The notes under the pieces: generated by a model | Database searches by the model: none | Told to the model about the DNA's origin: nothing | Seen by the model: only the letters and a program-made list of their open reading frames with translations | From: Candidatus Rokuibacteriota bacterium | GTDB taxonomy: Bacteria; Methylomirabilota; Methylomirabilia; Rokubacteriales; CSP1-6 | DNA length: 32,755 nt | Assembly: GCA_003221615.1 (NCBI GenBank) | Contig: QHSQ01000084.1 | Span: forward strand, 1-32,755 | Direction of reading: 5' to 3' | Made by a program: the position numbers and the translations under genes | Shown: positions 1-32,755 of the stretch, piece after piece | Position numbering within the stretch: position 1 is the stretch's first letter | Layout of the letters: the number at the start of each line of letters is the position of its first letter

Positions 1-85
1 CGAGCACGCGGTTCCAGCCCACGGCACAGCTGGCGCTCGTGTCCCAGAGCGTGCCGTCGAGGTCGAATACGACTGCGTCGATCAC
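1..85 (-). CDS. HAD-family hydrolase, N-terminal fragment (runs off the window)
   Basis: Reading the minus strand from a GTG at 85 gives a protein that opens VIDAVVFDLDGTLWDTSAS. The DxDGT motif is HAD motif I, whose first Asp is the nucleophile phosphorylated during phosphatase or mutase catalysis. A GAGGAG ribosome binding site lies just upstream of the GTG at about 90-96, which fixes the start. Only 28 residues are inside the window, so substrate class cannot be judged; phosphoglycolate phosphatase-like members begin this way. The next gene, at 178, is divergent. Confidence 0.8.
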   Translation of the reverse strand, partial: MIDAVVFDLDGTLWDTSASCAVGWNRVL

Positions 86-177
86 CGGTCTCCTCGCTTG
101 ACGTGCCTCATCGCCGGGCCTTAGTGTGCCCGTAATAGTTTCGTCGGGAGCCAACCAAATCCTGGAGGGTATTGACC

Positions 178-636
178 ATGCGCATTCTTCTGACTCTGTT
201 GATCGCGCTCCTCGTCGGCGTGACGTCGGCCCCCGCTCAGCAAGGGCAGCATCTGATCGTGACGTCCGACGCTCTGAAATGGGTCGATCCGCCGACGTTC
301 CCGGGAGCCAAGCTCGCGGTCGTCCAGGGCGATCCGAGCAAGGAAGGACTCTTCGTCTATCGCGTGAAGTTCCCGGCCAACTACAAGGTCGCGCCCCACT
401 TCCACAAGGCCAGTGAGAACGTGACCGTGCTCTCCGGCGTGTTCTTCATCGGCATGGGCGAGAAGTTCGATCAGGGCTCCGGCAAGGAGCTGCCGGTCGG
501 CGGCTTCGTCTCCATCCCGCCGACGCACCGGCACTTTGCGTGGGCCGGCGGTCAGGAGACGTTGATTCAGGTTCACGGCGTCGGACCGACGGACATCACG
601 TTCGTCAATCCGGCCGACGATCCGCGGAAGAAGTAG
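178..636 (+). CDS. Secreted single-domain cupin protein
   Basis: A 152-residue protein with a signal peptide (MRILLTLLIALLVGVTSAPAQ, residues 1-20 or so, cleavage after the AQ), so it acts outside the cytoplasm. Cupin motif 1 is visible in PHFHKASENVTVLSG (two His, one Glu) and motif 2 in PVGGFVSIPPTHRHF (the last metal His). This gives a full set of metal ligands for a small beta-barrel dioxygenase, isomerase or binding protein. The substrate is unknown. The ATG at 178 is chosen over the in-frame TTG at 172 because GGAGGG at 164-169 is spaced 8 nt from the ATG. It stands alone and is followed by a strong hairpin. Confidence 0.85.
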   Translation: MRILLTLLIALLVGVTSAPAQQGQHLIVTSDALKWVDPPTFPGAKLAVVQGDPSKEGLFVYRVKFPANYKVAPHFHKASENVTVLSGVFFIGMGEKFDQGSGKELPVGGFVSIPPTHRHFAWAGGQETLIQVHGVGPTDITFVNPADDPRKK

Positions 637-650
637 CCCTGATCTTGCGG

Positions 651-679
651 CCGGCCGGCTTGCAGAGTCGGCCGGCCGG
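651..679 (+). terminator. GC-rich hairpin after the cupin gene
   Basis: A perfect 9-bp inverted repeat (CCGGCCGGC at 651-659 with GCCGGCCGG at 671-679) around an 11-nt loop begins 14 nt after the stop codon. There is no T-run after it, so it may act as a factor-dependent terminator or a 3' stabilising stem instead of a classic intrinsic terminator. Confidence 0.5.
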
Positions 680-824
680 ATTCCCGGAATGAGGCACTTT
701 ACGGAAGCCCGTGCCATCGACCTGGTGGCACGCGCCTTGCCCCCATTGGTCCTCCGGTCGCCAAATCGAGCCCTGACGAGGGCCGATCCGTCCAATCTGA
801 CATCGATGGTGACAGGGAGGGCAT

Positions 825-1367
825 ATGGAAGTCGAGGCCAACAGACGGCACGCTGGCCCTAGTCCCTTCAGTCGTCCTCCTCAGCCGCGGCCTGCGTCGA
901 CGTTCGCCAGACCCGCCGTCGCTCCACGCGAGGCCGGGCGCACCGGCGCGACGGGCGAGGAGCGCAAGACGCTGGAACGCCAGCGCCGGAACGGCGGCCA
1001 GTGGTTCTACTGGATCGCGGGACTCTCGTTGATCAATGCGGCCATCGCCTTCGCCGGGCAGGAATGGCGGTTCATTCTCGGGCTGGGTATCACTCAGATC
1101 GTCCAGGAGCTTGCGAAGTCCGGCAGTGGCGGTACGAAGGCCGGCCTGGTCGGCGTGGCCGTGATCGTCATCTTCGTCGTCCTTGGACAGCGTGCGGTCC
1201 AGGGACACGGCTGGGCCTTTCTCGTGGGCATGACGCTGTTCGCGCTCGACGGCGCCATCTTCGTCTTGATCCAGGACTGGATCGGCGTCGGCTTCCACGC
1301 CTTCGCGCTGCTGATGATCGTGCGCGGCTACGTGGCCGCTCGGCGACTGTCCGCGCCCGGCGCCTGA
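825..1367 (+). CDS. Hypothetical multi-pass membrane protein
   Basis: A 180-residue protein not recognised as a named family. Residues 1-55 are rich in Pro, Arg and Ala and look disordered and cytoplasmic. Four to five hydrophobic segments follow (about 58-75, 83-98, 107-125, 130-150 and 153-170), ending in a short basic tail. This resembles small uncharacterised integral membrane proteins with a disordered N-terminus. AGGGAGG directly upstream of ATG 825 supports the start. The gene is monocistronic and convergent with the decarboxylase gene that ends at 1452. Confidence 0.7.
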   Translation: MEVEANRRHAGPSPFSRPPQPRPASTFARPAVAPREAGRTGATGEERKTLERQRRNGGQWFYWIAGLSLINAAIAFAGQEWRFILGLGITQIVQELAKSGSGGTKAGLVGVAVIVIFVVLGQRAVQGHGWAFLVGMTLFALDGAIFVLIQDWIGVGFHAFALLMIVRGYVAARRLSAPGA

Positions 1368-1451
1368 TCGCTCGGAGTCACTCGCGCGCGGCGGGCTGAC
1401 GCTACGCGCGCGTCACGTGGCCGCGCCCGCCCGCGCGACGGTGCCTGGCTC

Positions 1452-3116
1452 CTAGTGGCCGCCGCCCGCGCCGGGCCGGACCCAGCCGCCGTGCACCGGG
1501 TGGTGCGAGCAGATGAACTCCAGGAACGCCGGGCGGCCCTTGGCGTTCTCGTCCAGCGCGCGCTTGAGCGCCGGCAGCACCTCGGACGGTTGCGTCACGT
1601 CCTCGCCGTAGAAGCCGACTGACTTCGCCATGTTCGCCATGCACGCCGAGGCGTGATCGGACACCTTCCAGGTGTAGGGATCGTGACCGCCGCCCCAGAA
1701 GCCCGGCCCATAGCCCGAGTAGCCGCCGTTGTTGATGTGCAAGGTCGTGATGCCGATCTTGTAGCGCGCGATCGCCTCGAAGTTGCCCATCATGTAGCAG
1801 ACACCCGCGTCGCCGGTGACGTGCACGCACTGCCGATCGGGAAACGCGAGCTTGGCGCCGACCGCGCCCGCGAGACTGAACCCGAGCGTCGACACGTTTC
1901 CCCAGCCGAGATGACCGCGCGGGATCTGCGCCTCGTACACCGTGCTGGTCTGATCCCGCGTGTTGCCCGAATCGGCGGTGACGAACGAGCGCTTGGGGTC
2001 GAGCACCTTCATCAGATCACCGAGCACCCGATAGGGATTGATCGGCGTCTCGTTCGATTCCAGCCACGGCCGGAACTTCGCGAGGAACGCTTCCTTGCCC
2101 TTACGGATCTCCTCGACGAGCTCCGGGTTCTTCTTCGGGCCGCGCGCCGACAGCTCGGCGATGAGCGCTTGTAAGGTCAGCTTCGCGTCACCGACGACGG
2201 CGTGACGGGTCTCGTAGCTGCGGTTGATGTCGAGGACGTCGACCGTGCACTGGATGATCGTCTTCTTGTCCGGGTTGGGCACGGCGTGGCTGAACCGGTT
2301 GGGGAACAGGCTCGAGCCGATCGAGAAGAGCAGATCGCACTTGTTCAGGAAGTGGTCGGCCAGCGAGCCGCGAACACCCACCGACAGCGGATGGTTCTCG
2401 GGGAACGCGCCCTTGCCCTTGAGCGTCGTCAGTACCGGCACGTGCGCCAGCTCGGCGAACCTCAGGAGCTCGCTCGTGGCGTCGGCGTAGTAGACGCCCT
2501 CGCCCACGTAGAGAAGCGGATCCTTCGCGGCGAGCAGCGCCTTCACCGCAGACTTCACGTCGTCGGGATCGGGACCCGACTTCCAGCCTTTCACGGGCGA
2601 GTACGGATGCTCGTCGGTGTCGTACTCGCCGAGGTCGCGCGGAATGATGAGGAGCACCGGCCCCGGCCGGCCCGATCGAAGGTGGGTGAAGGCCCGGCGC
2701 ACGTAGTCCGGGATGAGCTCGGCGCGGTCGACCTTGCCCACCCACTTGGTGACCGACTTGAGTGCCTCGGCCATGTCGTAGTGGGTGTGCCGCGCGGCGC
2801 CCTGGCCGACGCCCTCGGTGATGACCAGGATCGGCGACGAATCCTCCCACGCCTGACCGATCGCGCCGTACGCCATCTGGATGCCGGCGGCGTTCAGATT
2901 GGCCATGATCGTGCAGACGCCGATCTGCTTGCCGCACGTGACGCGCGAGTAGGCGTCGGCGACCGCCACGGCGAAGCGCTCCTCGCCCATCATGAGGATC
3001 GGCACGCCCTCTTCGCCGAGCGCGTTGTTGACGTGATTCGTCGGATAGCAGCTCACCCACGGAATGCCCTCGGCCTTGAGCGCGCGCGCGAAGCCGTTCG
3101 CCGCTTTGACTTTCAT
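1452..3116 (-). CDS. Thiamine diphosphate-dependent decarboxylase/synthase-type enzyme
   Basis: 554 residues, the usual length of the acetolactate synthase, benzoylformate decarboxylase and oxalyl-CoA decarboxylase superfamily. The order is Pyr domain (about 1-170, with Glu at 45-46 in GEERFAVAVADAYSR, candidate for the Glu that activates ThDP), central domain (about 185-330) and PP domain (about 360-540). The PP domain carries the ThDP/Mg motif as GDAG at 435-438, ending in NN at 462-463. A GAGGAGAG site precedes ATG 3116. Expected chemistry is decarboxylation or carboligation of a 2-oxo acid or acyl-CoA; the exact substrate cannot be read from the sequence. The neighbouring gene at 3243 is divergent. 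Confidence 0.85.
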   Translation of the reverse strand: MKVKAANGFARALKAEGIPWVSCYPTNHVNNALGEEGVPILMMGEERFAVAVADAYSRVTCGKQIGVCTIMANLNAAGIQMAYGAIGQAWEDSSPILVITEGVGQGAARHTHYDMAEALKSVTKWVGKVDRAELIPDYVRRAFTHLRSGRPGPVLLIIPRDLGEYDTDEHPYSPVKGWKSGPDPDDVKSAVKALLAAKDPLLYVGEGVYYADATSELLRFAELAHVPVLTTLKGKGAFPENHPLSVGVRGSLADHFLNKCDLLFSIGSSLFPNRFSHAVPNPDKKTIIQCTVDVLDINRSYETRHAVVGDAKLTLQALIAELSARGPKKNPELVEEIRKGKEAFLAKFRPWLESNETPINPYRVLGDLMKVLDPKRSFVTADSGNTRDQTSTVYEAQIPRGHLGWGNVSTLGFSLAGAVGAKLAFPDRQCVHVTGDAGVCYMMGNFEAIARYKIGITTLHINNGGYSGYGPGFWGGGHDPYTWKVSDHASACMANMAKSVGFYGEDVTQPSEVLPALKRALDENAKGRPAFLEFICSHHPVHGGWVRPGAGGGH

Positions 3117-3242
3117 GGATCTCTCCTCGACGTGGTCACCGGCATGGTTACGGTGCCCTGTCGTACCGCGCCGACGCGGGCCCTGTCAAGGATCTCCCCG
3201 GAGCTCACCGGCGATGGTACCGTGCAGCGGACAGGAGGCGTC

Positions 3243-3644
3243 ATGGCGACCGTAAAACTGCTCGAGTACGCCGAAGCGAGCGCCGAAGTCCGCGCGGTCT
3301 ACGACGACATCATGGCGACGCGGAAGATCGATCGCGTGAACAACTTCTGGAAGGCGCTGGCCAGCCATCCGCCCACGCTCCGGCGCACGTGGGACACGCT
3401 CAAGTCGGTGATGGCGCCGGGCGCCCTCGATCCGCTCACCAAGGAGATGATCTACCTCGCGGTGAGCGCGACCAACGGCTGCAACTACTGCATCGCCTCT
3501 CACACGGCGTCGGCGCGCGGCCGCGGCATGACCGAGGCGATGCTGGGCGAGCTGATGGCCGTCGTCGGGATGGCCAACGAGACGAACAGCCTGGCCGACG
3601 GCTACCAGATCGAGGTCGACGAGATGTTCCGCTCGCCGGCCTAG
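3243..3644 (+). CDS. Carboxymuconolactone decarboxylase / AhpD-like protein
   Basis: 133 residues of the all-helical CMD/AhpD family. The redox motif is complete: E68 followed by CNYCIASH, that is C80, C83 and H87 in the Exn-CxxC-xxxH pattern of alkylhydroperoxidase D. This suggests a thiol peroxidase or disulfide-reductase role; family members without the cysteines are decarboxylases. GGAGG about 8 nt before ATG 3243 marks the start. A much longer open frame runs upstream through the opposite-strand decarboxylase gene, but its extension is GC-driven antisense. The gene is divergent from the ThDP enzyme, so the two may share a control region at 3117-3242. Confidence 0.88.
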   Translation: MATVKLLEYAEASAEVRAVYDDIMATRKIDRVNNFWKALASHPPTLRRTWDTLKSVMAPGALDPLTKEMIYLAVSATNGCNYCIASHTASARGRGMTEAMLGELMAVVGMANETNSLADGYQIEVDEMFRSPA

Positions 3645-3714
3645 CGCGCCGGGCGTGCGTGGTAAGCTTGCGGCACCGGAAGCGACTTCCTTCTCAGCGC
3701 GGAGAGAGACAGCC

Positions 3715-5268
3715 ATGAACGCTCGGTGGCCGCTCCCGATCCTGATTCTGCTGCTCGCCCTTCTCGTTCCGTACGCGCCCGCGCCGGTCGAGGCGCAGGC
3801 GCGGTCCGAGGCGCCGGCGGGCCAGATGACGTGGGCGGTCCACATCTCGCTCGCGCCGATCTGGTTCGATCCGGCCGAGCACACGGGGATCATCTCGGTG
3901 ATGATGGTGCTCACCGCCGTGCACGACGCGATGGTGAAGCCGATGCCCGGCAAGCCGTTCGCGCCGTCGCTCGCCGAGTCCTGGACGACGTCGAAGGATG
4001 GGCTCGTGTACGAGTTCGTCGTGCGCAAGGGCGTCGTGTTCCACAACGGCGACACGCTGACGGCCGAGGACGTGAAGTTCTCGTTCGAGCGGTACAAGGG
4101 CGCCGCCGCCAGCCTGTTGAAGGAGAAGGTCGCGGCCGTCGAGGTGGTCGACCCGTACCGCGTGCGCTTTCGCCTGAAGGAGCCGTGGCCCGACTTCATG
4201 ACGTTCTACGGCTCGCCGGCCAGCGGCGCGGGCTGGATCGTTCCCAAGAAGTACGTCGAGAAGGTCGGTGACGAGGGCTTCAAGAAGGCGCCCATCGGCG
4301 CCGGCCCGTACAAGCTCACGTCGTTCAACCCCGGGATCGAGCTCGTGCTGGACGCGCATGACCGCTACTGGCGCAAGACGCCGGCCGTCAAGCGTCTGGT
4401 ATGGAAGACCGTGACGGAGGACCTCACACGCCTGGCGATGCTCAAGCGAGGCGAGGTTGACATCGCGTACTCGCTGCGCGGCCCGCTCGGTGAAGAGGTG
4501 AAGAAGACGCCGGGCCTCAAGCTGGTCGGCCTGGTCGGCAACGCGACGCAGTGGCTCAACTTCGGCGCGCCGCAGTGGGATCCAAAGTCGCCCTGGCACG
4601 ACAAGCGCGTGCGCCTCGCGGCCGCGCTCGCCTTCGACAAGGACGGGATCAATCAGGCCGAGACCCTCGGCTTTTCGCGGCCCACCGGGAGCATCATCCC
4701 GTCGGCCTACGAGTACGCGCTGGCGATCCCGGCCTATCCGTACGATCCCCCGCGGGCCAAGAAGCTCCTGGCCGAAGCCGGCTATCCGAACGGCTTCGAC
4801 GCCGAGTACGCGGCCGACAACTCCTACGGGAGCGTCGCGGAGGCGATCGGCAACTATCTGGGCGCGGTGGGCATCCGCACGAAGCTGCGGCCGATGGAGC
4901 GTGCGGCGTTCCTCGGCAACTGGAAGGACAAGAAGATCACCTCGATCATGTACTCGGGCGCGGGCGGGCAGGGTAACGCCGCCACCCGCATCCAGAATTA
5001 TTTGCTCAAGGACGGCCTCTACTCGTTCGGCGGCTATCCCGACATGGACGACCTGTTCGTGCAGCAGGCCCGCGAGCTCGATCCCAAGCGCCGCGAGGCG
5101 CTGCTGCACCAGATCCAGCGTCTGGCGCACGAGCGAGTCATGGCCGCGCCGCTCTGGGAGCTGGGCTTCCTGAACGGTGTCGGTCCCCGCGTCGAGGAGG
5201 CGGGGCTCGGGCTGATCGCGCTGCACCCCTACTCGGCGCCGTACGAGGATCTCAAGCTCAAGAAGTGA
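3715..5268 (+). CDS. ABC transporter substrate-binding protein, peptide/opine family (SBP_bac_5)
   Basis: 517 residues with a clear signal peptide (residues 1-28, ending APAPVEAQA) followed by a family 5 extracellular binding domain. Diagnostic segments are the FHNGDTLTAEDVKFSFERY block and the later LAAALAFDKDGINQAE and YDPPRAKKLLAEAGYPNGF blocks. It should bind a peptide-like or other organic solute in the periplasm for import. ATG 3715 is chosen because GGAGAGAG lies about 9 nt upstream and the signal peptide starts there. No permease or ATPase gene is adjacent, so it is an orphan binding protein that would need components encoded elsewhere. Sequence looks intact to the C-terminus. Confidence 0.9.
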   Translation: MNARWPLPILILLLALLVPYAPAPVEAQARSEAPAGQMTWAVHISLAPIWFDPAEHTGIISVMMVLTAVHDAMVKPMPGKPFAPSLAESWTTSKDGLVYEFVVRKGVVFHNGDTLTAEDVKFSFERYKGAAASLLKEKVAAVEVVDPYRVRFRLKEPWPDFMTFYGSPASGAGWIVPKKYVEKVGDEGFKKAPIGAGPYKLTSFNPGIELVLDAHDRYWRKTPAVKRLVWKTVTEDLTRLAMLKRGEVDIAYSLRGPLGEEVKKTPGLKLVGLVGNATQWLNFGAPQWDPKSPWHDKRVRLAAALAFDKDGINQAETLGFSRPTGSIIPSAYEYALAIPAYPYDPPRAKKLLAEAGYPNGFDAEYAADNSYGSVAEAIGNYLGAVGIRTKLRPMERAAFLGNWKDKKITSIMYSGAGGQGNAATRIQNYLLKDGLYSFGGYPDMDDLFVQQARELDPKRREALLHQIQRLAHERVMAAPLWELGFLNGVGPRVEEAGLGLIALHPYSAPYEDLKLKK

Positions 5269-5326
5269 TGGCGCCGGCGATAGGCCGCGCTCAACTGGAA
5301 ACGAAATGAGAGGAGGACGAGCTGCC

Positions 5327-5749
5327 ATGACTCGACGAGATTCTCTGGGAATGCTGGCCATCGGACTGTGCGCGATCCTGACGTCGGCGGCGCCGGCCGT
5401 TGGACAGACCTCGACGCAGACATCCGGCGACACGACGGACAAGATCAAGAGCTACTCGGTCGAGAAGAAGAACGAAGCCGTCGCTTACGGCAAGAAGGTG
5501 ATGAGCGAGCTCGACGTCAAGATCAAAGATCTCGAGGGGCAGATCTCGCGTGACAAGAGCGCCGCCAAGGCCGATGCCCAGCGCCAGCTCAAGGAGCTGA
5601 AGGCCAAGCGGGCGGAGACCTCCAAGAAGCTCAACGAACTCGGCCGCGCCACCGCCCAGTCCTGGGACGCCACGAAGCAGGGCTTCGCCGACGCCTACAA
5701 GGATCTGCAGCAGGCGTACGACAAGGCGGTCGCGAGTCTCAAGAAGTAG
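5327..5749 (+). CDS. Secreted coiled-coil protein of unknown function
   Basis: 140 residues. The N-terminus TRRDSLGMLAIGL followed by a hydrophobic stretch to about residue 26 is a secretion signal with a Tat-like twin arginine. The mature part is almost entirely Lys/Glu/Ala/Asp-rich helix (about 45-138) with a strong coiled-coil pattern, like periplasmic hydrophilic stress or apolipoprotein-like proteins. AGGAGG at 5311-5316 sits 10 nt before ATG 5327; the in-frame ATG at 5306 overlaps that site and is unlikely. It follows the binding-protein gene by about 60 nt and could be cotranscribed. No catalytic motif is seen. Confidence 0.7.
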   Translation: MTRRDSLGMLAIGLCAILTSAAPAVGQTSTQTSGDTTDKIKSYSVEKKNEAVAYGKKVMSELDVKIKDLEGQISRDKSAAKADAQRQLKELKAKRAETSKKLNELGRATAQSWDATKQGFADAYKDLQQAYDKAVASLKK

Positions 5750-5800
5750 GAGGGATCACGAGGCGGCGAAGAAGGTGAACGACGCGACGAAGTAGCGTCG

Positions 5801-6586
5801 CTAGGGGCTTTCGATCGGCCGCCCGTGGCGGGCGATGAATTCGGGGAAGGCGGCCTCGGCCTTGGCGCCCCGAACCACGTTGGTCGTGTAGTCCCGCTCG
5901 TTCGCCCACTGCTCCTCGAGGTCGCACCCGAGGTCGCGGAGCAGGAGCGCCTTCACGCCCATCACCGCCTCGCGCTTGTTCTTGGCGATCATCGTGGCCA
6001 GCCACATCGTCTTGGCGCGCAGCTCCGCGCACGGGACGAGGTGATTGAGGAGCCCGATCCGGTGGGCCTCCGGCGCCTCGACGATCCGCGCTGAGAACAG
6101 GAGCTCCTTGGCGACCGGCCAGCCGACCTGGTTCGGCAGGGTCCAGGTGCTGTTGATCCGTCCGTAGGCGGCGGCCAGGAAGCGAAAGCTCGCGTGCTCG
6201 CAGCCGACCCGCATGTCCAGCGACGAGGCCAGCACCGCGGCGCCGCCGTACGCCAGGCCGTTCATCATCCCGATGGTGGGCTTGGGACAGGCGCTGATCT
6301 CGTAGCTGCCGCGAGTGCGAACGGCGCTGCGCGCGTCGAGCTCGGCCTGACTGTACCGGCGATCGTCCTCGCGCTGCTCGTGGATGTCACCGCCGGCCGA
6401 GAACGCGCGGGCTCCAGCCCCGGTGATCACGATGCAGCCGACCTCGTCGTCGGCGTTCATCCGCGCAACCGCCTCACGCAGCGCGGCGTTGAGCTCGGCG
6501 TTCATCGCGTTGAGCTGCTCGGGGCGATTCAAGGTGACAATCGCCACCCCTTCGGTCTTCTCGACGAGGACGACCCGGTCCGCCAT
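5801..6586 (-). CDS. Enoyl-CoA hydratase/isomerase (crotonase-fold) family protein lacking both catalytic Glu
   Basis: 261 residues, full family length. The first oxyanion-hole segment is present (AFSAGGD, 61-67), as is the second (MNGLAYGG, 108-115), so acyl-CoA binding is expected. The two glutamates of enoyl-CoA hydratase are both replaced: the GGGCEL-type motif reads GGAAVL (V118), and the PE of the following loop reads LA (A138). It is therefore unlikely to be a simple hydratase; crotonase-fold isomerases, hydrolases, decarboxylases and dehalogenases use other residues. Monocistronic, on the minus strand, and separated from mlaC by about 75 nt. Confidence 0.85.
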   Translation of the reverse strand: MADRVVLVEKTEGVAIVTLNRPEQLNAMNAELNAALREAVARMNADDEVGCIVITGAGARAFSAGGDIHEQREDDRRYSQAELDARSAVRTRGSYEISACPKPTIGMMNGLAYGGAAVLASSLDMRVGCEHASFRFLAAAYGRINSTWTLPNQVGWPVAKELLFSARIVEAPEAHRIGLLNHLVPCAELRAKTMWLATMIAKNKREAVMGVKALLLRDLGCDLEEQWANERDYTTNVVRGAKAEAAFPEFIARHGRPIESP

Positions 6587-6662
6587 GCCTACCCTCCCGT
6601 CGTCGCCTACGGCGACGCGGGGGTAGCATACACCGCCGCGGACGGTCGTCGCGCGCCTCGGA

Positions 6663-7280
6663 TCAGCGCTGCGCCGCGGTCGTCTCCATGGCCTTCTTCA
6701 GGAGCCGCTCGCGCAGCGAGCTGTAGGACTCCGCGCGGATCACGCGGTCGAACTGCGTCCGGTAGCTCGCGATGAAGCTGACCCCCTGGACCGCCACGTC
6801 GTAGATACGCCAGTTGCCGTCGCGCTGGTGCAGGCGGTAGTCGAGCGGGATCTCCGAGCCCTGTCGGGTCACGACCTTCGAACGCACGGTCGCGGAGCCA
6901 TTCTCGATCGACTCGCCGATGAAGCTGATCTTCTCGCCGCCGGCGGCCGCCTCGACCTGCGTCAGGTAGGCGCGCTCCAGGAGGTCCCGGAAGAGTGTCA
7001 CGAACTCCGCCTGGTCCTCGCGCGGGAGCGCCTGCCAGTGCCGGGAGAGCGCTCGTCGCGAGATCTCGTCGAAATCGAACAACCCCCGGACGATCTGACG
7101 GATCTGGTCCGATCGTTCGCCGACGGCGGCGCCATCCGGTCGGCCGTTCTGGATGATGGTCATGAAGCGTCCGACCGCCGCTTCAACGGCCTCACGCGGT
7201 CCAACCGGCGACGAGGCCAGGGCGGTCTCGGCCATGAAGAGCCAAGCCACTGACAGTGCGATGCCTATCCATGTCGTCAT
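6663..7280 (-). CDS. mlaC: MlaC/Ttg2D family phospholipid-binding protein
   Basis: 205 residues with a signal peptide (1-22, ending ETALAS) and the MlaC (toluene tolerance Ttg2D) domain. Family landmarks include FDFDEISRRALSRHWQ, FRDLLERAYLTQV, DYRLHQRDGNWRIYDVAVQGVS cut short here as WRIYDV, and the SFIASYRTQF block. MlaC shuttles phospholipids across the periplasm between the outer-membrane MlaA complex and the MlaFEDB ABC transporter, so a diderm envelope is implied. ATG 7280 is chosen over the upstream GTG because AGGGGG lies 7 nt before it. No other mla gene is near; orphan mlaC-like genes also occur in hopanoid and other lipid-transport contexts. Confidence 0.85.
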   Translation of the reverse strand: MTTWIGIALSVAWLFMAETALASSPVGPREAVEAAVGRFMTIIQNGRPDGAAVGERSDQIRQIVRGLFDFDEISRRALSRHWQALPREDQAEFVTLFRDLLERAYLTQVEAAAGGEKISFIGESIENGSATVRSKVVTRQGSEIPLDYRLHQRDGNWRIYDVAVQGVSFIASYRTQFDRVIRAESYSSLRERLLKKAMETTAAQR

Positions 7281-7368
7281 CGTCGTCCCCCTGAACACCA
7301 CGCTAGGCGGTGCCGAGGGGCGAAGCTATCCGGAGAAGCCGGAGTAGAGTGCCGGAGAACCACTGATT

Positions 7369-7887
7369 TTGGGCGTTGAACTCGCCGGGGAGCGGCGTCG
7401 GGGTGTAGCATGCACACCGGTCTTTTTCGTCCAGCACCTGACCCCGCTCGCCGAGCGGCGACGGCAGGTGCCACGGGCCGGCGACCATCCGAACGGGGCG
7501 CTCCGGCTGGATCGGGTTTACATCGCGGTGCCCGACCTGGCCGCCGTCACCGAACCCTACGGGCGTGTTCTCGGGATGCCCGTGCCGAAGATCCAGCGAG
7601 GGGCCGTCATCAAGGCCGATATGGCGGTGTTCGACCTCGGACCGACGGGTTTGACCGTCGCTCAGCCCGCCGAGCCGGGCCCGGCGGCCGAGGCGCTCTC
7701 GCGCCGGGGGCCCGGCCCCTTCCAGGTCCTCTACCGGACCAGCAGCATGGACGCTGCGGCCCGCTGGATGGCGAGTCACGACATGCCGCCGCCGGCGCGT
7801 GGCGTCCGCAACACGGGCGAGCAGGCCATGCTGGTCGAACCCGAGCAGGCGTGCGGCGCCTATATCGGCTTCGTGGGCCCGGCCTGA
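7369..7887 (+). CDS. VOC (glyoxalase-like) protein, N-terminally truncated
   Basis: The frame encodes a glyoxalase-fold domain from about residue 46 (RLDRVYIAVPDLAAVTEPY) to the end. The stretch before it, VFFVQHLTP then HPNGA, resembles the linker that joins the two modules of longer VOC proteins, yet no first module precedes it. The only upstream starts are a TTG at 7369 or internal GTGs without a convincing ribosome binding site. I infer that the first half was lost and that this is a remnant or a barely expressed half-protein. Its 5' end lies about 90 nt from the divergent mlaC start. Confidence 0.6.
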   Translation: MGVELAGERRRGVACTPVFFVQHLTPLAERRRQVPRAGDHPNGALRLDRVYIAVPDLAAVTEPYGRVLGMPVPKIQRGAVIKADMAVFDLGPTGLTVAQPAEPGPAAEALSRRGPGPFQVLYRTSSMDAAARWMASHDMPPPARGVRNTGEQAMLVEPEQACGAYIGFVGPA

Positions 7888-7909
7888 GAGCAGGTCAGGG
7901 GTCTGCGGG

Positions 7910-8497
7910 TCAGGGCAGGAGCGTCGCGACGGCAATCACGGAGCCAGGCACGACAAGCGGCGTCACGGCGGCCGGCGGCCGGAGAGTCGCGACGTTGCGG
8001 TACCGCCAGCCGTAGGGCGCTTCCGCCGACGCCTCCGGGTCTCGGTGAACCTCGAGAGCGTTCCCGACGACGTCCACGATCCAGTAGTCCGGAACGCCGG
8101 CCCGCGCATACAGACCGGCCTTGTGCTCGCGATCGATTCGGTAGGAGCTCTCCGCGACCTCGACGATCAATACGGCGCGGGAAGGATGCGCGCTGACGTA
8201 GGCGCTGGGATCACGTGCCACGACGCTAACGTCGGGCTCCGGCTCCGACTCGTGGTCGAGGGCGATCGGTAGCTGCGAGTCGATCTGCCACTGGTCGCCG
8301 AGCGCCCGGCGAAGCGCGTCGAGCACCCGCCGGATCGTCCCCGCGTGCCGGCTTCCTTGTGGCTCTCGTACCACGAGCTGGCCATCGAGCAGCTCCAGCC
8401 GCTCGCCGGGCTGGAACACTCCAAGCTCGACGAGGCGCTCGTACTCGACGCGCGTCCAGCGCCGTGTCTTAGCCCCAGGGAGGAGCGCGGAGGCCAT
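7910..8497 (-). CDS. Uma2 family (DUF820) putative restriction-like endonuclease
   Basis: 195 residues. The PD-(D/E)XK-type core is visible: EPEPDVSVV, then LIVEVAESSYRIDREHK (E-x-K-like centre), then YARAGVPDYWIVDV. Uma2 proteins are numerous in cyanobacteria and soil bacteria, are predicted nucleases, and mostly have no known role. ATG 8497 is chosen because GGAG lies 6 nt upstream and the family begins near here; the open frame continues further upstream without a better site. It converges on the VOC remnant and is divergent from the monooxygenase gene at 8690. Confidence 0.85.
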   Translation of the reverse strand: MASALLPGAKTRRWTRVEYERLVELGVFQPGERLELLDGQLVVREPQGSRHAGTIRRVLDALRRALGDQWQIDSQLPIALDHESEPEPDVSVVARDPSAYVSAHPSRAVLIVEVAESSYRIDREHKAGLYARAGVPDYWIVDVVGNALEVHRDPEASAEAPYGWRYRNVATLRPPAAVTPLVVPGSVIAVATLLP

Positions 8498-8555
8498 CGA
8501 CTCCAGAGCGTAGCGAGTCGACCAGGGGGCGGTCAATGTCCCGAAGCGGGCACGC

Positions 8556-8585
8556 CTGTCACTCGGCGCGGGGCGGGCGTAGAAT
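8556..8585 (+). promoter_or_regulatory. Probable sigma-70 promoter for the monooxygenase gene
   Basis: CTGTCA (8556-8561), an 18-nt spacer and TAGAAT (8580-8585) form a plausible -35/-10 pair, with transcription expected to begin near 8592. This would give an untranslated leader of about 100 nt that contains the conserved hairpin element at 8620-8682. Confidence 0.4.
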
Positions 8586-8619
8586 CCACGCACCTGGGTC
8601 CGGGCTCAGGCCGGCGGTA

Positions 8620-8682
8620 CGCGCTGCAGGTCGTCGCGGGGCTGGGGCCCCGCCGGCCCAGGCGCGACTCCAGTTAAGGAGG
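8620..8682 (+). promoter_or_regulatory. Conserved 5' leader element, copy A (nested hairpins plus RBS)
   Basis: An outer stem pairs CGCGCT (8620-8625) with GGCGCG (8661-8666). Inside it a perfect 7-bp hairpin pairs GCGGGGC (8636-8642) with GCCCCGC (8647-8653) around a TGGG loop. AAGGAGG at 8676-8682 follows, and the ATG is at 8690. A second copy stands at 32012-32075 before an unrelated gene. Aligning 8621 with 32013, 44 of the first 50 bases are identical and both points are exactly 69 nt from their start codon. One difference turns a C-G pair of the outer stem into U-G and so keeps the pairing. It looks like a cis-regulatory or mRNA-stabilising RNA. Confidence 0.65.
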
Positions 8683-8689
8683 CTCCCGA

Positions 8690-9775
8690 ATGGACTACGG
8701 ACTGTTCACGATGCCGTCGCATCCGCCCGAGCGCAATCTGTACGACGGCCACCGCTGGGATCTCCAGCAGCTCCGCTGGGCGGACGAGCTCGGATTCAGC
8801 GAGGCGTGGATCGGCGAGCATCACACGGCGCCCTGGGAGCCGCACCCGGCGCCCGATTTGCTGGTAGCCCAGGCGCTCCTTCAAACCTCGCGCATGCGCA
8901 TCGGGCCGGGCGGATTCCTGATGCCGTACCACCACCCGGCTGAGCTCGCCCATCGCGTGGCGATGCTCGATCACCTCGCGCAGGGGCGACTGAACTTCGG
9001 CGTCGCGGCCAGCGGATTACCGAGCGACTGGGCGATGTTCAACGTCGACGGCAACTCGGGCCAGCACCGCGAGATGACGCGCGAGGCGCTCGACATCATC
9101 CTGCGGCTCTGGAGCGACGAGCCGGAGTTCGATCACAAGGGCAAGTACTGGCACGTCACCAAGACCGCGACGATGCTCGACACGCTCCGTCCCCACATCA
9201 AGCCGTTCCAGAAGCCGTACCCGCCGATCGGCGTGGCCGGCGTGAGCAAGGGCTCCGACACCCTGAAGCTCGCCGGTGAGCGCGGGTTCTGGCCGATGAG
9301 CCTCAACCTGAATCCGACCTACGTCGGTAGCCACTGGGACGCGGTCGAGCAGGGGGCCGCGCGGACCGGTCGCACGCCGAAGCGCTCGCAGTGGCGGCTC
9401 GTGCGCGAGATCTTCATCGCCGACACCGACGCCGAGGCCATGCGGCTCTCGGCCGGCGGCATGATGGGGCGCATGATGAAGGAGTACTTCCTGCCGCTCC
9501 TGGCGTCGTTCCAGTTCACGGAGTTTCTGAAGCACAAGCCGGACGTGCCGGATTCCGACGTCACCCCCGAGTACTGTGCGCACCACAACTGGCTGGTGGG
9601 CTCGCCGGCCACGGTGGCCGAGAAGCTTCACGGGATCTACGAAGAGGTCGGCGGGTTCGGCACCTTGTTGCTGTTCTGCTTCGACTACTCGGAGAACCCC
9701 CAGGCGTGGCGGCACTCGATCGAGCTCCTGGCCAAGGAAGTCATGCCGCGCTTCAAGGGGCTGGTGCCGAAGTAA
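8690..9775 (+). CDS. Luciferase-like flavin-dependent monooxygenase (LLM class)
   Basis: 361 residues, a full-length bacterial luciferase-like TIM barrel. Visible family segments are DELGFSEAWIGEHHT, RMRIGPGGFLMPYHHPAELA, LDHLAQGRLNFGVAASGLP and the C-terminal VGSPATVAEKLHGIYEEVG. Such enzymes use reduced FMN or F420 to oxidise or cleave organic substrates. The WEPHPAPDLL and HPAELAHRVAMLDHL segments recall the alkanal and N-heterocycle monooxygenase branch. AAGGAGG sits 7 nt before ATG 8690. It is monocistronic and preceded by the conserved leader at 8620-8682, which suggests post-transcriptional control shared with the cupin gene at 32082. Confidence 0.88.
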   Translation: MDYGLFTMPSHPPERNLYDGHRWDLQQLRWADELGFSEAWIGEHHTAPWEPHPAPDLLVAQALLQTSRMRIGPGGFLMPYHHPAELAHRVAMLDHLAQGRLNFGVAASGLPSDWAMFNVDGNSGQHREMTREALDIILRLWSDEPEFDHKGKYWHVTKTATMLDTLRPHIKPFQKPYPPIGVAGVSKGSDTLKLAGERGFWPMSLNLNPTYVGSHWDAVEQGAARTGRTPKRSQWRLVREIFIADTDAEAMRLSAGGMMGRMMKEYFLPLLASFQFTEFLKHKPDVPDSDVTPEYCAHHNWLVGSPATVAEKLHGIYEEVGGFGTLLLFCFDYSENPQAWRHSIELLAKEVMPRFKGLVPK

Positions 9776-9794
9776 GCGGGCGGTCGAGCGTCGA

Positions 9795-10385
9795 TCACTG
9801 GATGACCTCGTCGGCTCGCCCCAGCACCGACGGTGGAATCGTGAGGCCGAGAGCCCTCGCGGTCTTGAGATTGACGACGAACTCAAATTCGCGCGGCTGC
9901 TCGACCGGAAGGTCGGCCGGCCGGGCGCCTTTGAGAATTCGATCGACGAAGTACGCCATACGACGAAAGAGCGCCGTCAGGCTGGCGCCCGATGCCTCGT
10001 GATGAAGGGAGATGCGAGCTGGACCAGCCCTTGCGCACCCCAGGACTTCGCCGACGCGACGGCTTTCGCGAAGTCCTGCGGTTCCCGTATTTCAAGAACG
10101 AGCACCTGAATTCCCAGCCCTCGGGCCGAGGCTTCCACGGCCTGCACGGACCCGGTGCCGCTTCCTTCCTTGTGCCAGAGGATCGCGGCGCGCGAAAGAC
10201 GTGGCACGCTCTCGCGCAGTAGGTCCAGCCGCTTCGTGCTCAATTCCGCGTCTTGGAACGCCACGCCGGTGATGTTTCCTCCCGGGTGCGCGAAGCTTTG
10301 GACGAATCCCATGCCCACCGGATCGTGCGCGGTAATCACGATCGGGATCGTCGACGTCGCGCGCTGAGCGGCGCGGACGCATGCA
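9795..10385 (-). pseudogene. Remnant of an ABC substrate-binding protein (ABC_sub_bind/DUF534 type)
   Basis: Two pieces of one gene are readable in different frames. The first (about 10385-9977) contains ATSTIPIVITAHDPVG, FAHPGGNITGVAF and LAILWHKE-like segments of the tryptophan/tyrosine-type ABC_sub_bind family. The second (about 9985-9795) reads [19 protein letters not shown] and then the standard C-terminus [17 protein letters not shown]. About 40 residues expected between them are missing, with a frame change near 9980. The signal peptide and first third are also gone: homology begins directly at the end of the CoA-transferase gene. It is a dead gene with one internal deletion and one 5' deletion. 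Confidence 0.85.
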
Positions 10386-12600
10386 TCACGATCTCGCCCA
10401 TCTCGGGATCGGTGCGCCGGACGAGATCGCCCCGGCTCCAGAGGTGTGGCTCTTGCACCAGGTCCGCCACGGAGTTGACGACGCTCGCGGCGAGCCCGGC
10501 CCGGCGCAGGACACGCGCGGCTTCGTCGGCGGCGACCGCACCGACCAGCTTCGCGAGCTCCTCTCGCACGCCCACGGGATCGTCGACTCGCGGACGCCCG
10601 AGACGCGCGAGCGCGTCGGCGAATTCACTCCAGCTCGCGGCCGACGCGGCGACGAAGCGCCCCTCGACGGCCTCGACGGTCAGGCTGCTCGGATAGAGCG
10701 GTGAGTCGCCGGCGGCGCGCTCGCGCCTGATGTTCAGCGCGCTGCGCACCGCGAGGAGATCGCCCGTGAGCCGCAGGGCGCACTCGAACATCGCGGTGTC
10801 CACGACCTGTCCCTGGCCGTCGCGATCGCGACGAAGGAGCGCGGCGAGCACGCCGAGCACATTGAAGAGCGCGGTCGAGTAGTCGCCGGCCGTGACGCCG
10901 TCGCGACACGGTGGCCGATCCGGAAATCCGTTGAGATAGGTCATGCCGCCGAAGGCGAGCGCCACCGGGTTGAAGGCGGCGCGGGCGGCGTACGGTCCGC
11001 TCTGCCCGAATCCCGACGACCGTAGGATGACGACACGGGGATTGACGGCATGGAGCTCCGGCGGCCCGAGGTTCCAGCGCTCGAGCGTTCCGGGCCTGAA
11101 GTTCTCGACGATGACGTCGCTCAGACGGACGAGATCCAGGAACACCTCGCGGCCGCGCGCGGAGCGGACGTCGAGCGTGATGCTGCGCTTGTTCCGGTTC
11201 GTCACCGGAAACCCGACACCGCGACTGCCCGGGCCGTCGATCGAGGCCGTACCGGTGGCCGGCAGCTCGACCATGATGACCTCGGCACCGAAGTCGCCGA
11301 GCAGCGCGGCAGCCGCCGGGCCCGCGAGCCACTGGGACAGGTCCAGCACGCGCACACCGGCCAGAGCTCCCGCGTCGGGGGCGTTTGCCGACCTCACGTC
11401 CGGCCTCGGTCGAGCCGCGATGTGCTCGACGCTCGCCCGCACGCTCGCGGTGTGCTCCCCCAGGCGCGGGGCGCTCACGGAGTCGCGCGTGCTCGTCCGC
11501 GAAAACCTGGGCGTCGGTGCGGGGGCCAGGAAGTCGCGGCCCGAGGACGACTTGAGCGTCAGGACCGATCGGCGCGCCTTCACGTGAGCATCGCCGAGGA
11601 TCTCGTCGACCGAGCGGACAGCGGTGCCCGCCACGGCCTCCTCCATAAAGTGCGTCTCCACGTCGGCGACGTCGTGCTTGGCGACCCACGACCGCACGAG
11701 CTCGTCGGCGGCGGCGCGATTGGCCAGACGCGCCGCGCTCGTCGCAAACCGGGGATCCTTGACGGCCTCGGGCGCCCCGATGGCTTCACACAGGCGCGCG
11801 AACGGCTGATCGCCGGCGCCGGACAGCGCGATGAAGCTGCCGTCCCGCGTGGGATAGACGTTCGCTGGAACGACCGTCGCGGATTCGGTGCCCATGCGTG
11901 AGGCCACCGCGCCCGTCTTGTGATAACGGATGACGACGTCTTCCTGCATACGCAACGCGGTCTGGTAGAGACCGATGTCGACGACCTGCCCGTGGCCGCT
12001 TCGTCTGGCGTGAAAGATGGCCATCAGGAGCGTGCCCGCGCCGAGGATCGCCGACCATGACTCGGCCAGCGGCACCGTCACCGGAATCGGCGGGCGATCG
12101 GGAAATCCCGTCGCGAACTGCATACCCGAGAACGCCTGCGCGATACGATCATCGCCGCGCTCGCCGGCCAGCGGCCCGGTCTGACCGAATGGCGAGATGC
12201 GCAGAAGCGCGAGGCGCGCGTTCTTGCCCAGCAGGCTGTCCGGTGCGAGTCCGAAGGACTCGAGCTGTCCAGGACCGAGATCCTCCACGAGCGCGTCGGC
12301 AGTTTCGAGCAGCTTCGCGAGCCAGGGCTCCCGGCCCAGCTCGGGAAGCTCGGCGACGACGGAATACTTGCCGCGGTTCTCCGACTGGAAGTAGAGCGAG
12401 TCTTCGCCGGCGATGCCCGGACCGCGGCGGCGAAGCGGTGAGCCGTCGCGAGGCTCGACCTTGACGACGGTCGCGCCCATGTCGGCGAGCAGCCCGCCCG
12501 CGAAATCGCCGGCCAGGCTCTGGGCCAGCTCGACGACCACGACGCCCTCGAGCGCGCCGCCGCGGTCCGAGCCGGGCAGCGCGGACGACTCCGCTGTCAT
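10336..12600 (-). CDS. Tandem (two-domain) CaiB/BaiF CoA-transferase, C-terminus lost
   Basis: 754 residues containing two family III CoA-transferase modules (about 14-395 and 413-742). The catalytic Asp of the family is present in module 2 (TAGDYSTALF, D573) but is Glu in module 1 (PLAESWSAI, E180), so probably only one half is active. Module 1 ends with the usual PRLGEHTASV motif (378-387). Module 2 stops short of its equivalent: after MHAS at about 742 the frame runs into the binding-protein remnant and ends in an arginine-rich tail. ATG 12600 lies 10 nt after the amidohydrolase stop, suggesting cotranscription. Expected role: moving CoA between acyl groups during catabolism, if still functional. 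Confidence 0.85.
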   Translation of the reverse strand: MTAESSALPGSDRGGALEGVVVVELAQSLAGDFAGGLLADMGATVVKVEPRDGSPLRRRGPGIAGEDSLYFQSENRGKYSVVAELPELGREPWLAKLLETADALVEDLGPGQLESFGLAPDSLLGKNARLALLRISPFGQTGPLAGERGDDRIAQAFSGMQFATGFPDRPPIPVTVPLAESWSAILGAGTLLMAIFHARRSGHGQVVDIGLYQTALRMQEDVVIRYHKTGAVASRMGTESATVVPANVYPTRDGSFIALSGAGDQPFARLCEAIGAPEAVKDPRFATSAARLANRAAADELVRSWVAKHDVADVETHFMEEAVAGTAVRSVDEILGDAHVKARRSVLTLKSSSGRDFLAPAPTPRFSRTSTRDSVSAPRLGEHTASVRASVEHIAARPRPDVRSANAPDAGALAGVRVLDLSQWLAGPAAAALLGDFGAEVIMVELPATGTASIDGPGSRGVGFPVTNRNKRSITLDVRSARGREVFLDLVRLSDVIVENFRPGTLERWNLGPPELHAVNPRVVILRSSGFGQSGPYAARAAFNPVALAFGGMTYLNGFPDRPPCRDGVTAGDYSTALFNVLGVLAALLRRDRDGQGQVVDTAMFECALRLTGDLLAVRSALNIRRERAAGDSPLYPSSLTVEAVEGRFVAASAASWSEFADALARLGRPRVDDPVGVREELAKLVGAVAADEAARVLRRAGLAASVVNSVADLVQEPHLWSRGDLVRRTDPEMGEIVMHASAPLSARRRRSRS

Positions 12601-12610
12601 GATCGGCTCG

Positions 12611-13492
12611 CTAGTCCAGCTCGAACACGCGCGCGGCATTCTTGTAGAGCCACTTCTCCTTGACGGTGTCCTTGAGCGGCAGGTTCATGTACTCGTCGAT
12701 CAAGGTCTCGTACGGCTGGCCGACGAGCCCCGCCGAGAGCCCGACGAGCACCTTGTCCTGGATCAGCGTGTTGCCCAGCTGCATCAGCATCTCCCAGCCC
12801 GAGCCGGGCTGACCGAGGTACTTTGCGCGATGCGCCGAGGTGTCCATGTGCAGATTAGGATGCCGGCGCACGAGCGCGACCATCTCGTTGACCCACGGCC
12901 AGCCGCCGAGGCCGCCGATGATGCGGAGCTCGGGGAAATCCATCGCGACCTGGTCGAGATGCCGCGGATGGCCGAGATCGTACGGCCGGTCGTTCGCGTA
13001 GTTCATCGAGGAGTAGATCCGCACGGGGATACGAAGCTCGGCCGCCTTCGTGTAGAGCGGATAGTAGCGCCGGTCGCTCGCGGGAATCATGTCGACGAGC
13101 GCCGAGACGCCGAGGGCCTTGAAGCCTTCCTCGCGGACCAGCCGCTCGAGCTCGCGGACGCCGGTCATGCCCTTGAAGGCGTTGATGCTGATGCGCGCCA
13201 GCCCGATGAAGCGGTCGGGATAGCGGCGCAGGAGCGTCGTCTCCTCGTCGTTGGTGATGCCGAACGGGACGGAGCGAACGATGCCGAGCTTGCCGAGCTT
13301 GTCGACGTAGGCGTCGAGGCTGATGTCCGGACGATGGTCCGAGCCTTCGCGGCGAGATCGAAAGATGCGGCTGTAGTTCGCCATGCCGTACCCGGCCGGC
13401 TGCGCCGCGGTCGGCTCCTGGTCGTGGCCCGGCTCCGGCTGGCTCGCTTCAGTTCTCGGGATACTACACTCCATGTCGATGATTCGCACCAT
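12611..13492 (-). CDS. Amidohydrolase-2 family protein with metal ligands apparently missing
   Basis: 293 residues with the TIM-barrel layout of the amidohydrolase-2 (decarboxylase/lactonase) family, seen best in the stretch LDQVAMDFPELRIIGGLGGW and in HPNLHMDTSAHRAKYL. The usual ligands are not where expected. The N-terminal DxHxH reads DMECSIP, the central GHLGG-type His is Gly (IIGGLGGW), and the late SD motif reads GLSAG. It may be a non-metal branch or a pseudoenzyme. ATG 13492 follows GAGGGAGA by about 5 nt. The upstream frame is open into an ABC-transporter remnant, so a longer fusion is formally possible, but the ribosome binding site argues against it. Confidence 0.7.
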   Translation of the reverse strand: MVRIIDMECSIPRTEASQPEPGHDQEPTAAQPAGYGMANYSRIFRSRREGSDHRPDISLDAYVDKLGKLGIVRSVPFGITNDEETTLLRRYPDRFIGLARISINAFKGMTGVRELERLVREEGFKALGVSALVDMIPASDRRYYPLYTKAAELRIPVRIYSSMNYANDRPYDLGHPRHLDQVAMDFPELRIIGGLGGWPWVNEMVALVRRHPNLHMDTSAHRAKYLGQPGSGWEMLMQLGNTLIQDKVLVGLSAGLVGQPYETLIDEYMNLPLKDTVKEKWLYKNAARVFELD

Positions 13493-13524
13493 CACGGTCT
13501 CCCTCGCTGGTTCAAGCGCGTGCG

Positions 13525-13949
13525 TCAGCGATGCTTCGGATCGAGGACGTCGCGTAGCCCGTCCCTGAGCACGTTGAGGGCCAGGACGATCGCGAAGATC
13601 GCCAGCCCGGGGTAGAGCGCCATCCAGGGCGCCTGCGACAAATAGCGCTGCGCGGCATTCAGCATGCTGCCCCACGACGGCGCCGGCGGCTGCTGGCCGA
13701 GCCCCAGGAACGACAGGCTCGACTCGGCGATGATCGCCGCGGCGACCGTGAGGCTCGATTGGATCAAGAGCGGCGGGAGCATGTTGGGAAGAATCGCGCG
13801 CAGTCCGATCCGGAGCGGCGAGCCGCCGAGCGCTCGCGCGGCCTCGACGTACTCCTCGGCCTTGACCGCGAGGACGGTGTTGCGCGCCAGCCGGAGAAAG
13901 ACCGGCAACGCCGCGATCCCGATCGCGATCATCGCGTTGGTGAGGCTCG
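13525..13949 (-). pseudogene. C-terminal half of a DppC-type ABC permease
   Basis: The readable segment starts inside the permease at SLTNAMIAIGIA. It includes the EAA loop (YVEAARALGGSPLRIGLR, then ILPNMLPPLLIQ), the typical ESSLSFLGLGQQPPAPSWG segment and the C-terminus ending DPKHR. These are standard for the second membrane subunit of peptide/opine transporters. The first half of the protein is absent. The sequence joins, at about 13945-13950, the N-terminal part of a binding-protein gene in another frame. The stop lies 32 nt before the amidohydrolase start. Confidence 0.85.
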
Positions 13950-14332
13950 ATCTCGCCGATCTCGCTCTTGCGGAACGAGCCCGGCGTCGACAGATGGCGT
14001 TCGATGTTGAAGCGCACCGCCTCGGCGTTGAACGGCTCGCCGTCGTGGAACTTGACGCCCGGGCGCAGCCTGATCACGACCGAGCGGCCACCCGCGGCCC
14101 ACTCGTAACCGGTGGCGAGCTGCGGCACGATCTTGAGATCGGGGGTGACGTCGAAGAGCTTGTCGCAGAGCGCGGCGAAGACCAGGCGGCCGACGTAGGC
14201 GCGGCTGATCGTCGGGTCGAGGGCGTCGGGATCGTCGTTCAGCCCGATCCGCAGCACGGTCTGGGCGGAGGCCATGCCGGCGCCGAGCAGCACGAGCATG
14301 GCGAGAGCCGGCAGTATCCGGGTCCAGTGCAT
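13946..14332 (-). pseudogene. N-terminal fragment of a peptide-type ABC binding protein (SBP_bac_5)
   Basis: About 129 residues: signal peptide MHWTRILPALAMLVLLGAGM ending near ASAQ, then TVLRIGLNDDPDALDPT and the diagnostic VKFHDGEPFNAEAVRFNIER block. Homology stops after SEIGEIE at about 13946, where permease sequence begins in another frame. AGGAG about 9 nt before ATG 14332 is intact. The rest of this gene, a whole DppB-type gene and the first half of the DppC gene must have been removed if the original operon had the standard order. Confidence 0.85.
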
Positions 14333-14553
14333 GCCGAGAGACTCCTCTTGATCCTGGGCGGGTTCGGTCTGGTCGTCTCCGATGACGGCGCTCCGCCGGA
14401 GCGCGCATCATAGCAAGCGCCGCGCGACCTTGTCATCCCGGAGCCATCTCCTTGACTCGGCGTGCTCCACGGCGCAGCATCGCCAGGCGAGTCCGGCGGG
14501 TGATCTGACGGTGGTGAGCGCGGAGATCGATCGGCGATGAGGAGAAACGGAAC

Positions 14554-15318
14554 GTGAGCGACTTCGACTCGGCATTGGCTCGATGCGGGACACTCGACGA
14601 GGACGTGCTGGGGCGCCCGTGGCCGTTTCGCGGCCGACCGATGGACGTCCGGTACGCGCTCTACCGGACGCTCGAGGACGCGCAGGAAGTCTACGTGCGC
14701 GTGTCGGCGGGCGCGCATCCCGAATCTCGCCGCATCCTCGCGCTGGCCCAGCATGCATTCGGCGGGCTGCGCGGTCTGCTGGCCGGCCTTCCGGGAGCCC
14801 TGCTCGACAAGGCGCCGAGCACGGGTGAATGGCCGATCCGCGAGGTCCTCGCTCACATGCTCGCGGTCGAGCAACGCTACGCCCTGCAGACGCGGTACGC
14901 GGTCGACCGGACGGACGCGGACCCGATGCGGATTCCCGACAATCGGATGCCGCCCACGGCGCCGGCGCCCATCGCGGGCGAGGTCGGCGTGGTCCTCGCT
15001 CGACTCGCCGAGGCGCGGGCCGAGACGAACCGCTTGCTGGGTGACGTGGCGCCGGCGGCGATGACGCGGCCGACGGTGTGGGTGGGCCACGACGTCGACG
15101 TGCGCTTTCGGCTGCACCGGTTCGCCGCCCACGTCGTGGAGCACACGATTCAGTGCGAGAAGGCCCTGCTCGCGCTGGGCTGGCGCCAGACCGAGGGGCG
15201 CTTGATCGCGCGGCGCCTCGCGGCCGTCGTCGGCGAGATCGAGGGGCTCGGCGCGACCGCGGAAGCCGGCGAGATCGAGGCGCGGCTGGCCGAGCGCCTG
15301 GCGTCGGTGCAACCGTGA
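14554..15318 (+). CDS. DinB/YfiT-like metal-binding protein
   Basis: 254 residues. The four-helix DinB fold is indicated by three His positions typical of its metal site: H101 in LAHMLAVEQRY, and H193 and H197 in HRFAAHVVEHTIQ. DinB-like proteins include thiol-dependent S-transferases (bacillithiol, mycothiol or glutathione) and proteins of unknown role. GTG 14554 is preceded by GAGGAG at 14539-14544. The stop overlaps the GTG of the peptidase by 4 nt (GTGA at 15315-15318), so the two are translationally coupled. The region 14333-14553 between this gene and the divergent ABC remnant holds only control sequence that I could not resolve. Confidence 0.8.
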   Translation: MSDFDSALARCGTLDEDVLGRPWPFRGRPMDVRYALYRTLEDAQEVYVRVSAGAHPESRRILALAQHAFGGLRGLLAGLPGALLDKAPSTGEWPIREVLAHMLAVEQRYALQTRYAVDRTDADPMRIPDNRMPPTAPAPIAGEVGVVLARLAEARAETNRLLGDVAPAAMTRPTVWVGHDVDVRFRLHRFAAHVVEHTIQCEKALLALGWRQTEGRLIARRLAAVVGEIEGLGATAEAGEIEARLAERLASVQP

Positions 15319-17288
15319 GCGCCAGCCGCGGCATGACCCCCGAAGATCTGACGCGAATTCTGTTCGTCACCGAACCCCAGATCTCGCCCGACGGACGACG
15401 CGTCGCCTTCGTCGTCACGTCCTTGTCCGAGGAGCGCGACGAGTATCTCGCCAACATCTGGATCGTCGGCGTCGACGGCGGCACGCCCCGGCAATTCACC
15501 GCGGGGCCACGGCGCGACATCGAGCCGCAATGGTCGCCCGACGGCACGCGGCTCGCATTCCTTTCCGAACGCGCCCCCAAGGACAAGCTCCAGCTCTACG
15601 TGATGCCGGCGGACGGCGGCGAGCCGACGAAGCTGACCGCCCTGGAGCACGGGGTCTCGAGCATCGCGTGGGCGCCGGACGGCACCCGGCTCGTGTTCGT
15701 GTCGCCGGTCGGCGGCCAGAAGGAGCCGGAGAGCGAGGAGGAGAAGCGCAAGTCGCGACCGGCACGCGTCATCACCTCGGTGAAGTATCGGTTCAACGGC
15801 GAGGGGTTCACGTATGATCGGCGCCCGCACGTCTTCGTCGTCCCGCTCGACGGGTCGAGCCCCGTTCAGATCACCGACGGTGACTTCATCGACGCCGATC
15901 CGGTCTGGGCGCCCGACGGCGAATCGATCGTGTTCGCGTCGGCCCGTCACGCCGCGCGCGACGACGACGACGCGAGCGACCTCTGGCGCGTGCCGCCGAA
16001 GGGTGGCGCGCCGCAGCGTCTCACCGCGACCACGGGGCCGGTCATGCTCCCTGCGTTCGCGCGGGACGGGCGTACGATCGCCTTTCTCGCGCGCGCCGGG
16101 CTGAACGCCTACGGCCGCAACGTCCAGCTTTTCACGGTGCCGTCGGACGGCGGCCAGGCCGTCTGCCTCACGTCGGCGCTCGATCGCTCGTGCGGCCCGC
16201 TCCACGCGCGGCCGCTGTGGTCATCGGATGGTCGGTTCATCACGGTCGCCGCCGAGGAGCGCGGTGACGTCGGCCTCTGGCGTGTGGCCGCGACGGGCGG
16301 CTCGGCTCCCGCGCGCGCCGTCGGCGGCGAGCGCGCGGTGAACGGGTTCTCCACATCTGCCGACGGCCGGCTGGTCGCCTTCGCGGCAAGCGGGCCGGTG
16401 GCGCCCGCCGAGGTCTTCGTGTGTCGCCTCGACGGAAGCGACGAGCGCCGGCTCACCGGGTTGAATCGTGGCTGGACCGACTCGGTGGCGCTCTCGGCGC
16501 CCGAGCGGTTCCGGTTCACGCGCGCCGGCTTCGAGCTGGACGTCTGGGTGATGCGCCCGGCCGGCTTCGTCGCCGGCCGGCGCTATCCCACGCTTCTCAA
16601 CATCCACGGCGGCCCGCACGCTCAATACGGCCACAATTTCTTCGACGAGTTCCAGGTGTACGCCGGCGCCGGCTATGCGGTCGTCTACACGAATCCGCGG
16701 GGCAGTCAGGGGTACGGGGAGTCCTTCGCCCAGGCCGTGGTCGGCGATTGGGGCGGGGGCGACTACGCGGACGTGATGGCCGCGCTCGACGAAGCGCTCG
16801 CGCGCCACCCGTTCATCGACCCGGATCGGCTCGGCGTGCTCGGCGGAAGCTACGGCGGATTTCTGACGAGCTGGACCGTCGGGCACACGAAGCGCTTCAA
16901 GGCCGCGTGCTCCGAGCGGGCGGTGAACTGCCAGTACACGATGTTCGGCACGAGCGACATCGGCCATAGCTTCAACGTCGTCGAGCTCGGGGGCCCACTC
17001 CCGTGGGAGGACATGGCGCGCTACATCGAGCGCTCGCCGCTCACGTACGCCAAGGACATCGCGACCCCGCTCCTGATCCTGCACTCCGAGGACGACCTGC
17101 GCTGCCCGATCGAGCAGGCCGAGCAGCTCTTCGTGGCCCTCAAGAAGCTCGGGCGCGAGGTCCGCTTCGTGCGCTTTCCCGGCGAGAACCATGAGATGTC
17201 GCGCTCGGGCAAGCCGCGCCACCGGCTCGAGCGGTTCCGCCACATCCTCGAGTGGTTCTCGACCCACCTCGGGAGGAGCGCCTGCTGA
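15315..17288 (+). CDS. S9 family (acylaminoacyl-/prolyl oligo-) peptidase
   Basis: 657 residues: a WD40/TolB-like beta-propeller (about 15-400, repeated WSPDG/WAPDG signatures) followed by an alpha/beta hydrolase domain (about 425-655). The catalytic triad is complete: Ser512 in GGSYGG, Asp594 in HSEDDLRCP, His626 in GENHEM. It should cleave short peptides, possibly N-acylated ones. No signal peptide is seen, so it is cytoplasmic. The GTG at 15315 overlaps the upstream stop; an in-frame ATG at 15333 is the alternative. The open frame extends further upstream, but only as a shadow of the DinB gene. Confidence 0.92.
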   Translation: MSASRGMTPEDLTRILFVTEPQISPDGRRVAFVVTSLSEERDEYLANIWIVGVDGGTPRQFTAGPRRDIEPQWSPDGTRLAFLSERAPKDKLQLYVMPADGGEPTKLTALEHGVSSIAWAPDGTRLVFVSPVGGQKEPESEEEKRKSRPARVITSVKYRFNGEGFTYDRRPHVFVVPLDGSSPVQITDGDFIDADPVWAPDGESIVFASARHAARDDDDASDLWRVPPKGGAPQRLTATTGPVMLPAFARDGRTIAFLARAGLNAYGRNVQLFTVPSDGGQAVCLTSALDRSCGPLHARPLWSSDGRFITVAAEERGDVGLWRVAATGGSAPARAVGGERAVNGFSTSADGRLVAFAASGPVAPAEVFVCRLDGSDERRLTGLNRGWTDSVALSAPERFRFTRAGFELDVWVMRPAGFVAGRRYPTLLNIHGGPHAQYGHNFFDEFQVYAGAGYAVVYTNPRGSQGYGESFAQAVVGDWGGGDYADVMAALDEALARHPFIDPDRLGVLGGSYGGFLTSWTVGHTKRFKAACSERAVNCQYTMFGTSDIGHSFNVVELGGPLPWEDMARYIERSPLTYAKDIATPLLILHSEDDLRCPIEQAEQLFVALKKLGREVRFVRFPGENHEMSRSGKPRHRLERFRHILEWFSTHLGRSAC

Positions 17289-17304
17289 GGATGTGATAGG
17301 TCGG

Positions 17305-17697
17305 CTACGTCGCCGGCGACTCCACCGCGATCTCGATCCACGCCCGGCGCCGGAGCCGCCCCGTGAGGCGCGAGAAGAGATCGGCCAGCGACGCCTGCCA
17401 GCCGTACTTGGTGCGCAGGGCCGCATGCGCCCGCTCGATCACCTGGGGCTCGGCGACGAGGTGCGCCGTCGCCCCCTGCCAGGGCCCTCGCACGCGGCCG
17501 CGCGAATCCGCGGGCGCGACGCGCGCCCGCGTGGTGTGACGCAGGCGCTTGACCTTGCCGGAGTCGCCCGCCGTGAACACGTAGAGCTTGCCGCCAGACG
17601 CCGCGAACCACACGGGCGTGGCCACTTCGGCGCCGCTCCTGCGGAAGGTCGAGAGACTGATGTAGCGGTGCTGGTCGAGCTCGCTGAGCGCGCTCAC
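17305..17697 (-). CDS. PPOX-class, probably F420-dependent, oxidoreductase
   Basis: 130 residues of the split-barrel flavin/deazaflavin-binding fold. Typical segments are HRYISLSTFRRSGAEVATPVWF, abbreviated as STFRRSGAEVATPVWF, then GKLYVFTAGDSGKVKRLRHT and the region ending FSRLTGRLRRRAWIEI. The pattern GxxxATPVWF...SGKxxRLR is that of the Rv2074/Rv1155-type F420 reductases rather than pyridoxamine phosphate oxidase. If correct, the organism makes F420. It begins with GTG at 17697 and has a weak ribosome binding site. It converges on the peptidase gene and is divergent from the SDR gene at 17799. Confidence 0.8.
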   Translation of the reverse strand: MSALSELDQHRYISLSTFRRSGAEVATPVWFAASGGKLYVFTAGDSGKVKRLRHTTRARVAPADSRGRVRGPWQGATAHLVAEPQVIERAHAALRTKYGWQASLADLFSRLTGRLRRRAWIEIAVESPAT

Positions 17698-17798
17698 GAT
17701 AGGCCCGATTCTACGCTACGGTGGTACCATCCCTTCCTCGATGGACCGGACGCGCCAGTCGCGTTCCGTGATACGACACCGCACCCGGAGGTGGGCTC

Positions 17799-18548
17799 AT
17801 GGGTAAGCTCGAAGGCAAGGTGGCTCTGGTGACCGGTTCGGGTCGCAACATCGGCCGCGCGACGGTCCTGAAGCTCGCGACCGAAGGCGCGCACGTGGTC
17901 GTCAACTCCCGGACGAACCAGGCCGAGGCCGAAGCCGTCGCGCGCGAAGCCCAGGCCCGCGGGGTCAAGGCGATCGCCGTCGTGGCCGACGTCGCCCGGA
18001 AGGATCAGGTCGACGCGATGGTCGCGAAGGCGATGTCCGAGTTCGGCCGGATCGACATCCTCGTCAACAACGCGGCGATCCGGCCTCACAAGCCCTTCAC
18101 GGAGCTGACGGTGCAAGACTGGGAGGCGGTCCGGGGCGTCGTGCTGGACGGCGCGATCTATTGCACGCGCGCGGTCATCGAGTCGATGGTCAAGAACAAG
18201 TACGGACGGATCGTCTTCTTCACCGGCGAGGGGGCTTTCATGGGCGGCTCCGGCCGCGCCGCCGTCTCGGCCGCGAAGATGGGCCTGGTTGGTTTGGCCC
18301 GAGGGCTGGCGTCGGAGTTCGCCGCCCAGAACATCCGGGTCAACGTCGTGTCGCCCGGAAGCATCGACACCTCGCGCGCCAACCCCGAGTGGTATCAAGG
18401 GCGCACGCCGAACGCCGGCGGAATTCCGCTCGGACGTCAGGGGTCGGTCGACGAGATCGCGGCCACCTGCCTCTTCCTGGTCACCGACGACGGCGGCTTC
18501 ATCACCGGGCAGACCATTCACGCGAACGGGGGCGTCGCCTACTACTGA
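17799..18548 (+). CDS. SDR-family oxidoreductase lacking the catalytic Tyr
   Basis: 249 residues of the classical short-chain dehydrogenase length. The Rossmann motif TGSGRNIG (about 12-19), NNAAI (about 89-93) and the late VVSPGSIDT are intact, so NAD(P) binding is expected. The catalytic YxxxK reads VSAAK: Val156 replaces Tyr while Lys160 is kept. The preceding Ser region reads TGEGAF instead of SSxxG. An ordinary alcohol/ketone redox reaction is therefore doubtful. GGAGGTG precedes ATG 17799. The nearest relatives by pattern are FabG-like 3-oxoacyl reductases. It lies at the edge of the cassette array. Confidence 0.85.
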   Translation: MGKLEGKVALVTGSGRNIGRATVLKLATEGAHVVVNSRTNQAEAEAVAREAQARGVKAIAVVADVARKDQVDAMVAKAMSEFGRIDILVNNAAIRPHKPFTELTVQDWEAVRGVVLDGAIYCTRAVIESMVKNKYGRIVFFTGEGAFMGGSGRAAVSAAKMGLVGLARGLASEFAAQNIRVNVVSPGSIDTSRANPEWYQGRTPNAGGIPLGRQGSVDEIAATCLFLVTDDGGFITGQTIHANGGVAYY

Positions 18549-18583
18549 TCGTCTTTGTCCAAACCGCCAGCTTCTCCCGCCAC

Positions 18584-18650
18584 GCCTTACCTCCGGCGTC
18601 AGGACCGCCGACTGCCGCTCATGCGTGCCTAGAACGCCAGGTTGTTGGGC
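18584..18650 (-). other. attC-like site 1 (after the kinase remnant)
   Basis: In gene orientation it starts with GCCCAAC (complement at 18644-18650), a perfect match to the RYYYAAC box, 9 nt after the kinase stop. It ends with GTAAGGC (complement at 18584-18590), one base from the GTTRRRY core. CTGGCGT near the 5' side can pair with ACGCCGG near the 3' side. The core mismatch makes this the least certain of the four sites. Confidence 0.4.
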
Positions 18651-18659
18651 GCCGCCTCA

Positions 18660-19072
18660 TCACGGACTCAGACGCTCTTGCTTCACCACCTCCAAGAACG
18701 CCGTCATTCCGGCTGGTGACCGTAGGTGGTGAACCCGTTTCGCAGCCGCCGCATCAGCGACGAGCTGCCTATACCGAGGTGTCAGGCGGCGGTGGCATAG
18801 CCAGAGGACGCGATAGCTATTCATGGTGCTGCTCCACATGGGACTTTTTTCTGGCCAGCCCTCCGGATCCACGAAAAGGCCCTGAAAGAGGCGTCTCGGC
18901 TCAGTAGCTCTTTGTGCGCCTTCAAGTACTCAGCATGCGGGACTTCGCCTCCGCCGGGCTTGTACTGGATCGTGTCCAGGGGATACAGCGGAAGCCGAGT
19001 CACCTCCGCCAGCTGCCTGGCCAGCGTCGATTTACCGCCCCCAGCATTCCCGAAGACGGCGACCTTTCTCAT
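18660..19072 (-). pseudogene. P-loop adenylate-kinase-like (FlaR/topology-modulation type) protein with internal deletion
   Basis: The N-terminal piece starts MRKVAVFGNAGGGKSTLARQ, a Walker A motif, and continues PLYPLDTIQYKPGGGEVPH to about 18890. The C-terminal piece, in another frame, starts GLFVDPEGWPEKSPMWSST and ends in LVADAAAAKRVHHLRSP plus about 15 residues. Members of this kinase-like family run continuously through both parts with roughly 55 further residues between, so an internal deletion with frame change is inferred at about 18880-18890. ATG 19072 follows the PPOX gene by about 75 nt without a clear attC between them. Function in the family: a putative nucleotide or nucleic-acid-related kinase. 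Confidence 0.75.
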
Positions 19073-19147
19073 ACGACAGGTTCCGTTATCACGAGCGCCC
19101 ATTGGTTCTTTGTCTCGGCTTTCTGGGCAGCGCGTCCAGCACTGAGG

Positions 19148-19630
19148 TCAGCTCGATGTGCGCGAAGCTTCCGCCGCGCGCCATTTCTTCTGTACCGAGC
19201 GCATCTGCGGAGTCAGCACGTGCTCCCATCGCGTGTGCATGACGCGATCGATCCAGAGCTCGAATGCGGTCTCGGAAGCGTCGGCCATATGTGCGGCGCC
19301 TCGAAGTATGTCGGCGCGGGCTGTCGAATCGTCGACGAGCATGGCTCTACCTGCGATGAAGAACTCGTCGCTTCCAGCCTTCGGCTGGGGGAAGCTCTGA
19401 AGAGCGTAGCGGCCGTCTCGTAGCAGATCTGTCCGCTTGGGAGAGACTGGCGTGATGAGCACAAAGAGACGGCCGTCAGATAGAACGGGACACACCGGAT
19501 GCAGGCGCGGCGCACCGTCTCTTCGCACGGTGGCGAAAAAGGCGAGCCCGACTTTGAACTGGAACAGTAACGAGCGCCCTGTTTCGGCCAAATCGGGCTC
19601 GGCCGCGGCGAACTCCTTCCAGGTCACCAT
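19148..19630 (-). CDS. Pyridoxamine 5'-phosphate oxidase-like (PPOX) family protein
   Basis: 160 residues of the split-barrel flavin-binding fold. FFATVRRDGAPRLHPVCPVL and FVLITPVSPKRTDLLRDGRY are the usual strand and phosphate-binding segments, and the C-terminal HTRWEHVLTPQMRSV segment is typical of the small uncharacterised PPOX branch. The substrate and cofactor (FMN, F420 or haem) are not determined. AGGTGATC directly before ATG 19630 is a good ribosome binding site. It is a probable cassette gene: an attC-like hairpin at 19643-19696 lies just upstream of its start. Confidence 0.8.
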   Translation of the reverse strand: MVTWKEFAAAEPDLAETGRSLLFQFKVGLAFFATVRRDGAPRLHPVCPVLSDGRLFVLITPVSPKRTDLLRDGRYALQSFPQPKAGSDEFFIAGRAMLVDDSTARADILRGAAHMADASETAFELWIDRVMHTRWEHVLTPQMRSVQKKWRAAEASRTSS

Positions 19631-19642
19631 GGATCACCTCAT

Positions 19643-19696
19643 GCGGAACGGTCATGGCGAGCGGCCGACCACTTTGGGCCGGTCCGCTCCTTAGGC
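19643..19696 (-). other. attC-like site 2 (between methyltransferase and PPOX genes)
   Basis: In gene orientation the hairpin arm GAGCGG, an unpaired A, then CCGGCC pairs with GGTCGG/CCGCTC across a short loop. The result is a 12-bp stem broken only by the single unpaired A and one G-T pair. The flanking boxes GCCTAAG (complement 19690-19696) and GTTCCGC are degenerate. The arm GAGCGG plus unpaired A is shared with site 4. It ends 13 nt before the PPOX ATG. Confidence 0.5.
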
Positions 19697-19721
19697 TGTG
19701 CAAACGCAAGTGAGGCCACAC

Positions 19722-20474
19722 CTACCGAGTGCCGACGAGCACAGGTTGGAAGAGGCAGCCGTCAATACGGCGCACGTTCTTGAACCCGACGCTCTCCATG
19801 AGGGCGGCAAAGCGAGATACCGAGACCGCAAGATAACTGGTCTGTGGAGTCCGCAGCACGACCTCATCGGTGCCGTCCTTCGCGGCGAGCTCGAAGGCCA
19901 GGTCATAGACCTCCCCCCGCCAGCTCCAGACCTGCCGGAGGCGGCAGGCGCGGCCCTCCCAGACCCGGTCGCCGTAGTCCTTCGTCTCTTCGGTGCCATG
20001 CGCCGGTGGCGGCGCATAGTCGCGCAGGGAGATCACGCAGCCGCCCTCCGGACGAAGGCACCGGAGACACTCCTTCAGCGCGATTCGAATCTCGTCCTCG
20101 GAAAGGAGGTGAGGCAGCGAGTTGTCGCAGGCAAGGACAGCATCGGCCGATGCTGAGCGCGCTGCGACGGCGCGGACGTCGGCCACGAAGCAGCGCAGTG
20201 TCAGGCCTCGTCGCGCCGCCTCAGCGGTTGCCCGATGGACGGAGGCCCGCGAAATGTCAGAGCCAAACACTTCGTAGCCGCGCGCCGCGAGACCTAGAGC
20301 TTGGGTCCCGATGCCAACTGTCACATCAAGCAGGCGACGAACGCCCGTTCCCCATTCGGTTGTCAGAAGTGACCTCAACGCTTCGCCCTGCCGCGCGATG
20401 CTTGTCTCCCAGTCCTGGTACACCAAGTGGTACCAGGGAGCGAGTGCGTCGTAGAAGTCGATGACGGACAACAC
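19722..20474 (-). CDS. Class I SAM-dependent methyltransferase
   Basis: 250 residues. The SAM-binding motif I is LLDVTVGIGTQALGLA, followed by the acidic end of strand 2 (YEVFGSDIS), motif II-like FVADVRA, and ADAVLACDNSLPHLL near the active site. The early FYDALAPWYHLVYQDWE segment is common in small-molecule methyltransferases. Acceptor unknown. It starts with GTG 20474 only 14 nt after a perfect GTTAGGC core, the position expected for a cassette gene, and is followed by attC-like site 2. Confidence 0.85.
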   Translation of the reverse strand: MLSVIDFYDALAPWYHLVYQDWETSIARQGEALRSLLTTEWGTGVRRLLDVTVGIGTQALGLAARGYEVFGSDISRASVHRATAEAARRGLTLRCFVADVRAVAARSASADAVLACDNSLPHLLSEDEIRIALKECLRCLRPEGGCVISLRDYAPPPAHGTEETKDYGDRVWEGRACRLRQVWSWRGEVYDLAFELAAKDGTDEVVLRTPQTSYLAVSVSRFAALMESVGFKNVRRIDGCLFQPVLVGTR

Positions 20475-20488
20475 CTGCCCCCGTGTTG

Positions 20489-20540
20489 GCCTAACGTCAG
20501 CGGCGCGCGTCGGCGCGCCGGCTGCATGCTGGAGCTAGGA
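20489..20540 (-). other. attC-like site 3 (between GNAT remnant and methyltransferase)
   Basis: In gene orientation the site begins near TCCTAGC (complement 20534-20540) and ends in a perfect GTTAGGC (complement 20489-20495). Between them CAGC, an unpaired C and GGCGCG pair with CGCGCC and GCTG around a six-base loop, giving ten consecutive pairs interrupted only by the one bulged base. The 9-nt spacing from the first box to the stem equals that of site 4. Confidence 0.6.
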
Positions 20541-20873
20541 CTCGACTGCCATACCCTTTACGCCTTGCGCTCGGAGGAACATCGTAGCCGATGTGACCAC
20601 CCTGGATCTCGAGAGCCGGTGTGAGCTTGGGCCGCAGTCGAGACACCCCGACGAGACGGACGTGATCTTCGATCATCCAGAAATAGCTCATCGCTACCCA
20701 TCCCGGCCGAAGGCCAATGCCCACCGCCATCTCGCGTAGGAAGCGGAGATAGGCCGGGAAATTGTCGAGACCAGCCTGGTATTTGAGCAGCCGTGGCGAG
20801 CGCATGCGAGCCCAGTGATCTGCTCGCACGTGATGTCAGGCCGGAGATCGGATACTACAAGCTCCGACTTCAT
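20497..20873 (-). pseudogene. GNAT acetyltransferase remnant
   Basis: The start MKSELVVSDLRPDI follows directly on the cyclase stop (TAAGAATG arrangement, 2 nt apart). The frame then shifts near 20830 to one that reads AGLDNFPAYLRFLREMA, VGVSRLRPKLTPALE and the acetyl-CoA loop GGHIGYDVPPSARRKGYG. After that loop the C-terminal third of a GNAT domain is missing and the frame ends inside attC-like site 3. The gene is thus frame-shifted and 3'-deleted. Family role: acetyl transfer from acetyl-CoA to an amine, possibly an antibiotic or small molecule, now presumably lost. Confidence 0.7.
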
Positions 20874-20875
20874 TC

Positions 20876-21973
20876 TTAGCGCGGAGAAGTCCCGAACCCC
20901 GCCACGTCGGGAGTAAAGAGCCGCCACTCGCCCGGGAGTCCCTTGAAGATATGCGTCCCCCGATCCGTGAAGGTGATGCCAGAGCCGGCCATCAGATCTT
21001 TCACGGTGTTGGACACGAGGATCTCGCCGGGCTGGGCTGCCCCCAAGACACGCGAGCCAGTATTTACCGTGATGCCGCTGATAGTCCCGTCGTCATACTC
21101 GACCTCACCGGCGTGTATGCCGACCCTCACCGGCATCTCAAGTCCCTGCACGGCATCGCGGATCGCATACCCGCAGCGGATGGCGGTGGCGGCACCGTCG
21201 AAGACGGCGAAGATCTCGTCAGCAATCACATTTATCTCGTCCCCACCGTGACGGGCAAGCTCCTGGCGGACGAGCGCGGTGTACTGCGCTCGCATCTCGC
21301 GCCAGCGGCGGTCGCCTAGCGCGACGAGCCGGGCAGTCGCGCCAGGGATGTCGACGAAGAGCACCGTCGTCAGCACCCGCCCCGGCGGGAGGCCAGGGCG
21401 TGCGCGCCCGCGGGTATCCAGCGACTGAAGGGGTGGGAAGTCGGCCGGCAAGTCGGGGATGATGAGTTGGAAGATGCGTTCGGGACGGGGGAGACCCTTG
21501 AGGCGATGCGCGCCGAGGTCCCGCAGGCTCAGACCGCCGATGAGGGCGTCTTCGATCAACGCGGCGGTCGACTTGGACAGCAGCACCTGCCCGCCGTGGC
21601 CGGCCTCCTTGATGCGCGCGCCGCGGATGACGTCCAACCCCGTGTACCCTTCCGCCGTCCTGATCGGTTCCCCCGTGTGGACGCCGATGCGCACCCGCAC
21701 GGCGCCGCCCTCCGGCCAGGCCTCGGCCGCGAGAGCGCGCTGGATCGCCACCGCTGCGGCAATCGCCTGCGTGGCGCGCGCGAACACCACGAAGAACGAG
21801 TCACCCTGGGTATCAACCTCGTAGCCCTCGCGCGCGGCAACCGCGGCCCGCAACAAGGTTCGGTGGATGGCCAGCACCTCGGGATATCGGTCTCCGAGGT
21901 GCACCGTCAGGGGGGTGCTCTCCTCCACGTCGGTGTGCAGCACCGTGAGGGTACCGCCGGGTAGCTCAGGCAT
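20876..21973 (-). CDS. Protein with two adenylate/guanylate cyclase (class III) domains
   Basis: 365 residues with two cyclase homology domains. Domain 1 (about 6-165) has TVLHTDVEEST with D15 in the metal position and YEVDTQGDSFFVVF. Domain 2 (about 198-355) has TTVLFVDIPGAT and EINVIADEIFAVF, where the usual GD is AD. A tandem in one chain can form an intramolecular pseudo-heterodimer as in eukaryotic cyclases. It has no membrane segment or other sensor. Activity is uncertain because the paired substrate-specifying residues were not resolved. ATG 21973 lies 32 nt after the GTTAGGC core of attC-like site 4. The GNAT remnant starts 2 nt after its stop, so both would lie in one cassette. Confidence 0.8.
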   Translation of the reverse strand: MPELPGGTLTVLHTDVEESTPLTVHLGDRYPEVLAIHRTLLRAAVAAREGYEVDTQGDSFFVVFARATQAIAAAVAIQRALAAEAWPEGGAVRVRIGVHTGEPIRTAEGYTGLDVIRGARIKEAGHGGQVLLSKSTAALIEDALIGGLSLRDLGAHRLKGLPRPERIFQLIIPDLPADFPPLQSLDTRGRARPGLPPGRVLTTVLFVDIPGATARLVALGDRRWREMRAQYTALVRQELARHGGDEINVIADEIFAVFDGAATAIRCGYAIRDAVQGLEMPVRVGIHAGEVEYDDGTISGITVNTGSRVLGAAQPGEILVSNTVKDLMAGSGITFTDRGTHIFKGLPGEWRLFTPDVAGFGTSPR

Positions 21974-22005
21974 CGACCGGCTTCACTTCTCTCAAGGACT
22001 CCGAG

Positions 22006-22062
22006 GCCTAACGCCGCGGTGAGCGGCGCGCGAAGCGCGTCCGCTCGAGCGCGAGGTTATCC
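22006..22062 (-). other. attC-like site 4 (after the histidine phosphatase gene), best preserved
   Basis: In gene orientation it starts with GGATAAC (complement 22056-22062), four bases after the stop codon, and ends with a perfect GTTAGGC (complement 22006-22012), 57 nt in all. The centre folds as GAGCGG, an unpaired A and CGCGC, pairing with GCGCG/CCGCTC round a TTC loop: eleven pairs with one extrahelical base. A further GCG/CGC pairing lies outside it. Box order, length, bulge and position fit an integron attC. Confidence 0.7.
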
Positions 22063-22066
22063 ATCC

Positions 22067-22669
22067 TTATTCGGGTGCCGCGATCAGGCCCACGAGATCG
22101 GCACCCGCCGCGCTTCCGGACCCCGGCTTGAGCACCACAGTCTCGCCCTGGATCGGCAGGAACCCGAGCAGCGCCCGAACGGTGAAGGCGTGAGTCACGA
22201 GCACGAGCGTGCCCGGCCCGCGCCAAGCGGCCACTATATCCTTCAACTCGCGGAGCCGCACAGAGACACTTGGGTCCCTGTCCGGGACCAGGGCCCACGA
22301 AGTCTCAACAGGACCGACAGCCATCAGGCGGGCCGTTTCCAGGCAGCGGCACCAAGGCGAGGACAGAATCCGGTCCACGCGGACGCCGTGGTCGCGGAAA
22401 GCCTCGCCAAGCGCCCTGGCTTCTCTGCGCCCTTGTTCGTCTAAGTTCCGTTGCGTCTTGCAGTCGTCGATCTTGAAGCCGGGTGGATCACCACCGTAGC
22501 CGGGCGGCGCGTTGCCATGGCGAATCAGTGCTACATGGCCTCCCTTGACGAGCGCGGCCCAGGCGTCGTTGGAATCGGCGGCGGCCAAGCCCGGCGTGAT
22601 GCTTAGCGAAATGGCAAGAACGCAGGGAGCTACGCGACCGAGCTGACACAGAATATGCGACTCAATCAC
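22067..22669 (-). CDS. Secreted histidine phosphatase (phosphoglycerate-mutase-like) family protein
   Basis: 200 residues. Residues 1-31 are a signal peptide (hydrophobic core CVLAISLSITPGLAAA). The phosphatase motif VALIRHGNAP carries the nucleophilic His in RHG, and the partner His is in VLVTHAFTVRALLGF. It should remove phosphate from a periplasmic substrate; SixA and Ais/AfrS-type members act on proteins or lipid A. GTG 22669 is preceded by GGAGGAGG. Its 3' end is 4 nt from attC-like site 4, which makes it the first recognisable cassette gene. Upstream, towards the HIT gene, only a weak GAGCGGACG arm is seen. Confidence 0.8.
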   Translation of the reverse strand: MIESHILCQLGRVAPCVLAISLSITPGLAAADSNDAWAALVKGGHVALIRHGNAPPGYGGDPPGFKIDDCKTQRNLDEQGRREARALGEAFRDHGVRVDRILSSPWCRCLETARLMAVGPVETSWALVPDRDPSVSVRLRELKDIVAAWRGPGTLVLVTHAFTVRALLGFLPIQGETVVLKPGSGSAAGADLVGLIAAPE

Positions 22670-22766
22670 GACATCCTCCTCCGGACCGCGGTGCGTCCGC
22701 TCCCAGCGTTCGATCGGCCAAGGCAGGGGCTCGAGGCGAGTGCGCTGAAGGTGATTTGCCGATCGC

Positions 22767-23159
22767 TTACCACCACCGATTGGCCGGTTGCTTCAGCCAG
22801 TATCGGATGCCACGTCCCGCGTAAGGTTGCTGCCGAAACCGCGGAATCACGTGCATGTGGGCGTGCATCGCGATCTGCCCTCCCGCGGCCCCGCAATTCC
22901 ACCCGACGTTGTACCCGTCGGGGTGAAAACGCTCGTCCATCCACGCCCTGACGTCTGCGAGCAGCGCGAAGGTCGCGTCGATCTCGTCGCGCGTCAGGTC
23001 GAAAACGGTTTCCGCGTGCCTGACCGGAATGATGACGCCCGAGCCGAGGAGCGCGCCTTGTTCCTTCTCGTTCTGCAGGAAGAGCACCGTGGGACGGCGC
23101 AGAACGACCTTCTGATCCGCATGTTCGTTCAGATGACACAGGTCACACTCGCCAGCCAT
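22767..23159 (-). CDS. HIT-family nucleotide hydrolase/transferase
   Basis: 130 residues with the HIT motif HAHMHVI (H99, H101, H103; the middle region supplies the nucleophile) and a CDLC pair (C5, C8) that may bind zinc. HIT proteins hydrolyse adenosine 5'-phosphoramidates, ApnA or related nucleotides. ATG 23159 is chosen since the family begins near MAGECDLC and GGAG lies upstream; the open frame continues further upstream into the MBL gene. It is the last gene of the long minus-strand operon, 22 nt after the MBL-fold gene. Confidence 0.87.
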   Translation of the reverse strand: MAGECDLCHLNEHADQKVVLRRPTVLFLQNEKEQGALLGSGVIIPVRHAETVFDLTRDEIDATFALLADVRAWMDERFHPDGYNVGWNCGAAGGQIAMHAHMHVIPRFRQQPYAGRGIRYWLKQPANRWW

Positions 23160-23181
23160 ACATCGAGCTCCGCAAGGCCAC

Positions 23182-24012
23182 CTAGTGCGCGGACGGCGAC
23201 TTCCCGGCGCGCCAGGCAATCATGCCCTGGATGTTGAGGGCCAGGAATTCGTCGAAGCGCCGCCACGCTCCGTACTTCGGATGCAGGATGCTGCCAACCA
23301 GGGTCGTCATCTCGGGCGAGCCGTCGGCGAGGCCGGCGGCCCGCGCCGTCGCGATCGCGTCCGAGAGATCGCGGTAGTACACGCGCTGCTCGACGACGTC
23401 CTGCTTCGTGCCGCTCGTCTGGGGCGTCGCGTGCCCTGAGACGATGACGTCGAAGTCCAGCTTGTCCTCGAGCCACTGTAGACGCTCGACGATGCGCTCG
23501 GGATGACCGAGAAGCGTGCGGAACGGGATGTTGCGCGGCTGCATGAGATCGACGAACATCGCCAGCCGACCGACCGGGTAGTGGACGACGATGTAGTCGT
23601 CGGTCGGTGAGAGGTCGGCCGGATAGAGGTCGACGACGCGCCCGCCCAGCTCCAGGGTCGTCTTCTTGTCGAACACGAGGTCCGGGGCCGGTGTCGTCGG
23701 ATCGTTGGCGGCCTTGATGCGGTCGACTGTGTTCTTGTGCCCGACGAAGCGCGCCGTGTCGGCGAAGACCGCACCGCCGGTGCTGTGGTCGAAGGCCGAG
23801 TGGCTGTAGACGAAATACTTCACGGGCTGAGTCGTCACGGAGCGGATCGCTTCCTTGATGAGGCTTGGTGTGCGCGGGTTGACCTGTCCGTTGGCGTCGA
23901 CGAGGATGACGCCCGCGTCGGTGACGATGAACAATGCCACGTGATTCGCCCAGCGAACGCCGTAGGCATCGGGAGCGAAGCGGACCAGCTCGGCGAGTGA
24001 CTCGGTGGACAT
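23182..24012 (-). CDS. MBL-fold metallo-hydrolase with altered HxHxDH motif
   Basis: 276 residues of the metallo-beta-lactamase fold. The metal motif reads HSAFDH (H71, A73, D75, H76): the second His is Ala, so the first metal site is incomplete while D75/H76 of the second site remain. Later ligands may be the His of VSGHATPQ. Members of this group hydrolyse lactones, thioesters or esters. An AAGGAGGAG site precedes ATG 24012. It sits 12 nt after the alpha/beta hydrolase gene and 22 nt before the HIT gene, inside the ten-gene operon. Confidence 0.85.
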   Translation of the reverse strand: MSTESLAELVRFAPDAYGVRWANHVALFIVTDAGVILVDANGQVNPRTPSLIKEAIRSVTTQPVKYFVYSHSAFDHSTGGAVFADTARFVGHKNTVDRIKAANDPTTPAPDLVFDKKTTLELGGRVVDLYPADLSPTDDYIVVHYPVGRLAMFVDLMQPRNIPFRTLLGHPERIVERLQWLEDKLDFDVIVSGHATPQTSGTKQDVVEQRVYYRDLSDAIATARAAGLADGSPEMTTLVGSILHPKYGAWRRFDEFLALNIQGMIAWRAGKSPSAH

Positions 24013-24024
24013 GGCTCTCCTCCT

Positions 24025-24885
24025 TCAGCCCCTCACGGCCTGCGCGGCGAAGCGCGACAGCGCTTGCGCGAGCCCGACCGGGTTCTCCATCTGCAGCGCG
24101 TAGTCGCCCTCGACGTCGATGACGACCGCGTTCGTCCAGCAGGCCGCGATCTCCTTGCCCTGCGCGGCCGTCAGCTCCGAGCTGTGGCTGCCGCGCAGGA
24201 TCGCGACCGGGCAGGTCGCTCGCGCGGCGTACTTGCGGAGATCGTCCGCCATGTGGGCCAGGCCGAGCGCCACGCGCACCTTGTCGTACTTGGCGGCCAC
24301 GCCGGAGCCGGCCGCCACGAAGTTGTGCTCCAGCCGATGGCGCAAGGATGGCTCCTGATCCCGCGGCCGCGCCGTTTTCAGGTAGGCGAGCGCGGCCTCA
24401 CGTGACGGGAACTCGGTCTGCGACTCGAGCATCCGGTGCGAGGCGTTCAGCACCTTGACCACTTCCTCGCGCGTCGGGAAGAAATTGCTCGTGTGGGGCC
24501 CGCCGACCAGCCCGAGCGCCTGGATCTCGCCGGGATAGACCGCCGCGAAGACCTGCCCCACTCGGCCGCCGAGCGACTGGCCGGCGACAATCGCCCTGTC
24601 GATGCCGACCTGGCGGAAGAACAGGTGCAGATCGTCGGCGTATTCCTCCGCGGAGTAGTCGCCATCAGGCCGTGCGCTGTCACCGTGGCCGCGCTGGTCG
24701 AGGGCGTACACGTGGAACTCAGCGCCGAGCGCCGTCGCCGTCGCTTCCCACATGCGCCCGTAGCCCGACGACGGATGCAGCAGGACGAGATTTGGCCTGG
24801 GCCCGGGCCACTCGTAGTAGTGGAGCTTCAGGCCGTTCGAGAGCGTGACGGTCTTCTCCTGGAACGCGCGCGAATCTGAGCTCAT
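24025..24885 (-). CDS. Alpha/beta hydrolase with the catalytic His replaced
   Basis: 286 residues, standard alpha/beta hydrolase layout: oxyanion region VLLHPSSGYGRMW (about 34-46), DQRGHGDS, nucleophile elbow GQSLGG (S104). At the C-terminus, where the family has a GH before LxxExP, the sequence is VEGDYALQMENP: Asp261 takes the His position. Without that His the classical Ser-His-Asp triad cannot form, so it may be a lyase-like, slow or inactive member. In the Rut pyrimidine pathway an alpha/beta hydrolase (RutD) works beside a RidA protein and a flavin monooxygenase, which this neighbourhood also has. Confidence 0.85.
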   Translation of the reverse strand: MSSDSRAFQEKTVTLSNGLKLHYYEWPGPRPNLVLLHPSSGYGRMWEATATALGAEFHVYALDQRGHGDSARPDGDYSAEEYADDLHLFFRQVGIDRAIVAGQSLGGRVGQVFAAVYPGEIQALGLVGGPHTSNFFPTREEVVKVLNASHRMLESQTEFPSREAALAYLKTARPRDQEPSLRHRLEHNFVAAGSGVAAKYDKVRVALGLAHMADDLRKYAARATCPVAILRGSHSSELTAAQGKEIAACWTNAVVIDVEGDYALQMENPVGLAQALSRFAAQAVRG

Positions 24886-24916
24886 CGTCTTCTCCTTCCC
24901 GGCGAGGATTCTACGC

Positions 24917-25045
24917 TCAGAGGGCTTCGCCGAGCACCCAGACGGCCAGCCCGAGCGGGACGAGCAGAACAGGCGTTGCGACCCCGAGCGCGGCCACGAC
25001 GAAGATGATCCCGGCGGCGATCTTGCTCGCGCGTCCGATGCCCAT
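24917..25045 (-). CDS. 42-residue membrane peptide
   Basis: A short frame from ATG 25045 with a strong GAGGAGA site 6 nt upstream encodes MGIGRASKIAAGIIFVVAAL and then a second hydrophobic stretch ending VWVLGEAL. It has a basic N-terminus and one long or two short membrane segments separated by Pro. It sits 19 nt after ridA and 31 nt before the alpha/beta hydrolase gene in the same orientation, so it fills an otherwise empty gap in the operon. No family recognised; it could be an accessory subunit or a small regulatory membrane peptide. Confidence 0.6.
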   Translation of the reverse strand: MGIGRASKIAAGIIFVVAALGVATPVLLVPLGLAVWVLGEAL

Positions 25046-25064
25046 GCGGTTTCTCCTCATCGGT

Positions 25065-25454
25065 TCAGTCGAGAACGGCGATGGCTTCGATCTCGACCAG
25101 GAAGTGCGGCTCGGCCAGGCCGGCCACGACGAGCAGGGTGTTCGCCGGATAGGGAGGCGAGGGGAAGAGCTCGTCGCGCGCGGCAGCCACCAGCGGTCGA
25201 AAGCCCCAGTGCGTGATGTACGTGGTCGTCTTGACCAGATGCCGAAGGCTTCCGCCGTAGTGGGCGAGGATCGTCGCGAGATTGGCGTAGCACTGGCGCG
25301 CCTGAGCCCGGGCGTCGCCGACGCCGACGACTGCGCCGGAGCGATCCATCGCGAGCTGTCCGGAGATGTAGAGCGTCTTGTCCACCCGCGCCACGTGTGA
25401 GTAGTGCGCCTGGGGCGGATGAACGCCGGGCGGGTTCAGGATCTCGCGGTCCAT
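25065..25454 (-). CDS. RidA (YjgF/YER057c/UK114) family protein, Arg-to-Asn at the key position
   Basis: 129 residues with the RidA fold signatures YISGQLAMD and LVEIEAIAVLD. RidA proteins hydrolyse reactive enamine/imine intermediates; RutC-type members act on aminoacrylates in pyrimidine breakdown. The PARS arginine needed for deamination reads PANT, so it belongs to a non-archetypal subgroup. ATG 25454 lies 2 nt after the amidohydrolase stop, which indicates translational coupling and a joint metabolic step. Confidence 0.88.
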   Translation of the reverse strand: MDREILNPPGVHPPQAHYSHVARVDKTLYISGQLAMDRSGAVVGVGDARAQARQCYANLATILAHYGGSLRHLVKTTTYITHWGFRPLVAAARDELFPSPPYPANTLLVVAGLAEPHFLVEIEAIAVLD

Positions 25455-25456
25455 CG

Positions 25457-26773
25457 CTAGTGGAGCAGGTCGTCGAGCTCGTGGTAGGCGGGCCGGCGGC
25501 GATCGATCGCTCGGCCGTTGCGCAGCACGACGCGATTCGCCTCCGGGCGCGACAGGAGCTCGCTCCACGTCCGACCCTCGAACAGCACGAGATCCGCCGG
25601 TAGCCCGGGCCCGATGCGGCCGCCTCCCGCGAGGCCCATGAGCTCGGCGGGTGTCGTCGTGACCGCGCGCGGCCAGACGCCGTAGGGCCGGTCGAGGTGG
25701 CAGATACGGGTGGCCTCGCGAAATACCTCGAGCATGTCGTGATCGCCGAAGCCATAGAACGCGTCGCGCGTGTTGTCGCTCGCCACGGCGACGGGAACGC
25801 GCCGCGAGGCGAGCTCGTGGAGCAAGGTCACGCCCCGCCAGCGGGGAGTGCGCCCGGGGACCCGATCCTGCAAGTAGAGGTTGCACATCGGCAGGCTGAC
25901 GACCTTGATTCCCGCCTCGGCCACGCGGTCGAGCGTGTCGGTCACGACGTCGGGCGACTGAACGCCGAGGCTACAGCAGTGACCGCAGACTACCCGCCCC
26001 TGGAAACGGCGCCGCAGCACCGCGCGAGCGATGTGACCGAGCGCTCGGGCACCGACGTCGCCGCTTTCGTCGCAGTGAAAGTCGACGTCGAGCCCGCGCT
26101 CGGCGGCGCGCTCGAATAGACGGTCGAGCAAGGTGTCGATCTCGGGCGCCATGTAGGCGACGGCGCCCAGGATCCCGCCCGCGGCCGCGACCCGGTCCGC
26201 CAGCTCGTCGCCCTCGCGTGTGCCGAAGGTCTGCACCGGCACCAGTGACACGGCCTGGAGCTCGACACGCCCGGCCCACTCTTTGCGGAGCGCCTCGAAC
26301 ACGGGCCAGGTGATCGCGGCCTGCGTGCCGAAGGAATCCAGGTGGGTCCGGACCGCCTTCGTGCCGTGCGCCCAGCTGCAGCGGAGCCCGAAGTCCATGC
26401 GGCGGCGGACGTCCTCGGCCGACCAGCGCGCTGCGCGATCGGCCGACACGGCGCGAATGGCGCCGTCGAAGGTGCCGTCCTGGTTCGCCGCGCGCTCCCA
26501 CGTGTGGCCCTTGTCGAGGTGCGTGTGGACGTCGATCAGACATGGCCAGACGAGGCCGCGCGCGAGATCGACGCTCGCCTCCGGGCCTTCCCGCGTTTCC
26601 GGGGCCACCACCGCCGCGATCAGGCCGTCGCGCACGAACACGTCGACGACCATCAGCCCGTCGGGTGAGACCGACACGCCGGGAGGCCGCTCGCTCAGCA
26701 AGGGGGCCGGGACGGTCGCGTTGCGGAGACGATAGATGCTCCGTTCAGGTACCGCGAGGAAGCCCTGCGTCAC
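25457..26773 (-). CDS. Cytosine-deaminase-like amidohydrolase
   Basis: 438 residues, a complete metal-dependent hydrolase. DVHTHLDKGHT carries the first metal HxH with the following DKG, then DFHCDESGD, a VVCGHC His and VAVASDNTRDAFY with the catalytic Asp. The FYGFGDHDMLEV stretch is also found in CodA-type cytosine/isoguanine deaminases and related N-heterocycle deaminases. The intact metal ligands indicate an active enzyme. GTG 26773 is chosen because GAGGG lies just upstream and it starts 1 nt after the permease stop. Coupling to the transporter suggests it acts on the imported compound. Confidence 0.88.
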   Translation of the reverse strand: MTQGFLAVPERSIYRLRNATVPAPLLSERPPGVSVSPDGLMVVDVFVRDGLIAAVVAPETREGPEASVDLARGLVWPCLIDVHTHLDKGHTWERAANQDGTFDGAIRAVSADRAARWSAEDVRRRMDFGLRCSWAHGTKAVRTHLDSFGTQAAITWPVFEALRKEWAGRVELQAVSLVPVQTFGTREGDELADRVAAAGGILGAVAYMAPEIDTLLDRLFERAAERGLDVDFHCDESGDVGARALGHIARAVLRRRFQGRVVCGHCCSLGVQSPDVVTDTLDRVAEAGIKVVSLPMCNLYLQDRVPGRTPRWRGVTLLHELASRRVPVAVASDNTRDAFYGFGDHDMLEVFREATRICHLDRPYGVWPRAVTTTPAELMGLAGGGRIGPGLPADLVLFEGRTWSELLSRPEANRVVLRNGRAIDRRRPAYHELDDLLH

Positions 26774-26774
26774 C

Positions 26775-27662
26775 TCAGCCCTCTCGCGAGACGGCGCTCT
26801 CGTGCCACCTGCGGAGGATCGCATGCGACAGCGCCGTCAGCGCCAGGAAGATGAGGATGCCGGAGCCCGTGATCATCAAGAGCGCGGCGAACATTCTGGG
26901 AATTTGCATCGTGTACCCGGACTCGAGGATCCGATAGGCGAGGCCCGACTGGGCGCCGCCCGTCCCGGCGACGAACTCGGCCACGACCGCGCCGATGAGC
27001 GCCAGGCCGCCGCTGATGCGCAGGCCGCCGAGGAAGTACGGCATCGCGCTCGGCAGGCGCAGGTACCAGAAAACCTGGCGGCGTGTCGCGCCGTAGAGCT
27101 GCATCAGGTTCAGGAGATTGTGGTCGGCGCTGTTGAGCCCGAGCGTCGTGTTGGACACGATCGGGAAGAACGCGACGAGCCATGCGCAGATCAGGAGGGC
27201 GGTGGGAATGTTCCTGACCCAGATGATGATCAGCGGCGCGATCGCCACGATCGGCGTCACCTGGAGGATCACCGCGTACGGGAACAAGCTCAGCTCGACC
27301 AGCTTGGATTGCGTGAAGAGGATCGAGATGAGCACGCCGGCGACCGTGGCCACGAGCAGCGCCGCCCCGGTGATCGCCAGGGTCACGAGGAGCGACGGGT
27401 AGAGCGTGCTCCAGTCCTGGACGAGCGTGCGCAGCACGAGAATCGGCCCCGGGAGGATGTAGTACGGGATCTGGTTCAATCGGACGATCAGCTCCCACGC
27501 GACCAGGCCCGCCACGCCGATGACGACCGGCGGGAGCACGCGGCGCATCGCCCGGCCCACGTCGAGCCGCCGCGGCTTCGAAGCCGCCCGCGGCATCTCG
27601 GCGCCGCGGACGCCGGCGCCGTTCGCGGCTCGCTCCGGCTCGATCGAGGGGATGCTCGACAC
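26775..27662 (-). CDS. ABC transporter permease (SsuC/TauC/ThiX-like)
   Basis: 295 residues with about six membrane segments (first near 45-62) and the EAA cytoplasmic loop LMQLYGATRRQVFWYLRLP that contacts the ATPase. The final segment ends in HAILRRWHESAVSREG. It belongs to the BPD_transp_1 permeases of taurine, sulfonate, nitrate and thiamine-precursor importers. A GTG at 27662 begins 15 nt after the ATPase stop. It forms a complete importer with the ATPase and NMT1-type binding protein just upstream. Confidence 0.9.
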   Translation of the reverse strand: MSSIPSIEPERAANGAGVRGAEMPRAASKPRRLDVGRAMRRVLPPVVIGVAGLVAWELIVRLNQIPYYILPGPILVLRTLVQDWSTLYPSLLVTLAITGAALLVATVAGVLISILFTQSKLVELSLFPYAVILQVTPIVAIAPLIIIWVRNIPTALLICAWLVAFFPIVSNTTLGLNSADHNLLNLMQLYGATRRQVFWYLRLPSAMPYFLGGLRISGGLALIGAVVAEFVAGTGGAQSGLAYRILESGYTMQIPRMFAALLMITGSGILIFLALTALSHAILRRWHESAVSREG

Positions 27663-27677
27663 GGCCCTACTCTCGGC

Positions 27678-28454
27678 TCACGAGCGGATCGCCTCGGCCA
27701 GACGTGCCGAGACCAGCCGGCAGTAGTCGTTGTAGAGCGGCGAAGTCCGGAACGCCTCGTCGCGGGGCGTCGGCGCCTCGATCGCGACGTCGCTCGCCGT
27801 GCGCCCGGGCCGGGCCGTCATCACGGCGATCCGCGTCGACAGGTAGACCGACTCGTAGACGCTGTGGGTCACGAACACGACCGTCCAGCGCTGCCTCGCC
27901 CAGAGCGCGAGCAGATCGTTGTCGAGCTTGAAGCGGGTGATCTCGTCGAGTGACGCGAACGGCTCGTCGAGCAGGAGCAGCCGCGGGTGAGTGACCAATG
28001 CGCGCGCGATCGACACGCGCATCTTCATGCCGCCGGACAGCTCGCGCGGATACGCGCGCTCGAAGCCGTCGAGCCCGACCATCGCGATCGCCTCGCGGAC
28101 GCGGCCGGCCGCTTCGTCGGCCGCCACGGCTCGCAGCTTCAGCGGGAGCAGGACGTTCTTGAACACGGTGGCCCAGGGCATGAGCGTCGGCTCCTGGAAC
28201 ACGAAGCCGATGTCTCCGTGTGGCAGGCCCGCTCGCCCGTTGCCGCTCGGCCATTCGATCCGGCCGCCCGAGACCTCGCCGAGCCCGGCCACGAGCCGCA
28301 GCACGGTGCTCTTGCCGCATCCGGACGGGCCGAGGAGGCTCAAGAACTCGCCCTCGCCGACGTCCAGATCGAGGTGCCGAAGGGCGACGACGCCGTTGCC
28401 GTAGACCTTGTCGACGTTCTGCAGCTGGACGACGGCGCGGGTCGTGCGGCTCAC
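27678..28454 (-). CDS. ABC transporter ATP-binding protein (SsuB/TauB-like)
   Basis: 258 residues with all ATPase motifs: Walker [10 protein letters not shown] (42-50), Q-loop Q87, signature LSGGM (139-143), Walker B LLLLDEP (159-165) and the switch His (H197 in VTHSVYE). The [17 protein letters not shown] and DEPFASLD stretches place it with the nitrate/sulfonate/taurine family. GTG 28454 overlaps the binding-protein stop by 4 nt (GTGA), which couples their translation. It energises the permease encoded next. Confidence 0.93.
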
Positions 28455-29479
28455 GACTTTCCGGGCTTGAGGCTCATTCCGTGCTTCTTGTTCACGAACT
28501 GCAGGGTGTAGGCGCGCTTGAGGTCGAGGTCGGCCGTATAGAGGCCCGCCTCTACCATCGTGGCGTGGAAGTCCTTCCAGCGCGCGTCGCTCATCGCACC
28601 GATCCCGAGCTTCTCGGCGTCCCCGGAGTCGACGATGCCGTACTTCTTCAGGGTCGCGAGGCTGTGCGCGATCTGGTCGTCGGTCATCTCCGGGTTGTCT
28701 TTCTTGATGAGCGCATTGGCCGGCGTCCCGTCGCCGTAGAGGTACGAATACCAGCCCTCGATGGTGCCGTTCACGAATCGCTGAACGACCTCGGGCTTCT
28801 CGTTGACGAGCTTCCACGACGTCTCGATCGTGGTCGCATACGAGGAGTAGCCGCCGTCGGCGAGCAGGTGGACGACGAGCTTGGCGCCGGCCTTCTCGAG
28901 CTTGAACGGCTCGCTCGTCACGAAGCCCTGCTGGATCGCCGACTTGTCGGCGAGGAACGGCGCCATGTTGAACGTGTACGTCCGGATCTGCTCGTCGGCG
29001 TAGCCGTATCTCACGCGCAGGAACTGCCAGTAGCCGGCCCGCGCCACCGGCGAGATCATGATCGGCTTGCCTTTCATCGCCGCGAGCGAATCGTTGCCCT
29101 GGCCCGCGTGGGCGATGAGCACTTGAGGGTCCTTCTGGAAGACGGTGCCGACGCAGACCATCGGGATGTTGTTCTTCACGTAGTTCAGGGCGCTGAAGCA
29201 GTTGCTGCCCATGTTGAAGTCGATCACGCCCGAGGCGAGGAGCTGCGGGTGGTTGATCTGCGGCCCGCCCATCCGGATCGTCACGTCGAGGCCGAGCTTC
29301 TTGTAGATGCCCGTCGCCACCGCCTGGTAGTAGCCGCCGTGCTCGGCCTGCGCCTTCCAGTTGGTGCCGAACGTGAGCTTCTCGAGCGTTTGCGCGCGCG
29401 CCGGCCTCGGGGAAGCGAGCGAGCCAGCGGCGGCGAGAGCCGACGTCGCCAGGAACGAGCGGCGCGTGACGTTGGGCAT
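28451..29479 (-). CDS. NMT1/THI5-like ABC substrate-binding protein
   Basis: 342 residues. A Tat signal peptide with twin arginine ([19 protein letters not shown]) ends near RPARAQ, so it is exported folded. The mature part has the NMT1/SsuA two-lobe pattern ([40 protein letters not shown]). Relatives bind pyrimidine precursors, riboflavin, taurine, nitrate or alkanesulfonates. It starts 12 nt after the creatininase-type gene. Placement beside a cytosine-deaminase-like enzyme favours a nitrogen heterocycle as ligand, which is inference. Confidence 0.9.
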
Positions 29480-29491
29480 GACGGGATTCTC

Positions 29492-30346
29492 CTAGGCGTC
29501 CTTCGGTGCCAGGTGGATCTCTCGCTTCGGGCTTCGATAGATCGCCTGGAGCAGCTCGGCCAGACGGGAAGTCTTCGCCTCGAACATCTGCCGGCCCTTC
29601 TCGGCGGACGAGCGGTGGGGGTTCCCGATCGCGCCGGTCTTGGAGAGATCGGAGGCCACCCACGCCTCGATCACGTCGTGGCCCTTGAACGAATAACCGA
29701 TCTCCGGCGTGGGCTCGAAGACGTAGCCCTCGGCGCGGTCCATGTGCACGAGCTCGGGAGCGATGTGGCGCACCAGCGAGGTCTCCGAATCGCCCGAGTG
29801 CATCGCGATGGCGGCTTCGTCCGACGCGACCAGCCCGGGCACGTTGCCGATCCCGCCGAGGAAGATCTTGAACACGCGCAGGTCGGTCTCCATCCGGAGA
29901 TCGCGGAAGTAGTCGTCGGTCGTGCCGACGTTGCCGCCGTGGCTGCCCAGCAGGACGAGCTTCGTGAACCCGCTCCGCGCCACCGACGCGGCCAGATCCC
30001 GGAGCACCAGGCGCAGCGTGTCGCCGCTGAAGGTCAGGGTGCCCGGGAACGTGATGTGCTCGACGCTTTTGCCGAACGTGGTCGGCGGCAGCGCCAGCAC
30101 CGTGACGTCGTCCGGCAGGCGCGCGAGGGCGGCGCCGAGTACCTCCATGCCGAGGAGCGTGTCGGTGATGAGCGGAAGGTGCGGGCCGTGCTGCTCGACC
30201 GCGCCCACGTTGAGCACGGCCGTCGCGTTGCGGTCGCGCTTGGCGATCGCGTCGATCTCCTGCCACGTGTAGTACGCCCAGTAGCGATGGGGCGGGATCG
30301 ACCCATGGAGACCCGTGGCGAGCTGCGCAGGGAGCTTCTTCAGCAT
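29492..30346 (-). CDS. Creatininase-family amidohydrolase
   Basis: 284 residues with the family metal/active-site pattern: [17 protein letters not shown] (E51, H53, D62), GSHGGN (H136) and MHSGDSETS (H183, D186, E188, a variant of the usual HAGExETS). Creatininase opens the lactam ring of creatinine; relatives include the FAPy deformylase of archaeal riboflavin/F420 synthesis and MftE. ATG 30346 follows GGAGG by 5 nt; an upstream ATG at 30361 overlaps the monooxygenase stop. A cyclic-amide hydrolase in this operon fits opening of an N-heterocycle. Confidence 0.88.
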
Positions 30347-30357
30347 TCCGTCCTCCG

Positions 30358-31518
30358 TCATACGCCGGCGGTCATCGTCTGGCTCGGCGCGCGCGCCGCG
30401 AGCGCCGGCCGCACGTCCGCCCAGAACCGTCCGAGCTGCTCGAGCGTCTCCGCCCGCCGCATGCCCGGCAAGTGAGGGAAGATCACCAGCGCCTCGAAGC
30501 CGAGCTCGGCCTGCATTTCGAGCAAGGAGTCGCGCGCCTGTTCGGGCGTACCCACGATCCAGGACTTGCCGGCCATGCGCTCCTCGAGCGAAAAGGGTGG
30601 CCGGCTTGCGAGCGCCGCGTTGCGGCGGATGATGTTGGGCCAGAGCAGCTTGGTGAGCTCGTCGTGGCCGCGCCGCGCGGTGCGGATCGCCGCCTCCGCC
30701 GAGTCGGCGATGTGGAGCTGCACCTGGAGCATGCGGTCCTCGCCGGGGCGCAGCCGGACGCCATGGAATTCCTCGACGAGGGCGCCGTACCTGCGCCACC
30801 ACGGCACCATCCGTTCCCAGGGATGGTTGGCGAGCACCCCGATGTGCCGCTGGCGCGCGGCGTAGACCAGGGTGTCCTCGCTGCTGATCGGCTGATAAAT
30901 GGCGACGGGCGCGTTGATCGGCCGCGGGACCAGCGGGAACTCGGTGACGGGATCGCCGCGGAACGTCAGGCCCTCCGGAGGGATCGTGTAGTGCTTGCCC
31001 CGATACGAGAAGCGCTCGCGCGACGTCGCGGCCTTGAAGATCTCGACCTGCTCCTCGAAGACGTCGCGGTTCCTGACGTCGTCGGCGTTGTTGCCGTAGC
31101 CGACGTTGACGCCGAACACGTTCGACTCGCGCTCCTCGGTGCCTCGGCCCAGCCCGCAGAGCAGCCGGCCGCCGGACAGCACGTCGGCGAGGGCGTAGTC
31201 CTCGGCGAAGTGGATCGGGTGCCAGGCGGTCAAGACGTGGATCAGCGCCCCCAGGCGGATCCGGCGCGTGCGCTGGGCCAGGACCGCGTTGAGCAGGACG
31301 ACGTTCGGGACGACCTCGAAGCCGTGATTGTGGAAGTGATGCTCGGCCGTCCACATCGAGTCGTAGCCGAGCGTGTCGCAGGCTTCCGCATAGGCGAGGA
31401 GATCGGCGTACGCGCGGCGATAGCTCTCCTGACCATAGTTCCGGGTGTGCGCCGGGGGCCCGTCGACGCCGGCGTCGGGCATGTCCACGGTTCCATAGAA
31501 GAACGCGCCGAAATGCAT
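30358..31518 (-). CDS. Luciferase-like flavin monooxygenase (LLM class)
   Basis: 386 residues: [72 protein letters not shown] and a C-terminal [17 protein letters not shown] are classic luciferase-family blocks, with the EHHF His near the flavin. It would use FMN and oxygen (or F420). ATG 31518 follows GGGAGGTC, and the protein begins where the family does. It is the first gene of the ten-gene minus operon. RutA and nitrilotriacetate or other ring-opening monooxygenases belong to the same class. Confidence 0.9.
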
Positions 31519-31640
31519 CTCGACCTCCCGCGCCCGCGCATTCTGGGTGAGCTGTGCCTCTCGCGCGAGCACGCCGATCTGGTGATGCCGTGCTCCGGGA
31601 ATACACTATCCGGGCAGATCAATGCAACACGCCGCCCGGG

Positions 31641-31646
31641 TATACT
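31641..31646 (+). promoter_or_regulatory. Probable -10 box (TATACT) of the PGPGW membrane protein gene
   Basis: TATACT is a near-consensus -10 hexamer, 12 nt before ATG 31658, so the transcript would be leaderless or nearly so. No convincing -35 hexamer is seen 16-18 nt upstream. The same interval (31519-31657) must also hold the promoter of the divergent ten-gene operon, which I could not place with confidence. Confidence 0.35.
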
Positions 31647-31657
31647 GGGCGCTCCCG

Positions 31658-31930
31658 ATGCTTCCCTTGATCAAGCGCCTGGCGCGTTGGGCGGCGGCGC
31701 TCACGCTGATCGTCCTCGGGCTCGTGCTTTCCATCCCCGGTATCCCGGGTCCGGGCATTCTGGTCATCTTGATCGGCATTTTCGTGCTGTTGCCCGAAAG
31801 CCGCTGGCTCCGGAAGAAATACGCCGCGCTCAAGCGCCGGTACCCGAGAATCTTCAGCCCGATCGAGACGCGACGGGCGCGGGCGCGGGACGAGCGACAC
31901 GCCCACCGCCGCTCGCGCCGCAGATCGTGA
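31658..31930 (+). CDS. Small PGPGW-type transmembrane protein
   Basis: 90 residues from ATG 31658. Two hydrophobic segments (about 8-24 and 27-45) are joined by IPGIPGPGILVILIGI, the PGPG motif of a widespread family of small membrane proteins of unknown role, followed by a very basic cytoplasmic tail (RRARARDERHAHRRSRRRS). An in-frame ATG at 31622 lies ahead of the -10-like box and has no ribosome binding site, so the later start is preferred. Confidence 0.75.
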   Translation: MLPLIKRLARWAAALTLIVLGLVLSIPGIPGPGILVILIGIFVLLPESRWLRKKYAALKRRYPRIFSPIETRRARARDERHAHRRSRRRS

Positions 31931-31933
31931 CGA

Positions 31934-31962
31934 TTCCGCGAGGTCCGATGGCGCGCTATCAT
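31934..31962 (+). promoter_or_regulatory. Possible promoter of the cupin gene
   Basis: TATCAT at 31957-31962 could be a -10 box with a weak TTCCGC -35 (31934-31939), 17 nt apart. It directly follows the stop of the upstream gene. The transcript would carry a leader of about 110 nt that includes the conserved element at 32012-32075. Confidence 0.3.
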
Positions 31963-32011
31963 GCGCGGCGCGGGCGGGCGCGCCGCGCGCCCGAATCGAC
32001 GCGAGGTCGTG

Positions 32012-32075
32012 CGCGCCGCAGGCCGTCGCGGGGCTGGGGCCCCGCCGGACGAGGCGCGCCTTCTGAACAAGGAGG
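32012..32075 (+). promoter_or_regulatory. Conserved 5' leader element, copy B (nested hairpins plus RBS)
   Basis: The counterpart of the element at 8620-8682. The outer stem pairs CGCGCC (32012-32017) with GGCGCG (32053-32058). The inner hairpin pairs GCGGGGC (32028-32034) with GCCCCGC (32039-32045) round a TGGG loop. In this copy CGTC and GACG can also pair between the two stems. AAGGAGG (32069-32075) follows, then ATG 32082. The conserved part does not extend into the coding sequence, so it is not a relic of gene duplication. Confidence 0.65.
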
Positions 32076-32081
32076 CGAGAC

Positions 32082-32558
32082 ATGGCGCTTCAGGTGCGGC
32101 GAGTCATCACGGGCCACGACGCCGACGGCCGCGCGATCGTGAAGATCGACGAGGTCTCCAAGAACGTGGCCTCGGGCCGGCCGGGCGCGACCGCCTGTAA
32201 CATCTGGACCACCGAAGGCTTTCCGGCCAACAACGACGGTGCGGCCGACGAGGGCCTGCGCAAGGTCGACACGACGCTGAAGAACGGGACGATCTTCCGC
32301 GTGATCGAGTTCGCGCCCGGGCTCGCCGCGCGTAACCACCGGACCGACTCGATCGACTACATCGTGATCATCTCCGGCGAGATCGACATGGAGCTCGACG
32401 ATTCGGTCGTGCACCTCAAGGCCGGCGACGTGATGGTGCAGCGGGGCACGATCCACAACTGGGTTAACAACGGCACCGCGCCCTGCGTTCTCGCGGTCAT
32501 CCTGATAGACGCCAAACCAGTCGAAGCCGGCGGCAAAGTCCTGACCGCGGTCGGTTAG
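32082..32558 (+). CDS. Cupin-domain protein
   Basis: 158 residues, no signal peptide. The cupin core is in the second half: NHRTDSIDYIVIISGEIDM (motif 1, with His92-like HRT and Asp in place of the usual Glu) and HLKAGDVMVQRGTIHNWVN (motif 2 with the final His). Residues 1-70 form a lead-in domain seen in cytoplasmic cupins that may act as small-molecule dioxygenases or sensors. AAGGAGG lies 6 nt before ATG 32082. It is monocistronic, with the conserved leader in front and hairpins behind. Sharing the leader with the LLM gene at 8690 hints at a common signal. Confidence 0.83.
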   Translation: MALQVRRVITGHDADGRAIVKIDEVSKNVASGRPGATACNIWTTEGFPANNDGAADEGLRKVDTTLKNGTIFRVIEFAPGLAARNHRTDSIDYIVIISGEIDMELDDSVVHLKAGDVMVQRGTIHNWVNNGTAPCVLAVILIDAKPVEAGGKVLTAVG

Positions 32559-32583
32559 AAACCTGACCGCGGTCGGTTAGAAA
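32540..32583 (+). repeat. Perfect 22-bp tandem duplication across the cupin stop codon
   Basis: Two adjacent identical 22-bp units (32540-32561 and 32562-32583), each containing the palindrome GACCGCGGTC and a TTAGAAA end. The first unit supplies the last codons and stop of the cupin gene, so the second is a non-coding copy. It looks like a recent slippage or duplication event. Confidence 0.85.
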
Positions 32584-32587
32584 GAAG

Positions 32588-32614
32588 AAGCGTCCCGGTT
32601 AGCCCGGGGCGCTT
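32588..32614 (+). terminator. Hairpin terminator candidate after the cupin gene
   Basis: AAGCGTCCCGG (32588-32598) pairs with CCGGGGCGCTT (32604-32614), an 11-bp stem with one G-T pair and a TTAGC loop. It lies 30 nt after the stop. No T-run follows, so intrinsic termination would be weak. Confidence 0.55.
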
Positions 32615-32712
32615 CGGCGCAACTGAAGGACTGAGGACCCCTGGACCCGAGTCCTCCCGCAAGATCGAGGAGCGCCACGGCTGCGCCGGGGCGCTTCCGA
32701 GCGACGGGGGGC

Positions 32713-32737
32713 TTGGGGGCCCCTTCGAGGCCCCCAA
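32713..32737 (+). terminator. Second GC-rich hairpin near the window end
   Basis: TTGGGGGCC (32713-32721) pairs perfectly with GGCCCCCAA (32729-32737) around a 7-nt loop, followed by an AT-richer stretch. It could end transcription from either side. Between 32615 and 32712 I see only a weak GAGGAC/GTCCTC hairpin and no convincing gene. Confidence 0.45.
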
Positions 32738-32755
32738 TCACATCAATCCGTAGAA

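Follow-up and report, generated by a model that had tools for sequence, protein, structure and literature searches.

The MIRU repeats of mycobacteria are dispersed direct tandem repeats that lie in operon junctions, oriented with the genes, and are not known to be strong hairpins. REPs of the GTAG superfamily, as described by Di Nocera et al. (2013, PMC3733652), have a unit of 20–40 bp, and their tag often supplies the stop codon of the upstream gene. Correia MITEs sit immediately 5' of genes (PMC10969869). The window analyzed here, a stretch of 32,755 nucleotides from a soil Candidatus Rokuibacteriota bacterium, contains two copies (A and B) of a hairpin that shares some features with these systems and differs in others. 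We consider it very probable that this leader belongs to a small mobile palindromic repeat family of Candidatus Rokuibacteriota that is REP/MITE-like and plays a generic leader role once inserted, rather than being a ligand-sensing switch.

The two copies form a direct repeat of 53 nt (8617–8669 and 32009–32061) with 47 of 53 bases identical, the same match that the original prediction had described as 44 of 50 aligned bases. Its central observation, a structured leader shared by two unrelated genes, is borne out: the fold is the same, and a luciferase-like monooxygenase lies behind one copy and a cupin behind the other (Table 1). The distance to the start codon is also equal, as predicted, but it counts 70 nt (base 8620 to the ATG at 8690, base 32012 to the ATG at 32082) and not 69. 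The C-G to U-G substitution noted in the outer stem is real and corresponds to model pair 13-49, with U in copy A and C in copy B. For both 61-mers the nested hairpin is the predicted fold (−38.5 kcal/mol for copy A and −36.2 for copy B), but for DNA so rich in GC this stability does not stand out by itself (z of −2.24 and −0.70, respectively), and the repeat is significant because of its recurrence, not because of its fold stability. The stem coordinates are those of the model structure; the outermost pair of copy A, 8619-8667, is A-A and does not form.

Table 1. Positions of the two repeat copies and neighboring features in the window
Feature	Position	Strand	Basis
Copy A of repeat (covariance model positions 1–61)	8613–8673	+	model match 74.1 bits, E 3.1e-14
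Copy A three-segment hairpin	8619–8667	+	predicted fold; same model pairs counted across 100 copies
Copy A stems and loop	outer 8619–8625/8661–8667, middle 8629–8633/8654–8658, inner 8636–8642/8647–8653, loop 8643–8646	+	model structure
Putative −10 hexamer TAGAAT 5' of copy A	8580–8585	+	by eye
Shine-Dalgarno AAGGAGG of monooxygenase gene, just 3' of copy A	8676–8682	+	read from sequence
Luciferase-like monooxygenase gene behind copy A	8690–9775	+	PF00296, E 1.5e-45
Copy B of repeat	32005–32065	+	model match 75.1 bits, E 1.8e-14
Copy B hairpin	32011–32059	+	predicted fold and pair counts
Copy B stems	outer 32011–32017/32053–32059, middle 32021–32025/32046–32050 (one mismatch), inner 32028–32034/32039–32045	+	
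Putative −10 hexamer TATCAT 5' of copy B	31957–31962	+	by eye
Shine-Dalgarno AAGGAGG of cupin gene	32069–32075	+	read from sequence; predicted pairing with copy B 3' tail
Cupin gene behind copy B	32082–32558	+	PF07883, E 1.7e-10

Sequence elements around the copies are shared with congeners. G005 and G006 lack copy A but have both the TAGAAT stretch and the Shine-Dalgarno sequence of the monooxygenase gene, and TATCAT is retained in G005, G006, G007, and G008. If the putative hexamer TAGAAT acts as a −10 element, it would place copy A within the transcribed leader. Also in the window, a Uma2-family gene (PF05685; 7910–8593, minus strand) is divergent from the monooxygenase gene, and its region has many additional matches of 65–76% identity in the genomes of the genus. 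Behind the cupin gene lies a 57-nt direct repeat (32586–32642 and 32668–32724, 70% identical) with GC-rich hairpin-like stretches, possibly two terminators.

That the element would recur had been predicted, and it does. The core pattern, allowing up to three mismatches, has 97 matches in the 7.24-Mb genome that contains the window (48 forward and 49 reverse), whereas the reversed pattern has none in the same genome. A covariance model built from 30 copies gives 135 matches at E ≤ 0.1 in that genome (at most 150 candidates scored). Across the class, 40 of 95 genomes, our own included, have a match at E ≤ 1e-5 (at most 57 candidates scored per genome), and 29 of 59, again including our own, match the model at E ≤ 0.01 (at most 92 candidates scored per genome); the genomes compared are draft MAGs. 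All nine genomes of the genus are rich in the repeat, with 32 to at least 92 copies each, the remaining genera of the family have a patchy 0 to 50 copies, and in other families G037 is the sole match, with 18 copies. At least 95 public stretches carry the repeat, and all listed ones are labeled Candidatus Rokuibacteriota or Rokubacteria; confinement to Rokubacteria holds among the matches listed, which do not prove it. Neither plasmids and phages (blastn of copy B) nor viral contigs (exact pattern) gave a match. The family is unmentioned in the titles and abstract openings of the papers found on hairpins and palindromic repeats of Rokubacteria and Methylomirabilota. As a short extragenic palindrome in high copy number, the element resembles a REP, with a unit longer than 20–40 bp.

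The consensus is GGTnGTGCGCGCTGCAGGCCGTCGCGGGGCTGGGGCCCCGCCGGCCGAGGCGCGCCTnTAA, often followed by AT. It comprises an outer stem of 7 bp, an internal loop (GCA/GA), a middle stem of 5 bp, a TC bulge, an inner stem of 7 bp, and the loop TGGG. The unit of about 63 bp ends in the tails GGYNG and CTATRAAT, which are not matching terminal repeats, and at the 5' end of 247 copies GNNG is found in 84%, GYRG in 49% (about 3% would be expected from an assumed base composition), and strict GTAG in 17%. Outside the genus, many copies read GCGAGCC...GGCGAGC, with GGAC/GTCC as the middle stem. The core boxes of integron attC sites, GTTRRRY (R') and RYYYAAC (R''), were not seen in the consensus or alignment on inspection by eye. 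At three loci (L086, L087, and L088), much the same outer part, GTGCGAGCCGCAGG...CGAGGCGAGC, encloses unrelated apical hairpins, as if the hairpin tip were exchangeable.

The predicted preservation of the structure by compensatory change is supported by a sample of 100 copies drawn from 238 distinct ones; because these copies are related, the counts are not independent. Both partners are altered in 12 of 19 pairs (34 cells), pairing is present in 92.9% of cells, and none of 500 shuffles reached as high a covariation score; controls with the pairing slid gave four to seven pairs with double changes, in 4–18 cells. In the outer stem the paired fraction is 83.9%, with the outermost pair failing to form in 35 of the 100 copies. 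The pattern by which copies were collected favors the core, so that the invariance of the inner stem arises partly by construction. In the outer stem, a change to G.A and A.G is coupled, both being carried by 58 of 247 copies; tandem G.A pairs form stably on this strand and are not known to do so on the other. G-U pairs also exceed A-C mismatches, by 82 to 41 outside pair 13-49 and by 46 to 20 in the outer stem. These biases indicate that constraint probably acts on the top strand, in the form of either RNA or single-stranded DNA.

Comparison with congeners shows that the copies vary in their presence: each of nine arrays compared lacks a copy in at least one of them. The monooxygenase gene behind copy A is present in eight congeners. 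In G005 and G006 both flanks are found but the repeat between them is missing; by eye, the 130 nt preceding the gene contain no copy in G001, G002, G003, G004, and G007; and in G008, where the start is not aligned, there is a possible half-repeat. The site of copy B is occupied in G005 and empty in G006 and G008; G007 was scored as empty, with a short remnant that may remain, and in G003 an alignment that begins inside the repeat suggests an occupied site. On L101, the site at 8257 has no copy in five of five congeners (cleanly in G005, G006, and G002, whereas G001 and G007 have 13–33 nt of different sequence there); the triple array at 12717 corresponds to one copy in G006 and to none in G005, G007, and G002; the copy at 15720 is shared by G006 but not by G005; and at 1787 there is none in G005, G007, or G001, while G002 has a copy at another position. 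On L100, G006 shares the copy at 3030, G007 lacks it, and GGTAGTG alone remains in G005, apparently through loss of the copy; the array at 6077 is double in G005 and absent in G007, and neither G005 nor G006 has the one at 17949. These two genomes, conversely, carry copies in a gap that contains no copy in our genome. Among 190 copies, a search at a fixed ungapped offset gave no target-site duplication, and repeats of 3–5 nt at single loci (e.g. L287) are anecdotal.

Two further observations concern such sites. In G002, the slot occupied by the main repeat in G005 and G006 holds a double copy (C29:10942–11038) of a second palindromic family of unrelated sequence with the core GGGGCGCCTGCGCAGGGCTCCGGCGCCC; this family, also seen at L205, L355, L358, and other loci, has 11 matches in four of the nine genus genomes and shows paired stem changes. 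At L138 in our genome, at the site orthologous to L286:1392–1451, where L286 bears the repeat, there is just a stretch resembling its 3' end (GCCACGCCTATCAAT), which suggests decay by internal deletion.

Placement relative to genes was counted with a home-made gene caller, in our genome for 60 stretches chosen around the stronger matches plus the window. Here 103 matches at E ≤ 0.001 group, on one strand, into 82 arrays (66 single, 11 double, and 5 triple), so that 16 of 82 are head-to-tail tandems. Seventy-six arrays are intergenic and six lie within called genes; 18 are in divergent and 7 in convergent regions, and between co-directional genes 38 are sense and 13 antisense (p 0.0006). In other Rokubacteria (103 arrays from 94 of the at least 95 public stretches), sense outnumbers antisense by 54 to 11 (p 6e-8), a count that is not fully independent, as relatives share some insertions; 19 arrays are divergent, 6 convergent, 4 in genes, and 9 have a missing neighbor. 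Pooled, there are 92 sense and 24 antisense copies between co-directional genes, and 10 of 185 arrays lie inside gene calls. The sense copies start at a median of 4 nt after the upstream stop codon and end at a median of 18 nt before the start codon; in 28 of 92, the last base of that stop codon falls among the first 5 nt of the repeat. A start codon lies 10–24 nt behind the 3' end in 51 of 92, as against 10.7% of random intergenic bases; antisense copies lie a median of 17 nt from a start codon. In divergent regions, a start codon is found 10–24 nt from the 3' end in 21 of 37 cases and from the 5' end in 3 of 37. Thus, placement is biased by strand and by ribosome-binding site. Most copies, unusually, occupy the space from a stop codon to a Shine-Dalgarno sequence in sense orientation, so that the repeat should become a leader or intercistronic mRNA hairpin. 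The original prediction had set a dispersed repeat in random orientation against its own reading; the repeat is indeed dispersed, but its orientation and position are not random. The search of the genome and its relatives that it proposed reveals a recurrent family just 5' of ribosome-binding sites, with a strand bias such that the repeat should usually be transcribed.

Whether this placement reflects selection or a target preference can be addressed in part by copies with no called sense gene behind them (antisense, convergent, or inside genes). A Shine-Dalgarno-like sequence (at least five of six matches to AGGAGG) lies within 16 nt of the 3' end in 11 of 47 such placements compared with 14 of 282 control windows (Fisher p 1.6e-4; 10 of 46, p 5.8e-4, after dropping one with a possible start), in a post hoc test, the only one in which near-duplicate flanks were removed. 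AGGAGG follows immediately at the empty sites of copy B (in G006) and of the L272 copy, and AAGGAGG lies a few nucleotides from those of copy A. The pattern favors target preference but could reflect missed genes, and selection explains it about as well. We give even chances to selection, by which insertion would be random across intergenic DNA and copies would survive where genes are undamaged, an account compatible with the other readings. Co-directional genes are separated by a median of 17 bp, which leaves few harmless spots, and an A-rich tail beside the Shine-Dalgarno sequence would keep that site accessible; on the other hand, the residual gap at repeat sites (median 38.5) is smaller than length-weighted chance would give (272.5), and the post hoc excess without a sense gene also runs against selection. 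It is rather unlikely that insertion machinery, its mover being neither a Y1 HUH enzyme nor IS110 nor reverse transcriptase, takes the Shine-Dalgarno sequence, or the junction between it and the stop codon, as its target and is oriented by one strand. If it does, every jump would install a ready-made 5'-leader structure on a gene.

The original prediction had proposed a recurring cis-acting RNA that would be a riboswitch-like or protein-bound regulator or an mRNA-stability element, and that possibly defined a regulon. Conserved structure with covariation, the sense bias with its near-fixed distance to the start, the sense-strand excess of G-U over A-C, and the tandem arrangement are all compatible with such an RNA. 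Tandem arrangement occurs in some riboswitches. However, copies are missing at orthologous sites for nine of nine arrays, 24 of 116 co-directional copies are antisense, and Rfam gives no match at the gathering threshold over the window and none at E ≤ 10 over 8560–8720. The genes behind the copies are mixed: among 56 downstream proteins of our genome, searched over at most their first 300 residues, 78 Pfam families were matched, none in more than three, and urocanase, arginase, ribosomal protein L19, IspD, and S-adenosylhomocysteine hydrolase are all represented. No functional theme was seen among the downstream and upstream genes. Nor is the Shine-Dalgarno sequence systematically sequestered. 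In 76 leaders its mean unpaired probability is 0.555, slightly higher than with the repeat of another locus (0.522, p 0.012) and no different from that with a shuffled repeat (0.527, p 0.27), and we reject sequestration as a general switch. An exception is copy B, where (at 32053–32077) the tail CGCCUUCU of the repeat can pair with AGGAGGCG, the Shine-Dalgarno sequence, in competition with the outer stem; the predicted mean unpaired probability of the site is 0.003. The riboswitch and regulon reading is not supported, and we regard it as very improbable.

Among Y1 transposase, IS110, and reverse transcriptase, no mobilizing enzyme was found to track the repeat, and no transposase appears in the 25 of 64 families shown for 45 upstream genes. 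A GTAG-superfamily REP moved as a folded single strand by a RAYT (Y1 HUH) that has been lost or escaped detection would account for the GNNG and GYRG ends, the lack of a target duplication, the strand-asymmetric fold, and the stop codons that end within the first 5 nt, which PMC3733652 reports of GTAG REPs as well. Against it, Y1_Tnp (PF01797, IS200/RAYT) occurs in none of the nine genus genomes, whose copy numbers run from 32 to at least 92. In the family, 2 of 28 repeat-bearing genomes have it, as do 4 of 7 repeat-free ones; over all 59 genomes the figures are 2 of 29 and 21 of 30, respectively, most of the repeat-free ones being distant. Strict GTAG is limited to 17% of copies, and the unit is longer than 20–40 bp. 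We regard this origin as rather unlikely. Less likely still is a classical MITE moved by the DDE transposase of a resident insertion sequence. The repeat is short, non-coding, palindromic, polymorphic, and intergenic, and its position recalls the Correia MITEs immediately 5' of genes (PMC10969869), but neither a target-site duplication over 190 copies nor matching terminal inverted repeats were found, and IS110, which has a DEDD and not a DDE-type transposase, does not track copy number. IS110 itself was rejected as mobilizer because three genomes with at least 92 copies each (G002, G003, and G005) lack it; reverse transcriptase (RVT_1) was likewise rejected, being missing in seven of nine genus genomes. 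The repeat is REP/MITE-like in behavior without strict membership in the RAYT-moved REP group.

The absence of copies from at least one congener for nine of nine arrays, their multiplication in tandem, and the mixed genes behind them point to a mobile repeat and not to a conserved switch, and a new REP/MITE-like family is the best reading. Against the mobile repeat stand the lack of a mobilizing enzyme and of a target-site duplication among those sought, the 24 of 116 antisense copies, and the 10 of 185 arrays in gene calls; the sense bias and covariation, which would be equally expected of a functional leader RNA, also count against it. As a mechanism for the mobile repeat, we envision that a trans-acting activity recognizes the folded top strand and mobilizes it, and that copies come to lie immediately before a Shine-Dalgarno-like sequence either through a preference of insertion or because selection retains them there. 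The inserted hairpin would then be transcribed into a generic leader or intercistronic structure that could serve mRNA stabilization, processing, or insulation, with most copies probably near-neutral and decaying. A plausible riboswitch call is replaced by a mobile-repeat explanation, and a repeat family is described in an uncultured phylum, providing a case of a mobile hairpin positioned relative to ribosome-binding sites. Two questions can now be tested: are REP-like repeats under selection as mRNA leaders, and what moves them in genomes with no identifiable RAYT?

The Rokubacterial repeat resembles several known families and differs from each. Like GTAG-superfamily REPs as described by Di Nocera et al. 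(PMC3733652), it is an abundant intergenic palindrome with G-T stem pairs, a possible G-Y-R-G-like tag at one end that often supplies the stop codon, a site near the 3' end of the upstream ORF, and an uneven distribution across related genomes. It departs from that description in its unit of about 63 bp, three stem segments, conserved internal loops, head-to-tail tandems, near-fixed distance to the downstream start, sense bias, and a genus without Y1 transposase. With the CGTC-tagged REPs of the same source (PMC3733652) it shares a CGTC directly before the inner palindrome and the lack of a known dedicated transposase, but the Rokubacterial repeat has the CG of CGTC base-paired within the middle stem, encloses the hairpin in an outer stem, and shows neither the AT pairs at the stem base nor the CCA tail. 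Correia/NEMIS and ERIC MITEs are, like this repeat, transcribed mobile hairpins beside genes with a proposed effect on mRNA processing or stability (PMC2229807). They measure 107–155 bp (Correia/NEMIS) and 127 bp (ERIC) as against about 63 bp, differ in sequence, and have terminal inverted repeats with target duplication, which were not found in the Rokubacterial repeat. With the MIRUs, finally, it has in common tandem direct repeats at operon junctions that are oriented with the genes, in an unrelated sequence.
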